Of a DNA stretch of 64,000 nt, positions 1-64,000 are shown piece after piece. The notes under the pieces are model-generated. The model did not search any database, had not been told where the DNA came from, and saw only the letters and a list, made by a program, of their open reading frames with translations. Within the stretch, counting starts at the first letter, position 1. Every line of letters begins with the position of its first letter. This DNA comes from Desulfovibrio ferrophilus. GTDB taxonomy: Bacteria > Desulfobacterota > Desulfovibrionia > Desulfovibrionales > Desulfovibrionaceae. The stretch lies in the NCBI RefSeq assembly GCF_003966735.1, contig NZ_AP017378.1:1-64000 (forward strand), in the 5' to 3' direction. A program made the position numbers and the translations under genes.

Positions 1-161
1 CCATCCTGCTGACGCTGTTGCACCTGGGCATCAAGGGCATCCGTCTCGGACCCTCTCTGCCCGCGTTCATCACTCCTAACATTCTGAACTTCCTGGTGGA
101 GAACTTTGACATCAAGCCCATCTCCACCCCGGATGAAGATCTGAAAGCCATTCTTGGCTAG
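1..161 (+). CDS. hcp: Hybrid cluster protein (hydroxylamine reductase family), C-terminal end only
   Basis: Only the last 52 codons are in the window (frame begins at base 3, stop TAG at 159-161). The visible tail contains [17 protein letters not shown] followed by [13 protein letters not shown], which matches the conserved C-terminus of Hcp proteins. Hcp carries a hybrid Fe-S-O cluster and acts in the cytoplasm in NO/nitrosative stress; hydroxylamine reduction is its older assigned activity. Its position just upstream of HAO-like cytochrome genes and near an HcpR-type operator fits that role. The N-terminal cysteines cannot be seen here, so the subclass is unknown. Confidence 0.88.
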
Positions 162-174
162 CCAAGGAATCAAC

Positions 175-205
175 GGGCCGGAGTATTTGCTCCGGCCCTT
201 TTTTT
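175..205 (+). terminator. Intrinsic terminator after hcp
   Basis: A perfect 9-bp stem GGGCCGGAG/CTCCGGCCC (175-183 with 190-198) with a 6-nt loop is followed by seven T residues (199-205). Confidence 0.93.
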
Positions 206-321
206 GAAGCCAATATCGAAGATCAGGTTTGCGCAGGGGCAATAGTCTGGTATGTAAAGACATTCAAATTGGTCTTCGAAAGGTGCTAACCTTCGAGTCT
301 TGACCTGTGGGTGGGGGCCTT

Positions 322-1157
322 ATGGATCTCAAGACATACGAATCCCAAGTGAAAAGCGAGACTACGGCACGCAGGTATTTGTTGGGTTTTTGTTGGAAAA
401 ACCATCAACGGTATTGCCCGCGCTGCCGCAATCGGAAGCTGTATCGCCTGAAGGATGATCGTCGCCGCTGCAATCGCTGTGGCTATACCTTCCATGATTT
501 CTCCGGGCGCTGGCTCAATGAATGTGGCTTGAGTGCGGACCAGTGGTTGCGTCTGATCAAGCTGTTTGAGCTGGAAGTGGCCCCACTCAAGCCAGCGAGC
601 AGTTGGGAGTGGCCTATAATACCGTGTACAAGGCCATGTGTCTGATTCGCAGGGCCATCCTGACCCATGCCCATGATGCAGAGCTGTATCAGGGCCCGAC
701 CGCCTGTCTTCCTCCAGACTTCTGCAATAGCAATTCGGCGACCAAGGCTCCCCGGCCCGGACTCATTCCCGTCTTTGGGCTGATGGGTCAGAATGGGGAT
801 ACCGTTGTGTCATTGATCCCGGAGATGCGGGCCGAGACGGTGTATTATCTGAATCTGGCCACCGCAAATCTGGGGCAGGTGGTCTATACCGATCGCTATC
901 AGGAATGGGAAACCCTGATTTTCTGTGGGAAAAGTCATATCGTAACCAACCAGAAATCCGAAGGTTCCGTGCATGTGGACGGGTCACGAGGGTTCTGGTC
1001 ATTCTGCAAGACCCGCCTGCACCGCATGAGTGGAGTTTCGGCCCTCAAGTTCCCCCTGTATCTCAAGGAGCTGGAGTTTCGGTATCGCAACAGGGGGCAG
1101 GATATATTCCCTCTTGTGGCCGGATATCTGTGCGATTTTATGCCAAAGCTCGACTAA
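322..1157 (+). pseudogene. ISXO2/IS1595-like transposase relic, frameshifted
   Basis: The 5' frame (ATG at 322, preceded by a GGGGG Shine-Dalgarno at 313-317) encodes a zinc ribbon (CPRC...CNRC) and the start of a helix-turn-helix. The 3' frame (open from about 570, stop at 1155-1157) continues with SEQLGVAYNTVYKAM and an ISXO2-like DDE domain: VYTDRYQEW, then a conserved-looking FWSFCKTRL stretch and a YLKELEFRYRNR tail. Joining them needs a -1 shift near the CCCC run at 581-584. The usual HTNxIE motif reads VHVDGSR here, so the catalytic Asn and Glu appear replaced by Asp and Arg. No flanking inverted repeats or target duplication were recognised. It is either a dead transposase or a domesticated DNA-binding protein made by frameshifting; I favour a relic. 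Confidence 0.72.
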
Positions 1158-1245
1158 TCGGCAAAACGATTGCTTCTCGCCCGCAACCCAAATATAAAGG
1201 GAAAATCGAAAAACCTTCGACTCTCTTGCCGGTTTGGGGGCAGTG

Positions 1246-1803
1246 ATGAAATCAGCAAAGCCGATGGTCTGGATTGTTCTGGGAATTATCATCGCATTCC
1301 CGCTGTTCAGCTTGACCTATTACACCATGGTCAGAACCTCCACACCGGGGTTCTGCGCCTCATGCCACGAAATCAAGTTTGCCTACAACACCTGGAAGAC
1401 ATCCAGCCACGTGAATAACGGCCAGGGGGCCGTGGCTGATTGTATGGATTGCCATCTGCCCGCACCGCAGGACACGTGGTCGTTCTTCTATGCCAAGACG
1501 TTTCACGGGGTGAAGGACGTGGTGGCGCATTTCACGGGAGGAGGCGGCGACAATTACGACAACGCCGTGCAGCGCGAAAAGGCCTATGCCTCGTTCAAGA
1601 ACAATCAGTGTCAGAAGTGCCATCGCAATATCCTGCATATTCCCAACAAGCGAGGGGCCATGCTGGCTCACCGAGCGGTTTTGTACCCGCTGCCGGGATA
1701 CGACAAAAAGTGCGTCGACTGTCACCGCGACCTCGTTCACAACGAGCGCGGCTACTACGACTTCAAGCAATACAGGCTGAACCCGTCCCTGGCGGACATT
1801 TAG
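1246..1803 (+). CDS. haoC: NapC/NrfH-type tetraheme cytochrome c, quinol-oxidising partner of the octaheme protein
   Basis: 185 residues. One N-terminal membrane helix (about 8-30) anchors a periplasmic domain with four CxxCH heme sites: CASCH, CMDCH, CQKCH and CVDCH. The family takes electrons from membrane quinol and passes them to a periplasmic multiheme reductase. The next gene, 45 bp downstream on the same strand, encodes an octaheme HAO-like protein, the arrangement called haoCA in epsilon-proteobacteria. ATG at 1246 was preferred to the in-frame upstream TTG because a G-rich Shine-Dalgarno lies at 1236-1240. The electron-donor role is inferred from family and neighbour; the name HaoC rather than NrfH rests on the partner being HAO-like rather than NrfA-like. 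Confidence 0.87.
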   Translation: MKSAKPMVWIVLGIIIAFPLFSLTYYTMVRTSTPGFCASCHEIKFAYNTWKTSSHVNNGQGAVADCMDCHLPAPQDTWSFFYAKTFHGVKDVVAHFTGGGGDNYDNAVQREKAYASFKNNQCQKCHRNILHIPNKRGAMLAHRAVLYPLPGYDKKCVDCHRDLVHNERGYYDFKQYRLNPSLADI

Positions 1804-1848
1804 GTTCAGGGGGCATCGTCAACCTTTGATTAGTGAGGAGAGGGCATC

Positions 1849-3231
1849 ATGAAACGCAAATTCTGGATTGTCGGCCTTGCCGTGATGCTGATGGCCGCTT
1901 GGTCGGCCACTGCCATGGCCGCCAATTATCCCAAACTCAGGGAGTTCCGCCTGGAGCGGAGCATGCCTCAGGAAGCCGTGGCCTGCATCGAGTGCCACAA
2001 GACCGAGCATCCAGGCATGTTCAGTGATTGGGCTCAGTCCCGTCATGCCTCGGCCGGAATCAGCTGTCTGGACTGCCATCAGGCCGATCCCAATGATCAG
2101 GACGTCAGTCTGGACCACTACAAACAGTATGAGCGCGGCGATAATCCCTATGGCAAATCCGAATACAAGGTGCCCGTCACCGCAGTGGTTACGCCCAAGG
2201 ACTGCTCACGCTGCCATCCCGACGAGGTCAAGCAGTACAGCCGTTCCAAGCATGCCAATACCGTCGAGATCATGTGGAAGATCGACCCCTGGCTGAACAA
2301 GGGGATGAACTCCGACAACGAGCGCAAGACCGGCTGTTACTACTGTCACGGCACTGTGATCGAGATGAAGGATGGGAAGATCGATCCCGCCACCTGGCCC
2401 AATACCGGTGTCGGCCGCGTGAATATGGACGGTAGCCTGGGCAGTTGCACCAGCTGTCACACCCGTCATCGCTTCTCGGTGGAGGAAGCCCGCAAGCCCG
2501 AGGCCTGTGGCCAGTGTCACCTTGGGCCGGACCATCCGCAGATCGAGATCTATACCGAGTCCAAGCACGGCGCCATTTACAATGCCAGTGGCTACGAATT
2601 CAACTGGAAGGCAGCTCCCGGCACCTGGACCCCAGGTGTTGATTTCCGCGCGCCAACCTGTGCCTCCTGTCACATGTCCGGCGCGGGCACGGTCAAGACC
2701 AGCCACGACGTGACCGAGCGCCTGTCCTGGGAGACCCAGGCTCCGCTTACTGTGCGGCCAGTTGATTTCAAACCTTTCCCGGCTCAGAATGATTGGAAGA
2801 TCGAACGGGCCAAGATGAGCGAGGTCTGTCAGCAATGCCATGGCAAGAACTGGGTGGATGCCTTCTACGTGGACTTCGACAAAGCCGTCGAAGAGTACAA
2901 CGAGGTCTACTTCAAGCCTGCCAAGGCCAAGTTGGATGAGATGTATGAAAAGGGTGCTCTGGACAAGACCAAGTTCTTCGACGAAGGGCTTGAGGTCGAG
3001 TTCTACGAACTGTGGCACCACGAAGGCCGTCGCGCACGTATGGGAACCATGATGATGGCCCCGGACTACGCCTGGTGGCACGGCTTCTACGAGTGCAAGA
3101 ACCGCTTCAACCGCTATATGGAAGAAGCCAACCATCTGTTGGAGAGCGGCGGCAAGGCATTCATGTATCCGACCTTCCCCAATGCCACGGGTGATACCAC
3201 CAAGCCTCCCAAGATCTTCGGCAAGAAGTAG
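1849..3231 (+). CDS. haoA: Octaheme c-type cytochrome, hydroxylamine oxidoreductase-like (HAO/IhOCC family)
   Basis: 460 residues with a cleavable signal peptide (cleavage after AMA, about residue 24). Eight CxxCH sites are visible at residues 46-50, 73-77, 119-123, 163-167, 200-204, 220-224, 271-275 and 327-331, followed by the helical C-terminal domain typical of HAO. A strong Shine-Dalgarno (GAGGAGAGG, 1835-1843) fixes the start. In ammonia oxidisers HAO oxidises hydroxylamine; relatives paired with a NapC-type donor are thought to work reductively on nitrite, NO or hydroxylamine. An aromatic run PDYAWWH (405-411) lies in the region where the heme-crosslinking Tyr of oxidative HAO would be expected; whether Tyr407 is that residue needs alignment. 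Context with hcp supports periplasmic N-oxide reduction or detoxification. Confidence 0.87.
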   Translation: MKRKFWIVGLAVMLMAAWSATAMAANYPKLREFRLERSMPQEAVACIECHKTEHPGMFSDWAQSRHASAGISCLDCHQADPNDQDVSLDHYKQYERGDNPYGKSEYKVPVTAVVTPKDCSRCHPDEVKQYSRSKHANTVEIMWKIDPWLNKGMNSDNERKTGCYYCHGTVIEMKDGKIDPATWPNTGVGRVNMDGSLGSCTSCHTRHRFSVEEARKPEACGQCHLGPDHPQIEIYTESKHGAIYNASGYEFNWKAAPGTWTPGVDFRAPTCASCHMSGAGTVKTSHDVTERLSWETQAPLTVRPVDFKPFPAQNDWKIERAKMSEVCQQCHGKNWVDAFYVDFDKAVEEYNEVYFKPAKAKLDEMYEKGALDKTKFFDEGLEVEFYELWHHEGRRARMGTMMMAPDYAWWHGFYECKNRFNRYMEEANHLLESGGKAFMYPTFPNATGDTTKPPKIFGKK

Positions 3232-3256
3232 CTCTGGTTTGGCGATCCCAACAATA

Positions 3257-3285
3257 AAGGCCCCCGCGCAAGCGGGGGCCTTTTC
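3257..3285. terminator. Bidirectional terminator between haoA and the convergent GGDEF gene
   Basis: Stem GGCCCCCGC/GCGGGGGCC (3259-3267 with 3272-3280), tetraloop GCAA, followed by a T-rich tract on the plus strand and flanked by A residues that give T residues on the minus strand. Confidence 0.9.
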
Positions 3286-3309
3286 TTATGGGGGAAAATT
3301 GTTGGACGA

Positions 3310-4221
3310 TTAAGCGTCGACGGCAAAGGTCCAGTTGTTTTTGCCCGTGTCCTTGACGGAGTACATGGCCTTGTCAGCTTTCTCCAGCAAGGCTTCGGGA
3401 GTTGTGCCGTGTTCCGGGAACATGCTCACACCCACGCTGGCGCCGATGGTGACATCGATTCCGCCAAGCATGAAGGGAGCGCTCAATTCCCGGACGATTT
3501 CCTTTGCGCCCATTGCCGCTTCGTCGCGGGTGTGTGTGCCGATGGCAACGAACTCGTCACCCCCAAGGCGGACGACGCTGCAGTCGGAACAATCTACGGC
3601 CCGCTTGATGCGCTTGGCCACCTTTTGCAGCAACAGGTCACCGGCCTTGTGCCCCAAGGTGTCGTTGACTTCCTTGAATCCATCCAGATCCAGGAAGAGC
3701 ACGGCGACTTCCTTGCCTTCCTCTGTGGCACGTTCCAGAATTGTTGGGAAGTTGTCCTGCAGGAAGAGGCGATTGTGCAATCCTGTGAGGGCGTCGCGGT
3801 AGGCAATGGCCATGGCATCGCCAGCGCTACGCTCGGTGACGTCTTTGACCACGCAGAAATAGCGATTGTGTTCGGGAGAATAGATGATGGTCCAGTTCAG
3901 GTCTTTCAACAGCCCGCCCTTGCAGCGGAAGCGGAAGTTGAACTGCATGGAGCCTATGTCTGATGTAACCAGGGATTGCAGCCCGGCCAAGGTGATTTCC
4001 CGATCGGCAAAATGGATGTATTCCATCAGGTAGTTGCCCATCAATTCGTCCATGGCGTAGCCTGTGGTCTCGGTCCAGGGGGTGTTGACCTCCTCGATGA
4101 GTCCTTCAAGGTCAATGACGGCCGCCATATCATAGGACAGGGAGAGCCAGATGTAGCGCTCCGTCTTGAAAAGATGTTCAAGATAGGCCGGGTCGGCCTC
4201 ATACAATAAGGATTCATCCAT
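3310..4221 (-). CDS. PAS-GGDEF diguanylate cyclase
   Basis: 303 residues, soluble. A PAS domain (about 25-130, ending KDVTERS) senses a signal or binds a cofactor, and a GGDEF domain (about 135-300) should make c-di-GMP from two GTP. The active-site motif is intact (GGDEF, residues 220-224). The product-inhibition I-site is not in its usual place: an RxxD (207-210) lies four residues further upstream than in PleD-type enzymes, so feedback inhibition is doubtful. It is convergent with the haoCA genes and shares their terminator. The sensed signal is unknown. Confidence 0.9.
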   Translation of the reverse strand: MDESLLYEADPAYLEHLFKTERYIWLSLSYDMAAVIDLEGLIEEVNTPWTETTGYAMDELMGNYLMEYIHFADREITLAGLQSLVTSDIGSMQFNFRFRCKGGLLKDLNWTIIYSPEHNRYFCVVKDVTERSAGDAMAIAYRDALTGLHNRLFLQDNFPTILERATEEGKEVAVLFLDLDGFKEVNDTLGHKAGDLLLQKVAKRIKRAVDCSDCSVVRLGGDEFVAIGTHTRDEAAMGAKEIVRELSAPFMLGGIDVTIGASVGVSMFPEHGTTPEALLEKADKAMYSVKDTGKNNWTFAVDA

Positions 4222-4386
4222 GATACGGACTCATATACAGAAAAGGTCCATTGCGTAAAGGAGGGTGATGCTATTGCGCAACACCTTGCAAAAAGGGACT
4301 TTTATTAATTAATGATGGAATGCTCTATATGATGACGGTGTGTTTTGTTGTCCTTATGTTGAAATGTGTTGATTTTTTTAGGGCAT

Positions 4387-4435
4387 TTGACGTGCGTCAA
4401 AGCCCTTTGTGGGGGGTGGGGTATTCTCCAAATCA
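4387..4435 (+). promoter_or_regulatory. HcpR-type (CRP/FNR family) operator with class II promoter
   Basis: TTGACGTGCGTCAA (4387-4400) is a dyad of TTGACG and CGTCAA with a 2-bp spacer; with the flanks GGGC and GCCC it extends to about 11 bp per arm with one bulged base. It fits the TTGAC-N4-GTCAA type of site described for HcpR in Desulfovibrio (recalled, not searched). A -10-like TATTCT lies at 4422-4427, predicting a start near 4434, so the operator centre falls at about -41, the classic class II activation position. The regulated gene starts at 4478. Confidence 0.8.
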
Positions 4436-4477
4436 TGGAAACAGGGCAACACCCGTTTAGAATCAAGGAGACCGACA

Positions 4478-5245
4478 ATGAAAATCGTTCGAAAGATTAT
4501 CGAGATAGATGAGGAATTGTGTAATGGCTGCGGCGAGTGCGTGCCGTCCTGCGCCGAAGGCGCGTTGGAAATAATCGAAGGCAAGGCCAAGGTGGTCAAG
4601 GATCGCTATTGTGACGGCCTGGGTGCCTGTCTTGGCGAGTGCCCCACTGGAGCACTCCAGATCATTGAGCGCGAGGCCGATGAATTCGACGAGGAAGCTG
4701 CCATGGCCTATGTGGCCAGTAAGCAGTCCGTAGCCAAGCCAGCGGGCGGTTGCCCCGGCGCTGCCATGGCCGCATTCAATCCTCAGGCCGGTGGTTGTCC
4801 TGGATCGGGCATGGCCTCTTTTGATAAAACCTCAGCGGCGGCCGACACCGGTGGGCCTTCTCCGAGCCAGCTCGGGCATTGGCCTGTACAGATTAAGTTG
4901 ATTCCGCCTGATGCCCCCTTTTTGCGTGGCGCCGACTTGGTGATTGCTGCTGACTGTACCGCAGTGGCTTACCCCGATTTTCATCGTGAATTTGTTGGTG
5001 GCAAGACCGTGATGATGGGTTGCCCCAAGTTTGACGGTGATTACGCGGCTCGGCTGGCGGATGTGTTCCGTCACTCCGGTGTGCGCAGTGTGACTGTCGT
5101 GCGCATGGAAGTCCCTTGTTGTCTGGGTATTGCCGAAGCCGCGCGCCGTGGTCTTGCTGCTTCTGGACGCGACGACCTGGAGATCAGGGAAGTCATCATT
5201 GGTCGGCAGGGTTCCAAGATGGCTGGCGGTCTGCCCGGATTCTAG
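4478..5245 (+). CDS. Iron-sulfur protein with two [4Fe-4S] motifs, HcpR-regulon type
   Basis: 255 residues; start set by AAGGAG at 4465-4470. The N-terminus has a classic CNGCGECVPSC motif and a second CDGLGACLGECP motif. Two Gly-rich GGCPGxxM segments follow, then a C-terminal domain with further cysteines (DCTAVAYPDF, GCPKFDGDY and VPCCLGIAEAA). Proteins of this build are encoded beside hcp in Desulfovibrio and are presumed to supply electrons to or work with Hcp. The HcpR-type operator upstream supports induction by NO or nitrite. The exact reaction is unknown; the C-terminal cysteines suggest an additional metal site. Confidence 0.82.
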   Translation: MKIVRKIIEIDEELCNGCGECVPSCAEGALEIIEGKAKVVKDRYCDGLGACLGECPTGALQIIEREADEFDEEAAMAYVASKQSVAKPAGGCPGAAMAAFNPQAGGCPGSGMASFDKTSAAADTGGPSPSQLGHWPVQIKLIPPDAPFLRGADLVIAADCTAVAYPDFHREFVGGKTVMMGCPKFDGDYAARLADVFRHSGVRSVTVVRMEVPCCLGIAEAARRGLAASGRDDLEIREVIIGRQGSKMAGGLPGF

Positions 5246-5276
5246 AATATTTCATCACACACCTCCCCTTTGCCAA

Positions 5277-5308
5277 CGAAAAACCCCGCCCTTCAGCGGG
5301 GTTTTTCC
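5277..5308. terminator. Intrinsic terminator
   Basis: A-rich flank, stem AAACCCCGC/GCGGGGTTT with a short loop centred near 5293, followed by TTTTT. It ends the iron-sulfur gene. Confidence 0.9.
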
Positions 5309-5452
5309 GTTTTGGTCTGCAAGCGAGTTCTGGGTGACGTTTCGTGCTTAAGATTCTTGCACAGCCAGCCGATTACGGTATAGTTGATACGGATTAAGGT
5401 GTTGCTGTTTAGGCACCTGCTGGTGCAATGTCCGTCAGAACAAGGAGAGAGG

Positions 5453-6127
5453 ATGGCTCGGGATAGTTCCGTTGACCGCAAGGAAGGCAGCGCGTTGGGA
5501 GTCAGTATCGGCACCCGGATGCTGGTTGAGCCTGCGGGCATGGGAGATCGGTTCAAGACCGAGTTCATTGGGATGCTGCGCGGGCAGTTCATCATCGTTC
5601 GCATTCCCCGTATCCCCGGGTTGAATGATTATTTGTACGTGGAAAAGAAGATTACCGTTCGCTATGTGCACGAAGGCAACGTCTATGGCTTCGAGTCCGA
5701 GGTTGTCTGGAATCAGCAAGCGCCGTTCAGGCTCCTGTTTCTGCGTTACCCCACCACGGTAGAGATTCTGAACCTGAGAAAATGCCAGCGGGTGGACTGC
5801 TATCTTCCGGTCACGATCGGTATGGAAGAAGGCGGACAGTTCACCGAGTATCAGGGCATGATGCTCAATCTGTCCTGCGGTGGCTGTCAGTTGGTCCTGG
5901 ATTCCAAACAGGGCAGCATGCCTCCAGTTTCTGTGGATGCCTTGGTTTCTGTGGCGTTCAGGATGTTCGGTACCAACAAGGATGTGCGTTTGGAAGGCAA
6001 AGCCAAGAATATCAACGTCAACAAAAACCGGATGTACATGGGCGTCATGTACAGCGAATTACCGTCCGACGTCAGCGAAGGCATCGACAACTACGTGAGT
6101 AACGTGGCTGAATACCTCGAATCCTGA
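5453..6127 (+). CDS. PilZ-domain c-di-GMP receptor (YcgR-like)
   Basis: 224 residues. The N-terminal half (about 15-105) resembles the YcgR-type flagellar-brake domain. The C-terminal PilZ domain has both c-di-GMP-binding motifs: RxxxR (R109 to R113, RKCQR) and NxSxxG (N139 to G144, NLSCGG). The start at 5453 follows an AAGGAG (5442-5447); an upstream in-frame extension lacks a ribosome site. It probably couples c-di-GMP made by the GGDEF enzymes in this window to motility or surface behaviour; the partner is not shown by the sequence. Confidence 0.88.
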   Translation: MARDSSVDRKEGSALGVSIGTRMLVEPAGMGDRFKTEFIGMLRGQFIIVRIPRIPGLNDYLYVEKKITVRYVHEGNVYGFESEVVWNQQAPFRLLFLRYPTTVEILNLRKCQRVDCYLPVTIGMEEGGQFTEYQGMMLNLSCGGCQLVLDSKQGSMPPVSVDALVSVAFRMFGTNKDVRLEGKAKNINVNKNRMYMGVMYSELPSDVSEGIDNYVSNVAEYLES

Positions 6128-6184
6128 TTCAATCTTTGTTTCCTGATGTATAACCCCATCAGAGGGTTGAAAGGAGCAGGAGCC

Positions 6185-6685
6185 CTAGGCTGCCTGCGTT
6201 TTGTTGCGCCCTCTGAGGACGCAACGGATGGCGTGCTGCATGTCTTCCCAAATGATCGGCTTGGGTAGGAATTCATCCATGCCTGCCTTGAGGCAGCGTT
6301 TCCGTGCCCTGTCGCCCGTCTGGGATGACAGGGCAATGATGGGAACTCTGGGTGAGACAGCTCCGCCCAAGGGATCACGGATCAATTGCGCTGTGTGTTC
6401 ACCGCTCAATCCGGGCAGGGTCAATCCCATCAGGACCAGGTCGTAATGGCGAATCTGGGCATACTCCAGAGCAAGCTCACCGGAATTGACGGCCGTGACG
6501 CGGTACCCCTCCCTTTCCAGAAGGAGCTTGTCACAGGCCAGGCTCAGTTGGTCATCGTCCACTAGCAGAATATCCAGAGAGCCCCTTTTGACGGCGGGTT
6601 GTTCCTGGTTGGGATTTGCCGATTCTGGCGTAGTTCCAGTAATGTATGGATTATGGTTGGGGCTAGTGTCTCTGGGGATTTCCAT
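6185..6685 (-). CDS. Stand-alone receiver domain lacking the phosphoacceptor aspartate
   Basis: 166 residues with an unusual 34-residue polar N-terminal tail and one CheY-like receiver domain. The acidic cluster (D43-D45), the hydroxyl residues after beta-4 (S120/S121) and the lysine (K142, in LPKPI) are present. At the phosphorylation position the sequence reads YDLVLMGLTLPG, so residue 87 is Gly (codon GGA) where Asp is expected. It therefore cannot be phosphorylated in the usual way and may be a pseudo-receiver that works by protein contact. No output domain is present. A sequencing error (GAC or GAT to GGA) is possible. Confidence 0.85.
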   Translation of the reverse strand: MEIPRDTSPNHNPYITGTTPESANPNQEQPAVKRGSLDILLVDDDQLSLACDKLLLEREGYRVTAVNSGELALEYAQIRHYDLVLMGLTLPGLSGEHTAQLIRDPLGGAVSPRVPIIALSSQTGDRARKRCLKAGMDEFLPKPIIWEDMQHAIRCVLRGRNKTQAA

Positions 6686-7453
6686 TGTTCCAAGATATGG
6701 GATTCATGGCTCCACGTCAAAGCCTCTGGAGGGGCTTGGGCCAGAAAAGTGAAGGTCGCAATTCTGGCTGGTTGGCGTTTTGTTCACATCGCCACACACC
6801 CACAAAAGAGGTGTGGTGAAGATTTTGGGGTGGGTGTGTTTACCGCACCACGAAAGGCTTTGTCCTGTTTGTGAAGAATATGACGTGAGCGGTTGTTCTT
6901 TGTGTTTGTCTTGAATCTCGATTGTGGGTGCTTATAGGGGTTTGATGGCGGTTTCAGGTGTTTTGGAGTCGTTACAAGTAAATTGCAGCTATTTATGCGA
7001 TATTTTGAATTTCATTCATAAATTATATTCCACAGGCACTACCATAAAAGCCAGTTGCATCGGTGCTTAATCGAGTTGTTCTGGTGTGGATGAAAATGTG
7101 GAAAATCTAGACTTTTTCAACAGATTGCTCAAACCCCGCGTCATGTCTAGCCTTTCAGTGATCGCTTAAATTCCGAGACCCGCTTTACCTCATGGGTGTT
7201 TTTGAGTATATTCTCTAGAAATTATTTAATTCATTGAAATCATTGATTTAGTAGTTTTATTGTGTTCCGCGGCCTTCGTGGGCTCCCCCGCAGGAGTTGT
7301 TGTTTTTTACCTGCTGCGCGGTGAGCCTGATGATGCGAAAGCCTGTGGATTGGGCGGCGCCCGACGCCGGAGCCCTGGGGGCGGGTCGGCAAAGGGTGTT
7401 TTTTCCCGCTTGAACGGCGGGGGGATGTCTCCAACAGGACCAGAAGCAGGACC
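6686..7453. other. 768-bp gene-free region upstream of nrdG
   Basis: No convincing gene on either strand; the short frames here show no family features. The first part carries an inverted repeat, ACACACCCAC/GTGGGTGTGT (6794-6803 with 6830-6839). The middle (about 6900-7260) is AT-rich, with a tandem repeat of TCATTGA at 7231-7237 and 7240-7246. The last 190 bp (about 7265-7450) are very GC-rich with several overlapping inverted repeats, as in a structured mRNA leader for nrdG. It does not match the cobalamin riboswitch core or any riboswitch class I could recognise. Confidence 0.5.
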
Positions 7454-8215
7454 ATGTCGCAACATCTTGAAGTTTGGAATCATGTCCGGGGAATCGAGCG
7501 CCTCAGTCTGTGCGATTGGCCGGGCCACCCTAGTTGCGTACTGTTTCTCGGGGGGTGCAATTTGCGTTGCCCCACTTGTCATAACGGAGGCTTGGCCTGG
7601 ATGCCGGAGGAGTTGCCTGCGGTGGACCGGACCAGGGTGATGTCCTACCTGGAGAACCGCAAGATGTGGCTCGACGGCATTACCGTGACCGGTGGTGAAC
7701 CCACAGCTGTGCCCGATGTTGCTGCCTTGATTGACGATATCTCGTGTTTTGGTCTGCCTGTGAAGATGGATAGCAACGGCATGCGTCCGGAAGTGGTGGA
7801 GGAGCTCTTGCGCTCCCGCCTGGTGCACACCTTTGCGGTGGACGTTAAAGGTCCCTTTGATAAATACCCGGCTCTGACCGGCGGCGCCGCGACCCAAGAG
7901 CAGGCCTCCGCCAATATGGATCATATCTTTGGACTGGCAGCGGCGAATCCCCAGTCCTTCTATTTCAGAATCACCAAAGTCCCATTGTTGACTAAGGATG
8001 ATATTGAGACGGCTCGTGGCTATTTGCCGACGGGTTTTGAACTGATTGAACAGAACTTTGTGCCTCCGGGGAGGAACCAGCATGCCCAAACAGATCCTGA
8101 AAAGAGACGGATGTCTGGAGACGTGGTCTCTCGATCGAATCGCGGGAGCAATCCTGAAAGCCTTGAAGTCCAACGGCATTCAGGACCCCCTGCTGTCCAA
8201 GCGCTTGGCGCGTAA
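7454..8215 (+). CDS. nrdG: Anaerobic ribonucleotide reductase activating protein (radical SAM)
   Basis: 253 residues as read to the first stop. The radical SAM cluster motif is CNLRCPTC (CxxxCxxC), followed by TGGEPT and an MDSNG stretch typical of NrdG/PflA-like activases. It should generate the glycyl radical on NrdD using S-adenosylmethionine. Start at 7454 follows GCAGGA (7446-7451). The frame runs 134 bp into nrdD: family-like sequence ends around FELIEQNFVPPG, and the remaining 45 or so residues (polar, Arg/Ser-rich) look unlike the family. Either this activase has an overlapping extension or a stop has been lost. Confidence 0.88.
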   Translation: MSQHLEVWNHVRGIERLSLCDWPGHPSCVLFLGGCNLRCPTCHNGGLAWMPEELPAVDRTRVMSYLENRKMWLDGITVTGGEPTAVPDVAALIDDISCFGLPVKMDSNGMRPEVVEELLRSRLVHTFAVDVKGPFDKYPALTGGAATQEQASANMDHIFGLAAANPQSFYFRITKVPLLTKDDIETARGYLPTGFELIEQNFVPPGRNQHAQTDPEKRRMSGDVVSRSNRGSNPESLEVQRHSGPPAVQALGA

Positions 8216-10136
8216 GGTCGAGGAAAAACTCGCCGGTATCGACGTCCCTGAACAGGAGCATGTGCAGGACATGGTGGAACAGGTCCTGATGGAGGGCCGG
8301 CTCTACTCCGTGGCCAAGAAGTTCATGATCTATCGCGAGAAACGTCGCGAACTGCGTCAGCAATCTGCTGCGTATCTGGATATCAAGGACACCATCGACA
8401 ATTATCTGTCCAAGGCCGACTGGCGCGTGGCTGAAAATGCCAACATGACTCATTCTTTTCAGGGACTCATGCTGCACCTTTCCGGTACTGTCCAGGCTCG
8501 TTACGCCCTCGAGAAGTATCCTGAAGAAGTACGTCTTGCCCATGAGCATGGCTATTTCCATGTCCATGATCTGTCCTTCGGGTTGGCCGGGTATTGTGCG
8601 GGCTGGAGCTTGAGGGATTTGCTGCTCGAAGGGTTCAATCTCGAAGGACGTTCCTGTGCCGGACCTGCTCAGCATTTTGATTCTGCCTTGGGCCAGATGG
8701 TCAACTTCCTGGGAACGCTGCAGAACGAGTGGGCTGGCGCGCAGGCCTTCAATAATGTCGATACGTATCTGGCTCCCTTTGTCCGCGAGGATAAGCTGAC
8801 CTACAAACAGGTCCGTCAGGCCATGCAGAAGTTCGTGTTCAATCTGAACACCACTTCCCGCTGGGGTGGTCAAAGCCCGTTTACGAACCTGACTTTTGAC
8901 CTCGCACCGCCCAAGCATATTGCAGGCGAGGCGGTGATCATCGGTGGCAAGCTGAGAGATTCCACCTACGGTGAGTACGAAAAGGAAATGCAGTGGATCA
9001 ACAAGGCGTTCCTGGAAGTCATGATCGAAGGTGACTATCACGACCGTATCTTCTCGTTCCCCATTCCCACGTATAACGTCACCGCCGATTTCCCTTGGAA
9101 AACCGAGATTGGTGAGCTGCTACTCAAGCTGACTGCCAAGTACGGCGTTCCCTATTTCCAGAATTTCATCAACTCGGACCTGGATCCCGAGGACGTGCGC
9201 AGCATGTGCTGCCGTCTGAAAATGGATCTGCGTGAGTTGCGCAAGAAGACGGGCGGGCTTTTTGGAGCAGGCGACCTGACTGGTTCCATTGGTGTGGTTA
9301 CCCTGAACCTGCCCAAGCTGGCTTACCTCTCTCAGGGTGAGGAAGATTTCCTGGATCTGCTGACTGAGTATACCGAGTTGGCCAAGGACTCTCTGGAGTT
9401 CAAGCGTAAGCTGATCAATGACAATCTGGAACGCGGCATGTTCCCGTGGTCCAAGCGGTACCTCAAGAACGGCTTCAATGGGCATTTCTCCACCATTGGT
9501 CTGTTGGGTGGGCACGAGGCCTGCTTGAATCTTTTGGGCAAGGGTATTGAAACACCGGCCGGAACCCGTTTGATGGAGCGCGTGCTGAATCATTTGCAGG
9601 AACTGACAGCCGGATTCCAGGAAGAGACAGGGAGCCTGTACAACCTGGAAGCCACTCCGGCCGAGGGCACCAGTTATCGTCTGGCACGCATCGACAAGCG
9701 GTTGTACACGGAGATCAAGGCTGCTGGTAACGGTACCCCGTACTATACCAACTCCACGTCCCTGCCCGTTGGCTACTCCGACGATGTGCTGTTTGCCCTT
9801 GAGCACCAGAACAAGCTGCAGCCGCTGTATACCGGTGGCACGGTGTTCCACACCTTCCTGGGTGAAGCCGTGGCCGACACCGAATCCCTGCGCAAATTCA
9901 TCATCAAGGCCTTTTCCAATACAAAGATTCCTTTCCTGTCCATCACGCCGACCTTCAGTGTGTGCCAGGAGCATGGCTACATTCAGGGAGAGCACTTCCA
10001 GTGCCCCACCTGCGGTATCGATGCCGAGGTCTACACCCGTATCGTGGGCTACTATCGCCCGGTATCGCGGTGGAACGAAGGCAAGAAGGCCGAGTACGAC
10101 GATCGTCTCGTGTATGAGGACGTCTGTAGCCGGTAG
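8082..10136 (+). CDS. nrdD: Anaerobic (class III) ribonucleoside-triphosphate reductase
   Basis: 684 residues; start at 8082 follows GGGGAGG (8067-8073). An N-terminal ATP-cone (about 1-90, MPKQILKRDGCLETW) gives allosteric control. The large 10-stranded catalytic barrel follows. Near the C-terminus four-cysteine zinc-site elements (C628, C641, C644 and a late Cys in VCSR) surround the glycyl-radical motif RIVGYY (Gly656). It reduces ribonucleotides to deoxyribonucleotides under anoxia after activation by NrdG, encoded just upstream with overlapping reading frames, which implies translational coupling. This fits a strict anaerobe. Confidence 0.96.
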   Translation: MPKQILKRDGCLETWSLDRIAGAILKALKSNGIQDPLLSKRLARKVEEKLAGIDVPEQEHVQDMVEQVLMEGRLYSVAKKFMIYREKRRELRQQSAAYLDIKDTIDNYLSKADWRVAENANMTHSFQGLMLHLSGTVQARYALEKYPEEVRLAHEHGYFHVHDLSFGLAGYCAGWSLRDLLLEGFNLEGRSCAGPAQHFDSALGQMVNFLGTLQNEWAGAQAFNNVDTYLAPFVREDKLTYKQVRQAMQKFVFNLNTTSRWGGQSPFTNLTFDLAPPKHIAGEAVIIGGKLRDSTYGEYEKEMQWINKAFLEVMIEGDYHDRIFSFPIPTYNVTADFPWKTEIGELLLKLTAKYGVPYFQNFINSDLDPEDVRSMCCRLKMDLRELRKKTGGLFGAGDLTGSIGVVTLNLPKLAYLSQGEEDFLDLLTEYTELAKDSLEFKRKLINDNLERGMFPWSKRYLKNGFNGHFSTIGLLGGHEACLNLLGKGIETPAGTRLMERVLNHLQELTAGFQEETGSLYNLEATPAEGTSYRLARIDKRLYTEIKAAGNGTPYYTNSTSLPVGYSDDVLFALEHQNKLQPLYTGGTVFHTFLGEAVADTESLRKFIIKAFSNTKIPFLSITPTFSVCQEHGYIQGEHFQCPTCGIDAEVYTRIVGYYRPVSRWNEGKKAEYDDRLVYEDVCSR

Positions 10137-10158
10137 GCTGAGACAATTCGGAAATGAT

Positions 10159-10187
10159 AAAGGGAGCCGTTTGGCTCCCTTTTTTTA
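10159..10187 (+). terminator. Intrinsic terminator after nrdD
   Basis: Stem AAAGGGAGCC/GGCTCCCTTT with a GTTT loop (10159-10168 with 10173-10182) and a continuing T run to 10187. Confidence 0.93.
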
Positions 10188-10307
10188 TTAGGAAATGATG
10201 AATGTACTTGGTTCAGCGAGGCCCGAAGTCGTTTCCAGACAGGACGCATGGTTTGACAGGCAATCCATATTGTTCAATGAGGAGCGGCCCAAAAGGTGCT
10301 TGTTGCT

Positions 10308-10727
10308 CTAGTCGATCAGTCCTTCGGGGTTGTGCATGAGTTCCTCCAAGGTGATGGCGTCCATTTCTTTCTCCAGGGCATCGGAGATGCGGGCCCATGC
10401 CGAGCGGGTGGGGCAGTCGGTGGCACGTTCGCAGGATTTTGGGTCATCGCAGCAGTCCGCCAGGGTGAAGGAACCTTCCATGGCGCGATAAATTCCACCC
10501 AAGGTGATGGTTTCGGGGGCAGCGTTCAGAAGATGCCCGCCGTTGGCTCCGCGTACGCTACGGATGAAGCCGGCCTGTTTCAGAGGCTTGAAGATCTGCT
10601 CAATGAATTGCACGGAGACATCGGTGCTCTCCGAGAGTTGAGATGCTTTTCGCGGCTTGTTCTCTTCGTGCAGAGCCAGGTCCAGAAGCAACCTGGCAGC
10701 GTAGCGAGTTCGAGCGGAAAGTTTCAT
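10308..10727 (-). CDS. Rrf2-family regulator with IscR-like cysteine ligands
   Basis: 139 residues. N-terminal winged helix (MKLSARTRYAARLLLDLAL, recognition helix near 35-60). Cysteines C93, C99 and C105 follow the C-x5-C-x5-C spacing of IscR-type Fe-S ligands, with an extra C92. It probably binds an Fe-S cluster and responds to iron-sulfur status, NO or redox. A 29-bp perfect inverted repeat 37 bp upstream of the start (10765-10793) is the likely operator, suggesting autoregulation. It is downstream of cbiC on the same strand. Which genes beyond itself it controls cannot be read here. Confidence 0.9.
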   Translation of the reverse strand: MKLSARTRYAARLLLDLALHEENKPRKASQLSESTDVSVQFIEQIFKPLKQAGFIRSVRGANGGHLLNAAPETITLGGIYRAMEGSFTLADCCDDPKSCERATDCPTRSAWARISDALEKEMDAITLEELMHNPEGLID

Positions 10728-10764
10728 GGCTTTTCCTGCCTTCCGGTAAAAAATAACCCCTTGG

Positions 10765-10793
10765 AAATATCGGATTAAGATAATCCGATATTT
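10765..10793. promoter_or_regulatory. 29-bp perfect inverted repeat, likely Rrf2 operator
   Basis: AAATATCGGATTA (10765-10777), spacer AGA, TAATCCGATATTT (10781-10793): 13-bp arms with no mismatch. It sits between the Rrf2 gene start (10727) and the cbiC stop (10807). It has no T run, so it is an operator rather than a terminator. Confidence 0.85.
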
Positions 10794-10806
10794 GAGTCAA
10801 GGCAGG

Positions 10807-11472
10807 TCAGCTTCGGCGTTCTGTCAAAATGGATTCTGCCAGAGCGTTCACCACGCATCCGGCCAGGGGCGACCCTCCCTTGCGGCCTGCGATGGTGACA
10901 TAGGGCAGGGTGTGTTGGGCGGCGAGCAGCGCCTTGGATTCGGCGGCATTGACGAATCCTACGGGCATGCCCACCACCAGTGCGGGAGTAGCTTTGCCCT
11001 GTGCTGCAAGTTCCAGCAGTCTGAGCAGTGCCGTGGGTGCGTTGCCGATGACCACGATGGCTCCGTCCATGTCCGGTGCTGATTTGTTGACGGCGGCAAG
11101 GGCACGGGTGGTGCCGTCGCGTTTAGCCTGCTTTGCAACTTCCGGATCATTCATCAGGCAGGTCACGGTACAGCCCAAGGGCTTCATGCGGCGCATGGGG
11201 ATGGCGCAACGGGCCATTTCCGTGTCCGTGAAGATTCGGCAGCCGGAGGCCAGAGCGCGTTGTCCGGCGCTCACCGCATCGGGATGAAAACGCACAAGAT
11301 CAAGCATTTCGAAATCCGCGCTGGTGTGGATCATGCGCCGCACGATCTGCCATTCGATGCCCTGGAAGGGGCGTGGTTCGGGGATTTCGGATTCGATGAT
11401 GCCCATGGAAGCGTTTTCGATATCCATGGGCGCTACGATATCAACGGGAACGGTTTTGGAATGTTCATTCAT
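10807..11472 (-). CDS. cbiC: Cobalt-precorrin-8 methylmutase
   Basis: 221 residues, the normal length for CbiC/CobH. The catalytic histidine lies in RMIHTSADFE, and family segments CTVTCLMNDPEV, GNAPTALLRLLEL, VVGMPVGFVNAAESK and the C-terminal GRKGGSPLAGCVVNALA are all present. It moves a methyl group from C-11 to C-12 in anaerobic cobalamin (corrinoid) synthesis. No other cobalamin genes are adjacent, so it stands apart from the rest of the pathway, as is common in Desulfovibrio. Confidence 0.95.
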   Translation of the reverse strand: MNEHSKTVPVDIVAPMDIENASMGIIESEIPEPRPFQGIEWQIVRRMIHTSADFEMLDLVRFHPDAVSAGQRALASGCRIFTDTEMARCAIPMRRMKPLGCTVTCLMNDPEVAKQAKRDGTTRALAAVNKSAPDMDGAIVVIGNAPTALLRLLELAAQGKATPALVVGMPVGFVNAAESKALLAAQHTLPYVTIAGRKGGSPLAGCVVNALAESILTERRS

Positions 11473-11493
11473 GGTGGGCTGAGAATAGACGTC

Positions 11494-11519
11494 GGGGCGG
11501 CGATGTCAACCGCCGCCCC
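11494..11519. repeat. GC-rich hairpin between cbiC and the GAF-GGDEF gene
   Basis: GGGGCGGCG/CGCCGCCCC (11494-11502 with 11511-11519) with an 8-nt loop. Neither strand has a following T run, so it may be a weak terminator of the upstream minus-strand gene or an RNA-stability hairpin. Confidence 0.55.
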
Positions 11520-11533
11520 GTTGATGGCTGGAA

Positions 11534-12514
11534 CTATTTCTTGATGGTTTCGTAGCCCACGACCTGGTTCCGACCGTGTTCCTTGGCATGGTACAGGCAC
11601 AGGTCCGCTGCCTTGGCCAGTTTGTCCGGTGTGTCGCCATGGTCCGGGTATAGCGCTACCCCCACCGAGACATTGATGGGGCTGACCTGGATTTCTCCGT
11701 GGGTGATGTTCAGTGCAGCAATGCCTGCGCGGATGGTTTCACCCATTTCCAGGGCCTGCTCGTAGTTGCTGCCCTTCATGATGAAGAAGAATTCCTCGCC
11801 GCCATAGCGGCAGGGGATGTCGTTTTCACCTGCTGTGGCTCCCAGAAAGCGGCCTACGGACTGCAAGGCGACGTCACCCGCGTCGTGGCCTTTGGTGTCG
11901 TTGAGATTCTTGAAGTGATCGATGTCAAACATGACCACGGATAGCGGGGCACCGGTTTCCTGGGCTTCGCGTGTTTCGCGGTTCATGGATTCGTCAAAGA
12001 AGCGGCGGTTGAACAACCCGGTCAGGGCATCCTTGACCGCGAGGTTCTTCAGGCGGGTGCGAATGCGGATATTATCCACCGTGAGTGCCATGTGCTCGGC
12101 GGTGATGAAGGCCATGCCCTGCGCGTTTTCAAGAGCTTCTGCCTCGGTCGCGGCCAGTTGCAGGACTCCGAGCGGTCGCTTGGCGGCGATAATGGGCACC
12201 GTGAGTGTCCCTGCGGCACATCCACCCTGCGCGGGCGCGTCCGGGGCGATCAGCAGCGGCTGGCCTTTGACCAGGGTCGCGTTGGACTCCATATCCGGCG
12301 GCGTTGCGATGCTCTCGGATTCACCCCAGGTAAATGATCTTGCCTTGGCGTCCGCATCTGCGAATAGATGAATTGCTCCATCCACACCTTCGAACATACG
12401 CGGGATGTACCAGTCTGCAACATCGAAAAGTTCTTCTTCTGTTGAACAGCTCTGAAAGAGTCTGGCCATGCCGGATAACAGCCGGAACAGGTCGGACCAG
12501 TTGGGTTCGCTCAT
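11534..12514 (-). CDS. GAF-GGDEF diguanylate cyclase
   Basis: 326 residues, soluble. The N-terminal 150 residues look like a GAF-type sensor, followed by the linker LKNLAVKDALTGLFNRRFF and a GGDEF domain with intact GGEEF (in PCRYGGEEF) and DIDHFKNLND. At the usual I-site position the sequence is GEND, so the Arg of RxxD is missing and c-di-GMP feedback is probably lost. Expected to be an active cyclase. Ligand unknown. Confidence 0.9.
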   Translation of the reverse strand: MSEPNWSDLFRLLSGMARLFQSCSTEEELFDVADWYIPRMFEGVDGAIHLFADADAKARSFTWGESESIATPPDMESNATLVKGQPLLIAPDAPAQGGCAAGTLTVPIIAAKRPLGVLQLAATEAEALENAQGMAFITAEHMALTVDNIRIRTRLKNLAVKDALTGLFNRRFFDESMNRETREAQETGAPLSVVMFDIDHFKNLNDTKGHDAGDVALQSVGRFLGATAGENDIPCRYGGEEFFFIMKGSNYEQALEMGETIRAGIAALNITHGEIQVSPINVSVGVALYPDHGDTPDKLAKAADLCLYHAKEHGRNQVVGYETIKK

Positions 12515-12586
12515 GGGAATCCTCCAATTTGGATTATCCAGAACAGTGTGGAAGCTGAATAGGAATTTGTCAATATGGCTTAGCCA

Positions 12587-13870
12587 TTATGATGCAAGCA
12601 GTGCGGGAAGCCAGGACGTCAGCGGTGGCCAGTAGGTGACCAGAAGCAGATCCACGAGCAGGATTAACAGGAATGGAAGAACCCGTGTGGAAATATCTCC
12701 CAGACGTGTGCCTGCAAGCCCACAGGAAACAATAAGGCAGATGCCCAGCGGTGGGGTTAGCATGCCGATGGATAGGTTGACCACCACAATGGCGCCCAAG
12801 TGGATCAGGTCAATCCCCAGAGCGGGAAGCATGGGCACAATGACGGGCACGAACAGAATAAGTGCCGCCGTGGTTTCGATAAATGTTCCGGCGACAAGCA
12901 GAATCAGGTTGATGAGCAGCAGGAGCAGGACCGGGTCGTCGGTCAGGGCCAGTACGGTTCCTGAGATGAGTGCAGGAACCTCCCGGATGGTCAGGTACCA
13001 GGAAAAGGCCGTGGCCTGGGCAATGATGAACATGATCACAGCCGAGGTCACCGAAGCGTTCAGGAAGATGCCGGGCAGATCCGAGAATTTCAGTTGGCGG
13101 TAGATGAACAATCCCACGAACAGTGCATAGAATACAGCCACGGCAGCTGATTCAGTGGCCGTGAAGATACCGCCAAGGATACCCCCCAGGATGATGGCGG
13201 GCGCTCCCAGTGCCCAGCCTGCGCGTCGGGCGCAGTGCCAGACTTCGGCCACGGAGAAGTGGCCTCCACCGGAGTCCTGAAAACCGCCCCGCTTGGAAAG
13301 AATGACCGTCATCAGAATCAGGGACAGGCCCATCAGCAGCCCAGGCAGGATACCAGCAGCGAACAGCTTGCCGATGCTGGCCCCGGTGAGGAATCCGAAG
13401 ATGATCATGGGGATGCTCGGCGGGATGATGACGCCGATGGACCCTCCGGTTGCCTGAACGGCGCCGGCGAATCCCGGTGAGTATCCGCTGCGTATCATGG
13501 CTGGAATAAGCATGCCCCCCACAGCGGCGGTGTCTGCGGCAGCCGAACCCGAAATGCCTCCGAAGAACATGGCCGAGACAATGGCCACGGCAGCCAGTCC
13601 GCCGGGAAGCCAACCCACCAAGGAGTTGGCGAAATCGATGATGCGGCGCGAGATTCCACCGGCTTCCATGAGTTGCCCGGCGATCATGAACAGTGGGACG
13701 GCCATGAGTGGGAAGGAATCCGTGCCCGCATACATGCGTTGGGCCACCAGCATCAGCGAGCTGTCACCCGTCAGGGCGAACGCCCCCATGGTGGCGGCGC
13801 CGATGGCCACAGCCATGGGCATGTTCATCAGGAACAGGGCCAGCAGCAGCAGGAAGATGGAGGCGGTCAT
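12587..13870 (-). CDS. dctM: TRAP transporter large permease (DctM)
   Basis: 427 residues with about 12 hydrophobic helices spread along the protein. Family features include the N-terminal MPMAVAIGAATMG region, GGISGSAAADTAAVGGMLIPAM and VIIPPSIPMIIFG. It forms the translocation channel that uses the sodium or proton gradient to import an organic acid delivered by DctP. It overlaps dctQ by four bases (13867-13870), indicating translational coupling. Substrate not deducible. Confidence 0.96.
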   Translation of the reverse strand: MTASIFLLLLALFLMNMPMAVAIGAATMGAFALTGDSSLMLVAQRMYAGTDSFPLMAVPLFMIAGQLMEAGGISRRIIDFANSLVGWLPGGLAAVAIVSAMFFGGISGSAAADTAAVGGMLIPAMIRSGYSPGFAGAVQATGGSIGVIIPPSIPMIIFGFLTGASIGKLFAAGILPGLLMGLSLILMTVILSKRGGFQDSGGGHFSVAEVWHCARRAGWALGAPAIILGGILGGIFTATESAAVAVFYALFVGLFIYRQLKFSDLPGIFLNASVTSAVIMFIIAQATAFSWYLTIREVPALISGTVLALTDDPVLLLLLINLILLVAGTFIETTAALILFVPVIVPMLPALGIDLIHLGAIVVVNLSIGMLTPPLGICLIVSCGLAGTRLGDISTRVLPFLLILLVDLLLVTYWPPLTSWLPALLAS

Positions 13871-14358
13871 GGGCCTTCTCCGGACAACTCATCCAGAAGC
13901 AGACTTAGACCGTGGACCGTGAGCACTACAAAACTGAAGGGGACAACGGCGAAGGGAATCTGTTTGGACAGCCCCAGAGCAGGCATGGTCTGGAAGCCGA
14001 GCAGGCCCAAGAGCTTCCAGCCACCCCAGGCCGAGGCAACGAAGAAAACGAGAGAGGCTGTGAGCGTTAATACGGCAACAGCGCGCCGGGTGCCGGAACC
14101 GAGGCGGGAAGTCACCACATCCACCCCGATATGGGCACCCCGGCGGTAGGCCACAGTGGCTCCGATGAATGTGAGCCAGACCAGAAACATCCGGCCCAGT
14201 TCTTCGGACCAGAACAGCGAATCGTTCAGGGCATAGCGAAAGAAGACCTGCAAGCCGATGACCAGCACCATGCCTGCGCCTAGGAGCATCAATAGCACCT
14301 GGCACAGGGAATTCAAGGTATGGCTCAGGCGCGCGGCCTGTCGACAGAGGATATCCAT
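13867..14358 (-). CDS. dctQ: TRAP transporter small permease (DctQ)
   Basis: 163 residues with four predicted membrane helices and the DctQ signature RTGLxxFFRYALNDSLFWSEELGRMFLVWLTF-like region (here GLQVFFRYALNDSLFW then SEELGRMFLVWL). It partners DctM. It lies between the flavin reductase gene and dctM in one minus-strand operon. Confidence 0.94.
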   Translation of the reverse strand: MDILCRQAARLSHTLNSLCQVLLMLLGAGMVLVIGLQVFFRYALNDSLFWSEELGRMFLVWLTFIGATVAYRRGAHIGVDVVTSRLGSGTRRAVAVLTLTASLVFFVASAWGGWKLLGLLGFQTMPALGLSKQIPFAVVPFSFVVLTVHGLSLLLDELSGEGP

Positions 14359-14370
14359 GGGGCCGAAGGG

Positions 14371-14940
14371 CTAGAGCAGGTCCTTGCCCAGGGAGAAGGC
14401 CTTGCCAATGGCTTTGCCCACGGTGTGGTAGGTGCGCGCTCCGGGAGCAAAGATCAAGGGGGCTACCAGTTCCATGTCCGGTTTTCCGTCGGCATTCAGA
14501 ACGTCTTCGTTTACCTTCACATCTGCGATTTCGCCGATGAGCTGGATATGGATACCGAGTTCTACTGACTGGATCAGACGGCATTCAATGATCATGGGGA
14601 ATTCGGCGACATAGGGGGCGTCCACGAATTCGGCTTTGGCGGGAGTCAGCCCCGAGACGGCAAACTTGTCGCGGTCACGGCCGGATGCCATGCCGAAATA
14701 GTCGGCCTCGCGGGCATGCGCGGCATCGGGCACGGAGATAGTGAATCCGCCACGGGCCAGGATGCTTTCGTAGGAGTGACGGCTTTCGCGCAGGGAGACT
14801 CCGATGCAGGGAGGTTCGGAACTGACGATGCCACCCCAGGCGGCTGTCATGACATTGGCTTTGCCGTCGGCGTCGTAGGAGCCGATGACCCAGGTCGGGG
14901 TAGGAAAGGCCAGCGGTTTGGAACCAAAGGATTTCATCAT
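14371..14940 (-). CDS. Flavin reductase-like FMN-binding split-barrel protein inside the TRAP operon
   Basis: 189 residues. The start at 14940 follows GGAGT on the minus strand; the longer open frame upstream only overlaps dctP. Family features: FPTPTWVIGSYDADGKANVMTA-like N-terminus (FPTPTWVIGSYD), GVSLRESRHSYESI, and a GxIxDVKVNED segment. Such proteins bind FMN and either reduce free flavin or act as flavoredoxins; Desulfovibrio flavoredoxin belongs to this group. Its position between dctP and dctQ is unusual and suggests the transported compound is reduced, or the gene is co-regulated for another reason. Confidence 0.88.
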   Translation of the reverse strand: MMKSFGSKPLAFPTPTWVIGSYDADGKANVMTAAWGGIVSSEPPCIGVSLRESRHSYESILARGGFTISVPDAAHAREADYFGMASGRDRDKFAVSGLTPAKAEFVDAPYVAEFPMIIECRLIQSVELGIHIQLIGEIADVKVNEDVLNADGKPDMELVAPLIFAPGARTYHTVGKAIGKAFSLGKDLL

Positions 14941-14954
14941 CGTGTACTCCGTGA

Positions 14955-15944
14955 TCACTTGGTGGCGTTTAAGAATTTGTCCAGCAGAGCCCGGGTGTTG
15001 GGCTCGGCAAAGATGTCCATGTGTTTCAACTCTTCGGCCTGGGCCTTGAATGAACTCAGGTCGGGATTGGAGACGACCTCCATGCCTGCGGCCTTGAGCT
15101 TGTTCAGGAAACCGACCACGTTCTGGCGGTTCCACTGCCGTTGGTAGACGGCGGCGTCGTGCATGGCCGTTGCCAGTAATTCCTGGTCGACAGAGGGCAA
15201 TGACTTCCACCAAACAAGGCTGGCGATATCGATGTGTGCGGAATAGACATGACCGGTCAATGTCAGATGCTTTTGTACTTCGTAGAGCTTGTAGACCCAG
15301 AGAACGGACAGTGGGTTTTCCTGACCGTCGATAGTGCCCTGCTGCAGCTCGGTGTAGATGGGCCAAGCCATGGGGGTGGGATTGGCGCCCAGAGTCTTCC
15401 ACAGTTCCTTGTGCATGGCGGATTCCATGACTCGGATTTTCAGGCCGTGGACATCGTCTACCGTCGTTACAGGGCGGGTGTCGTTGGTCAGGTTGCGGAA
15501 TCCGTTTTCCGAAAATGCCAGCCCCTTGAATCCGGCGCGTTCCAGCTTGGACAGCATTTCACGGCCAAGGGGGCCATCCAGGATTTCATCTGCCTGCTCA
15601 TGGTCACGGAACAAGAAGGGAAAGCTGATGACCTTGACCTCGGGCACGAAGGTGTCAAAGGGGCCAAGAGTGATGATGGCCATATCCACGGCGTTCATCT
15701 GGACCTGTTGCAGGATGTCGGTCTCACTCCCCAGGGAGCCGCTGTGGAAGAGTTTGACCTGTGTGGACCCTTGCGAGCGCTCGGCCACCAGATCCCGGAA
15801 TTTTTCGGCGCAGATGTATTGTGCAGAACCGGGCGTGGTCACGATGCCCAGGCGAATGATCCTGGCAGCTGTTGCGTTGCCCGCAGCAAGGACAAGAATG
15901 GTCACGGCCAGTACCGAAAGGCACAGGCGAAGGAGTGCGTTCAT
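14955..15944 (-). CDS. dctP: TRAP transporter substrate-binding protein (DctP)
   Basis: 329 residues with a signal peptide ending near ATAA (about residue 26). DctP features: LGSETDILQQVQMNAVDMAI, FPFLFRDHEQAD, LKIRVMESAMH and the TELQQGTIDGQENPLSV region that contacts the bound carboxylate. It captures a periplasmic organic acid and hands it to DctQM. First gene of the dctP-flavin reductase-dctQ-dctM operon. Substrate unknown. Confidence 0.95.
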   Translation of the reverse strand: MNALLRLCLSVLAVTILVLAAGNATAARIIRLGIVTTPGSAQYICAEKFRDLVAERSQGSTQVKLFHSGSLGSETDILQQVQMNAVDMAIITLGPFDTFVPEVKVISFPFLFRDHEQADEILDGPLGREMLSKLERAGFKGLAFSENGFRNLTNDTRPVTTVDDVHGLKIRVMESAMHKELWKTLGANPTPMAWPIYTELQQGTIDGQENPLSVLWVYKLYEVQKHLTLTGHVYSAHIDIASLVWWKSLPSVDQELLATAMHDAAVYQRQWNRQNVVGFLNKLKAAGMEVVSNPDLSSFKAQAEELKHMDIFAEPNTRALLDKFLNATK

Positions 15945-16079
15945 GGTCGGCTCCTGAGGATTCGTTTGGATGATACGACAACTCTATGTGAAATGGGCGG
16001 TTGTGTGCAACCGTTCGTGGGGCTCGTGCTTACCGGCAATTTGGGGAAAAGGGAAGGTAGGGCAGAAAAGGGATTGAAA

Positions 16080-16340
16080 TCAGCCTCGTGCGGGCTGAGG
16101 ATCGCGAGCCTGGTCCACCCGCAGGGTACGGCCACAGAATTGGATTCCGTCCAGGGCTTGCTGGGCTACCTTGGCAGCCTCGGCGTCCATGATCACGAAT
16201 CCGAAACCGCGCGGCGTGCCCGAAAAACGATCGGTTACCAGACGGATTTCGGAAACCGGGCCATGCTCTTCGAACAGGCGGCGCACGTCATCCTCGGATG
16301 CACTGAAGGGCAGATTGCCCACGAAGAGATTGACGCTCAT
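16080..16340 (-). CDS. Small RRM RNA-binding protein
   Basis: 86 residues, one RNA recognition motif. RNP2 is LFVGNLPF and RNP1 is RGFGFVIM, with the expected beta-alpha-beta-beta-alpha-beta spacing and a short basic tail. It binds single-stranded RNA; bacterial members are often cold- or stress-related. No catalytic domain. The upstream region contains a 12-bp palindrome (16454-16465). Confidence 0.94.
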   Translation of the reverse strand: MSVNLFVGNLPFSASEDDVRRLFEEHGPVSEIRLVTDRFSGTPRGFGFVIMDAEAAKVAQQALDGIQFCGRTLRVDQARDPQPARG

Positions 16341-16453
16341 TCCAGTTCCCCGGGAGTGTTGCTGGTCACCGCATAAGGGAGGGTAACCAGAAGCAGGAGT
16401 TCCCCAAGGTTACAAAGGAAATGACATTGATTGTAAAGAGAAAATCAGAAAAC

Positions 16454-16465
16454 GGTATATATACC
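16454..16465. repeat. Palindrome upstream of the RRM gene
   Basis: GGTATATATACC, a perfect 12-bp palindrome about 115 bp upstream of the RRM start. It could be an operator or part of a promoter; function not shown. Confidence 0.4.
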
Positions 16466-16500
16466 AATAAGGTATGGAATAGACAGCGCAGAGCTTGAGA

Positions 16501-16836
16501 TCAGGCTGCCTGTTTCAGCTGCCCGGAAATGCGGCGGTAGAGCGAGTTGTCCCGGCCTGCATGGTTCTCCACCAGAGGCAATGCCCGGCACAGATGGTCG
16601 TGGGAGGCGATGTTTTCGCCTCGCATCATCAGGATCAGAGCGATATTGCTGAGGACCTTGGCTTCGTGCAGGGGAGCCTTGATGCCCTGGGTCAGCAGCA
16701 GAGCCTGGTGGAGGGTAAACAGAGCATTGGCGTAGTTCCCGGCATTGGCTGCACGGATACCTTCGCGAGACAGGAGATGGAGCTTCATCATGGGCTTCAT
16801 GGGGCCTCCGTGATTGATCGGGGTTTCATGGGACAC
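16501..16836 (-). CDS. Small helical TPR-like protein
   Basis: 111 residues; start supported by GGGAGGTG on the minus strand (16841-16848). The sequence reads as paired amphipathic helices (GIRAANAGNYANALFTLHQAL, then HEAKVLSNIALILMMRGE and a third pair), like one to two tetratricopeptide repeats. No catalytic residues or signal peptide. Probably a protein-interaction module; partner unknown. Confidence 0.75.
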   Translation of the reverse strand: MSHETPINHGGPMKPMMKLHLLSREGIRAANAGNYANALFTLHQALLLTQGIKAPLHEAKVLSNIALILMMRGENIASHDHLCRALPLVENHAGRDNSLYRRISGQLKQAA

Positions 16837-16889
16837 CTCCCTACATTTAAAATAAGATGTCAGGGAGGAGGGTCAAGCGGGTTTGCTTG

Positions 16890-17165
16890 CTAACTGCGGT
16901 TCAGACATTCGCGCAGGCTGGATACGCCGCAGGAATGGGCCTGTTCGACCGGAATGTTGTTTTTCTTGGCGTGATTGATAACGTCGCGCCGGGCTGCATG
17001 GGACAGTTGGTTAGTGAACAGAATGATCAGACTGGCACTGCCCAGCTTGGGGGCAATACGGTTTTCCTTGCCCGTGAAGACCTTGAGCTTGACGCCTTCC
17101 CGCTTGGCCGCATTGATGTAATCCCTTTTGAGTCGGTCCATGCCGCCGATCACTGCTGCGCACAT
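16890..17165 (-). CDS. DUF2325-type small protein near a Fur box
   Basis: 91 residues. Start chosen at 17165 (MCAAVIGGMDRLKRDY) because GGAGG precedes it; the longer frame has no ribosome site. The sequence has the DUF2325 pattern: a GG.D...... N-terminus, ILFTNQLSHAARRDVINHAKK in the middle, and two C-terminal cysteines (HSCGVSSLRECL). Function of the family is not established. The Fur-type box at 17221-17235 lies 56 bp upstream of its start, pointing to iron control. Confidence 0.8.
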   Translation of the reverse strand: MCAAVIGGMDRLKRDYINAAKREGVKLKVFTGKENRIAPKLGSASLIILFTNQLSHAARRDVINHAKKNNIPVEQAHSCGVSSLRECLNRS

Positions 17166-17220
17166 GATGTCCTCCGATGTTATTCCCCGTTGGGAAGTGC
17201 TTGTTGAGTCTGTTTGTAGT

Positions 17221-17235
17221 TGAAAATGATTTTCA
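17221..17235. promoter_or_regulatory. Fur box between divergent genes
   Basis: TGAAAATGATTTTCA is a perfect 7-1-7 dyad, matching the Fur consensus TGATAATnATTATCA in 13 of 15 positions. It lies between the DUF2325 gene (start 17165, minus) and the EamA transporter gene (start 17319, plus), so it could repress either or both when iron is sufficient. Confidence 0.8.
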
Positions 17236-17318
17236 TTGTCAACTACAAAATAACAGGATCTGGCTGGGCATCGAGAATTTCTTGACGAGACCAACGCGAT
17301 GGGGGAGTGCTGACCGTC

Positions 17319-18212
17319 ATGGTCATCTATCTGAAACTCTTGGGCGCGGCGCTTTTATGGGGCGGAACCTTTTCTGCGGGGCGGGTGCTGGCCGGGCAAA
17401 TGGGCCCGTACACTGCGGCGTTCCTGCGTTTTGCCATTGCCTCTGTGTTGCTGGTTTGGCTGACCCTTCGTATCGAGGGGCGGCTGCCCCGACTGACTCC
17501 GAAGCTGACCCTGGCCGTGCTGCTGCTCGGCCTGACAGGGGTTTTCGGCTATAATTTGTGCTTCTTCACGGGATTGGCCACAGTGCATGCTGGCCGGGCG
17601 GCGGTCATTGTTGCCAGCAATCCCATCTTCATCGCTCTGGGCGCTGCCCTGTTCTTTGGTGAACCGTTGACCCGCAACAAGTTGCTGGGCATTGTGCTTT
17701 CGGTCACGGGCGCAGCCTGGGTCATCTCCAGAGGAGATCCGCTGACACTGCTTGCGGGGCATCTCAGCACTGGCGATCTCTGGATCATGGGGTGTGTGGC
17801 GAGTTGGGTCAGCTATTCGCTGATCGGCAAGGTTGTCATGGGACAGCTCAGCCCGCTGGCATCGGTGGCAATGTCCTGTGCTGCGGGGACCATTCTGCTG
17901 CTGCCTCCGGCCTTGAACGAAGGGCTTGCAGCCACGTTGCCGGGATTTTCGCTGACAGCCTGGGGCTGCCTGGCCTATCTGGGAGTGCTGGGTACTGTGG
18001 TGGGGTTCACGTGGTTCTACGAGGGGGTGCTGGCCATTGGTCCGTCCAAGGCCGGTGTCTTCATCAATTTTGTGCCAGTTTCGGCAGTGACCATCGGCTT
18101 CTTTGCTCTGGGCGAACCGGTGGATGCCTCACTGGCCCTGGGTGGCCTGCTTGTCATCACCGGAACGTGGTGCGCCAATCGCCCAGCCAGAATCAAGACT
18201 ACATCTCCATAA
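17319..18212 (+). CDS. EamA/DMT-family transporter
   Basis: 297 residues with about ten membrane helices in two EamA repeats, the usual drug/metabolite transporter size. Start at ATG 17319 (MVIYLKLLGAALLWGG, GGGGGAG upstream); a GTG at 17307 is an alternative with no spacing from the ribosome site. Family members export amino acids or metabolites. The Fur-type box about 85 bp upstream suggests possible iron regulation. Its last 14 bases overlap the convergent small gene at 18199-18405. Confidence 0.92.
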   Translation: MVIYLKLLGAALLWGGTFSAGRVLAGQMGPYTAAFLRFAIASVLLVWLTLRIEGRLPRLTPKLTLAVLLLGLTGVFGYNLCFFTGLATVHAGRAAVIVASNPIFIALGAALFFGEPLTRNKLLGIVLSVTGAAWVISRGDPLTLLAGHLSTGDLWIMGCVASWVSYSLIGKVVMGQLSPLASVAMSCAAGTILLLPPALNEGLAATLPGFSLTAWGCLAYLGVLGTVVGFTWFYEGVLAIGPSKAGVFINFVPVSAVTIGFFALGEPVDASLALGGLLVITGTWCANRPARIKTTSP

Positions 18213-18405
18213 CACTGACACCTTCAACGTGAATGTACGGAGCGGCGTGCTCGAGGTCGAACTGTGCCCGGGCTCTGCTCACGGCTTCATCACCGGTTTC
18301 GGTTTCCATATCATAGCTGATCATCTTTTCCGTTTCCGAGGGGTGCTTGCCTTCGGCTTCGGGGCTGACGTCGCGTGTCAGAATGAAGACTTTGAATTTT
18401 GCCAT
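18199..18405 (-). CDS. Small conserved-looking protein of unknown function
   Basis: 68 residues, MAKFKVFILTRDVSPEAEGK start, preceded by GGAGG (18413-18417 on the plus strand as CCTCC). It is acidic with no membrane helix or cysteine. I do not recognise the family. Its codon use looks like its neighbours. It overlaps the end of the convergent EamA gene by 14 bases. Confidence 0.72.
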   Translation of the reverse strand: MAKFKVFILTRDVSPEAEGKHPSETEKMISYDMETETGDEAVSRARAQFDLEHAAPYIHVEGVSVMEM

Positions 18406-18642
18406 GGGGAGTCCTCCAATGCGTAGTTTTCGCAATCCAAATACACCTCGCGTCGCGATTTCGTCAACAACCCAAGCGGTAGAAATGCCCGTTTTGCCTT
18501 GTCTTGCACGGGTAATTTCCGGATGCGGTCATCGCTCTATCATGCTGGGCATTGCTGCCGATATGACATATATTCTAGCGCCTGAAATTGAATGACTGTC
18601 GGTAGCCCCGGGAATGGCTCGGCATCATATTCTGGAGAGTGC

Positions 18643-20193
18643 ATGATCAATAGGTTTCTTTTGGTGGGAGCTCTTGTTTCGGCTCTGGCCGGGGCGGGTG
18701 TGGGACTGTTCCTTGCCTTGGGTGAAGGGGCTGCTGGAGGCGGTTGGGTCTGGCTGATTGTCATCCTGCCTCTGCTCTCAGTGGTCTTTGCTGTGCTCTA
18801 TGCCCTGTCCATGCGGCGCGGTCTTGAACGATTCGTACAGCATCTGCAGGCTCTCAATGACAACTCCAAGAGTTTCAGCTGCGCCTTGCCGGAAAGCCAT
18901 TGGCCTTTCGAGCGAATGGGGATGGCCTTTGCCGATGTCTGCTCCACCGTTGCCTGGTTGCTGTGCATCGGGAAGGGCTATTTGAAGATGCTTGATGCGG
19001 TTCCTGATCCGGTCTTTGCGGCGGATGAGGATTTCAAGATTCTGCATGCCAACAACGAGGTTGCGCGTCTGACCGGTGTGGATGTGCGCAAGATCAAAGG
19101 CATGGATTGCCGCGAGTTGTTCAATGCCGAGGTATACGCCACCTTGGAGCAGGCCAGGGATCTGCATGAATCCTTCGAGGGCGAGGTGATCGCCATGGAA
19201 GCTGCGGGAGTGCAGCGCTTCATCAAGCCCGTGGGGGATGTGCTCTACGATTGCCATGGTGACATGATTGGCTATCTCGTGGTGGCCAAGGATGTCACAG
19301 ACCTGGTCCGCAAGGAAGCTGAAATCAAGGAAAAGCTTGATCATCTGGTGCTTGTGGGCGGACGGATCAATGAGGCTTCGGCAGAGTTGTCTGGCTCTGC
19401 CGGAGAACTTGCCAGTCAGGTGCAGCAGGTTCAGGGCGGCAGTGAGCAGCAGAACACCCGGGTGCTTGAGACTTCCACGGCCATGGAGGAGATGAATGCC
19501 TCGGTGTTGGACGTGGCCCGGAATGCGGGCAACGCAGCCGAGAACGCCGAGGCTTCGCGCAACAAGGCCCAGGAAGGCACGGACATGGTCCTGACCATGG
19601 TCAAATCCATTGGCGACCTACGCACTGGTATTGATGGGCTTTCAACCTCCATGGGGGAATTGGGGCAGCGGGCCGAGGGGATCGGTAACATCATCGATGT
19701 CATCAGTGATATTGCAGACCAGACCAATCTTCTGGCCTTGAACGCTGCCATTGAGGCTGCCCGCGCAGGCGAGGCAGGTCGAGGGTTTGCCGTGGTGGCT
19801 GACGAGGTGCGCAAGCTGGCCGAGAAGACCATGACCGCTACCCATGAGGTGGAGCAGGCCGTGGCGGATATTCAGAATGGCACGCGGGAGAACGTGGGCC
19901 GGACCCGAAGTGCAGCTGAGGAGGCTGAGCGGATTACGGAGTTGGCCTCAGTATCGAGGGAGTATCTGACCCAGATTGTCGAGTTGGCGGAGACCACGGC
20001 AGAGCAGGTGCGTTCCATTGCCACTGCTGCCGAGGAACAATCGGCTTCCAGCGAAGAAATCAGCCTGGCCATGGATGACGTACAGCGAATTTCGGGAGAG
20101 ACCAATGCAGGGATGGCCCAGGCTGCTGAAGCTGTTTCGGAACTGACGGCATTGGCTGGACGCCTGAAGGAACTCGCCGATCAGGGGATATAG
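18643..20193 (+). CDS. Methyl-accepting chemotaxis protein with cytoplasmic PAS domain
   Basis: 516 residues. Two N-terminal membrane helices (about 5-28 and 34-56) with almost no periplasmic loop, then a PAS domain (about 110-220, [22 protein letters not shown]), and the signalling coiled-coil with the conserved hairpin tip around [19 protein letters not shown]. Start at 18643 follows CTGGAGAG. A receptor of this type senses an internal or membrane-linked signal such as redox or energy state and controls CheA. No HAMP domain and no C-terminal CheR-binding pentapeptide are visible. Confidence 0.94.
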
Positions 20194-20222
20194 ATTTCGA
20201 CTGCCAGAGGGCAGGAAGAGAC

Positions 20223-20255
20223 AAGGCCCGGAGCGCAACGCTCCGGGCCTTGTTG
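20223..20255. terminator. Bidirectional terminator between convergent genes
   Basis: Stem AAGGCCCGGAGCG/CGCTCCGGGCCTT (20223-20235 with 20239-20251), loop CAA, T-rich on the plus side. Confidence 0.9.
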
Positions 20256-20261
20256 TTTGGT

Positions 20262-21026
20262 CTAGTCATTGAGAATCCTGTCTGCAACATTGAAATTGTC
20301 GCCGGTTCTGGAATAGGTCATGAGCCGTGTTTCCGGCATGTCGATGCCGGAAGCTGCGGATGCAACGCCCGTTGGGTTTCCAAAGTCATGGGTGGGGACC
20401 AAGACCTTGGGTCGAACCGTGCGCGCGAAACGCTCGAATCCCGCCAGGTTGGGGAGTCGCAGGTCACAGTCTGTGAAGGCCAGATCCGGCTCAAAGGCCC
20501 GTACGGCATCCAGGCTGCGCCCGAAGAAGGCCCTGGTGTGTGCGTTCCCGGTTTCATCTGCCTCGGGCCAGACCCATTCGGCAAGGTCACCTCCGTAATA
20601 CAGCCGCAGTCCCTCGACGCGGATGAAGAATGCAACCCCGAGGTCGTTACTTTCCAGAGCTGAGACGGTCAGCTCGCCAGCCGAGTAGATATCACCTGGT
20701 ACACCCCCGGCGGGATCGTCTCCGGGTTCCACCACGATAGCTCCGGGCAGGTCCAGTTCCGGAATCATGTCCGGGACATCGTAGGACAGGAAGTAGGTTG
20801 TACTGGCGGCGCTCCGAGAAGCAATATCAATGATTTCAGCGGAGCAGTGGTCGGCATGACTGTGCGAGAAGAAGATGGAAGCTTCACGACCTGTCAGGGT
20901 TTTGCTGACGACGTCGGCCGCCTCGGCATTGCGGTGTTCCTGGTCGGGAAAGTCGAAGACCAAAGCCCGGTTGTCCAGGGTGACACAGAAGCAGTTGTGA
21001 TAGACATAGGTCACGGTCAGGTCCAT
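20262..21026 (-). CDS. Metallo-beta-lactamase-fold hydrolase
   Basis: 254 residues. The zinc motif HSHADH (HxHxDH) is present, preceded by VYHNCFCVTLDNRALVFDF and followed by YYGGDLAEW and a late metal-binding region VLVPTHDFG. It resembles small UlaG-like or beta-lactamase-fold hydrolases. Substrate unknown. Convergent with the chemoreceptor gene. Confidence 0.88.
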   Translation of the reverse strand: MDLTVTYVYHNCFCVTLDNRALVFDFPDQEHRNAEAADVVSKTLTGREASIFFSHSHADHCSAEIIDIASRSAASTTYFLSYDVPDMIPELDLPGAIVVEPGDDPAGGVPGDIYSAGELTVSALESNDLGVAFFIRVEGLRLYYGGDLAEWVWPEADETGNAHTRAFFGRSLDAVRAFEPDLAFTDCDLRLPNLAGFERFARTVRPKVLVPTHDFGNPTGVASAASGIDMPETRLMTYSRTGDNFNVADRILND

Positions 21027-21228
21027 GCTCCGCCCCTCCTTGGAGTTCAGAGTATACCCAGGGGGCGGTTTCCTTCAAGGTGGAGATGATCGGATTTACT
21101 CCGCTCCTTGAATCTGGCAGTATAATCGATGATTGGATCGATGCGTCGGGCGAAGTCGCGGTGGAGTTTTTTATCCACGGTTTCGGCCCATTGATTATAT
21201 GTTTCAACGCTCAACAGGATTGGCAACC

Positions 21229-22287
21229 ATGCCCAACAAAATGAATTTCGGATTATTCAAGGATAAGCCCGGCCAGCCCAATGGGCGCACGGTCGCCGTG
21301 GCAGGGGCCGGCCCCTCCGGGTTGGTGGCTGCGGGCTATTTGGCCTGCCAGGGGTATCACGTTGAAGTCTTCGATAAGATGCCCAAAGCGGGTGGCCTGC
21401 TGTATTTCGGTATCCCGGATTTTCGGTTGCCCGTGCATCGGACCGAGGCCGCAGCCAAGCTCCTTGAGGAGCAATATGGCGTGGTGTTCAATCTGCGCAC
21501 CAAGATCGTAGGCGACCCTGGTGAACCTCACGACGAGGGTGATGATTTCGAGCACGAGGCGGTGCACCTTGACGAGTTGCGAAAACGCTTTGATGCGGTA
21601 CTGCTGTGTACCGGTTCCTGGCGATCGCGGCGCATGGGCATCCCCGGTGAGGATTTGGCGGGTGTGCTTTCGGGGCTGGAATATCTGTTCCCGCTGCGCG
21701 GTGCCACCTGCTCGGGTGAGGTCTGCATCTCCAAGGCTTCGGCCAAGAACGTGGTGGTCATTGGCGCTGGTCTGTCTGCCGTGGACGCCGCAGACTGCGC
21801 CTTGCGCAACGGAGCCAGGAAGGTGACGATGCTGTACCGTCGCACCGTGAATGAGGCCCCGTCAGGGCCATATGAAATTTCTCTGTTGCAGGATCGGGGG
21901 ATGGTCTGGAAGGAACTGGCCGTGCCGGTCAAAATCCTGGGTGAAAAGATGGTGGAAGGCGTGGAATATCTGCAATGCACACTGGGCGAACCCGACGAGT
22001 CCGGGCGCCGTTGCCCGTTGCCGCAGGATGGCTCCAACAAGGAGTTGAAAGCCGACATGGTCATTAGCGCGGTGGGCGAGTTGCCGACGCTGCCCCAGGC
22101 CGACAAGCTGGACCTGTGGAAGGTGCGCAAGGGAGCCACAAGCTGGCCGCGCATGAGCCTGGTGGACGGTGTGTTTTTGGCTGGAGATGCCCTGACCGGG
22201 CCAAGCAAGATTGGCTGGGCCATTACCGGCGGGCTTGAAGCTGCCAAATCCATCGAGGAATGGCTGGATTATACCCAGCGTGGATAG
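21229..22287 (+). CDS. GltD-like NAD(P)-dependent flavoprotein oxidoreductase
   Basis: 352 residues; ATG at 21229 with AGGA upstream, the longer frame lacking a ribosome site. FAD-binding GAGPSG (26-31), a GGLLYFGIPDFRLP segment typical of glutamate synthase small subunits, and a second nucleotide fold VVVIGAGLSAVDAAD. The N-terminal Fe-S domain of GltD is absent; it is supplied separately by the four-cluster ferredoxin encoded 16 bp downstream. Together they likely move electrons between NAD(P)H and ferredoxin or a partner enzyme. It is not a complete glutamate synthase as no large subunit is nearby. Confidence 0.9.
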   Translation: MPNKMNFGLFKDKPGQPNGRTVAVAGAGPSGLVAAGYLACQGYHVEVFDKMPKAGGLLYFGIPDFRLPVHRTEAAAKLLEEQYGVVFNLRTKIVGDPGEPHDEGDDFEHEAVHLDELRKRFDAVLLCTGSWRSRRMGIPGEDLAGVLSGLEYLFPLRGATCSGEVCISKASAKNVVVIGAGLSAVDAADCALRNGARKVTMLYRRTVNEAPSGPYEISLLQDRGMVWKELAVPVKILGEKMVEGVEYLQCTLGEPDESGRRCPLPQDGSNKELKADMVISAVGELPTLPQADKLDLWKVRKGATSWPRMSLVDGVFLAGDALTGPSKIGWAITGGLEAAKSIEEWLDYTQRG

Positions 22288-22303
22288 ACCACAGGAGACG
22301 CCA

Positions 22304-22837
22304 ATGTCAGACACGAACAATATAGGTTCCCAAAAGACTAAATGGGTGGATTACAGCAAGTGCATCGGGTGTGAATCCTGCGAGGCCATTTGTAAGTTTT
22401 TATACGGATTGCCACGCATTCAGATGACCGAGACCGACGATGGTCTGGCGTTCCCGCTGTATTGCCACCACTGTGAGCACCCAATGTGTGCCAAGGCCTG
22501 CCCCGTTGGGGCCATCACCAAGGATGAAGAGTCTGGGGTGGTGTCGCATGACCCGACCGTGTGTCGTGGCTGCAAGGCCATGAAGTGTATGACGGCCTGT
22601 CCTTTCGGGGCGATTTATCATGCCGGAGGTGTCGTGCCGGTGACCAAGTGTGACCTCTGTCGTGGTCGCGAACGCATCGGCCTGGGACCGGCCTGCATGC
22701 AGATCTGTCCGGCCGAGGCTATTCACTTCCTGACTCGTGATGAGTTGACACAGATGCGAACCACAGTGTCCTCTGCCTCGCAGAAGCTGGTCATGAAGCA
22801 GATCAGGCAGATGCGTGAGGAACGCAAGAAGGGTTGA
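22304..22837 (+). CDS. Four-cluster [4Fe-4S] ferredoxin subunit (HycB/CooF/DmsB-like)
   Basis: 177 residues; start after AGGAGA. Four cysteine sets are visible: CIGCESCEAIC, CHHCEHPMCAKACP, CRGCKAMKCMTACP, and CDLC with a later CMQICP. This is the layout of electron-transfer subunits of DMSO reductase-like and hydrogenase-linked enzymes. Directly downstream of the GltD-like gene, so the two probably form one electron-transfer unit. No transport signal, so cytoplasmic. The electron donor is unknown. Confidence 0.92.
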   Translation: MSDTNNIGSQKTKWVDYSKCIGCESCEAICKFLYGLPRIQMTETDDGLAFPLYCHHCEHPMCAKACPVGAITKDEESGVVSHDPTVCRGCKAMKCMTACPFGAIYHAGGVVPVTKCDLCRGRERIGLGPACMQICPAEAIHFLTRDELTQMRTTVSSASQKLVMKQIRQMREERKKG

Positions 22838-22866
22838 TTGGTGATTCTTGACGGATAATGACAGGT

Positions 22867-22897
22867 CCGGCTCCGCAAGGCGGAGCCGGGCTTTTTT
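22867..22897 (+). terminator. Terminator between the ferredoxin gene and the thiamine-binding gene
   Basis: Stem CCGGCTCCGC/GCGGAGCCGG (22867-22876 with 22880-22889), loop AAG, then CTTTTTT. The ribosome site of the next gene (AGGAG 22901-22905) begins four bases past the T run, so the hairpin could also attenuate that gene. Confidence 0.88.
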
Positions 22898-22911
22898 ACA
22901 AGGAGTGGCAA

Positions 22912-23211
22912 ATGAGTTTGATTCTTGAAATGGCGATTTTTCCCATGGACAAGGGCATGAGCGTCAGCCCCTACGTGGCCCGTGCCCTGAAGATCATCCG
23001 GGACAGTGGCCTGGAGTACCGGCTGGGGCCCATGGGTACTTGTATTGAAGGGCGCTGGGCAGAAGTCATGGCTGTGGCTGAAGGTTGCTTGAAAGAACTG
23101 CAGCAGGATTCCGACAGGATCTATCTGAATATGAAGGTGGACTGGCGGCGTGGCGGAAGTGGTCGACTGGATGCGAAACCGGATTCTGTGCTGGATAAGC
23201 TCGGGGATTGA
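22912..23211 (+). CDS. MTH1187/YkoF-like thiamine-binding family protein
   Basis: 99 residues, typical for the UPF0045/MTH1187 family. Recognisable features are EMAIFPMDKGMSVSPYVARAL, the LGPMGTCIEG turn, and a C-terminal RIYLNMKVDWRRG segment. Members bind thiamine or related pyrimidines; no enzymatic role is established. Start at 22912 follows AGGAG. Confidence 0.87.
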   Translation: MSLILEMAIFPMDKGMSVSPYVARALKIIRDSGLEYRLGPMGTCIEGRWAEVMAVAEGCLKELQQDSDRIYLNMKVDWRRGGSGRLDAKPDSVLDKLGD

Positions 23212-23223
23212 TTGCGTATAGGG

Positions 23224-23616
23224 TCAAACGATCTTGTTTAGGATTCCAGGTGGATCATCCGGTTCTGCGGGCAAGGAAGGTTTGGCCTGAGTGCTCACCT
23301 GCCGAATTGCCGAAGCATTGTTCCTGCTGGGTGGCACGGTGAGATCGACGTTGACCACTGTGCGATGCATGACTGGAGCATTGGAAAATGGCACCGGAGG
23401 GCTGGAATTTCCGTTGCCGTTGCCGTTGCCGTTGCCTTCACCGTTACCGTTGCCGCCGATGGCGAGTTTGGTCGTCAACTCACTGCCCAAGTCCCCGGCG
23501 ATGAGGTCGTCCAGACAATAGTCTCCTTCCTCGGTCGTCCAACGGACTTCGACCAAGGGCTTGTCACGGTAGCGGCCCGTGCACTTGGTGCGGCGGAATC
23601 GGAATTTCATCCCCAT
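23224..23616 (-). CDS. Unknown protein with a Gly-Asn repeat linker
   Basis: 130 residues. The N-terminal 45 residues (MGMKFRFRRTKCTGRYRDK onward) look like a compact basic-then-acidic domain, followed by a low-complexity (Gly-Asn)n linker of about 18 residues and a Pro/Val-rich tail. A minus-strand AGGGGA precedes the start. I do not recognise the family. The linker is encoded by a run of CCGTTG-type hexamers on the plus strand. Confidence 0.62.
   Translation of the reverse strand: MGMKFRFRRTKCTGRYRDKPLVEVRWTTEEGDYCLDDLIAGDLGSELTTKLAIGGNGNGEGNGNGNGNGNSSPPVPFSNAPVMHRTVVNVDLTVPPSRNNASAIRQVSTQAKPSLPAEPDDPPGILNKIV
23411..23454. repeat. Hexamer simple-sequence repeat coding for Gly-Asn
   Basis: About seven copies of CCGTTG-like hexamers (with CCTTCA and CCGTTA variants). 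Length changes by unit would add or remove Gly-Asn pairs without a frameshift. Confidence 0.8.
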
Positions 23617-23844
23617 ACGTTCCCCTGAAACGCCTGCGGACCGGCTTTGGAAGTCGGTCCAGCTCTCCCTCAGGCATTGTCGGGATAACCGGATGAGGTC
23701 TCCCGATTATTCTTGATTACGCTTGGGAATGCCCGCCGGTCAAGGCTTTTCGAGGTTTCAAACATCCCGGCGGGTTAGCCTTGCGGGTTGTGCGCCCAAG
23801 AAATGGGCAGACAAGCCGTCCCACCCCGGTGTAGGGTGCCGCCC

Positions 23845-25017
23845 ATGCCGATAGCTCCTCAAAAACTGCATCTCGATCGTAATCTGCACATCCTGTTCGG
23901 CGTGACTCTCATCGTCGTCATGGGGGTGTCCAGCATTGCTCCTGCTTTTCCGCCCATCATGGAAGCCTTTGGCCTGACAGCCACCAAGGTCGCCTGGCTG
24001 GTGACCGCTTTCACCCTGCCCGGGGTGTTCCTGACTCCTGTGTTCGGCATTCTGGCTGATCGCCATGGGCGCAAGAAGGTTCTTGTTCCCGCCTTGGTCT
24101 GTTTTGGTATATTCGGCGCCGCCTGTACCCTGGCAGATAGCTTTGCCATGCTGGTGGGCCTCAGGTTCCTGCAGGGCGTGGGCGCGGCATCGCTCGGTGC
24201 ATTGAACATGACCATCATCAGCGATCTGTATTCCGGCAATCAGCGTACTCAGGCCCTGGGCTACAATGCGGGGATGCTGTCACTGGGCACCACGCTATTC
24301 CCGCTGCTGGGTGGAATCCTGGCCCAGTTCGGCTGGCGTTGGCCATTCTTGCTGCCTCTTCTGGCTTTGCCATTGGCTCTGGCGGTGCTGATTCGTTTGC
24401 AGTGCCCGGAGCCTGATCGCGATGTGGATTTTATGGAGTACATGCGGTTGGCTTTGAAACGGGCTTCCGGTTCGCGCGCTCTGGCTTTGTTCGCCACAAC
24501 GGCGGTGACCTTCATTATTCTGTATGGAGTGCTGATCTCTTTTCTGCCCGTGTACCTTGCCGAGACCTTTGACGCCGAGCCTTGGGCCATTGGTATGATC
24601 TTCGCTTCCACAAGTCTGGCTACGGCGATCATGTCTACCCAATTGGGGAGATTGGCTCGCGTGGTACCTCCTTCCGGTCTGCTGGTGGCCGCTTTTGTGC
24701 TGTACGCAGTGAGTGCAGTACTGATTCCCCTGATGCCGAGCTTGTGGTGGGTCCTGCTGCCCATCATGATTTTCGGTGTGGCTCAGGGGTTGAATATCCC
24801 CTGCGTGCAGACGTTGTTGGCGGACTTGGCACCCATGGAACAGCGCGGGGCGTTCATGGCCCTGAATGGGACGGTGCTGCGTGTGGGGCAGACCCTGGGA
24901 CCGGTGGTCATGGGTACGTCTTATGCCGTCGCAGGTTACTGGGGGGTGTTTATCACGGGCGCTGTGCTGGCCCTAAGCGTGTGTGTGCTGGTGCTGCTGA
25001 CCTTGCGCGAGGGGTAG
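23845..25017 (+). CDS. Major facilitator superfamily transporter
   Basis: 390 residues with 12 predicted helices. The motif A between helices 2 and 3 reads GILADRHGRKK, and the proline-rich PPIMEAFGLTATKVAWLVTAF and GMLSLGTTLFPLLGG regions resemble Bcr/CflA-type or multidrug exporters. Start at 23845 (MPIAPQKLHLDRN) after GGGTG; longer frame not supported. Likely proton-driven efflux, substrate unknown. Confidence 0.92.
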   Translation: MPIAPQKLHLDRNLHILFGVTLIVVMGVSSIAPAFPPIMEAFGLTATKVAWLVTAFTLPGVFLTPVFGILADRHGRKKVLVPALVCFGIFGAACTLADSFAMLVGLRFLQGVGAASLGALNMTIISDLYSGNQRTQALGYNAGMLSLGTTLFPLLGGILAQFGWRWPFLLPLLALPLALAVLIRLQCPEPDRDVDFMEYMRLALKRASGSRALALFATTAVTFIILYGVLISFLPVYLAETFDAEPWAIGMIFASTSLATAIMSTQLGRLARVVPPSGLLVAAFVLYAVSAVLIPLMPSLWWVLLPIMIFGVAQGLNIPCVQTLLADLAPMEQRGAFMALNGTVLRVGQTLGPVVMGTSYAVAGYWGVFITGAVLALSVCVLVLLTLREG

Positions 25018-25051
25018 ACGATCCGCTCGTGGGCACCTGCCTGTTATTCTT

Positions 25052-26461
25052 TCAGATTCCGGCTGTCCGGCCGGGGAAATGATCCTTGTCGAATTCGATG
25101 ATGGCTTGTGCACCTGGGCCTGTGGAGAAGGTGATGCTTCCCATGAGCTGGTAGGTCACGATGTTGTTGATCAGCTTCATGCCCATGCTGTCCGTGTTCT
25201 CAGGGTCCAGACCTTCTGGGATGCCGGGGCCGCTGTCGCGCATTTCGATGGTGATGGCGGGTCCCTGTTGCTTCATGGTGATATGGATGTTGCCGTCTTT
25301 GCGTCCATTGAAAGCGTGCTTGTAGGAGTTGGTCAGCAGTTCGTTCAGGACCATGCCCAGAGGTGTGGCTGCCACGATGGGCAGATGGATGGAGTCGGCC
25401 ACTATGTGGGCTTCGATCTGTGAGGCGTTGTAGACTCGCACCAGATACGAGTTAAGGTCTTTGGCGTACTTGCCCATGTCGATGTGATCGATGGTTTCGT
25501 TCTGATAGAGCTGGGTGTGCACCAGGCTGATGCCGTGGACCTTGCTCGAGAGTTCGGTGCAGATGTCCAGAACTTCCTTGTTGGCGGCACGTCGGCCTGC
25601 CATGTCCAGCAGGCTGGCGACGATCTGCAGGTTGTTTTTGACCCGGTGGTGAATTTCCTGCAGCAGCAGCTCCTTCTCCGCAAGAGAATTCTTGATTTTG
25701 TCAGCCATGAGTCCACGTTCGCTGATTTCGCGTTCCAACAGGCGGTTGGCCCTGATCAAATCGGAAGTGCGCTCGCGTACGGAATCCTCCAGGCGATCAC
25801 GGTGCTTGGTCAGTTCCTGCTCTGCATTGAGCCTGCGGTGAAGCTCCAGGTTCAGGAGTTGTTTCTGGTGGGTGAAGTAGGCGATGAGCAATGCGATAAA
25901 GACTGTTGCCGCTGCAGCGTAGATGCCTGCAGCCAGGGTCGCTGGTCGCTCGGCTATCATCAGCATATCCAGTAAACCCAGTATTTGCCCCGTCTCCGTG
26001 TGAACCGGGAAGGACAACCTGAAGGCATTGTGCCCTGCGACGGTTTCGTCATCCACGTAGGATTCGTTGGTCTGGAGAACCTGAAGCTGTGTTTGGGTGG
26101 CTGGTTGCCCCAGTCGGGACGGCCATGTGCTGGCAAGGGCTTTGTAGTTGCCGTTGCTATCGGTTGTGTACAGGGTCAGCCGGACAATGCGTTTGTCTCG
26201 TCTGGCGATGTTGTCCAATTCTGCCTGGAGCCGAAAGGCATCTGTAGTCGGAGTTGCAAAGCGACCCAACACTCGCTCAAGACCTCTGGCCGCAGTCAGC
26301 ATTTGTGCGGTCTGGTTTTGACGGTCCTGATGCAGGATGGATAAGGTGGAGAAGGCAGAAAGTGCCAGGAACAGTGCCATGATCAAGGTGATCACGAGCT
26401 TGCTGTGTGTGTTACTCCGGCTGGGGGGAGTCTGGTAGGAGTCGGATGTGGTACTGTCCAT
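25052..26461 (-). CDS. Membrane sensor histidine kinase, HisKA_2 type
   Basis: 469 residues. N-terminal helix (about 22-43), a periplasmic region of about 130 residues, and a second membrane helix near 180-200. A coiled linker leads to the phosphoacceptor region EIHHRVKNNLQIVASLL (HisKA_2 signature, His in EIHHRV) and an HATPase domain with GMVLNELLTNSYKHAF and RDSGPGIP. The usual partner is a response regulator or a two-component output with no DNA-binding domain; none is adjacent. Sensed signal unknown. Confidence 0.92.
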   Translation of the reverse strand: MDSTTSDSYQTPPSRSNTHSKLVITLIMALFLALSAFSTLSILHQDRQNQTAQMLTAARGLERVLGRFATPTTDAFRLQAELDNIARRDKRIVRLTLYTTDSNGNYKALASTWPSRLGQPATQTQLQVLQTNESYVDDETVAGHNAFRLSFPVHTETGQILGLLDMLMIAERPATLAAGIYAAAATVFIALLIAYFTHQKQLLNLELHRRLNAEQELTKHRDRLEDSVRERTSDLIRANRLLEREISERGLMADKIKNSLAEKELLLQEIHHRVKNNLQIVASLLDMAGRRAANKEVLDICTELSSKVHGISLVHTQLYQNETIDHIDMGKYAKDLNSYLVRVYNASQIEAHIVADSIHLPIVAATPLGMVLNELLTNSYKHAFNGRKDGNIHITMKQQGPAITIEMRDSGPGIPEGLDPENTDSMGMKLINNIVTYQLMGSITFSTGPGAQAIIEFDKDHFPGRTAGI

Positions 26462-26566
26462 CGTGGCGTTGCCGAGAGTGATAGAGGTTTAAACTCTATT
26501 CTACGGTCAGAACGGAAAAAAGGAAAGCAATTGACGAATTGAAGTGAAAGCTTTGTGGCGCAGGCT

Positions 26567-27328
26567 TTAAACGGCGATGTCCAGAGTGACCCCCTTGGTC
26601 GTAGCAGCGGATTCAGGGGAGAGCCCGTCCATGATTCCCTGAGCGGCGTGGGCCAGCACGGAGGCCGCCCCGGGTTCTCCATTGCGGGCGAGGTGATTCT
26701 TGGCTTGAGCAATACCCTTGCGCAGGTTGGTCATGGTCAGGCCGCTTTCGAGGTTGCCTTCAATGATGTCGGCGACACTCTGGGCGATTTCATCTCCAAA
26801 GGTATTTTGGACCTGTTGAATCAGCTCCGGGACCGCCTGGACAATGGTCCCGGATTCGGGCGTTCCAGCGTAGAATTTTTCGCTCAGCCCGTTGTCGAAA
26901 TAGCTATTGAGCGCATCGTTGAGCTCTCCGTTGAATTGGGCAATGACCTTGTCTCCACCCTCGAAACCGAAGTTGCGGTCCATGAAGCGGATCACATCCA
27001 GAAGGCCTTTCCCCAAGGCATCTTCGGTGATTTCACCTTCACCGATACGGCTGTAGACAATGCCCATGGCGGCGGTGGCGGCGTCGGGTCCGAACTGGTC
27101 ACCGATAAAGTCGACAGAGTTGATCAGGGCGGATGCCAGGTCTGAAGTGTCGTTTTCGCTTTGATCAGCCTGAGTCTGTAGACGCAGGGTCAGGTCCGTG
27201 GCAAACCCGGTCGCAGCATCGTGGGTACGATCCATGCCTTGAGGCAACAGCAGCCCTGTGGACTGCTGCCGTTCGGAAGTGGGCGCCGTAATGGTAAGCG
27301 GCTGATAGGCGATGGATGTAACGTTCAT
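26567..27328 (-). CDS. Conserved-looking protein of unknown function
   Basis: 253 residues with no signal peptide or membrane helix. It is mostly helical and acidic, with Gly/Ala-rich segments (SVDFIGDQFGPDAATAAMG, DVIRFMDRNFGFEGGDKVI). No catalytic motif recognised. It lies between the kinase gene and the GGDEF-PilZ gene on the same strand, but the 80-bp gap to its upstream neighbour leaves co-transcription open. Confidence 0.75.
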   Translation of the reverse strand: MNVTSIAYQPLTITAPTSERQQSTGLLLPQGMDRTHDAATGFATDLTLRLQTQADQSENDTSDLASALINSVDFIGDQFGPDAATAAMGIVYSRIGEGEITEDALGKGLLDVIRFMDRNFGFEGGDKVIAQFNGELNDALNSYFDNGLSEKFYAGTPESGTIVQAVPELIQQVQNTFGDEIAQSVADIIEGNLESGLTMTNLRKGIAQAKNHLARNGEPGAASVLAHAAQGIMDGLSPESAATTKGVTLDIAV

Positions 27329-27408
27329 GGTTTTCTCCGCCAGAGGCGACTTTCTGTCTTATCGGACAGCAGAGCCGACACTTTAGACCCTGGCGGGGAA
27401 GAGTGGAT

Positions 27409-28599
27409 TCAATCGGAGGAAGGAGGACTGACGCCCAGCAGGGCGTGCAGCCCCTCTCGTTGGGGGGTGGAAAGGTTGCTGAAAGTGATGCCCGTGCGCC
27501 AGATGCCTCCATTGGCAGATTCCGCCCAGACAGTCCGTGCCTTGGTCACGGACAATGTCAGCTCTTTTTGCTTGTCCTGAAGCATCAAGGATAAATCCTT
27601 GCCGGGTTCCATAACCACGGGAACCTCGCAACGAACACCCCATGTCGAAAGGTCCAGCATCCGGGCCATGACCGGTGTGGCTCCCTTTTTACGGATCTGG
27701 CACTGAGTGCTTGCCTTTGCAGGGTACCGCTTGCTGCGCCGATAGTCATCGGACTGGGTACAGACCTGGTTGCGACCCTGCCCCTTGGCCCGATACAACG
27801 CGCGGTCAGCCGCTTCGATGAGAGCAATGGGGTCTTCGCCATCATCGGGACAGGCCGAGAGGCCGATGGACAGCGTCACAGGGCGTAGCGGATCACCCAC
27901 CGAGTCCAGAGGGGTGTGACTTTCCATTGCGACACGCAGGCGTTCGGCCACCACGATGGCGTCTTCCTTTGACGTGTGGGGCAGGATAAAAGCAAATTCT
28001 TCCCCGCCGTAGCGAATGGCCTGGTCCATCAGGCGCGCGGATTTGCGCATGATGCTTCCCACGGAAGCCAGGGCTTTATCCCCGCCCGCATGGCCGAATG
28101 TGTCGTTGAAATCCTTGAAGTGGTCGATATCCGCCATGAGCAGGGCCATGGGGCGTTTCAGGCGGCGTGAGCGTTCGATTTCCTTCTGGAGTTCCGCGGT
28201 GAAGTAGCGGCGATTGAACAGCCCGGTTAGATCGTCGATCATCATCAGTCGTTGGCACTGGGCCAGAGTATCCGCCTCCAGAGTGACCGGAGCGACCAGA
28301 TGTGGGCAGACGCTGGTAAAATAGTCGATCATCGTGGCCAACAGCCCGATGTCGCGCTCTGCCAGAATGCGCATGCTTTCGCGATGGTTGACGATGGCTA
28401 TCCAGTGCTCGCGCGCTTCATCTGCGGGAAGCTGGATATGGCTGAGAAAGTGAATTGCTTCGGCAAAGATGTTCTTTCCGAACTTGTGGGCAAGGCGCGT
28501 GCAGAACTTCTTGGCAGATTCCTTTTCTTTACGGGGGACTGCAAGAAAGGCAGTGAGTTTAGGATTGGTTCCCAGGAAGGTGGCAGGTGGTTGCTCCAT
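27409..28599 (-). CDS. GGDEF-PilZ fusion (diguanylate cyclase with own c-di-GMP receptor)
   Basis: 396 residues. An N-terminal helical domain (1-115) of unknown class precedes a GGDEF domain with intact GGEEF (198-202), an intact I-site RLMD (189-192) and DIDHFKDFND. A PilZ domain follows, with RxxxR at 287-291 (RRSKR) and DxSxxG at 316-321 (DLSTWG). It should make c-di-GMP, be inhibited by it, and bind it at the PilZ domain, which suggests self-sensing or local signalling. The divergent small cysteine protein gene starts 208 bp away. Confidence 0.92.
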   Translation of the reverse strand: MEQPPATFLGTNPKLTAFLAVPRKEKESAKKFCTRLAHKFGKNIFAEAIHFLSHIQLPADEAREHWIAIVNHRESMRILAERDIGLLATMIDYFTSVCPHLVAPVTLEADTLAQCQRLMMIDDLTGLFNRRYFTAELQKEIERSRRLKRPMALLMADIDHFKDFNDTFGHAGGDKALASVGSIMRKSARLMDQAIRYGGEEFAFILPHTSKEDAIVVAERLRVAMESHTPLDSVGDPLRPVTLSIGLSACPDDGEDPIALIEAADRALYRAKGQGRNQVCTQSDDYRRSKRYPAKASTQCQIRKKGATPVMARMLDLSTWGVRCEVPVVMEPGKDLSLMLQDKQKELTLSVTKARTVWAESANGGIWRTGITFSNLSTPQREGLHALLGVSPPSSD

Positions 28600-28807
28600 G
28601 GGGTGCTCCTTGTTCCGCTGGCTTTGTGTCCTTGAATCGGACTCATCGAGAAATGGTCCGATGGGCCTATTTAGCTTACGCGAATTTTGCGCTGAGCGTC
28701 AACGCAGAGCAGATGGCGAGCCTAGAACCATAAGGCTTGACGGGCTTCACCATGCTTGTTTTATCTGCTATTTGACTGATAAATCAGGATAACGAGGAGA
28801 TGAAATC

Positions 28808-28987
28808 ATGATGTTGCCTCAGGACGAAGCCAGGTTCAAATACTGCCCCTTGCTCAAGACCAGTGACGACAAATTTCGGATGTGTCAGGGGGACCAATGC
28901 ATGATGTGGCGTTTCAAGGACCCCGAAAAGAAGGGCGAAGGAGATGAGGGATATTGCGGATTGGCTGGCAAGCCCATGGGAGCATAA
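28808..28987 (+). CDS. 59-residue four-cysteine protein
   Basis: A short gene with a good ribosome site (GAGGAG at 28794-28799). Translation starts MMLPQDEARFKYCPLLK and ends YCGLAGKPMGA. The four cysteines (13, 26, 31 and 50) are spaced C-x12-C-x4-C-x18-C, which could bind zinc or an Fe-S cluster. No membrane helix. I do not recognise the family. It is transcribed away from the GGDEF-PilZ gene. Confidence 0.72.
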   Translation: MMLPQDEARFKYCPLLKTSDDKFRMCQGDQCMMWRFKDPEKKGEGDEGYCGLAGKPMGA

Positions 28988-29047
28988 CAGCCCTTCGCAG
29001 CTTTACGCAGGAAGTGTCGTGTTTGTGGAAAGTGGAGTCTCTGGGAC

Positions 29048-29515
29048 TTATTCGTTCCCCCAGGGGTGGGTGAATATCCAGTCTCCGCAGACCAGGTCTC
29101 CATGGGCAGAGCCCTTGGCAGGGTCCAGGAGTTCGTCCTCGTCCGGAGGTCTTTGCCCCGGCGGGATGATCTCGGCCCTGAGCGGACAGCCCAAACCATA
29201 GGGGGGAAGCAGTTGCTCCGCTCCTTCCTGATGTAAGGCAATGGCTTTACCTTCCATCGCTGTACACTTCTCACAAGGGACACCTTTCCCATCCCGTCTG
29301 ATTCGGGCGTAGAGTTCTTCGCCGGAAAGGATGGCCTCGATTAGTTCGGCTGAGCCATTCATGACGGGTTGCATCCTGTCCAGAAAGGCCTGGATATCGT
29401 CCGGGTCGGCATCATGTTCTTCAAACATCAGCCAGACGATCTGGCCGGAAAGGCGCCTCAATAGGGGGTGTCTGTCCAATAATTGGGCAGTGGTGGGGGT
29501 GTTTGAACTGCTCAT
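29048..29515 (-). CDS. Unknown cytoplasmic protein with a CxxC-Gly-Cys pattern
   Basis: 155 residues from ATG 29515 (MSSSNTPTTAQLLDRHPLLRR); no clear ribosome site, and a GTG at 29608 is an alternative start. A helical N-terminus is followed by CEKCTAMEGKAI and LPPYGLGCPLRAEII. That second part is reminiscent of the C-x2-C...P...C pattern near the end of some phage head-assembly proteins, but the protein is too short and lone to be called phage. Confidence 0.55.
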   Translation of the reverse strand: MSSSNTPTTAQLLDRHPLLRRLSGQIVWLMFEEHDADPDDIQAFLDRMQPVMNGSAELIEAILSGEELYARIRRDGKGVPCEKCTAMEGKAIALHQEGAEQLLPPYGLGCPLRAEIIPPGQRPPDEDELLDPAKGSAHGDLVCGDWIFTHPWGNE

Positions 29516-30060
29516 GGCGGGTTGAATAGCTTTTGTAAGCCCCGGATGCAAGGTCTTGAGAATTTGAAAAGATTCGATATACCGCACTGTTAGGAGATTT
29601 GTACCCACAAGGGTGGCCTTGGCGGTAAATTGTAATTTAACTATCTGATATATTGAGATTTAAAATAATAAATTTTTTAGACTAATTTGTGAGTCCAGTG
29701 GAATCCCTATGGTTTTGTAGGGTTTATAGAGTGGCTTTTGTGGCCGTGAAACTGGCGGGATCCCCTGTGGCGCTTGACTTTCTGGTGTGAAGCGCTCATA
29801 TCTGGAGTCAATGGAAGAGTTCTTTGACAGAGAAAAGACCTGACCTTGCTTCAAGAGGCTTATGCTTCTTGCGAATCCGGTCCGGCTCCGCGGGTCGGCA
29901 CAGGGAACCGGGGGGCACCTCGGCTCTGCCGGATGGATCAAAAGAGAAAAAGACCCGTCCCTGGCAGTTTAGTCAAACGGGATTCTTTTTGAAGCACGTC
30001 CCGAGCCATTCGGGAACAAAATTTTGGCAAGGTACGTCTTAGGGAAACTTTTCAACACAA

Positions 30061-30293
30061 CCTCAACGGCTGATTTCAGGCCCCGTTCGTGAGGGAACGT
30101 TTGGACGAAAACCTTTTCGATTGGCTAGGGCGCGTCGGGAGGCAATATCCGAATGCAACCATTGACAAAGCGGTCAAGGCCTGTCTGTGGGTAACTACCC
30201 AACTTACTGAAATTAAAGTCGGTTGAGGCGAGTCGTACGCAACGTTTGAGAGATCTTCAGCACCCCGCCTCCGTCCTGGAGGCGGGGTTTTTT
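30061..30293 (+). ncRNA. Candidate structured small RNA of unknown class
   Basis: Nested complementary segments: CCTCAAC (30061-30067) with GTTGAGG (30222-30228), and inside it CAGGCC (30077-30082) with GGCCTG (30178-30183). The right side of the internal bubble carries a small hairpin GGGT/ACCC (30190-30201 region), and the RNA would end at the terminator at 30293. Such a closed rod with an open bubble recalls 6S-type RNA, but sequence identity was not established; the 5' end is unknown. Confidence 0.35.
30262..30293 (+). terminator. Strong intrinsic terminator with no upstream gene
   Basis: Stem CCCCGCCTCC/GGAGGCGGGG (30263-30272 with 30278-30287) and six T residues (30288-30293) on the plus strand only. 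Confidence 0.92.
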
Positions 30294-30416
30294 GGTGCAG
30301 TAGAATCAAAGCTGGCGCGGTATGAAATCGGGTTGTTGGTAATTCTGCTTGTCAGGGCTTGATTCCAGTGCGTAACTTGTGGTCAAGTATTGGTATTCAT
30401 GATTGGGGGGGCATTA

Positions 30417-31091
30417 ATGGCGGGATTTTTTGACAGATTGCTGGGGCGCGGCAAGAGCGTCAGGACGGCCCTTGACCGGGACACGTCTTTGGCGCGTATT
30501 GTGGATAGCGTTCTGGAAGGCTGTGAGTACGCGCTGGCTGCCGGTGACGGGGCTGCCGATATGGCGGTGCAACTGGCCAAGCGTCATCCTCATCGTGAGA
30601 TTTTGGCTTGTGAACCTAAAAGTGAGCTGTGCTATCAGGCCCGCAATCGTGCAGGGAATGCCAAGAATATTTATCTGCATAATGTGGCTCCGCGCCAATT
30701 TTTGAATTTGGCGGAAACCGACAAACCCTATCTTTTGGACAAGGATGTATTGGTGGTCCTCACTGTCGCCGGTGGCGGCGCCGAGCGTCGATTCTTTGAT
30801 GAGGTGTCTTTTGTTGCCACGACTTTCGCTGCGCCCTGGCTGCTGGTTTTGGGCAGCAGAGTTCCGGACAGGGACGAGTTTTCCTACGACAGTCATCGTG
30901 GACGCGAATGCTCACTGAAGAATCTTGCCCCTCATCTCGCCAAGACACAGCACACACTCTACCTTCCTGATTACCCTGTGGCGTCCTCCAAACGCCGAGC
31001 CGTTTCCGGCTGGTGCCTAGCCGCACTGGGGCGCAATGCCGTGACTCCATTACCCGAGGAGATTGCCGGACTCGCTATCAAGTCAGGCTGA
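30417..31091 (+). CDS. Unknown protein with a Rossmann-like segment
   Basis: 224 residues; ATG 30417 chosen because GGGGGG lies 6-11 bases upstream (30405-30410). The central part resembles the FkbM or class I methyltransferase fold (EYALAAGDGAADMAVQLAKR then EILACEPKSELCYQARNR) but a complete SAM motif is not clear. No membrane helix. Function unknown. Confidence 0.7.
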   Translation: MAGFFDRLLGRGKSVRTALDRDTSLARIVDSVLEGCEYALAAGDGAADMAVQLAKRHPHREILACEPKSELCYQARNRAGNAKNIYLHNVAPRQFLNLAETDKPYLLDKDVLVVLTVAGGGAERRFFDEVSFVATTFAAPWLLVLGSRVPDRDEFSYDSHRGRECSLKNLAPHLAKTQHTLYLPDYPVASSKRRAVSGWCLAALGRNAVTPLPEEIAGLAIKSG

Positions 31092-31268
31092 TCAACGTAC
31101 CTCGGGCGTTTTTCTATAAGAAGAAAGGCCTCCGTGATGGTCGCTATCGACTCTATCTATATGTAATCCCTGTTTCGGATTCGGACAAACAATTGGTCCG
31201 ATGTTCCCGGTCTGTTTTACATGACGGGGCAGAGTGCGGATTCGTTTGGTCCGCATACTGGGAGCATG

Positions 31269-31802
31269 ATGCCGACAATCCCTGAGATTCCTTTTGAGCC
31301 ACCGCTGCACTGGTTGCGCTCGGTCTGGGCCTACCGTCTTGCACGGTTGGGGCTGGCTATAGTGTTTGTGTATGCCGGGGGCATCAAGCTTGTCGACCCG
31401 CAGGCCTTTGCTGTCGTGATCAGTGGCTATGGTCTGTTACCTGCCGTGCTGGTGGGGCCTGCCTCGATCCTTCTGCCTGTTCTGGAGGTGCTGGCAGGCA
31501 TTGGCCTGATTCTGGATGTGCGTGGAAGTCTGGGCGCGATCCTTGGGATGACCCTCATGTTTCTCGTGGTGCTGGCTTATGGCATCTGGCTGGGCTTGGA
31601 CGTGGATTGCGGCTGCTATGGCCCGGGTGACCCGGAGGGTGTTGCTTTTCACGGTCTTCGTCAGGCTTTTGTGAGAGATCTCATGTTACTGGCCATGATC
31701 GCCTATGCCTATTGGTGGCGTGTGGCCGGGGCTGTTTTGCCGGGCATCCGATACCGGCGTGGTTCGTCAATATTTACTGAAAAGCTGGAGCAACACCGAT
31801 GA
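31269..31802 (+). CDS. MauE/DoxX-family membrane protein
   Basis: 177 residues with four predicted helices and the MauE/DoxX pattern: RLARLGLAIVFVYAGGIKLVDP at the N-terminus and a conserved DVDCGCYGPGDPEG turn containing a Cys-Gly-Cys. Such proteins act in periplasmic redox or disulfide chemistry. Overlaps the downstream rhodanese lipoprotein by four bases (ATGA, 31799-31802). Start at 31269 or the adjacent ATG 31266; GGGAG is at 31260-31264. Confidence 0.85.
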   Translation: MPTIPEIPFEPPLHWLRSVWAYRLARLGLAIVFVYAGGIKLVDPQAFAVVISGYGLLPAVLVGPASILLPVLEVLAGIGLILDVRGSLGAILGMTLMFLVVLAYGIWLGLDVDCGCYGPGDPEGVAFHGLRQAFVRDLMLLAMIAYAYWWRVAGAVLPGIRYRRGSSIFTEKLEQHR

Positions 31803-32329
31803 AGCTGTTCAAGATTCTGTGTCCCGTGGCTCTGATCTGTCTGTTTGCCATGAGCCTTGCTGGCTGCGATCTGCTTGGTCCTGACAAGTTTGCGCAGGAA
31901 GTGGAAAAGGAAAAGGGTGCCGTGAAGCTTGTGCGCGAGATCGAGCGTGGCGATTACGGTCTTGTCACAACGGATGAACTCAAGGCCAAGATGGATGCCA
32001 AGGAAGACATGGTCATCGTCGATACCATGCCCTTTGAAGCCAGCTACAAGAAGAATCATGTGCCCGGTGCCGTGCAGTTCCTGTTCCCCATCCCGGATAT
32101 GAAGGAATGGGATGCCAAGGAAACCGATGGCAAAAGTGCCGAAGAGTACGAGACCCTGCTCGGACCTGACAAGGACAAACTCATTGTCGTTTATTGCGGG
32201 TTCGTGAAATGCACGCGGAGTCATAACGGTGCTGTTTGGGCGCGCAAGTTGGGCTATACCAATGTGGTGCGTTACTCCGGTGGCATCTTTGCCTGGAAGG
32301 GCGCGCAGTATCCTGTGGCCAGTATGTAA
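31799..32329 (+). CDS. Rhodanese-domain lipoprotein
   Basis: 176 residues. Lipobox SLAGC near residue 23 marks a lipid-anchored periplasmic protein. A single rhodanese domain follows, with DTMPFEASYKKNHVPGAV and the active-site loop CGFVKCT (a six-residue loop starting at the putative catalytic Cys). Rhodaneses transfer sulfane sulfur, for example from thiosulfate or persulfide. Translational coupling to the MauE/DoxX gene suggests a joint periplasmic sulfur or thiol redox function. Confidence 0.88.
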   Translation: MKLFKILCPVALICLFAMSLAGCDLLGPDKFAQEVEKEKGAVKLVREIERGDYGLVTTDELKAKMDAKEDMVIVDTMPFEASYKKNHVPGAVQFLFPIPDMKEWDAKETDGKSAEEYETLLGPDKDKLIVVYCGFVKCTRSHNGAVWARKLGYTNVVRYSGGIFAWKGAQYPVASM

Positions 32330-32356
32330 AGACACAACTGACGTCGAATCATTTTC

Positions 32357-32388
32357 AGGCCGGAAGGGTAACCTTCCGGCCTTTTTTG
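32357..32388. terminator. Bidirectional terminator
   Basis: Stem AGGCCGGAAGG/CCTTCCGGCCT (32357-32367 with 32372-32382), loop GTAA, then TTTTT; the next gene is convergent and ends at 32390. Confidence 0.92.
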
Positions 32389-32389
32389 T

Positions 32390-33319
32390 CTAATTAACCA
32401 GGCCGACAAAGATGGGAATGGTCAGGGCCGAGGCCACGGTTTGCACGGTGATGATGGTTGCCATGAGGGTGGTGTCTCCGCCGAGTTGTCGGGCCAGAAT
32501 GTAGCAGGAAGATGCTGTGGGCAGTGCGCAGAACAGCACGGCAACTGTGAGCGCCGGACCGTCGACCCCGAGCAGGATGCACAGGGCCATGGCCAGCAGG
32601 GGGAAGACCATCAGCTTGATGGCCGAGGACAGTGCTATGCCGGGCAGCCCCTGAGCAATGCTGCCGGGTTTGAGTCCTGCCCCCACGGCCAGCAGCCCCA
32701 TGGGCAGGGCGGCACGGCCGATGACAGCCAGGGTGTCATGAAAGGCACTTGGCAGAGGCAGGCCCGATGCATTGAGTGTGAAGCCTGCCACGCAGCCCAG
32801 AATCAGGGGATTGCGCATCAGTTCCAGCAGGAGTCCCTGGCTTGAGCCACTGGCCTTGGAGCCATAACGGGCCAACACCGGTACGCAGAGCAGATTATTG
32901 AGGGAGACAATGGCCAGCAGGGCCACTGCGGACAACGCGATACCCTGATCTCCGAACATCGCGGCTGCACCAGCCAGACCCACGTAAGTGTTGACGCGGA
33001 TGGAGCCTTGAAAGACCGAGGTAAAGGCAGGACCCTCGAAAGGCAGTCGACGGCGCAGGGCGAGAAGGCCCAGAGCCGTGATCAATCCAGTACCAATCAG
33101 AGCCGTGGCCATGGCTGTTGCTTCGGTGCCGAACTCGGCGGTGGACAGTTTGTTTATGAGAAGTGCCGGAAAAAGAACGAAATAGGTGATGCGTTCTGCC
33201 TGGGGCCAGAACCCTTCGCCAGGGAACCGGAAGCGGGACAGGGCATAGCCCAGCAAAATGGCCGCAAATACGGGCGCGAGTGCAGAAATCACAATGTCCT
33301 CCCAATGGATGGGGTGCAC
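32390..33319 (-). CDS. AEC-family transporter (auxin-efflux-carrier type)
   Basis: 309 residues, about ten membrane helices in two repeats, in the size range for bacterial AEC/malonate-type carriers. Family segments: PVFAAILLGYALSRF, RVNTYVGLAGAA, PMGLLAVGAGL and LPTASSCYILARQLGG. Substrate unknown. Start at 33319; no strong ribosome site, so the start is not certain. Confidence 0.88.
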   Translation of the reverse strand: MHPIHWEDIVISALAPVFAAILLGYALSRFRFPGEGFWPQAERITYFVLFPALLINKLSTAEFGTEATAMATALIGTGLITALGLLALRRRLPFEGPAFTSVFQGSIRVNTYVGLAGAAAMFGDQGIALSAVALLAIVSLNNLLCVPVLARYGSKASGSSQGLLLELMRNPLILGCVAGFTLNASGLPLPSAFHDTLAVIGRAALPMGLLAVGAGLKPGSIAQGLPGIALSSAIKLMVFPLLAMALCILLGVDGPALTVAVLFCALPTASSCYILARQLGGDTTLMATIITVQTVASALTIPIFVGLVN

Positions 33320-33522
33320 ATCTGGATCAAGATCGGCGCAGAATAGTCCAATTCAAGGGAGGCGACAATATGCGCAAAGCCGGTGGTTTGGCTCAATACC
33401 GAGACGATTTGGCGAGATGCCTCGGCAAGGTGCCCATTCCTCTGGTTTGAGGATGTGGTTCGGATCATCAGACAGTGTTTCCGCAGTGAGGATAATCTGG
33501 AGCACTGCCCGTAGGCTTCAGC

Positions 33523-34386
33523 TCAATCCGCAATCCTGCTCTGTCTGAATGAGTTGAAGGCTAGCGTCAGGCAGACAGCGAACAGGGCCGAGCTGACTCC
33601 CAGCGCGGTGTTCCAATAGGGCGGTGCCGACAGGGCCAGCCGGATAAGCAACGTGGCCAGAGCCAGCCCGGAGTTGCGAAAGACCGCCTCGAAGGAGGGG
33701 CGGTAACGCTGGGAGATGAGCACCACGAAGATGTCCGAGAAGATGAGTACCGAGTAGAAGACCAGGAAAAAGTGCAACAACTCTCCGTGAGAGGCCAGTT
33801 GCCAGGCATTGAAAGCTCCGAGGCTGACGAAGATAGCCAGCAGGAGCAACGCCAGGACCTTTTTGGTAATGACGAAGGCGTACAATGCCGCTCCATCCTT
33901 GGTGTGTTCACGGTGGCGCTGCAGCCGCAGGTAAAATCCCAGAAGCAGGAACACGGCCAGAGCCCCGAATCCGTCGGTCATGATGCGACCCAGGATGTCA
34001 AAGTCATCGGGAAAGGTCAGGGTCCCATGGAGATTGACCAGTTCCTTGAAGGAACTTCTGAGTAGGATCAAGGACAGGATTTCGAACTGTTTGCCCATGG
34101 ATCTCGAAAAGGACTTGGGCAGAATGAAGATCATGCTGACAACTTCCACCACCAGCATCAGGGTAAAGGCAACGTTGATGGCGTAGAATGGATTGTCGGG
34201 CACGATAGTGGAGAGATGCGGTGGCAACAGGCCGAGCTTGTCGATTTCAACGGCGATCAGCGTGCCGATGAAGGACAGGGCCAGCAAAGTGACCACGAAT
34301 CTGTGAGTGGCTTCGCGCTCCCATTTGCAGTGCAACCAGTCAAAAACATTGGCTCCTGATTCCAGAGCCAGATACATCAAGCGCAT
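33523..34386 (-). CDS. Membrane protein downstream of bacteriohemerythrin
   Basis: 287 residues with about seven hydrophobic helices; no recognised domain. The gene starts 8 bp after the hemerythrin gene stop, so the two are probably co-transcribed. The N-terminus (MRLMYLALESGANVFDWLHC) is cytoplasmic and basic loops alternate with helices. It may be a membrane partner of the O2/NO-binding hemerythrin; this is inference from gene order. Confidence 0.8.
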   Translation of the reverse strand: MRLMYLALESGANVFDWLHCKWEREATHRFVVTLLALSFIGTLIAVEIDKLGLLPPHLSTIVPDNPFYAINVAFTLMLVVEVVSMIFILPKSFSRSMGKQFEILSLILLRSSFKELVNLHGTLTFPDDFDILGRIMTDGFGALAVFLLLGFYLRLQRHREHTKDGAALYAFVITKKVLALLLLAIFVSLGAFNAWQLASHGELLHFFLVFYSVLIFSDIFVVLISQRYRPSFEAVFRNSGLALATLLIRLALSAPPYWNTALGVSSALFAVCLTLAFNSFRQSRIAD

Positions 34387-34394
34387 TATTGGTC

Positions 34395-34805
34395 CTATTC
34401 CAGGCCCTGGTTGCGGAGGTGCAGGCCAAGTTTTCTGTCAGTTTTCAGGATATGGTTGATGAGCCATTGTTTGAGATATTCCAGCATGTCGCGGCCAACC
34501 TCGCCTCCACCGGCGAGATAGTCTCCAAAGAAATCAGCAGCCTTCATGCTGCACTCCATGTGCTGCTCCATGTGTTCATCAAATTCAGGATAGCTGGTGC
34601 TGTCCATGAATTGCTCTTCGGTGGAAAAATGATACCGGGTGTATTCGCTGAATTGATCTGCGGCTTTTTGAACTGCATCGGGCTGGCAGGCATCGCCGGA
34701 ACAGGTCTCATGCAGGCTGTTCATCAACTCGAGGAGTTCCCTGTGTTGCTGGTCGATGGTTTCGACTCCAACGGACATTCGCTCGTCCCATTGCACAAAA
34801 GCCAT
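34395..34805 (-). CDS. Bacteriohemerythrin
   Basis: 136 residues. All seven expected di-iron ligands are in place: H21, H59, E63, H78, H82, H118 and D123, in the patterns DQQHREL, YHFSTEEQF, HMEQH and HILKTD. A single four-helix domain with no fused partner. It binds O2 (and NO) reversibly and in anaerobes is thought to buffer oxygen or deliver it for reduction. Starts an apparent operon with the membrane protein at 33523-34386. Confidence 0.95.
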   Translation of the reverse strand: MAFVQWDERMSVGVETIDQQHRELLELMNSLHETCSGDACQPDAVQKAADQFSEYTRYHFSTEEQFMDSTSYPEFDEHMEQHMECSMKAADFFGDYLAGGGEVGRDMLEYLKQWLINHILKTDRKLGLHLRNQGLE

Positions 34806-34982
34806 TATTCCTCCCGGTTCCAGGCGATGATGAAAATGGGGTATTCAACCACTTACCAACGCTAGCAATGTGATGACGCCTTGGCAAGTCTCGTGGTGCA
34901 ATGCCACTTGCCTGTGACTCAGCCTTTGGTGCATAGTCTTTAACCGTCGAGCAGGGCGAAATCGTGAACAAGCGGGAAGGGA

Positions 34983-35861
34983 ATGAGCGACAAGTCGATA
35001 TCGGATGCGGTTCGGCATCTGGAGCAGATGAGAGATGAAGGGTTTTTGTCCGAAGAGCAGTTCGGCAGGGAAGTTCGTGAATTGCTCAAACGCCGTGAAG
35101 CGGATGATCTTCCTCCGCGGTCTGAAGTGGATGATCTGCCCCTAGAGGATTCGCTCTTGGGACAAATGGTCGGGCACAGCCGTCCCGTGGAATATGACGA
35201 CCAGGATATCGTTAGCCCGGATACGCCCACCATCAGTGGATTGGAGCTGGAAATACCAGACACCGCTACTCCTGCCTATATGCCGCATCATATGACTCCC
35301 CTGCCTCCAAAGGCCCCGCCCAAGGAAGCTGGACGCGTCATCATCAGGGGCAATGCTCCATGGGATGACAAGGGCGGAGAACGGGTCAACCTGGATGGGC
35401 ACAAAAAACGGAATGAGGAAGAAAACAAGGGGCCAGACAACGTCAGTGAAGTGCACAAGCCACTGGATCCCATCCAGAGGGAGCGACTGGCTCGTATGGC
35501 GAGCCGAACCAATCGGATGCTGAACAGACGCAAGAATCCCGAGGTTGCCTTTTTGTTGTCCCTGCTGTGGCCGGGGCTCGGTCATGCCTATTTTGGCAAC
35601 CTGGGCATCGGAGTCCTGCTCATGCTCTTGAGCGGCACCGGATGGGTTGGAGTCTTTTTTGAGGAGTACTGGGTACTGAATATTCTGGTGCCCATGGGGT
35701 TGCTCTCTGCTGCTCTGGTTCATCGCAACATCCAGGCACACAATCGCTACGTTGATTTGAAGGAGGCAGCCGAGGCACGGCGTGTTCCTACGGAATCGAG
35801 CCTCAATGTCGAGAAATCCATTCGCGCAGCGGGAGCTTCCGCCGCGACCTCCCAACGTTGA
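34983..35861 (+). CDS. Unknown protein with C-terminal double-helix membrane anchor
   Basis: 292 residues. The first 180 residues are polar (helix-rich N-terminus with SISDAVRHLEQMRDEGFLSEE-type sequence, then a Pro-rich stretch) and are probably cytoplasmic. Near 190-240 there are two membrane helices with NPEVAFLLSLLWPGLGHAYF and GNLGIGVLLMLL, resembling a TM2-like unit. No catalytic motif. The ribosome site AAGGGA precedes the start. Function unknown. Confidence 0.8.
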   Translation: MSDKSISDAVRHLEQMRDEGFLSEEQFGREVRELLKRREADDLPPRSEVDDLPLEDSLLGQMVGHSRPVEYDDQDIVSPDTPTISGLELEIPDTATPAYMPHHMTPLPPKAPPKEAGRVIIRGNAPWDDKGGERVNLDGHKKRNEEENKGPDNVSEVHKPLDPIQRERLARMASRTNRMLNRRKNPEVAFLLSLLWPGLGHAYFGNLGIGVLLMLLSGTGWVGVFFEEYWVLNILVPMGLLSAALVHRNIQAHNRYVDLKEAAEARRVPTESSLNVEKSIRAAGASAATSQR

Positions 35862-35889
35862 CAGCGAACAGCTTCTGTTCCAAAGAGGG

Positions 35890-35920
35890 CTCCGGCGGGC
35901 ATGGTCTGCCGGAGTGTTTT
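35890..35920 (+). terminator. Intrinsic terminator
   Basis: Stem CTCCGGC/GCCGGAG (35890-35896 with 35908-35914) followed by TGTTTT. Confidence 0.75.
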
Positions 35921-35967
35921 CGTTGGAGCGACATGTTTTATTACTCGAATTCTGGAATTGAACCGCA

Positions 35968-37692
35968 ATGCAGCCCGCAGCACCGTTTCGTATTCTGATT
36001 GTAAGCCTGAACACCGGTGGTACGCAGGTGGTGAATCATGGAGGCAGTGCCGACTGCCTGGGGGGCTCCGGGCTGGCGGCCTCCTTGTACGAGCGTTATG
36101 GTCATCCCGAAGAGCCTGCACTGTCTCCCTGCCAGCCATTGATTTTCGCCATTGGCCCGCTGACGGGCCTGTTCCCCATGATGAGCAAGGTCGTCTGCGG
36201 TTTCGTGTCGCCGCATACCGGACAGTATGCCGAATCCCATGCGGGGGGGCGTTTGCCGTGGGCCCTGAAATTGGCCGGCATTGATGCCCTAGTCATTACA
36301 GGCCGGGCACCTGGGATGTCATGGTTGGGAGTGGACAGAGCCGGGGCTGAGGTTCGTGAAGGGGCTGAACTGGCTGGACAGGAACCTGCCGTTGTTCACG
36401 CGCGGGTGCGGGCAATGCTGACGGCCCGTCCGGGGCGGACCTCCGTGGCCTGCATCGGGCCTGCTGCCGAGAATGGGTGTACCTTTGGCTGTATTACCGT
36501 GGACCGCCATCGTCATTTTGGTCGTCTGGGTGCTGGGACCGTGCTGGCGTCCAAGAACCTCAAGGCCTTTGCCGTGGTGGGCGATGATCGGCGTCTGGGT
36601 GGGTTCGGATCGGGCTACAAGACCTTGCGGCGCACAATGCACGACCTTGCTGCCAAGTCACCCTCCATGGAGAAGTATCGGGGGGTGGGCACGGCACAGA
36701 TCATTTCATCCCTGAATGCTTTGGGTTCCTTGCCCTGGAGAAATCTGCGGGCCACCAGCCGTGAGGGCATCGAGGCCCTGTCCGGGGAGCGAATGCCCGA
36801 GGCCGTTCCCGTGCGCAGAGCGGCTTGTACGGGATGTCCTGTTGGCTGCATCCGTTTGGCGGTCATGCCCGGGGGCGGTGGTGATGTGGGGTTCGACTTC
36901 GAGCACATGGCCTGTTGTGGTTCCATGTTGGCGCTGTCCGACCCGCATGAGGTACTGAGCCTGCTGACAGAAGTGGAGCGTCAGGGCATGGATGTGATGT
37001 CTGCTGGCGGCTGTCTCGCCTGGGCTTGTGAAGCCAGTGAGAAAGGAATTATCGGCGTTGCCGAGACCGGTATGGAATTGCGTTTCGGGGATGCACAGTC
37101 CCTGGTCAGGGGGCTGAGGCTGCTTGGACGGGGTGAGACTCCATTCTGGAAGGAACTGGCACAAGGGGTGAAAAGTGCTGCTCGTGTCTATGGAGGCAAG
37201 GACTTTGCCTGTGTCCTGGGGCAGGAAATGGCGGGCTACGCCAGCGGTCCCACATTCTTTGCGGCGCAGGCCATGAATTTCAGGCATTCACATTTGGATA
37301 ACGCCTGTTACTCATATGACCTGGAGTGCGGCGGGCCGCCCGAGGACGCTGTGCGTTTTCTGCTGCGCGACGAGCATCGCAGGGTCATGGTCAACTGCAT
37401 GGTGGGCTGTCTGTTCGGACGGCACATCTACAGTACCGATGTGCTGGCTGAGTGTCTGGATAGTGTCGGACATTGGGAGGCAGCTTCACACTTGGACGAA
37501 TTGGCAGAGGACGCACGCCGCCGTCGCTGGCGGTTGAAATTTGCCACGGGATTCAATCCTGATGCGGTGCGACTGCCCAAGCGTTTTTCCGAAGTGGTCA
37601 CGCCTAACGGTGCGGTCACGGTCCAGGCCTTGGAAGCGGTGCGAAGCCAGTATGCCAAAGCCCTGGAACAGATGTTGGGTGCCGAAGACTGA
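35968..37692 (+). CDS. aor: Aldehyde:ferredoxin oxidoreductase (AOR family)
   Basis: 574 residues. AOR family features: GPLTGLFPMMSKVVCGFVSP, HAGGRLPWALKLAGIDALVI and VDRHRHFGRLGAGTVLASKNLKA are pterin-binding regions, CTGCPVGC is the CxxCxxxC [4Fe-4S] motif with a late Cys in NCMVGCLFG. It oxidises aldehydes to acids with ferredoxin using a tungsten (or molybdenum) pterin. The family has several branches (AOR, formaldehyde and glyceraldehyde types); the branch cannot be set here. No partner electron-transfer gene is adjacent. Confidence 0.92.
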   Translation: MQPAAPFRILIVSLNTGGTQVVNHGGSADCLGGSGLAASLYERYGHPEEPALSPCQPLIFAIGPLTGLFPMMSKVVCGFVSPHTGQYAESHAGGRLPWALKLAGIDALVITGRAPGMSWLGVDRAGAEVREGAELAGQEPAVVHARVRAMLTARPGRTSVACIGPAAENGCTFGCITVDRHRHFGRLGAGTVLASKNLKAFAVVGDDRRLGGFGSGYKTLRRTMHDLAAKSPSMEKYRGVGTAQIISSLNALGSLPWRNLRATSREGIEALSGERMPEAVPVRRAACTGCPVGCIRLAVMPGGGGDVGFDFEHMACCGSMLALSDPHEVLSLLTEVERQGMDVMSAGGCLAWACEASEKGIIGVAETGMELRFGDAQSLVRGLRLLGRGETPFWKELAQGVKSAARVYGGKDFACVLGQEMAGYASGPTFFAAQAMNFRHSHLDNACYSYDLECGGPPEDAVRFLLRDEHRRVMVNCMVGCLFGRHIYSTDVLAECLDSVGHWEAASHLDELAEDARRRRWRLKFATGFNPDAVRLPKRFSEVVTPNGAVTVQALEAVRSQYAKALEQMLGAED

Positions 37693-37709
37693 GAGAGGAG
37701 GCCTGTGGC

Positions 37710-38309
37710 TTAGGCCGATGTCTCCTGCTCCAGCAATTCTTCCTTGCGGGCCTGAATGGCTTCTTCCACAAGATCGGCCACATCTGCCGTGTCAGGTGGC
37801 TCTGGTGAGTCCAGCATGGCCATTTGCACGTTCAGTTCACGCATGATGCGGACTTCGTCGGTATTGAAGTATCCCTTCCAGGCTTTAACGGCTTTGTCTG
37901 CCTTCTTCAGGCGGCAGTATGCCAGTCCCAGATAGAGAGAGCTGAAGTTGTCCTTTTTGGCTTCACGTAGCACGCGTTCAAACTCCACTCTGGCCTGCAG
38001 GTGGCGCCCCATGCGGTAGTGGCAGTAGGCGAGACGTTTGCGTGCCTCGATGTGGGCGGGAAAGAGCTGGACGCATTCGCGGTACAGGGGCCAGGCCGTT
38101 TCGTAGTCGGCCTTGGCGTAGGCGGCATTGCCCGCCACGAAAGATTCTTTGGCCTTGGTGGCATCGTCCTTGGTGACGCCCTCGGTGGCGGCGGCAAGGG
38201 TAGAGAATTCCTGCTTCTTCTCCCCTTCATCTTCGTCACGACGTAGGCGGCGCAAGCCGGCAAATAGAAAATCCCTTCTGGATAGGGCCTTATCTTTTTT
38301 CTTGGACAC
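37710..38309 (-). CDS. TPR-repeat protein
   Basis: 199 residues with a charged N-terminus and about three tetratricopeptide repeats in the middle (YAKADYETAWPLYRECVQLFP, YCHYRMGRHLQARVEFERVL, YCRLKKADKAVKAWKGYF). No signal peptide or membrane helix. Acts as a protein-interaction scaffold; partner unknown. Convergent with the AOR gene. Confidence 0.85.
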   Translation of the reverse strand: MSKKKDKALSRRDFLFAGLRRLRRDEDEGEKKQEFSTLAAATEGVTKDDATKAKESFVAGNAAYAKADYETAWPLYRECVQLFPAHIEARKRLAYCHYRMGRHLQARVEFERVLREAKKDNFSSLYLGLAYCRLKKADKAVKAWKGYFNTDEVRIMRELNVQMAMLDSPEPPDTADVADLVEEAIQARKEELLEQETSA

Positions 38310-38388
38310 GTAGGTACTCCTTGGCCTGAGATGGAGGGCAGAATACCTGAATGAGCGTATGGGTCAACTGGTCGATGGTTTGAGTGGA

Positions 38389-41300
38389 TTATGACGAGGA
38401 GGAGTCAAGCAGGCTGGCTCCAGACACGGCGAGAAGCACCTCGATGCTTTTTGCGCTGACAGGACGACTGTAGAGATATCCCTGGACGAAATCGCAACGT
38501 AGGCGGCGTAATTGGTCGGCCTGATCCTGGTCTTCCACGCCCTCGGCAATGACATCCAGACCCAGGTTATGGGCTAATTTGATGATTGTCTTGATGATTT
38601 CAACATGCTCTTTGCCCTGAGAGATGCGGTTCACAAACGAACGGTCCACCTTCAATGTGTCCAGAGGGAACCCGTGCAGGTAGGCCAGCGAGGAATAGCC
38701 CGTTCCGAAATCATCGACCGACAGTCTGCAGCCGATGGTTTTGAGGGCGGCCAGGGTACTGTTGGCAATATGGGCATTTTCCATGACTACGGTTTCCGTG
38801 ATCTCCAGGTGCAGATGCGCGGGGGCCAGAGCCGTTTCCTCAAGAATGTCCTGGATTTTGTTCGCAAGGTCGGGCTGGGTGAACTGTCGAGCCGATAGGT
38901 TGACGCTGACAAAGCCCAGCGGGCATCCCGGGTACGCCTGTTGCCAGTCTTTGAATTGCCTGCAGGCCTCGCGAAGTGCAAATTCACCAAGAGGGATGAT
39001 TAGGCCGGTGTCTTCGGCCACGGGGATGAATTCTCCAGGATAGATCTTACCTCGCTCAGGGTGCTTCCATCGGGCCAGGGCTTCAACTCCGGTCAATATG
39101 CCGGTACGAAGATCTGCAATGGGCTGGTAGTGCAGGTAGAATTCCTGTTTCTCCACCGCCTGCCTGAGGTCGGTTTCCAACTGTTGAAGCTGTACGGCAC
39201 GGTCATGCATGCTGGCCTGGAAGACTTCGACGTGATCGGCGCCTTTCTGCTTGGCCTGATGCAGGGCAATTTCGGCATCGCGCAGCATGAAATCGGGACG
39301 TTCATGGCCTGGGGGGCCCATGATGACGCCGATGCTGGCGGTGATATGAATTTCTTGTTCCCCTGTGTTTATGGGACGGCGAATGGAGGCCTGAAGGCGT
39401 TGCGTTGCGGTCAGAGCTGAATCTGCGCTGACATCTTCTTCCAGCAGTATGGCGAATTCGTCTCCACCGACACGGCAGATGGTGTCCACACCACGCATCG
39501 TATCTACAAGGCGGTGAGCAGTGGCCATGATCAGTTGATCCCCCACCACGTGTCCCAAGCTGTCGTTGACCACTTTGAAACGGTCCAACCCCATATACAA
39601 CAGTTGGAAATTGTATGACTTGTCTCGCTTGGCGCGTTCCATGGCATGGCCGATCCGCTCCTGGAGCATGGAGCGGTTGGGCAGGCCGGTCAGCTTGTCA
39701 TGATAGGCTTGATGAATGAGCTGACGTTCGGCTTTTTTACGTTCGGTAATGTCGGTATAGATCGCGTAGGAGCCTTGCCGCTGCCCGTCAATCAGGATGG
39801 GGTAGGCGATGAGGGCGACATCGACGGAGGAGCCGTCTTTATGCTGGCGCACGGTTTCAGTGATGATGAATTCGCCCCGTGCCAAGCGGGTTGAAATTTC
39901 CATGGCATCAGTGGCATCCGGGGGAGCAATGATCTCGTTCAGGGCAACGCCTGTTGTCTGATCAGAGTTGTAACCGAAGATAGTTTCAAATCCCTTGTTG
40001 GTGGACTGGATGCGTTCGTCGTTGTCCACGATGGCGATGCCTTGGGGCGAGTTTTCATAGAGTTGCTGGAAGTAGGCCGTTTGGCGCTGGCTTTCCTGTT
40101 CTGCCCTTCGGCGATCGCTAATGTCATTGTAGACAACGTAAGCGCCTTTGATTTCTTCTTCGATCAAGATGGGATAGGCGATGATATTGACCTGAATGAG
40201 CTGGCCGTCCTTGCGCCTGCGAGCGATCTCGTATTGGACTGTTTTGCCCTGTCGCAGAGCCGCGGCTCGTTGTTTGTGCACAGTCATTTCTCTTTCAGGC
40301 ACAAGAATCTGATCGGTGGTCATGCCGATGGTCTCATCCTCCGTGAAACCGAAAATGGCCGTGAACGCGGCATTGATCTTGGTGATTTCAGCGTCGAGGT
40401 TGAGCATGACAATGGCCTGGGGTGAGTTTTCGAAGAGCTGCTCAAAAAAGGCCTTTTGCTGTAGAATTTCCTGCTCTGCCTGTTTGCGCTGTGTGATGTC
40501 GGTGTAGATGACATAGGCCCCATGAAATTTGTCATCCACGAAAATGGGGTAGCCCAGAGCGGCTGTCTGGATGGCGTGCCCGTCCTTGTGCAGGCGGGAA
40601 CCCTCTGTCTGAAGCCATTCACCTGCTCTGATGCGGTAGGCATTGCGAATGTTTTGTTCGTGGTCTTCCGGGGGGAGGAGCAATTCATGGACATAATGAC
40701 CGCGAGCTTCCTCCTCGGACCAGCCAAACAGTTTTTCGAAGGCTCTGTTGACGCCCACGATCAGTGCTTCGTCATCGGTCATGACGACACCCTGAGGTGA
40801 GTTTTCGAAGAGTTGTTGGAAATAGGCCGCCTGACGTTGGGTTTCCTGCTGGTTCTGTTTCCACTGGGTGATGTCACGGGCGATACCCAGTACATAGCGC
40901 CCTTCAGGGCTTTCAAAGGTGCTGAGGCTGACCTCCGTGTCCAGAAGAGCGCCGCTGGCCGAGACGGCCTGCCATTCGATGGTGAAGGACTCCCCGGCCT
41001 GAGCCCGCTTGAGAGAATCAAGAGCCAATTGTTCTGAGGAGATGCCGCTAGGTTGTCGGGGAGGGCCAAGAAGCTTCGGAGTCATGCCGATGATCTCGTC
41101 GCGAGAGTAGCCCAGGCGGTCGATGGCCTTTTGATTGACGTCTACGATTATGCGGTCTTTGAGAATCAGGATCATGTCCTGCGCTGTGTCAAATAGGGCC
41201 TGATAGCGTTTGTGGCTGGCATCCAGAATTTGAACCTGGTTCTTGACCCGCCTCTGGAGCAGGATGTTCCAGAGGAAAATCGAGAACACGATGGCCACGA

Positions 41301-42177
41301 TTGCAGATATCCATTTCTGGTAGTGACGAATCTGGCTCGGGAAATTGCGTTCCATGGTCGGGGTGCCAACCCATTTTTGTTCAATGCGCAACACCTCGTC
41401 TCGCGGCATGGATTCCACGGCCTTGGACAGGATGGAATGCAGGAGCGCATCGTCCTTGCGGACTGCCAGGCAGCCCGGTTCGCTCTTGATGGTGCCAACG
41501 GCTTTGATGTTGGTGATATTTTCTTTGGATAACCAGAAACGGGAGAGCATGTCGTAACTTACGGCTGCATCGACCTCTTTGTTCTTGAGGGCTCTGAGCT
41601 GGTCGATGGTTCCCCTGTAAGGCACAACGATCACCTCGGGGTACTTGAGGATTTCGTCAATGATGGATGTCCCCTGAACAACCGCGACTCGACGCCCTGC
41701 AAGGTCCGCCGGAGAATGGACACCTTGAATATGGCTCAGGACGTAGAGCGATGTGCTGTGATTGTTCACTGCCTGGGTGAACAGGAAGTGCTTCATGCGC
41801 GAGGGGGTGGGCGTGGCGTCGGGAATCATGTCCACTTCTCCCCGCTTGAGCATCTCGACGATGTCTACCCAGGCCGCAGGGACAAATGTAAGTTCCAGCC
41901 CGGTGTGCAGAGCCAGCAGGCGAAGATAATCGACAGTCATTCCCATGACGCGATTGTCGGTATCAACGAATTGCAGTGGTTGAAAATCGTTGTCGATACC
42001 GACTCGTAGGTGTTTTTTGTGGGCGATGAAATTTTTCTCTGCTGCGTTCAGATGGAGTGTCCTCGGGCTGAGGATGAACTCCATGAGCCCGAAGGTTGCG
42101 GCGAAGCAGAGCAGGGCGACCAGCAGTATGTTGAGAAGACGTTTGAAGAATCTGTGATCGCTAAGAGCGTTGGTCAA
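38389..42177 (-). CDS. Solute-binding/PAS(x4)/GGDEF/EAL sensor protein
   Basis: 1262 residues. Order: N-terminal membrane helix (about 11-33); periplasmic SBP_bac_3 ligand-binding domain (about 50-270, LRVGIDNDFQPLQFVDTDNR); second membrane helix (about 288-310); four PAS domains (about 325-820, with repeated NSPQGIA/V-type and ITQRKQAEQE linkers); GGDEF (GGDEF intact, I-site RGVD present); and EAL, with EALARWKHPE, HLEITETVV, VDDFGTGYSSLAYL and EGVED all in place. It should both make and break c-di-GMP, switched by an extracellular small molecule (likely amino acid-like) and internal signals. It overlaps the upstream MASE1-GGDEF gene by four bases, indicating coupled translation. Confidence 0.95.
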   Translation of the reverse strand: MTNALSDHRFFKRLLNILLVALLCFAATFGLMEFILSPRTLHLNAAEKNFIAHKKHLRVGIDNDFQPLQFVDTDNRVMGMTVDYLRLLALHTGLELTFVPAAWVDIVEMLKRGEVDMIPDATPTPSRMKHFLFTQAVNNHSTSLYVLSHIQGVHSPADLAGRRVAVVQGTSIIDEILKYPEVIVVPYRGTIDQLRALKNKEVDAAVSYDMLSRFWLSKENITNIKAVGTIKSEPGCLAVRKDDALLHSILSKAVESMPRDEVLRIEQKWVGTPTMERNFPSQIRHYQKWISAIVAIVFSIFLWNILLQRRVKNQVQILDASHKRYQALFDTAQDMILILKDRIIVDVNQKAIDRLGYSRDEIIGMTPKLLGPPRQPSGISSEQLALDSLKRAQAGESFTIEWQAVSASGALLDTEVSLSTFESPEGRYVLGIARDITQWKQNQQETQRQAAYFQQLFENSPQGVVMTDDEALIVGVNRAFEKLFGWSEEEARGHYVHELLLPPEDHEQNIRNAYRIRAGEWLQTEGSRLHKDGHAIQTAALGYPIFVDDKFHGAYVIYTDITQRKQAEQEILQQKAFFEQLFENSPQAIVMLNLDAEITKINAAFTAIFGFTEDETIGMTTDQILVPEREMTVHKQRAAALRQGKTVQYEIARRRKDGQLIQVNIIAYPILIEEEIKGAYVVYNDISDRRRAEQESQRQTAYFQQLYENSPQGIAIVDNDERIQSTNKGFETIFGYNSDQTTGVALNEIIAPPDATDAMEISTRLARGEFIITETVRQHKDGSSVDVALIAYPILIDGQRQGSYAIYTDITERKKAERQLIHQAYHDKLTGLPNRSMLQERIGHAMERAKRDKSYNFQLLYMGLDRFKVVNDSLGHVVGDQLIMATAHRLVDTMRGVDTICRVGGDEFAILLEEDVSADSALTATQRLQASIRRPINTGEQEIHITASIGVIMGPPGHERPDFMLRDAEIALHQAKQKGADHVEVFQASMHDRAVQLQQLETDLRQAVEKQEFYLHYQPIADLRTGILTGVEALARWKHPERGKIYPGEFIPVAEDTGLIIPLGEFALREACRQFKDWQQAYPGCPLGFVSVNLSARQFTQPDLANKIQDILEETALAPAHLHLEITETVVMENAHIANSTLAALKTIGCRLSVDDFGTGYSSLAYLHGFPLDTLKVDRSFVNRISQGKEHVEIIKTIIKLAHNLGLDVIAEGVEDQDQADQLRRLRCDFVQGYLYSRPVSAKSIEVLLAVSGASLLDSSSS

Positions 42178-44042
42178 GAGATGTTCTCCATCTGGTCTGG
42201 CCTTGCGCCCCAGAGGACGAATTGGCCTTTGCCTCTCTGCTTGGCGCGATACATGGCCTCGTCGGCGCGTTCAAGCAGGGTTTCCATGTCCTGTCCGTCT
42301 GCGGGGTAGAGGCTTCCGCCGATGCTGACTCCAATGTGAATGGGGTTCTTGCTGATGGCGTATTCGGCCCCAAGGGCTGTGATGATATCTTCTGCGATTT
42401 GGGCTGCGTCCTTGTGATTGCGGGTGTTGTGGATCAGTAGGGCGAATTCGTCACCCCCGATACGGGCCAGCAGGTCGGCGTCACGCAGTCGGGATTGGAT
42501 GCGTGTGACGGTTTCGATGAGTACGTCGTCTCCGCCGCGATGTCCGTAAGTATCGTTTATATCTTTGAAATTGTCCATATCAAGAAAAAGCAGGGCCAAG
42601 CCGGAATTTGTACGCTTGGCCTGGGCCAGCATCTTCTCGAAGCTGTGGTCGAAGAAATGCCGGTTGGCTGCTCCCGTGAGGGGGTCACTGAAAGCCCGGC
42701 GCTCCAATTCCTGCTCGGAGCATTTGCGGTCGGTAATGTCCTGGAGGATGCCTTCGATGCCTGCGACCTTTCCATTTTTGTCCTTGATGGGGTGGCTGCT
42801 GAGGCTCAACCAGATTTCAGCGCCATCCCGGCGGCGCGCCTTTGATTCAAAATTCTTGACCTGTCCTTTTGTGGCGAGGAGCTCATAGAATCGGGATAGA
42901 TCTGCCGGGTCGGCCACAAACGTCCTGATGTCATGGACTTCTTCAATGAGTTCGCGTGGGTTGGTGTAGCCAAGAATGTCGGCCAGGGCCTGATTCGCCT
43001 TGCGGAAGCGATGGTTGATGTCCGTGCGATAGATGCCCTCCATGGCGTTCTCGAAAATGGTACGGTAGCTTGCTTCCGCAGCCCGTAAGTTGCTCAGGGC
43101 CTTGTTGAGGTGGCGTGTTCTGCGTTTGACGCGGTCTTCCAACTCTTCATTGGCGCGTTGCAAGGCCATTTCATTAGACCGGAGAGAGTCGATCATGGTG
43201 TGGATGATCAGGGATGTGATGGCTGCGGAGGCGGTGAAAATCTGTAGGATATGGATGGAAAACGGATAGCCCATCTTGGCAAAGTGGCCTTGCCCGATCA
43301 TGGTCCAGATTACGGCATAGACGAAGATCATGGCCAGCAGCAGAGTGATGATTCTGTGGCCGGTACGGAACGTGGCCCAGGCCATGATGGGGATAAAGAC
43401 GAAGGGCAGAGGGTACTGGGCAAAGATGATGTGTCCTTCCGAGGAAAAGACAAAGTGAGACAGGACAGCGGCGCAGGCAAACATTCCGACCCCTTCCAGA
43501 GAGCGAAGAGTCGGGGGAAGATTGAGGGGAATGCGTGTCCATGCCGTGACCAATGGTGCCACGATGACGATGCCTGTCATGTCCGAGACATACCAGGTCC
43601 AGTAGGGCAAGGTCGCGTCTTCAAGGGGGTGGATTGAGCCCACCTTCAAGGAAATGATGCCCAGCAGGGCGGCTAGGAACGCGCTGAGCACCGGGCCTGC
43701 GAAAATGAACTGTAGCATCCCGTTGAGGGAATCGAGGAAGGAGTTCTTTCCAGTGACCTTGCGAAGGATCAGACCGCCAATACCAAGGCACAGGGTGTTG
43801 CCGCCCGCCAAAAGGAAGGCCATCGATGGAGTGTGCCCGGTCATCATGGCAGCCAGGGCGTCGGCAATGAGGATTCCGGCTGCGGGCGCAGCGCCCAGAA
43901 GATAGAAGGACACGAAACCGACCCCGGCAGCAGGCCAGACAGGGACCACGCTGTCGGGGAAAGGGGCGAGCGCCTGGGCAGCTCTGGCGAGCAGAAAGAA
44001 GGCCAGTCCTGGCAGGAGATATTTTGAGAAGAACCGCATCAC
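42174..44042 (-). CDS. MASE1-PAS-GGDEF diguanylate cyclase
   Basis: 622 residues. An N-terminal eight-helix MASE1 membrane sensor (about 1-290), one PAS domain (about 330-445, YRTIFENAMEGIYRTDINHRF), and a GGDEF domain with intact active site (RIGGDEF) and intact I-site RDAD. Its stop overlaps the start of the 1262-residue c-di-GMP enzyme (ATGA, 42174-42177). The two together form a sensory pair acting on the same second messenger. Confidence 0.94.
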   Translation of the reverse strand: MMRFFSKYLLPGLAFFLLARAAQALAPFPDSVVPVWPAAGVGFVSFYLLGAAPAAGILIADALAAMMTGHTPSMAFLLAGGNTLCLGIGGLILRKVTGKNSFLDSLNGMLQFIFAGPVLSAFLAALLGIISLKVGSIHPLEDATLPYWTWYVSDMTGIVIVAPLVTAWTRIPLNLPPTLRSLEGVGMFACAAVLSHFVFSSEGHIIFAQYPLPFVFIPIMAWATFRTGHRIITLLLAMIFVYAVIWTMIGQGHFAKMGYPFSIHILQIFTASAAITSLIIHTMIDSLRSNEMALQRANEELEDRVKRRTRHLNKALSNLRAAEASYRTIFENAMEGIYRTDINHRFRKANQALADILGYTNPRELIEEVHDIRTFVADPADLSRFYELLATKGQVKNFESKARRRDGAEIWLSLSSHPIKDKNGKVAGIEGILQDITDRKCSEQELERRAFSDPLTGAANRHFFDHSFEKMLAQAKRTNSGLALLFLDMDNFKDINDTYGHRGGDDVLIETVTRIQSRLRDADLLARIGGDEFALLIHNTRNHKDAAQIAEDIITALGAEYAISKNPIHIGVSIGGSLYPADGQDMETLLERADEAMYRAKQRGKGQFVLWGARPDQMENIS

Positions 44043-44199
44043 GCCACCCTGGTTAAACTAGTTTGGTCTATTAACTGTTTACGCAATAACTGCCCGGGAT
44101 GCAAAGCGACGGTATGATATCATCTTGCATGGGACATTGCGTCGCTCAGTTGGGAAGAGTTGAAATCAGGATGACTGTGGGAATTGTGGTGGAGAGTCT

Positions 44200-44628
44200 T
44201 CAGGACTCGATATAGCCGCCGGCAATGAGTTTGCTCGGATCACGATGGCAGGACATGGCCGTCAGCATGCGGGAGAAGCCGAGCTTTTCATAGAAAGCCT
44301 CTTTTCCGGGGACCGAATAGAGTATGACGTGTTCCACATCAAGTTTGTCCAATATGGCTTTCATCATGCCGTTACCCAGACCCTGGCCTTGATATTCCGG
44401 CAGGATGCAGAGATCATAGATCGCGGCCTGATAGACACCATCGGAGATGGCTCGGCCCAATCCGATGAGTGTTTCGCCATGGTAGGCGAAGCAAACGGTA
44501 TGACTGGCCTCGAAGGCTTTTTTCAGACGTCCGGGGATGCGCATGCCTAGCGGCGCGCGCACAAAGACCTCGGCAGCCTCGTTCCAATCTACTCCATTGC
44601 AGTCAAATTTGAGAGTGTGGCCCATCAT
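44200..44628 (-). CDS. GNAT-family N-acetyltransferase
   Basis: 142 residues from ATG 44628 (MMGHTLKFDCNG), set by an AGGGAGA ribosome site; the longer frame is not supported. The acetyl-CoA motif A reads LCILPEYQGQGLGNGMMKAIL, and a terminal YEKLGF motif B follows. Substrate unknown. Confidence 0.9.
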   Translation of the reverse strand: MMGHTLKFDCNGVDWNEAAEVFVRAPLGMRIPGRLKKAFEASHTVCFAYHGETLIGLGRAISDGVYQAAIYDLCILPEYQGQGLGNGMMKAILDKLDVEHVILYSVPGKEAFYEKLGFSRMLTAMSCHRDPSKLIAGGYIES

Positions 44629-44746
44629 GTTCTCCCTGTCTGCCGAGGTCCTACCCGAGGGTGCTTTCGGGGGCAAGGCCCGAGCTTGATGCCTGGCCTC
44701 CGGCAGTGTATGCCTGCACCTGCAAACTCGTACCCTGGAGAGACCC

Positions 44747-44968
44747 ATGCAATATGTCATTCCCATCGTACTTGCCCTGCTTGGGCTGTTGTCCCTCAAT
44801 CTGATTCGAGTGGGAATCAGGACTGGTAAAATTCAATCCCGGTTGCTGAATATTTCCCGCGAGGAATCGGCCTTTTCTTTCTGGTCTGCCATTATTTTTC
44901 AGATCCTTGTCTCGGCTCTGTGCTTTGTGGGGGCCTACTGGCACATGGAACTCAGTGGTGCCATCTAG
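44747..44968 (+). CDS. Small membrane protein, two helices
   Basis: 73 residues with an N-terminal helix (about 2-22) and a C-terminal helix (about 45-65), a basic loop between. GGAGAG precedes the start. No family recognised. Confidence 0.75.
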   Translation: MQYVIPIVLALLGLLSLNLIRVGIRTGKIQSRLLNISREESAFSFWSAIIFQILVSALCFVGAYWHMELSGAI

Positions 44969-45058
44969 CATAATCAAATTCTTCCACTTTTTCCGCTGAT
45001 CGAGTATAGTAAAACCATGGCCGGAGTTTTTCCTGTCATGGTCGCGGAGGTGGTTTTG

Positions 45059-45934
45059 ATGGATAAGCATCTGCTGGTTACCCTGAGCACGGACCCCAGT
45101 GCCCTGTGCGGGGTGCGTTTTGTTGCCGATTTTTTCAGTGCCCCGGAGCATCTCCGGCTGACCTTTTTCTATACCGATTCGGACCCGAAGTCCGCAGTGG
45201 CTGAAGCAGGTGGACATCTGCTTCAGGAGCTCAGCTGTGATATCGACTCGTCGCAGAGTCCTGTCAGTGGCGCTCTGGAAAAGGCACGGCAACTTCTGTG
45301 CGGCAAGGGCTTCGGGGCCGGGCACATGGAAGCAAAGATCGTTTTCAAACGATATTCCAAGATCATGGATATCATTCTTGAAAGCGAAAAGGGCCTCTAT
45401 GACGCCTTGGTGCTTGGGCGCCGCGGGCTGACCCGTCTGGAGGAGGCCTTCGGGTCCAGCGTGAGCCGTGGGGTGCTGGAAAAGCATGTGGGTGCCCCGT
45501 TGTGGATTTGCCGCAACGTTGAAGAAGGTCGCAAGAACGTGCTGCTCTGTGTGGACGGCTCAACCTCAAGCCTGGCCATGGCGGACCATGTGGGCTTCAT
45601 GCTGGAGCATGAACCGCGACATGACGTGACAATGCTGAGCATTGTTCCCAAGAATGGTGACGAGGGGCGAAGGCAGGCCGAGAAGGCTCTGGAAGGGAGC
45701 ATGGCGGCCCTACTGGATAATAATCTTTCCGAGGAGCGCATCTCCGCGCGTATCGTGGAATCCAGAAAAATATCTGAAACAATTCTGGAGGAGGCTGATG
45801 CGGGGCGCTATGCGGTGGTGGCCATGGGCCGGACCGGAGTCGGGCAGGGGCGTTTTCCCCGTCTGTTCATGGGATCGGCCAGCGATACGATCTATCAGCA
45901 GCTTGAGGGCGCTGCCCTGTGGGTTTGCCGCTGA
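45059..45934 (+). CDS. Tandem universal stress protein (UspA x2)
   Basis: 291 residues; ATG 45059 after GCGGAGGT is preferred to the upstream frame. Two UspA domains: the first ends with LGRRGLTRLEEAFGSSVSRG, the second begins with VLLCVDGSTSSLAMADHVGF and ends GRTGVGQGRFPRLFMGSAS. Tandem Usp proteins bind ATP or act as stress scaffolds. It lies 197 bp upstream of the CoA-disulfide reductase, but a hairpin and no shared promoter separate them. Confidence 0.92.
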   Translation: MDKHLLVTLSTDPSALCGVRFVADFFSAPEHLRLTFFYTDSDPKSAVAEAGGHLLQELSCDIDSSQSPVSGALEKARQLLCGKGFGAGHMEAKIVFKRYSKIMDIILESEKGLYDALVLGRRGLTRLEEAFGSSVSRGVLEKHVGAPLWICRNVEEGRKNVLLCVDGSTSSLAMADHVGFMLEHEPRHDVTMLSIVPKNGDEGRRQAEKALEGSMAALLDNNLSEERISARIVESRKISETILEEADAGRYAVVAMGRTGVGQGRFPRLFMGSASDTIYQQLEGAALWVCR

Positions 45935-46131
45935 CGGGATATCCGGGTTCTTCGGAATATTCCTTTTGACTTGCTATTTCCTTAGTGAAAAACTCGGGTT
46001 TGCGGGTGTTTGAAAAAAAGAGCAGCCGTGCTACAGACCCGACGTTTAAGCAACTAATGGGCCGCGTCCCGCCGGTTTTTTTTACCGCTGGCGGGCAAGC
46101 GACCGGACGATACTGCAAGGAGAAAGTCTTC

Positions 46132-47844
46132 ATGCCCAAGAAAATTGTGATTATCGGGGCCGTGGCCCTTGGGCCCAAAGCGGCCTGCCGTGCCCGTCGC
46201 CTTGACCCGGAAGCCGAGATTACCGTTGTGGACCGTGACTCCATTATTTCCTATGGCGGCTGCGGCATTCCTTATTATGTCAGCGGTGATATTGCCGAGG
46301 TTAAAGAGTTGTGCTCCACAGTGTACCACGCCGTGCGTGATCCGGAATTTTTCCGGCAGTACAAGCGGGTCAATGTCCTGACCAGGACCGAAGCCATTTC
46401 CATTGACCGCAAGGCCAAGACCGTACTGATCAAGAGCCTGGAGACCGGTAAGGAAAGTGAACTCGAGTACGACAGCCTTGTCTTTGCCACCGGGTCCACT
46501 CCCTTCGTGCCGCCGGTTCCCGGCCATGATCTGCAGGGTGTCTTCACCGTTTCCAACCTGCACAAAGCCACACTCATCAAGGATAAGATCGCGGCTGGCG
46601 AAATTGATAATGCCGTCGTGGTTGGCGGTGGTGCCATTGGTCTTGAAATGGCCGAGGCCCTGACTGCGCTGTGGGGGATCAAGACCACCGTGGTGGAAAT
46701 GTGTGATCACGTTTTGCCGCAGGCCTTTGGCCCCGGGCTGGCACGGATGGTGGAAAATCATCTGCGTGAGAACGACGTGGATGTGATGTCCTCCACCCGT
46801 CTGTTGGAGATCAGCGGCGATGCCGATGGTCGTGTGGCTGGAGTCAAGACAGACAAAGGAGAGATCCCCTGCCAGTTGGTGATCTTTGGTGTGGGCGCAC
46901 GTCCCAACACGCAGATCGGTCAGGAGGCCGGACTGGCTGTAGGACCGTGGGGCGGTTTGCTGGTGGATGCGCGGATGCGTACTTCCGATCCCAGCATCTA
47001 TGCTGGCGGCGACTGCTGTGAAGTCCGCAACCTGATTACCGGTGGGAGCAGCTATCTGCCGTTGGGTTCTCTGGCTAATCGTCAGGGCCGTGTCATTGGC
47101 ACCAATGTGGCTGGCGGCAACGAACGTTTCGAGGGCGCTGTGGGCACGTTCTGCCTGAAGGCTTTCGAGTTGGGCGTGGCCAAAGCCGGATTGACGCTCA
47201 AACAGGCCCGCGACGCCGGGTTCGATGCCGAAGAGGGAATGGTGGTTATGGCCGACCGCGCGCATTTCTTCCCCGGGAACGAGCTGATGTTCATGAGCCT
47301 GATTGCGGATCGCAAAACCCGCCGTGTATTGGGTATCGAAGCTGTTGGTCCACAAGGCGATGCAGTCAAGGCCCGGGTTGATGCCGTCGCCGTACTGCTG
47401 CCCCACAAGCCTGATCTGGATGATATTTCCAATCTTGAGGTGGGCTATGCTCCGCCGTACGCATCGGCCATGGATATCGTTAATGCTGCGGGCAATGCCC
47501 TGAAGAACATCATGGATGGGTTCAGTGATCCCATCGATCCGGTGACCTTCCTGGAGATGCTCGAGGATGAGAATAACGTGTTTTTGGACGTGAGAGCCGA
47601 AAAAGTCTCCAGAAAGATGCAGGCCATTTACGGTGATCGTTGGATCTGCCTGCCCCAGGATGATCTGCCTGCGCGTTGGGAAGAACTGCCCCGTGACAAA
47701 CGCTTGCATGTGTTCTGCAACACAGGGTTGCGCTCTTACGAGAGTCAGTTGTTCCTGCGCGAGAAGGGCTTCACTGATTTGAAGAACATTGCTGGTGGCT
47801 ATGCCACGGCACGTTTGCTCAAACCCGGAATCGACGAAAAGTAG
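46132..47844 (+). CDS. CoA-disulfide/persulfide reductase with rhodanese domain
   Basis: 570 residues. N-terminal FAD-binding fold, active-site cysteine C44 in YGGCGIPYYV, second nucleotide fold VVVGGGAIGLEMAEAL, and a C-terminal rhodanese domain with Cys529 in FCNTGLRS. This architecture is that of CoADR-Rhd/Npsr-type enzymes, which reduce CoA disulfide or CoA persulfide/polysulfide with NAD(P)H. Start set by AAGGAG 46118-46122. It fits sulfur-compound or oxidative-stress defence in a sulfate reducer. Confidence 0.93.
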   Translation: MPKKIVIIGAVALGPKAACRARRLDPEAEITVVDRDSIISYGGCGIPYYVSGDIAEVKELCSTVYHAVRDPEFFRQYKRVNVLTRTEAISIDRKAKTVLIKSLETGKESELEYDSLVFATGSTPFVPPVPGHDLQGVFTVSNLHKATLIKDKIAAGEIDNAVVVGGGAIGLEMAEALTALWGIKTTVVEMCDHVLPQAFGPGLARMVENHLRENDVDVMSSTRLLEISGDADGRVAGVKTDKGEIPCQLVIFGVGARPNTQIGQEAGLAVGPWGGLLVDARMRTSDPSIYAGGDCCEVRNLITGGSSYLPLGSLANRQGRVIGTNVAGGNERFEGAVGTFCLKAFELGVAKAGLTLKQARDAGFDAEEGMVVMADRAHFFPGNELMFMSLIADRKTRRVLGIEAVGPQGDAVKARVDAVAVLLPHKPDLDDISNLEVGYAPPYASAMDIVNAAGNALKNIMDGFSDPIDPVTFLEMLEDENNVFLDVRAEKVSRKMQAIYGDRWICLPQDDLPARWEELPRDKRLHVFCNTGLRSYESQLFLREKGFTDLKNIAGGYATARLLKPGIDEK

Positions 47845-47868
47845 CCTTTCCGATCAAACATAAATCAG

Positions 47869-47901
47869 CCCTCGTGCCTGTTCTGGTGCGGGGGTTTTTT
47901 T
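47869..47901 (+). terminator. Intrinsic terminator
   Basis: Imperfect stem CCCTCGTGCC/GGTGCGGGGG (47869-47878 with 47885-47894, with G-U pairs) and seven T residues. Confidence 0.8.
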
Positions 47902-47993
47902 GTGGTTTGCCATTCTGGAGCCCCTTTGGTTTTCATGAACCTTTGCTCGTGTTAGGGTTATCTGGATTCCTGTAGGTGAGCGAGAGGTGGGCC

Positions 47994-49463
47994 ATGAGCA
48001 ATGAAGTGAAGTTGACCGTCCCGGCGGACAGACGTTTTTTGGAAGGCATTCTGGATTTCGTTTCAGACTATGCCAAGGTCATGGGCATTCAGGGGCGGGA
48101 GCAGGATGAAATCCGCCTTGCCCTGGAAGAGGCTCTGGTCAATGTCATCGAACATGGTTTCGCGGGGGGAGCGAAGGAGTCGTTTCACCTTGAAATGTCC
48201 GCCTCAGGTGGCGGGCTGACATTTCTTGTCAGGGAACGGGGGCTGCCCTTTGATCCCGATGTTCTGGAACAGACAACAGCAGGGGACGTTAGCGAGGGGG
48301 CGCCGATCAAAGGCTTGGGATTGAAAATTCTCAGGCGTTACATGGACGAGGTCAGTTTTCGAAGTCTGGGGGTGGAAGGCAAGGAGACAAATCTGGTCAA
48401 AAGACTCTCCTTTGAGGATGAGCCCTTGCCGGAGGAAGAGGTTCGTGTTGAGCAACCACCTCTGCCCGAGGACTTGCACTTTGATGTTCGGCGCATGCGT
48501 CCGCACGAGGCTCTGGAGGTGGCGCGGTTGGCGTACCACGCCTATGGCTACACGTATAGCAAGCTCCAGATCTATGATCCGTCTGTTATTCGGCTCATGA
48601 ATGATCAGGATACTCTGGCTTCCTTCGTGGCGGTAACGGATGAGGGCGAAATTATGGGGCACGCGGCGCTGGTGCACCATGATGAATCACCCAAGGTTCC
48701 CGAATTGGGTGTGGTCTTTGTGAACCCCCGGTTCCGTAAGCGTGGCTGCATGAAACGACTGACAGCCTGGCTGGTGGAGGAAGCACGACAGCGCAAGGCC
48801 TATGGCTTGTTTGCCCAAGGGGTGTGTAGCCATTCCTATTCGCAAAAGGCTCTGCATGATGTTGGGCTTCAACCCTGTGTGTTGCGCCTGGCTTGTGCTC
48901 CGTTCAGGGAATACAAGGGAATTGACGGGGTACAGGGGCGTGAAAGCTTTATTACCTGTCATCGCTACATCAACGCTGGCCCGGGCAAGCCACTTTTTTT
49001 CCCGCAGGAACATGCCGAAATGCTGACCAGGATTTATGGCTGGCAGGACCGTGGGGTGAGTGTGAGTATCGTTCCCAAGGGGTTGGAGCTTTCCGATCGG
49101 CCATTGTCTCTGGATTTCAACATGGATTCAAAGTCCACGGCCAGCATGCGAGTTAGGCGGTATGGCAAGGGTATTGCTGCTGAAGTCCTGCTTCGGTTGC
49201 GTCAGGCCTGTCTGGAACGCATGGATGTGGTTTTTCTGGGGTTGGATCTGTCGGATCCGCTTAGCGCACAGTTGGTGCCCGAATTTGAGAGCATGGGGTT
49301 CTTTTTTGCGGGGGTGATGCCCGGTGGTGGAGGCAAGGATCATTTGATTCTGCAGTATCTGAACAATGTGAAGCTTGATTTCAGGGCGCTTCAGGCCGGC
49401 AATGATCAGGGACGTGAGTTGATCACCTATGTGCAGGGATGTGAGGCAAAGTCGAAGTCTTGA
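47994..49463 (+). CDS. RsbW-like ATPase fused to GNAT acetyltransferase
   Basis: 489 residues. The N-terminal 145 residues are an anti-sigma/HATPase_c_2 fold: N box EEALVNVIEHGF, then ERGLPFDPD (G1-like) and GLGLKILRRYMDEVSF (G2). The middle (about 165-300) is a GNAT acyltransferase with VVFVNPRFRKRGCMKRLTAW, and the last 180 residues are another, divergent domain. GAGAGGTGG precedes the start. Fusion of a serine-kinase-like anti-sigma module and an acetyltransferase suggests a stress-signalling protein; no sigma factor or anti-anti-sigma gene is nearby. Confidence 0.85.
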   Translation: MSNEVKLTVPADRRFLEGILDFVSDYAKVMGIQGREQDEIRLALEEALVNVIEHGFAGGAKESFHLEMSASGGGLTFLVRERGLPFDPDVLEQTTAGDVSEGAPIKGLGLKILRRYMDEVSFRSLGVEGKETNLVKRLSFEDEPLPEEEVRVEQPPLPEDLHFDVRRMRPHEALEVARLAYHAYGYTYSKLQIYDPSVIRLMNDQDTLASFVAVTDEGEIMGHAALVHHDESPKVPELGVVFVNPRFRKRGCMKRLTAWLVEEARQRKAYGLFAQGVCSHSYSQKALHDVGLQPCVLRLACAPFREYKGIDGVQGRESFITCHRYINAGPGKPLFFPQEHAEMLTRIYGWQDRGVSVSIVPKGLELSDRPLSLDFNMDSKSTASMRVRRYGKGIAAEVLLRLRQACLERMDVVFLGLDLSDPLSAQLVPEFESMGFFFAGVMPGGGGKDHLILQYLNNVKLDFRALQAGNDQGRELITYVQGCEAKSKS

Positions 49464-49485
49464 ATCACTGGTTTCAGCCAAAATA

Positions 49486-49526
49486 CAGCCCCTCGGACAA
49501 ACAAGGTCCGGGGGGCTGTGTTTTTT
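49486..49526 (+). terminator. Intrinsic terminator
   Basis: Stem CAGCCCCTCGGAC/GTCCGGGGGGCTG (49486-49498 with 49506-49518, one G-T pair) followed by TGTTTTTT. Confidence 0.85.
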
Positions 49527-49562
49527 CAATGAATCGCTCGTCGAGGCGGATTGATCGTATGG

Positions 49563-49787
49563 TTATTCCATCTGGCTGGCCGGGACGTACAGAGGGCAAT
49601 ATTTGCCTTCCAAGCGCACAAAGACGGTTTCCGGCCAATGCATGCTCCGGACGTCGATCCGGGGGTTGGTGATGTTGTCGAGAGTGTAAACAGCCAGCAA
49701 AGTCAGCATCAGGAAGAGAATGGTCAGACGCAAGCGGTGGACTCCTTCGCGGAAAATGTTGCCAGTCCCGATGGCATGAGCAATCAC
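49563..49787 (-). CDS. Small single-helix exported or membrane protein
   Basis: 74 residues from GTG 49787; one membrane helix (LRLTILFLMLTLLAVYTL) near residues 19-36, then a short extracytoplasmic tail with one cysteine (GKYCPLYVP). Weak ribosome site; start uncertain. No family recognised. Confidence 0.5.
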   Translation of the reverse strand: MIAHAIGTGNIFREGVHRLRLTILFLMLTLLAVYTLDNITNPRIDVRSMHWPETVFVRLEGKYCPLYVPASQME

Positions 49788-50081
49788 TGTGCCTGATCGA
49801 CGTTTTTCCGGGATTACTTAACATCTGAAAATATTGAGAATTATCTATATCGATTGGAGGCGTGTTGATCGTGAAGGTGATGGTTCTCCAATAGCCCGAA
49901 TCTGTTGATATTTAGATGAGGGGCTAGCCATGGTTGTGGCACTTGAATGTGCGAAAATACGTTCTTTTTTACACCGATAAGTCTGATATGGTTGATGAAA
50001 TGATGTTTTTCTGATTACTTGCTTATGCAAATGAAAATGGAGAGGTAGTATGAGTCATGTGATATATCCGAGGAGGGATTC

Positions 50082-51749
50082 ATGATCGACCGACGTATGA
50101 TGGTGTTGGTGTCGCTTGTGGCGTTGTCGCTGGTGTTGGGGGCTTGTACTGTCCATATGACGGGCACGGGGGAGAACTCCGTGAATGCGACAGCCATTCC
50201 ATTTAATAAAACGTATGACTTCAGCACAAATCCTTCGTGGGACCCGGCAACCAGCGGCGATTATGGAACCGGTCTGGCGCTGGTTGATATCAATGGTGAT
50301 AATTATCCGGACATGGTTGTTTCCAGCGGCAATGACAAGGCCCTGCAATGTGTGCAGGTCTTTTACAACGACAAGAACGGAAATTTCAAAACAAGTCCGG
50401 ATTGGCATTCCACAGATCGCCAGCATCACGGGCTGCTGGCTGTGGGCGATATTGATGGCAATGGCTATGTGGACGTTGCTGTATCTGTCTTCCTGGGGAA
50501 CCAGAGCGAATATGTGGGTGGTGGAGCCAAGGTCTACATGAACCATGGACCGCCGAATTTTCTTGAGACGACCCCCTCCTGGCAGGTGACGGGCTTCCCC
50601 TCCTTTGGTCTGGACCTTGGGGATATTGACGGTGATGGTGATCTGGATCTGGCTGTGGCCTGCGGCGAACCCATTCCCGGTATCGAGAGCTTCGCCAAGT
50701 GCTCGTTTGAGGGGCAAGCCTCACGTGTGTCTGCGCGCAACAAGGTTAATGCGAACCCTGATCCGCCGTTCAACTGCCAGCAGGTGGTGTATCGCAATGA
50801 CGGTGGAACGTTGGGGAGCACGCCGTGGTGGAAATCCGACGATGCCTATGTGGCTATGGCTTGCCAGTTTGCAGACGTGAACATGGATGGACTGCTTGAC
50901 TTGGCATTCCCTGCGGCTCCGGTCAGGGTCTACCTCGGCCAGCTTGACGGGACCCTTGCCACTTCTCCTTCATGGCAGAGTGTGGATATCAACTATTATG
51001 GCAACGGCATTGATTTTGCCGCCACCATGCACCCCAGCTGGGCTTCGCGGCCCGATACGGTGCCGACTCTGGCGACTTCAGCCAACAATTATATTGGTAA
51101 CGGTCGGGGAGGATTCTCCCTGTATCGTTTTCTGGACCCGTATATCATCCGCTATGCCCCGCATGTGAGCGTCCCGGACTGGCAATCAGCTCAGGGAGGC
51201 TGGGGTTCAGCCGTGCTGTTGGCTGACCTGAACTCGGACGGCAATCTTGATCTGGTGACCCACCGCTGGAATGAACCCGGTCGTAATGATCTGGATGGAA
51301 CCCTCCTTGTGTATACTGGCGACGACGCCATGGTCTCCGCTACCCCGCAATGGGAGTCCGATTCCGTGTCCGTGATCGAGCATATCAGTGCATCGGACCT
51401 GAATGGAAAGGATACGTTTTATGCGACGACAACGTTCGAGGTCACTCAGGACTGGATTAATGACCATTGGCTTCCCGGGCAGAGTCAGGTGGGGATGCAT
51501 GTGGTGTATCTGCCTCACCAATTGGTGGCAGATGTTTTTTCAATCACCAAGAATGGTCAGGCTCTCACGGCTCGTACTGATTATACCGTAGTGCCCGGTC
51601 GAAATTACGTCTCCTTCAACGTCCCCTTGCAGTTGAACGACAAGGTGGTCATTGCCTACTTCTCGCCCTTGAATCCGGATTTGATTTACACCAACTGGAA
51701 CTGCGAGAAGGGAAATTACATCTATTACAACACGAACGGCTATAAATAA
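50082..51749 (+). CDS. FG-GAP/VCBS-repeat lipoprotein
   Basis: 555 residues. A lipobox VLGAC (near residue 22) marks a lipid-anchored protein. Repeated calcium-loop motifs appear: DINGDNYPD, DIDGNGYVD, DIDGDGDLD, DVNMDGLLD and DLNSDGNLD, the signature of FG-GAP beta-propellers found in surface and adhesion proteins. The C-terminus ends in a beta-rich domain. Probably outer-membrane facing. Function not known; could take part in attachment or binding. Confidence 0.88.
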   Translation: MIDRRMMVLVSLVALSLVLGACTVHMTGTGENSVNATAIPFNKTYDFSTNPSWDPATSGDYGTGLALVDINGDNYPDMVVSSGNDKALQCVQVFYNDKNGNFKTSPDWHSTDRQHHGLLAVGDIDGNGYVDVAVSVFLGNQSEYVGGGAKVYMNHGPPNFLETTPSWQVTGFPSFGLDLGDIDGDGDLDLAVACGEPIPGIESFAKCSFEGQASRVSARNKVNANPDPPFNCQQVVYRNDGGTLGSTPWWKSDDAYVAMACQFADVNMDGLLDLAFPAAPVRVYLGQLDGTLATSPSWQSVDINYYGNGIDFAATMHPSWASRPDTVPTLATSANNYIGNGRGGFSLYRFLDPYIIRYAPHVSVPDWQSAQGGWGSAVLLADLNSDGNLDLVTHRWNEPGRNDLDGTLLVYTGDDAMVSATPQWESDSVSVIEHISASDLNGKDTFYATTTFEVTQDWINDHWLPGQSQVGMHVVYLPHQLVADVFSITKNGQALTARTDYTVVPGRNYVSFNVPLQLNDKVVIAYFSPLNPDLIYTNWNCEKGNYIYYNTNGYK

Positions 51750-51763
51750 GCGCGTGCTCAAAC

Positions 51764-51798
51764 AAAAAAGCCCCCCGCCTCGGGAGAAGGCGGGGGGC
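51764..51798 (-). terminator. Intrinsic terminator for putA (minus strand)
   Basis: Stem GCCCCCCGCCT/AGGCGGGGGGC (51770-51780 with 51788-51798). Reading the minus strand, the hairpin is followed by TTTTTTG, so it ends putA transcription. Confidence 0.88.
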
Positions 51799-51854
51799 AG
51801 GTGTTTCAGGACGCACCCGAGAGAGAGGAGAGGGCGCGACCGAAAGCTGCTTGA

Positions 51855-54800
51855 TTAGATCCAGTCGTCGTCCTCCTCGATGGGGGCAAATCCGCGCCGC
51901 ATGGTGTTTTCGCATACGGTGTACGGGTCCATGAACTGCAGCAGATAGTCGGGGCCTCCGGCCTTGGAGCCGATGCCCGACATGTTGTAGCCTCCGAAGG
52001 GGTGCCGCTCCACCAGCGCGCCGGTGTTGTTGCGGTTCAGGTACAGGTTGCCCACGTGGAATTCGGTGCGGGCGCGTTCCAGATGCTTCGGGCTGCGGCT
52101 GAACAGTCCGCCGGTCAGGGCAAACTTGGTCGAGTTGGCATAGTCGAGAGCCTGATCGAAATCCTTGGCCCGCATCACGGCCAGCAGCGGCCCGAAGACC
52201 TCTTCCTGGGCAATACGGTGTTCGGGGGTGATCCCGTCCACAATGGTCAGCGGGACGTAGCAGCCCTTGTCCAGATCAACGTCTTCGGGCATGCGCTCCA
52301 GCAGGATGTTTCCTTCCTTTCTGGCCAGTTCCACATATTCCATGATGGATTTCTGTGCATTACGGTCCACGACCGGTCCCATGTAGTTGGCCGGATTTTC
52401 GGAGGCACCGAGCTTGATGGAGCGTGCGGCCTCCACCAAGCGTCCGACGAACTTGTCGTAGACGGCGTCGAGTACGATGACTCGTGAGCAGGCCGAGCAT
52501 TTTTGGCCCTGGAAGCCGAAGGCCGAGTACAGGGTGTTGCTCACGGCCTCGTCCAGCTCTGCATCGTCATCCACGATCAGGGCGTTCTTGCCGCCCATTT
52601 CAGCGATGACCTTCTTGCAATGAATCTGTCCCGGAGCAGGCACTGCGGCCTTGTGCATGATGCGCAGCCCCACTTCCATGGAGCCGGTAAAGGCGATCAT
52701 GTTCACATCTTTGTGCTCCACCAGATAGTCGCCCATGATTGAGCTGCGGCCCGGTGTATAGTTGAACACGCCATCGGGCAGCCCCACAGCCTTGAAGGCC
52801 TCGACCAGTCCATAGCCGACGATGGAGGATAGCCCCGAAGGTTTGAACAGGACGCAGTTTCCGGTCACGATGGCACCGGCGGTCATGCCGCAGGAAATGG
52901 CCAGCGGGAAGTTCCATGGGGCGATGACAGCAGCAATACCCTTGGGCCTGTACTGATACAGGCTCATCTCGCCCGGGGCGTGCCCCATGCGTCGTGGTTT
53001 GCCAAGGCGGATCATTTCACGGGCATAATATTCCAAGAAATCAATGGCCTCACCCAGATCGGCGTAGGCCTGATCCCACTGCTTGCCCACTTCCAGCACT
53101 TGCAAGGCGCTCATGTCGAAGATGTTTTCGCGCATGTATTGCGCGGCCTTCATCATGTATTCGGCGCGTTCTGCGGGTGGTGTATCGCGCCAGGCGGGCA
53201 GAGCCTTCTTGGCAGCGACGATGGCCTGTTCGATCTCCTCGGTCCCGGCCTGGCAGATATGCCCGAGGACTTCGTTGGTCCTGGCCGGGTTGTACGACTC
53301 CATGGTGTCTGTAGTGGTGATGTCCTGACCATTGATATAGAGCGGGTAGGTTGTGCCGAAACTGTCGCGAATTCGTGCGATGGCCGCGGGGAAGGCCCCT
53401 CGCTCGGCGGCCACGGTGAAGTCTACCATGCGTTCGTTGTCAAAGCGCGCAAGACCTTCGGGCCTGGGCTTCTCGGGCAGGGCTGCGCGTTCTCGCTCGG
53501 CCGTGTCAGCTGGGTTTTCCAGCAAGCGGGCCACGTCGGCCTCGTCGGCAAAGCTCTGCTTCAGGAACGACTCATTGGCCGTGTTTTCCAGCAAACGGCG
53601 CACAAGATAGGCCATGCCCGGGATCAATTCGCCATAGGGGCAGTACAGGCGAACGCGCTTGGCGACCTTCTGCAGGCCCAGACGAACGGGTTCGGCCATG
53701 CCGTAGAGGACCTGGAATTCAAAGCGATCATCGGGCACGTTCAAGGTCTTGGCGGTTTCAAGGACCGCAGCGATGGTGCGCACGTTGTGCGAGGCGCAGG
53801 CCAGTCGGCAGATATTGCTGTGTTCCAGAATATATGTCGCGTTACGCTCAAAGGCGGCGTCAGATTCGGCCTTGATGGTGTAAACGGGGATGTCCCAGCC
53901 GTTTTGCTTGGCGCGTACGGTCTCGAAATCCCAGTAGGCACCTTTGACCAGACGGATGGTCATGGGCAGGGCTTCGCCCTCGGCCCAGGCTATCATGTTG
54001 CGTACGTCTTCATCGGTGCATTTGAGATAGGTCTGGAAGACAATGGCCAGGTGCGGGTAGTTGCGGAATTCGTCGTGAGAACGAAGCTTCTTGAACAACT
54101 CCATGGTGATCTCACGGTATTCCAGGGACTCCATGTCGATGCACATGGCGCCGCCCAACTCGATGACCTTGCGGTAGACCGGAGCAAGGCGCGCGAATAG
54201 CGCATCCACGGAGCCTTGGATGTCCCGGGGTTTCATCTGCGAGTAGAACCCAGTGGGTTTGATGGACAGGTTCACCACTGGCTCGCTGTCCCAATCCAGA
54301 CCGTTCTTGGATCCTTTGAGAGGCTTGAATTTGTCTTTGGCATCCTTCAGGGCATCCAGCAGTTCCAGATGCTCCTGCATGCGCTCTTCGGCTTCGGTCT
54401 CGGACAGGGTTGCCTCACCCAGCACGTCGATGGTGAAGGCGAAGCCGTCTTTGCGGAGGTTGACGATGTTCTTGACGGCTTCCTTGGACTGCTGACCGAC
54501 GATGAACTGGCGCCCCATCTTCTCGATGTTGGAGGAGATGGCCTTGGCCATGATCTTGCCACCCAGCTTGCCAGCCAGACCGGCACTCTTCAGGCCTGCC
54601 TTCATGACCGGCGGCAGATCGCCGGACTCGGAGGCGAAATATTCTTCGATGTGGCGGACCAGGGATTCATTGCTGGAGAGGGTGGGCAGCACGTCCACAA
54701 AGCGAAAGAGTTTCACCTTGAAGTCTTCGTTCTTCATGGACCAATCCATGACCTTGCCGGTCCACCAGCCCTTGTTGAAGATCGACGGAGCCTCACCGCT

Positions 54801-54863
54801 GATGCTCTGGAAGAATTCCTTGCCTCGGACAATGATTTTAGGATCGATTTCGTTGTGTTCCAT
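51855..54863 (-). CDS. putA: Bifunctional proline dehydrogenase / L-glutamate gamma-semialdehyde dehydrogenase
   Basis: 1002 residues. The N-terminal half is a PRODH barrel (RLVKGAYWDFE region, FAD site). The C-terminal half is an aldehyde dehydrogenase: WNFPLAISCGMTAGAIV, AFTGSMEVGLRIM, EMGGKNALIVDDDAELDEAV and the catalytic Cys in QGQKCSACSR. It oxidises proline to glutamate in two steps. It lacks the ribbon-helix-helix DNA-binding domain of E. coli PutA. It is encoded 23 bp after an Lrp-family gene, so the two are likely one operon controlled by that regulator. Confidence 0.94.
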   Translation of the reverse strand: MEHNEIDPKIIVRGKEFFQSISGEAPSIFNKGWWTGKVMDWSMKNEDFKVKLFRFVDVLPTLSSNESLVRHIEEYFASESGDLPPVMKAGLKSAGLAGKLGGKIMAKAISSNIEKMGRQFIVGQQSKEAVKNIVNLRKDGFAFTIDVLGEATLSETEAEERMQEHLELLDALKDAKDKFKPLKGSKNGLDWDSEPVVNLSIKPTGFYSQMKPRDIQGSVDALFARLAPVYRKVIELGGAMCIDMESLEYREITMELFKKLRSHDEFRNYPHLAIVFQTYLKCTDEDVRNMIAWAEGEALPMTIRLVKGAYWDFETVRAKQNGWDIPVYTIKAESDAAFERNATYILEHSNICRLACASHNVRTIAAVLETAKTLNVPDDRFEFQVLYGMAEPVRLGLQKVAKRVRLYCPYGELIPGMAYLVRRLLENTANESFLKQSFADEADVARLLENPADTAERERAALPEKPRPEGLARFDNERMVDFTVAAERGAFPAAIARIRDSFGTTYPLYINGQDITTTDTMESYNPARTNEVLGHICQAGTEEIEQAIVAAKKALPAWRDTPPAERAEYMMKAAQYMRENIFDMSALQVLEVGKQWDQAYADLGEAIDFLEYYAREMIRLGKPRRMGHAPGEMSLYQYRPKGIAAVIAPWNFPLAISCGMTAGAIVTGNCVLFKPSGLSSIVGYGLVEAFKAVGLPDGVFNYTPGRSSIMGDYLVEHKDVNMIAFTGSMEVGLRIMHKAAVPAPGQIHCKKVIAEMGGKNALIVDDDAELDEAVSNTLYSAFGFQGQKCSACSRVIVLDAVYDKFVGRLVEAARSIKLGASENPANYMGPVVDRNAQKSIMEYVELARKEGNILLERMPEDVDLDKGCYVPLTIVDGITPEHRIAQEEVFGPLLAVMRAKDFDQALDYANSTKFALTGGLFSRSPKHLERARTEFHVGNLYLNRNNTGALVERHPFGGYNMSGIGSKAGGPDYLLQFMDPYTVCENTMRRGFAPIEEDDDWI

Positions 54864-54886
54864 GAGGTCCCCCGTATCGGTCGGCT

Positions 54887-55363
54887 TTAGTCTTGAGTGT
54901 CGTTAGTGATGGCGAGCTCGATGGTTTCCTTGACGGAACCGAGCACGATGGTGGTGCGAGTGTCGCGTACCGAATCAATGCTGCCGATCTTGCGCAGCAG
55001 TTTCCCCAGGTCTTCGGTGTCCCCCACACGGACCTTGATCAGATAGGCGTCCTGTCCGGCAGTGTGATGCACTTCAAGAACTTCGGGCAGTTCGGCCAGT
55101 TCTCGCCCGGATCTGGTGGAGCCCACCGCATCCTCGGCATGAACATAGGTGAATGCAGTCAGCCCCAGCCCCAGCGCTTTTGGATTGATCCTTGTTTCAT
55201 ATCCAAGGATCACACCGTTTACCTCAAGCTTGCGGATGCGCTCCAGCACGGCGGAGGGCGCCTTGCCCACCTGCCGTGCTATTTCCGCGTTGGAGATTCG
55301 GGCGTTGCCCTGCATCAGGGTCAGTATTTGTCGATCAGTATCGTCCAGGCCGTTCTTTCTCAT
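54887..55363 (-). CDS. Lrp/AsnC-family regulator of proline catabolism
   Basis: 158 residues from ATG 55363 (MRKNGLDDTDRQILTLMQ). N-terminal helix-turn-helix (NARISNAEIARQVGKAPSAV) and C-terminal RAM domain (VHAEDAVGSTRSGRELAEL, VHHTAGQDAYLIKVRV). Located directly upstream of putA and in the same direction. A promoter (55373-55401) puts the transcription start only a few bases before this ATG and no Shine-Dalgarno is present, so the mRNA appears leaderless. A TTG at 55384 would give a longer protein but lies inside that promoter. Confidence 0.92.
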   Translation of the reverse strand: MRKNGLDDTDRQILTLMQGNARISNAEIARQVGKAPSAVLERIRKLEVNGVILGYETRINPKALGLGLTAFTYVHAEDAVGSTRSGRELAELPEVLEVHHTAGQDAYLIKVRVGDTEDLGKLLRKIGSIDSVRDTRTTIVLGSVKETIELAITNDTQD

Positions 55364-55721
55364 AGTGGAGTTATAAAATTCCAAAAAACCTACATTGTCA
55401 AGAATGAAGTTCTATCTATACTGAAAAAACAGAACTATATTCTGCCAGGATGGTTTATTAGAGAATATACAACGTTTTTGATGGTTCATTCTCTCTGGGG
55501 TCTTTGGGGTATCGAAGATCCTATGTTTCCGTCTGGTAGAAACGGCTCTTTTTGCTTGAGTATACTGAAATTATACTGGTAGAGTAGGGGATAATCATGC
55601 CTCATCTGTCTGGTGTGCATCGGGTGCTGTATACTGCGCGCGACTCGATGGCAGAGGGGTATTTGTTCGCATAAGCCGTTCACGTCCGAGGACGTACCCC
55701 AAAGGGCTCAGGAGCTTCGAT
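55364..55721. other. Intergenic region between lrp and the double-Cache chemoreceptor
   Basis: 358 bp with no gene. The left end holds the lrp promoter; the rest (55402-55721) is AT-rich with no clear palindromic site and presumably contains the chemoreceptor promoter. Confidence 0.5.
55373..55401 (-). promoter_or_regulatory. Sigma-70-type promoter giving a leaderless lrp-putA transcript
   Basis: On the minus strand: -35 TTGACA (complement of 55396-55401), 17-bp spacer, -10 TTTTAT (complement of 55373-55378). The predicted start is about 55364-55366, 1-3 bases from ATG 55363. Confidence 0.65.
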
Positions 55722-57785
55722 ATGAAATTGAGAACCAAGCTGACCGGGTTTCAGGTGCTGGCAGTTGTCGTGACCATCGTCCTGCTGTGCATCGTATTCA
55801 TTTTTCAGTTGAACCAGTATGCCGACGGGGAAATAGCCTCATATCGTGAGCAGTCCATGGAACGGGAAAAGAAACAGTTGGACGAACTGGTGGGCATGGC
55901 TTCCAAAACCATTGAGGAATACCATCGGCGGTCCCAGGATATCGACGGATTGAAACAGGCGACCATGGCCGGTCTCAAGCGTGTTGTGGATTCCGTGGTC
56001 AGTCAGGCCGAGAACGAACTCAAGGCTGGCGATGGCCCGCAAGTTCGGGCAACGATCAAGGATTTGGTCGAGGCGGTGCGCTTCGACGGGGGCAATTATC
56101 TCTGGATCAATGACATGGACGTCCGCATGGTCATGCACGGGACTAATCCCGCCTTGAACGGCAAGGATATGTCGCAATTCAAGGACCCCGAGGGGACCTA
56201 CCTGTTCAGGGAGATGGTCGAGCTTTGTCGTCGAGATGGGGCCGGAATGGTGTCCTATCTTTGGGCCAAGCCCGGAGAAACCGAGCCCAAGCTCAAGGTT
56301 TCCTATGTTCGGTTGATTCCCGAGTTGGGATGGATTTTCGGTACGGGGGCGTGGATTGAGGATGTGACCGCCCAGATGCAGGCTGAGGCAGCTCAGCAGG
56401 TTTCGGCCATGCGTATGGAGGATGGCAATTATTTTTGGATCAACGATCTGGATTCGATCATGATCGCGCATTCCAGTGAAGACTTGATCGGCAAGAGTCT
56501 TGCCGGTCTGCAGGATAAGCGTGGCAATTACATGATTCGCGATATGACCGAGTTGGCCAAGTCCAAGGGAGAGGGCTTCCTCACCTATTGGTGGTCCAAA
56601 CCTGGCAGGGAAGGCGAATATCCCAAGCTCTCGTATGTGCGAATGTTCGAGCCCTGGCAGTGGGTTGTGGGGATGGGAGTCTATACTGATGCCATTGACG
56701 TGGCGGTAGCCGCCAAACAGGCAGCGGTGTCCAAGACGGTCAACCGCATGTTGATCCTGATTGTGATCGTGGCGGTGGTACTGGCTTTGCTGGCTGCCGT
56801 GTCGGGATTGGTCTTTGCGCGCGGAGTGACCAATACCATTGGTGCCGAACCTCTGGAAATGGCGGATATTGCCGGGACAATCGCCGAAGGTGATTTGACC
56901 CGAGACATGAATACGGACCAGCCTGCACTCGGTGTCTTTGCAGCCTTGAAGCGTATGGCTGAGAATTTGGTAGGTATCGTAACTGACGTCAAGAACGCTG
57001 CAGAGCAGGTGGCTGCCGGTAGCGAGGAGTTGACCGCCAGTGCCGAGACATTGTCTCAATCCGTGACCGAGCAGGCAGCGGCCATTGAACGGGTGACCGG
57101 TTTGGTTTCGGATATGAACGACGGGATCACCCGCAATTCTGAGAATGCCCGGGAATCCGAACGGATCGTTCTCCGGGTTGCCGAGGAGGCTCAGGAAGGT
57201 GGCGAAGCTGTGGATATCACGGTGCGAACCATGAAGGAGATTGCTGAAAGGATATCCATCATCGAGGAAATTGCCCGCCAGACAAATCTGTTGGCCCTCA
57301 ATGCTGCCATTGAGGCTGCTCGTGCCGGTGAGCATGGCAAGGGATTCGCTGTGGTGGCTTCTGAGGTTCGAAAGCTTGCTGAAAAGAGTGGGCAAGCCGC
57401 AGCCGAGATCTCTGAACTCTCGGCGCAAAGTGTGGATGTGGCCGAGCGCGCAGGGGCGATCATCGGCAAGGTGGTGCCCGATGTGCGGCGTTCAGCTGAC
57501 TTGGTGCAGGAGGTTGCCGCTGCCAGCGCCGATCAGACCGGGCAGGCTGCACGCATTACGGATTCCATTCGCGAAATGGATCAGGCTGTGCAGTCCAATG
57601 CTTCATCGGCTGAAGAGTTGGCTGCTACTGCCGAGGAGCTCTCCTCCCAGGCGGTGCAGTTGCAGCAGACCATGGATTATTTCACTGTGGCTGGCAATAA
57701 TGGCCGACCGGTTGTCCGTGTTGCTGGTCAACCAGTGCAGGCATTGCCCTCTGGGGACGATGCCACCGGTCTGGTCAAGTATTAG
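55722..57785 (+). CDS. Methyl-accepting chemotaxis protein with two Cache domains
   Basis: 687 residues. Membrane helix about 10-32, a periplasmic double sCache-type sensor (first with [15 protein letters not shown] near 125, second with [14 protein letters not shown] near 240), second membrane helix about 345-370, HAMP (about 372-425) and a signalling domain with the tip motif [20 protein letters not shown]. Senses an extracellular small molecule and drives chemotaxis via CheA/CheW. CAGGAGC precedes the start. No CheR pentapeptide at the end (GLVKY). Confidence 0.95.
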
Positions 57786-57808
57786 GGTTGGGATTCATTC
57801 CAAAGAAT

Positions 57809-57840
57809 AAGGCGCGAAGGCATATGCCTTCGCGCCTTTT
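57809..57840. terminator. Bidirectional terminator between convergent genes
   Basis: Stem AAGGCGCGAAGGC/GCCTTCGCGCCTT (57809-57821 with 57826-57838), loop ATAT, T-rich flanks on both strands. Confidence 0.92.
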
Positions 57841-57860
57841 GTCATGTTCGAGAAGTGGAG

Positions 57861-59081
57861 CTAGCCTTGGCGAATGGATGCTGTCTGGAGTTGCTTTTTC
57901 AGGTATTCCAGCAGCAGGGCGCTGACGCGTTGTTCGCGGTTCAGGGCCTTGGCGTAGCCGCCGCCCTCCATGATTTTGGCAAAGGTTCGTCGCGACAGTA
58001 CCGGGTGGTTTTTCCAGACGCGCTCCATTTGGCGGGCGTAGTGTTTGATCCGTCGGTCCAGTTCATTTTCCGACAGGGCCAGGAGTTCCTTGGTCTTTGC
58101 CGCCAATTCGCCGGCAGCTGGCAGTAGGTCGGATTCGATGACCGACCGGAAGGCCCTGGCAAATCGCTTGCAGCCTTCAAGGATGTGGCTGCCCTTGACG
58201 ACGTTCATTCCCGCCCATCCAGCGCGGAGCCACTTGAAAATCATGTTGGTCGTGGTTCCGTCGGGCTCCTCCACGAAGACAGAGACGGACCATGAGTCAT
58301 ACATATAGGTGTCCATCCAGCCGATGGCCCCCTGGGTCAGGCCTTCCTTGCCGGAGTAGAAATAGTTCCATTTGTTGTCATCCAGAACCACGCCCTTTTT
58401 GCCCACTTCGGATTCGCCGTCCTGGCGGGAGACGGAGACCAGCACATTGCGCCCCTGATGCTGGAACAGGGCGAGCATGCGCTGCAGGTCATAGCTGTAA
58501 TAACCACCTGAGAACGTGTCAGGGGTGATTTCCTCGTATTCACGCCCGCGCAGAACCAGGGGGGTCGCTGATGCCGGAAGCTGCTGATGAAGCGGTGTTT
58601 GCAGATTCAGGATGTCGCTTTCCGGGTACCATTGAGACAGACGCACAACCGACGGCAGCACGAGGTAGGCGGGCACGTCAGGGTTGTAGGCGTATTCCAG
58701 GATGCGAGATAGGGGGCTTGCGACCTGTTCGCGCAGTGCCACACCTTTGGCTCCGTCCATGGTCGGTAGGTCGAGCTCGGCAGGGCCATCAGACGTAACA
58801 ATGTCTGCCAGGGTGGCCATGGCCTCGGTGGGTGAGGCTGCCTGAGGATTGTCCACCGCATTCAGGATGGCTTGGACGGCCTGCACTACGCTTTGTCCGG
58901 TCGGGTCGAGCTGTTTGGTGGGGGCTGTCTTGTTTCCGCTCAGGGTGGCAAAGGCGTCACTTTGCTCGGCCATGACTCCGCTCGGAAGGAGCAGGAGCAG
59001 GCTGATGAGAAGCAGGGTGGCAATTGTGACTTTTTCGAAGAGGCTGAATGCCGGCCAGCAGATACCTATAGTGTTTTTCAT
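57861..59081 (-). CDS. Exported protein of unknown function
   Basis: 406 residues from ATG 59081. A signal peptide ends at SGVMA (near residue 38). The mature part is acidic with segments such as VPAYLVLPSVVRLSQWYPESD and GGYYSYDLQRMLALFQHQG that do not match a domain I recognise. No cysteines suited to metal binding stand out. It lies just upstream (in the minus direction, downstream) of the LpxR and PspF genes on the same strand, but a 145-bp gap separates it from lpxR. Function unknown. Confidence 0.78.
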   Translation of the reverse strand: MKNTIGICWPAFSLFEKVTIATLLLISLLLLLPSGVMAEQSDAFATLSGNKTAPTKQLDPTGQSVVQAVQAILNAVDNPQAASPTEAMATLADIVTSDGPAELDLPTMDGAKGVALREQVASPLSRILEYAYNPDVPAYLVLPSVVRLSQWYPESDILNLQTPLHQQLPASATPLVLRGREYEEITPDTFSGGYYSYDLQRMLALFQHQGRNVLVSVSRQDGESEVGKKGVVLDDNKWNYFYSGKEGLTQGAIGWMDTYMYDSWSVSVFVEEPDGTTTNMIFKWLRAGWAGMNVVKGSHILEGCKRFARAFRSVIESDLLPAAGELAAKTKELLALSENELDRRIKHYARQMERVWKNHPVLSRRTFAKIMEGGGYAKALNREQRVSALLLEYLKKQLQTASIRQG

Positions 59082-59226
59082 TCGTGTCTTTTTCCTAGGG
59101 TCCGGAGTACGGAAGATAAGCTCGTACGATCTTGGTTCCGGGCTCTTATGGTAGTCATGAAACCAGCTAATGGCAAGCTTCTGCGCGGGAGCCTGCGACG
59201 GCATGAAGGGTGCGAAAGTGTCTGAA

Positions 59227-60279
59227 TCAGAAGGTCACGGAAAGATTGAAGGAACCAAAAACCTGCCCGTCTTTTTGCTCTGAAAATTCTCGTGTGCGGT
59301 AGACATGGGTATAGGTCAGGGTCCATCGATCCCAGAATAGGGAAGCCCCGCCATACAGGTCGGCAACGAACGGGATCTTGTCGACTCTGTGGCTCTGACG
59401 GAAGGTGTTGCCGTCGAGGAAGATGTTGCGGGCCACGGCGCGTCCATCCGCACCTGCAAAGACGTTGAATCCCCAGCCCCCGCTGAGTCGGGGGTCGTTT
59501 GCCTCGGTCGGGGTTGCCACGGTGGAGCCGGTCTGGATGGGGGAGACACCAAAATCCTGGGGGAGATTGTAACCAAGGCGCACCTGTCCACCCATGTTGG
59601 CATAGGTCAGGACGTTACCCACCGTTACCCCGAGGTGGGGGATGAGGTCCGCAGACCATTGGCTGCTGCCTAAGGGGTATTCATGCCGAATGCGGCGCTG
59701 CCAGGAGAGCATGATGCCGGGTTCGTCCCGGAGTTGGTTGTTCCAGCCTTCTGACGGGAACGTATCGATCAGTTTGTGGAATTCATTCTGAATGATGTCC
59801 GAGTGGGCGGATGGGCCGACAATGCCCAGTGTGGTTTCGAATGTGTCCAGTCGGTTGGCGTTCTTGGCATGGAGGGCAAGGGAGGCGTACGTCCAACCTG
59901 CGTAGGGTCGATCGTCTTGAATGCGCTCTGAGGCTTTGACATCGATGGGGGTATAGATTTCGTTGCCAAAGGAGAAGGCGATGTTGCGGGTCTTGTTGGG
60001 GTCATTGACAAAGGGAGCTTGCTCGATCACAGGGATCATCCAGGGGAAATACTCGGCCACAACTTCACTGTGGGCGTATTCTCGCAGGTCCTTGCTGAGC
60101 ACGGTAACCTTGACGGCGTTGGTGTAGTGCTGATCGGTTCCGGCGAACTTGTCATTTTCATTATAGATCGACATGGCCCAGTGCTCGCCAGGGCGGGTTG
60201 GCTCTCCGGCATGCACTGAGGTCGAGAGGAGGATGGCAATGGCCAGAAGCAGAAGAAATGGCAGGAGTCTAGGCGGCAT
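59227..60279 (-). CDS. lpxR: LpxR-like lipid A 3'-O-deacylase (outer membrane)
   Basis: 350 residues. N-terminal signal peptide (ending near SVHA), a 12-strand-type outer-membrane barrel pattern, and the family segments YNENDKFAGTDQHYTNAV, DDRPYAGWTYASLAL and GIVGPSAHSDIIQNEFH that carry the catalytic Asn, Thr and His region. C-terminal Phe. It removes an acyloxyacyl chain from lipid A in the outer membrane. GGAGG lies 6 bases upstream. Its start overlaps the stop of pspF by 11 bases, so it is likely translated with the phage-shock activator. Confidence 0.88.
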   Translation of the reverse strand: MPPRLLPFLLLLAIAILLSTSVHAGEPTRPGEHWAMSIYNENDKFAGTDQHYTNAVKVTVLSKDLREYAHSEVVAEYFPWMIPVIEQAPFVNDPNKTRNIAFSFGNEIYTPIDVKASERIQDDRPYAGWTYASLALHAKNANRLDTFETTLGIVGPSAHSDIIQNEFHKLIDTFPSEGWNNQLRDEPGIMLSWQRRIRHEYPLGSSQWSADLIPHLGVTVGNVLTYANMGGQVRLGYNLPQDFGVSPIQTGSTVATPTEANDPRLSGGWGFNVFAGADGRAVARNIFLDGNTFRQSHRVDKIPFVADLYGGASLFWDRWTLTYTHVYRTREFSEQKDGQVFGSFNLSVTF

Positions 60280-61333
60280 CGAGAGCCTCCTTGTGTTTGC
60301 GGTATAAGCCCCGGAACTGATGGTAGGTAAGGCCCAACAATATGGCCGCTTTTCGCTGGTTGTGACGAGTGAGAGTCAGGGCGTTTTCCAGATACTGTAA
60401 CTCCAGATTGCGCACGGCTTCAAGCAGCGGCTCCGGGCTGGTCCCGCCCGGCGCGCCAGGGGTGAGAGCGGCGCGCCGGACAGGTCCTGCCTTCGTGGAG
60501 GATTCCCCCTGCGTCTGCCGGGATGCGGGGGGGGTATGCTCATTGGGTATCGGTCGCCAGGGCGACTGGAATGGATCCAGAACAACGTTTTGGATCCTGT
60601 TGCCTTCTGTGCGGTACACCGCACGTTCTACCACGTTCTTTAGTTCGCGTACGTTGCCGGGCCAGGGGTGCGAGTTCATGGTCGCCAAGGCCTGTGCCGA
60701 GAATCCTGGGGGCTCAGGGCGTTCGATTTCAACGGCCATCCGGTCTGCGAAGTGGCGAGCCAGCAACTCGATATCACCATGCCGATACCGCAGTGGGGGT
60801 ACGGTCAGCACTTCAAATCCCAAGCGGTCGAGAAGGTCGCGTTTGAAGCGGCCTGCATCCGCCAGGGCTGGCAGGTCTGCATTGGTGGCTCCAATCACCC
60901 GGACGTCCACTCGAATCGGCGTTGAGCCTCCAACGCGTTCAAATTCTCCATACTCAACCGCTCGCAGGATCTTTTCCTGAACGGTCAGCGGCATTGTCGC
61001 AATCTCGTCCAGAAACAGGGTCCCATTCTCTGCGGCCTCGAAACGTCCCTTGCGTCTGCCGGAGGCTCCGGTGAAGGCTCCGGCTTCGTGCCCGAACAGT
61101 TCGCTTTCGATGAGGGACGGGGCGAGAGCGGAGCAGTTCAGGGCAACAAAAGGCCCCTGCCAGCGGGCGGAGAGGTAGTGGAGTCGCCCTGCTGCCAGTT
61201 CTTTCCCCGTGCCGCGCTCGCCGACGATGAGCGTCGGGCGGTCTACCCGGGCTGCCACGGAGAGTCCCTCCATGAACTGCAGGAAGGCTTCGGACTGCCC
61301 TAGGGCTTCGGTTGCGGACGAGTATTCGGACAT
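60269..61333 (-). CDS. pspF: Sigma-54-dependent activator PspF
   Basis: 354 residues. AAA+ domain with Walker A GERGTGKE, the sigma-54-contacting loop GAFTGA, Walker B TLFLDEI, and a Fis-type helix-turn-helix at the C-terminus ([20 protein letters not shown]). No N-terminal regulatory domain, as in PspF, which is instead held by PspA. It activates the sigma-54 promoter of the divergent pspA (187-bp shared region). The next gene in its operon is lpxR. Confidence 0.92.
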
Positions 61334-61458
61334 CGCTTGGTTTAATATGCTAAAATTTAGTATTTTGAGCCAAATATTGGTTTATAATGCCATAGGTGGC
61401 GAGTCTTGTCAATCTTATATATTAATTTATTTCAATCACTTATCTTCTAAATAATGCT

Positions 61459-61476
61459 TCGGCACGGTTCGTGCTC
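61459..61476 (+). promoter_or_regulatory. Sigma-54 (-24/-12) promoter of pspA
   Basis: GG (61461-61462) and GC (61473-61474) are separated by exactly ten bases in GGCACGGTTCGTGC, matching TGGCACG-N4-TTGC. It lies 47 bp before pspA. A near-match to an IHF site (TTTCAATCACTTA, 61430-61442) and AT-rich dyads upstream of 61400 are plausible PspF-binding DNA. Confidence 0.82.
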
Positions 61477-61520
61477 AGTAAGATCAACATTATTCATCAC
61501 AAGATCGAAGGAGGCATCCC

Positions 61521-62207
61521 ATGGGTGTGTTCAGCCGTTTCAAGGATATCGTCGGTTCCAACCTCAATGTGCTGTTGGACAAGGCAGAAGACCCGCGCAA
61601 GCTTATCCGGCTCATGGTGCGTGAAATGGAAGAGACCCTTGTTGAGCTCAAGGCTTCCTGTGCAAAGACCATGGCCGAACGCAAGAACCTGGAGCGTGAG
61701 CGCGAGGCCATTACCGAACAGACCGAGAAGTGGGCCGCTCGTGCCGAGTTGGCGGTGGACAAGGGCCGGGATGACCTGGCTCGCGAAGCCCTGGTTGAAA
61801 AGAGTGCCTTCGTTCGCCGTCTTGATGCTCTGGACGAAGAGGCTCTGTACATGGATGGATTGGTGGAACAGGCTCGCGAGGATATTTCGCGCCTGGAAGA
61901 CAAGATGCATGCTGCCCGTGAGAAGCAGCGGTTGCTGGAACAGCGGCATGCCCGTGCCACCCAGCGTCGTTCTGCGGGCAGGACTCTGACTCGAGTCGAA
62001 AGTTCGGATGTGATGTTGCGCTTTGACCGTTTTGAAAATCGCATTGAACATCTTGAGGCCGAAGCCGAATTGGCTGCGCCCAAGCAGCGTTTGGACCTGG
62101 AAGACGAGTTTTCTCTTCTTGAAAAAGAGGATAGCATCAAGGACGAACTGTCGGCCCTGAAGAAGTCCAGGAAGCCGGCTGGCGGCAAAGTGGAAAAGAA
62201 GGACTAG
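61521..62207 (+). CDS. pspA: Phage-shock protein A
   Basis: 228 residues, almost wholly alpha-helical coiled coil of the PspA/IM30 family (MGVFSRFKDIVGSNLNVLLDKAEDP start, the amphipathic membrane-binding helix). It binds stressed inner membrane and, when free, inhibits PspF. AAGGAGG precedes the start. First gene of pspA-pspB-pspC driven by the sigma-54 promoter. Confidence 0.94.
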   Translation: MGVFSRFKDIVGSNLNVLLDKAEDPRKLIRLMVREMEETLVELKASCAKTMAERKNLEREREAITEQTEKWAARAELAVDKGRDDLAREALVEKSAFVRRLDALDEEALYMDGLVEQAREDISRLEDKMHAAREKQRLLEQRHARATQRRSAGRTLTRVESSDVMLRFDRFENRIEHLEAEAELAAPKQRLDLEDEFSLLEKEDSIKDELSALKKSRKPAGGKVEKKD

Positions 62208-62252
62208 CCGGGAGCGCTCCATAGGAGTCTTCCGACAACCAAGGTGGTTTCA

Positions 62253-62501
62253 ATGGGACATTTCGTTGTGGGTTTCATCCTCGTTCCCCTGCTGATTGTG
62301 GTGGGTGCGGTATTCCTCCTGGCCAGGCTGTTTTCCGGGGCGTTCTCCCGGAGCGAGCCCGAAGCGAAGGTGGATGAAACCAGGATGGTCCAGGAAATAT
62401 ATACCAAGCTCTCGCGTATGGAAGACAGGGTCGATGTTCTCGAAACCCTGCTCTACGAAGCCGGGGGAAAGGGCAAGGAAGGGTCAGATGAGACGTTATA
62501 G
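62253..62501 (+). CDS. pspB: Phage-shock protein B
   Basis: 82 residues: an N-terminal membrane helix (VVGFILVPLLIVVGAVFLLARLF) and a C-terminal coiled coil (MEDRVDVLETLL). PspB and PspC relay envelope stress to PspA in the membrane. AAGGTGGT lies upstream. Overlaps pspC by 14 bases. Confidence 0.85.
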   Translation: MGHFVVGFILVPLLIVVGAVFLLARLFSGAFSRSEPEAKVDETRMVQEIYTKLSRMEDRVDVLETLLYEAGGKGKEGSDETL

Positions 62502-62934
62502 AGGTTGCGGCGGTTCGGGACGACGTCGGCCCTTTGGCTCGGGTGGAAACGGTTGTTCCTTTGCCGATTCACCGGGGAGCGGTTTGTATCGTTCCCGCAA
62601 CGGGAGATTCCTGGGCGTCTGCCAGGGGCTGGCCGAGTACTTCGACCTCCCCGTCTTCTGGGTGCGGGTGCTGACGGCACTGTTTGTTCTGTTCACCGGT
62701 CTCTGGCCCGGCGTTGCGGTCTATTTCATTGCGGCCTTTTTAATGAAGCTGGAGCCTGTTGTTCAGCCGCAATCCAGTTCCGAGCGTGAGTTTTATAATT
62801 CCTATACCCGCTCCAAGTCCGATGCCGTTTCTCGCGTCAGGGATAAGTTCGACCGCCTTGATCGCCGTCTGCGGCGCATGGAGGATGTGGTCACTTCCAA
62901 GGACTGGCAGTGGGAGAAGCGCATGCGCGAATAA
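62488..62934 (+). CDS. pspC: Phage-shock protein C
   Basis: 148 residues. An N-terminal Gly/Arg-rich tail precedes the PspC domain (LYRSRNGRFLGVCQGLAEYFDLPVFWVRVL) with one to two membrane helices, then a basic coiled C-terminus (KFDRLDRRLRRMEDVVTSK). The start (ATG 62488) follows AAGGAAGGG. Acts with PspB in the membrane to release PspF from PspA under stress. Confidence 0.92.
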   Translation: MRRYRGCGGSGRRRPFGSGGNGCSFADSPGSGLYRSRNGRFLGVCQGLAEYFDLPVFWVRVLTALFVLFTGLWPGVAVYFIAAFLMKLEPVVQPQSSSEREFYNSYTRSKSDAVSRVRDKFDRLDRRLRRMEDVVTSKDWQWEKRMRE

Positions 62935-62944
62935 TCGCCATTTT

Positions 62945-62971
62945 CCGCCCGGTGTCCTGCCGGGCGGCTTT
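62945..62971 (+). terminator. Weak terminator or hairpin after pspC
   Basis: Stem CCGCCCGG/CCGGGCGG (62945-62952 with 62960-62967) followed only by CTTTG. Confidence 0.5.
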
Positions 62972-63020
62972 GTACCAATACATTTTCAGATTGCGAAGGT
63001 GGGTTCGCAGGAGGCTCGTT

Positions 63021-63407
63021 ATGGCAATGAGATGGGTACGCTTTTGTCTGATGACCGGCTTTGTTGTGCTGGTGTTGATGCTGGCCGTGCTGGTGGAGGC
63101 CCATATTTTTGGCCTGGACCAGAGCTGCAATAACTTTGATCACGAGCAGCATCAGCAGCAAATGGATCAGGACTGTTCGGCCTGTCACCACAGAGTGTTC
63201 GAGGGCGAAGAACCCGCTGCCTGCTCAAGTGCCGGATGTCACGATGACCTGAAGGTACGGGCTGGTGTCGAGTCCAAGTATGTGATGATTCATGCTGCGG
63301 ATTCCAGCTACAGTTGCATCGGATGCCATGCGAATGTCGGGTCCGGTCCTGATGAGTGTGGTGAATGTCACCGTAATCCCAGGGGTGGCAGGCACAATCG
63401 CAAGTGA
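63021..63407 (+). CDS. Membrane-anchored tetraheme cytochrome c3-like protein
   Basis: 128 residues. An N-terminal helix (about 8-27) is either a signal peptide or an anchor. Four heme sites follow: CSACH (52-56), CSSAGCH (68-74, the CX4CH form), CIGCH (99-103) and CGECH (113-117), with histidines in the DHEQHQQQ and DCSACHH regions as axial-ligand candidates. This matches class III cytochromes of sulfate reducers that carry electrons in the periplasm. AGGAGG precedes the start. It lies 87 bp after pspC. Confidence 0.88.
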   Translation: MAMRWVRFCLMTGFVVLVLMLAVLVEAHIFGLDQSCNNFDHEQHQQQMDQDCSACHHRVFEGEEPAACSSAGCHDDLKVRAGVESKYVMIHAADSSYSCIGCHANVGSGPDECGECHRNPRGGRHNRK

Positions 63408-63447
63408 GGAGCTTGTTGGAAAGATCAGTGGGGCAGGGAGATTTGCG

Positions 63448-63504
63448 ATGAAGATGGGGTGCGTTGCCCATTGGGACTGGAGCGGAGTTTACGGAAAGTA
63501 TTGA
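63448..63504 (+). other. Possible 18-codon reading frame
   Basis: ATG 63448 to TGA 63504 (MKMGCVAHWDWSGVYGKY), preceded by AGGGAG at about 63434-63440. It ends where the -35 of the next promoter begins. May be chance. Confidence 0.2.
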
Positions 63505-63528
63505 AAAAATTCGTTTGGCTGGTATCCT
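63501..63528 (+). promoter_or_regulatory. Sigma-70-type promoter of the c-553 gene
   Basis: TTGAAA (63501-63506), 16-bp spacer, TATCCT (63523-63528); 70 bp upstream of the start codon. Confidence 0.55.
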
Positions 63529-63598
63529 TTCACCTAGCACTGTGAAGTCAACTCTCTGAAAGGCAGGGAGTTTCACTCTGAAGATGAGAGGAATAACA

Positions 63599-63907
63599 AT
63601 GAAGAAATGTATTGCCCTGATGTCCACCGTGGTCATGATCTCCGCTCTGGCGGCGGCAACTGCCTTTGCAGACGGCGGAGAATTGTACAAACGCTGCGCG
63701 GGTTGCCATGGGGCTGATGGCTCCAAACAGGCCATGGGCGTCAGTGCCCCTCTTAAAGGCCAGTGTTCCGAGGATCTGGAAAAGAAGATGCTCGGATATC
63801 TTGATGGCAGCTACGGCGGAGCCAAGAAGATGATCATGACCAATACGCTCAAAAAGCTCAGTCCTGAACAGATCAAGGAACTCGCTGATCATATTGCCGG
63901 TTTCTAG
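63599..63907 (+). CDS. cyf: Cytochrome c-553 (monoheme class I)
   Basis: 102 residues. A signal peptide ends near AFA, and the single heme site is CAGCH. The mature sequence (GGELYKRCAGCHGADGSKQAMGV and GYLDGSYGGAKKMIMTN) closely resembles cytochrome c-553 of Desulfovibrio vulgaris; the Met axial ligand is expected in the KKMIMTN segment. It carries electrons in the periplasm. GAGAGGAA precedes the start. Confidence 0.93.
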   Translation: MKKCIALMSTVVMISALAAATAFADGGELYKRCAGCHGADGSKQAMGVSAPLKGQCSEDLEKKMLGYLDGSYGGAKKMIMTNTLKKLSPEQIKELADHIAGF

Positions 63908-63916
63908 GGGGCTGCC

Positions 63917-64000
63917 ATGCGTGTGCCAGCAATGTTGGCGGTGGTCCTTGTGACTGTGGCCTGTCTTGGAGTGTCCATTGCCGCCGGCGTACCCACTGAA
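63917..64000 (+). CDS. Exported protein, 5' end only
   Basis: ATG 63917 follows AGGGGG; 28 codons are visible (signal-peptide-like MRVPAMLAVVLVTVACLG then SIAAGVPTE). It starts 9 bp after the c-553 gene. In some Desulfovibrio the gene after c-553 belongs to a cytochrome oxidase cluster, but the sequence here is too short to say. Confidence 0.7.
   Translation, partial: MRVPAMLAVVLVTVACLGVSIAAGVPTE

Follow-up and report, generated by a model that had tools for sequence, protein, structure and literature searches.

In Desulfovibrio ferrophilus, the frdX gene (plus strand, 4478..5245, with a Shine-Dalgarno sequence, AAGGAG, at 4465-4470) encodes a 2[4Fe-4S] ferredoxin-like protein of 255 residues. 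The question raised by this locus is which regulator controls frdX, and whether this gene is expressed together with hcp. The initial annotation of the window (the 64,000 nucleotides analyzed here, which begin at base 1 of C1, a contig of 3,677,055 bases) had assigned to frdX an HcpR operator in a class II activation layout. The comparisons reported below make it very probable that frdX is subject to HcpR-dependent class II activation and is co-regulated with hcp, the operator being located at 4387-4400.

The predicted operator, TTGACGTGCGTCAA, lies on the plus strand at 4387..4400 and its centre is at 4393.5 in window coordinates. It fits the pattern wyTTGACnnnnGTCAArw (AT-TTGAC-GTGC-GTCAA-AG), with 10/10 core bases identical and one flanking base off. 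On the same strand, the -10 element TATTCT was found at 4422..4427, 21 bp from the operator end. When the frdX transcription start is placed 6-7 nt past this element, that is at about 4434-4435 on the plus strand, the operator centre falls at -40.5 to -41.5, in agreement with the value of about -41 given by the initial annotation, which had also pointed to the TATTCT box. The -35 position (4399-4404), 17 bp upstream of the -10 element, reads AAAGCC and is a poor box, so that transcription is expected to depend on an activator.

Over the 3,720,107 bases of the genome, just two exact copies of the 14-mer are present, one at frdX and the other at C1:3675477-3675490, between the divergent hcpR and hcp genes. 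On the hcp side of the second copy, a -10-like sequence, TAGTAA, is present 22 bp downstream, so that the hcp and frdX promoters share the same architecture. Because these identical 14 bases precede hcp beside the regulator's own gene, the 14-mer at frdX is almost certainly an HcpR site. The hcpR gene itself, which encodes a CRP/FNR-family protein of 229 residues, is carried by the minus strand at C1:3674722-3675408, about 6 kb from the frdX operator over the linearisation point of the contig. The genome therefore contains both the regulator, linked to hcp, and the second operator that the initial annotation had led us to expect.

The linearisation point also accounts for what had been described as an hcp remnant next to the operator. 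In a profile search, prismane matches were obtained with the last bases of the contig (model positions 1-463) and with bases 3-146 (model positions 465-513). Once joined, the two parts form one open frame encoding a 540-residue Hcp, whose score against TIGR01703 is 758 bits, for a cut-off of 361. The gene is thus intact: it starts near C1:3675594, runs over the linearisation point and ends on the plus strand of the window (1..161), 4.2 kb away from the operator. We infer that the contig is a circular chromosome cut within hcp, and for annotation purposes the apparent fragment is an artefact of where this chromosome was cut. A candidate second hcp at C1:2901325 was rejected, as it encodes a CO dehydrogenase catalytic subunit (TIGR01702), with a probable CooA adjoining.

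An intrinsic terminator follows hcp (175..198, plus strand); in the sister species, this gene is likewise followed by a similar hairpin and T run. A second terminator was detected by the terminator scan after frdX (5278..5307, plus strand). As each gene ends in its own terminator, co-regulation would be achieved via two separate promoters, which is what had been proposed. Between the two genes, the region 1246-3231 encodes an NrfH-like cytochrome and, downstream of it, a multihaem cytochrome that contains a hydroxylamine-oxidoreductase/hydrazine-dehydrogenase-like region (Multi-haem_cyto). Both are also present in the sister species; no site with at least 9 matches was found upstream of these two genes. 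They are followed by a PAS-GGDEF gene (3310-4221, minus strand), divergent from frdX.

The conservation of these elements was then followed in relatives. In the sister species (G001), whose FrdX and HcpR are 82% and 88% identical to those of D. ferrophilus, the gene order hcpR-hcp-nrfH-multihaem cytochrome-GGDEF-frdX is maintained, and both 14-mers are letter-identical while the sequence around them has diverged. At frdX, the operator lies inside a 19-bp block, CATTTGACGTGCGTCAAAG, which is retained together with the -10 block GGGTATTCTC; the changes are found between and around the two blocks, and TATTCT is unchanged though much of the spacer is altered. Over the 29 readable frdX upstream regions (the D. 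ferrophilus genome and its relatives), 17 contain a match of at least 9/10 to TTGACNNNNGTCAA, versus 0 for the reversed control. When 27 operator-containing regions were aligned on the site (mostly frdX, two hcp and one polyferredoxin, several of them from close relatives and thus not all independent), the -10-like score peaked at offset 22 past the operator, where 13 of the 27 show a TA start. The score observed for offsets 20-23 was reached by none of 5000 shuffles. The spacer of 21 bp at frdX is one base under the modal 22 bp, which is a point against class II activation of this gene. Together with the sister-species conservation, this accumulation of -10-like boxes supports the class II layout.

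A gene of the frdX type was found in 48 of the 59 genomes searched and adjoins hcp or hcpR in several of them, consistent with the earlier description of frdX as a gene of a type found with hcp. In distant Desulfobacterota, most frdX upstream regions are devoid of the site (6 of 79 reach 9/10, versus 0 for the control), probably because frdX is located inside an operon there.

The following mechanism can be proposed. An active HcpR dimer would bind 4387-4400, a site whose centre precedes the predicted frdX start by about 41 bp, and would there substitute for the missing -35 box and recruit RNA polymerase to the TATTCT element. As the identical operator would drive hcp, Hcp and FrdX, its presumed iron-sulfur partner, would be induced together from two promoters, under nitrosative stress, the signal presumably being NO or nitrite. 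An opposite reading, in which HcpR binds the same site and represses frdX (and hcp) until it is disabled by NO, is unlikely. For the HcpR2 protein of D. desulfuricans, a repressor model of this kind has been put forward (PMC5701242), and the footprint of the polymerase extends over an operator at -41. However, no usable -35 box exists without an activator, and the 22-bp spacing between operator and -10 element recurs over frdX promoters, as class II activation needs. Furthermore, positive regulation of hcp-frdX was predicted from the site position by Rodionov (PMC545781), and PMC1274295 cites a 255-fold induction of hcp by nitrite in D. vulgaris. Activation by HcpR is thus the reading retained here.

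According to the profile search, a cNMP-binding domain and an HTH of the Crp type are present in HcpR. No cysteine is present among its 229 residues, and the FNR cysteine motif is therefore absent. Its recognition helix, LGTAQETLSR, places Gln, Glu and Arg at CRP positions 180, 181 and 185, respectively, as assigned by eye. The loss of Arg180 has been tied to T in place of G in the half-site (Rodionov et al., PMC1274295). The Gln of HcpR is in keeping with this, since its site has T and not G.

These features bear on the possibility that the site belongs to another CRP/FNR regulator, of the FNR or DNR type, or to CooA. FNR and DNR sites (TTGATNNNNATCAA) are similar to the frdX operator and 16 cNMP-domain matches were obtained in the genome. 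However, the other short CRP-type proteins read here have the helices GTSRETAAR (Arg180), GATRQTVST or NTNKETIDK, or no visible HTH; the protein with GATRQTVST is CooA-like, since it adjoins the CO dehydrogenase gene. Among these proteins, only HcpR has a helix suited to TTGAC, and the hcpR gene itself carries the identical 14-mer, which makes ownership by another regulator very improbable.

The relationship between residue 180 and the outer base of the operator was also observed in relatives. Among those read, Arg180 was found just in G009 (LGATREALSR), G016 (LGATRETLSR) and G021 (LGTARETLSR). The sites of the first two, GTGACGTGCGTCAC and GTGACCCGCGTCAC respectively, are both of the GTGA type, and that of G021, GTGACACGCATCAA, has GTGA in one half alone. 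Where position 180 is Gln or Pro, the sites are of the TTGAC or TTGAT type, and in some of them the first base is A or C. These cases add to those in which residue 180 has been linked in the literature to the outer base of the operator. In both members of the genus, the 12-mer TGACGTGCGTCA, which includes the centre of the operator, is found at frdX as well as at hcp; it is also found at frdX in two other genera, represented by G015 (Pro180) and G009 (Arg180). The hcp site published for D. vulgaris contains the reverse complement of this 12-mer, the outer base T/G switching with residue 180. It is conceivable, though rather doubtful, that HcpR also reads the operator centre and that the outer base may switch while the rest of the site is kept.

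An A/T tract, GATTTTTTTA, is located upstream of the operator (4371..4380, plus strand) and is also found in the sister species; it may provide an alpha-CTD/UP contact or be a piece of a minus-strand promoter. Within 4200-4400, the promoter scan gave a possible minus-strand promoter, TTGACG-17-AAAAAT, overlapping the operator, and an effect of HcpR on the divergent PAS-GGDEF gene is conceivable as well. The conservation of the A/T tract would also suit a palindrome that serves the GGDEF gene, its TTGACG forming, for example, the -35 box of this promoter. However, such a role explains neither the perfect half-site palindrome nor the identical copy at hcp, and the predicted start would be more than 140 bp from the GGDEF start codon; this explanation is very improbable.

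Genome-wide, TTGACNNNNGTCAA occurs 5 times, versus 1 for the reversed control pattern. Four of these five exact sites are intergenic and precede hcp, frdX, a NapH/YccM-like polyferredoxin gene and a sulfite/nitrite-reductase-like operon; all four gene kinds appear among the HcpR targets in PMC545781. The polyferredoxin site is 92 bp before the presumed start codon, with another gene divergent from it. At the reductase operon (C1:2053697), in which a gene with a sulfite/nitrite-reductase domain is followed by a polyferredoxin-like gene, just 48 bp separate the site from the presumed start downstream of it, a distance too short for class II activation. This position resembles the -52 given for D. 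vulgaris, and suggests either repression or a misplaced start codon. The fifth copy, inside a glutamyl-tRNA-synthetase-like gene, is probably due to chance. With one mismatch allowed, 135 sites were found versus 64 for the control, which is too noisy to define a large regulon. That the frdX palindrome itself arose by chance and is devoid of function is extremely improbable: by our estimate from the base composition, about 2 to 3 occurrences of TTGACNNNNGTCAA are expected in such a genome, and of the five exact copies one falls within a coding sequence, but the identical 14-mer at hcp, the sister-species conservation and the spacing statistics all argue against it.

The type of control proposed for frdX is a known one, described in 2004-2005, and the frdX site is most likely a new, well-supported member of the HcpR regulon, which matches the Rodionov prediction. 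The motif wyTTGACnnnnGTCAArw was defined for the HcpR (HcpR1 branch) regulon of delta-proteobacteria (Rodionov 2004, PMC545781; 2005, PMC1274295). D. ferrophilus shares with this regulon the motif, the core targets hcp and frdX, the location of hcpR beside hcp, and further targets, namely the polyferredoxin and the sulfite/nitrite-reductase-like operon. It differs in that frdX is transcribed from a promoter of its own, at a distance from hcp, and in that the genome has a Desulfovibrio-like gene content whereas the motif published for Desulfovibrio was CRP-like. The frdX site belongs to the FNR-like HcpR motif, and not to the CRP-like TGTGA motif that was the first to be described in Desulfovibrio (PMC545781, PMC1274295): both half-sites have T at the third position and the regulator has Gln180, where the CRP-like motif (TGTGAnnnnnnTCACA) has G and is read with Arg180. 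The FNR-like motif is used by many members of the order.

In D. vulgaris and D. alaskensis G20, the HcpR motif is TTGTGAnnnnnnTCACAA, the published helix has Arg180 and the half-site is TGTGA, whereas D. ferrophilus combines Gln180 with TTGAC; the D. vulgaris hcp site, aTtTGAcgcAcgTCACAA, nevertheless shares its centre with the frdX operator. In addition, hcp-frdX is a single operon in these two strains and two units in D. ferrophilus. Thus, as far as can be judged from sequence, frdX stays under HcpR control even outside the hcp operon, which argues that FrdX works with Hcp. In D. gigas, hcp is likewise monocistronic with a divergent hcpR, and a frdX operator is not described in the portion of that report available to us (PMC4287179). 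Pseudomonas DNR, an NO-sensing CRP/FNR protein (PDB 3dkw), is one of the closest matches to this HcpR among solved structures and has an FNR-like half-site, but its targets are denitrification genes. With regard to heme binding, Met68 matters in the HcpR of P. gingivalis, which is a different HcpR from that of D. ferrophilus (PMC12750200).

Two other features of the window were noted. A frameshift-broken IS1595-type transposase gene occupies 307-1157, and a longer second copy (46% identical) is found at C1:692226. A direct repeat, AACCTTCGA(G/C)TCT, flanks this dead gene at 288-300 and 1212-1224, its downstream copy also being found before nrfH in the sister species. A recent insertion between hcp and nrfH was rejected: all that the sister species retains of this transposase gene at this place is a 3' remnant, which points to an old, decaying insertion. 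Finally, a gene for a regulator of the Rrf2 family, which includes the NO sensor NsrR, is located on the minus strand at 10308-10727.
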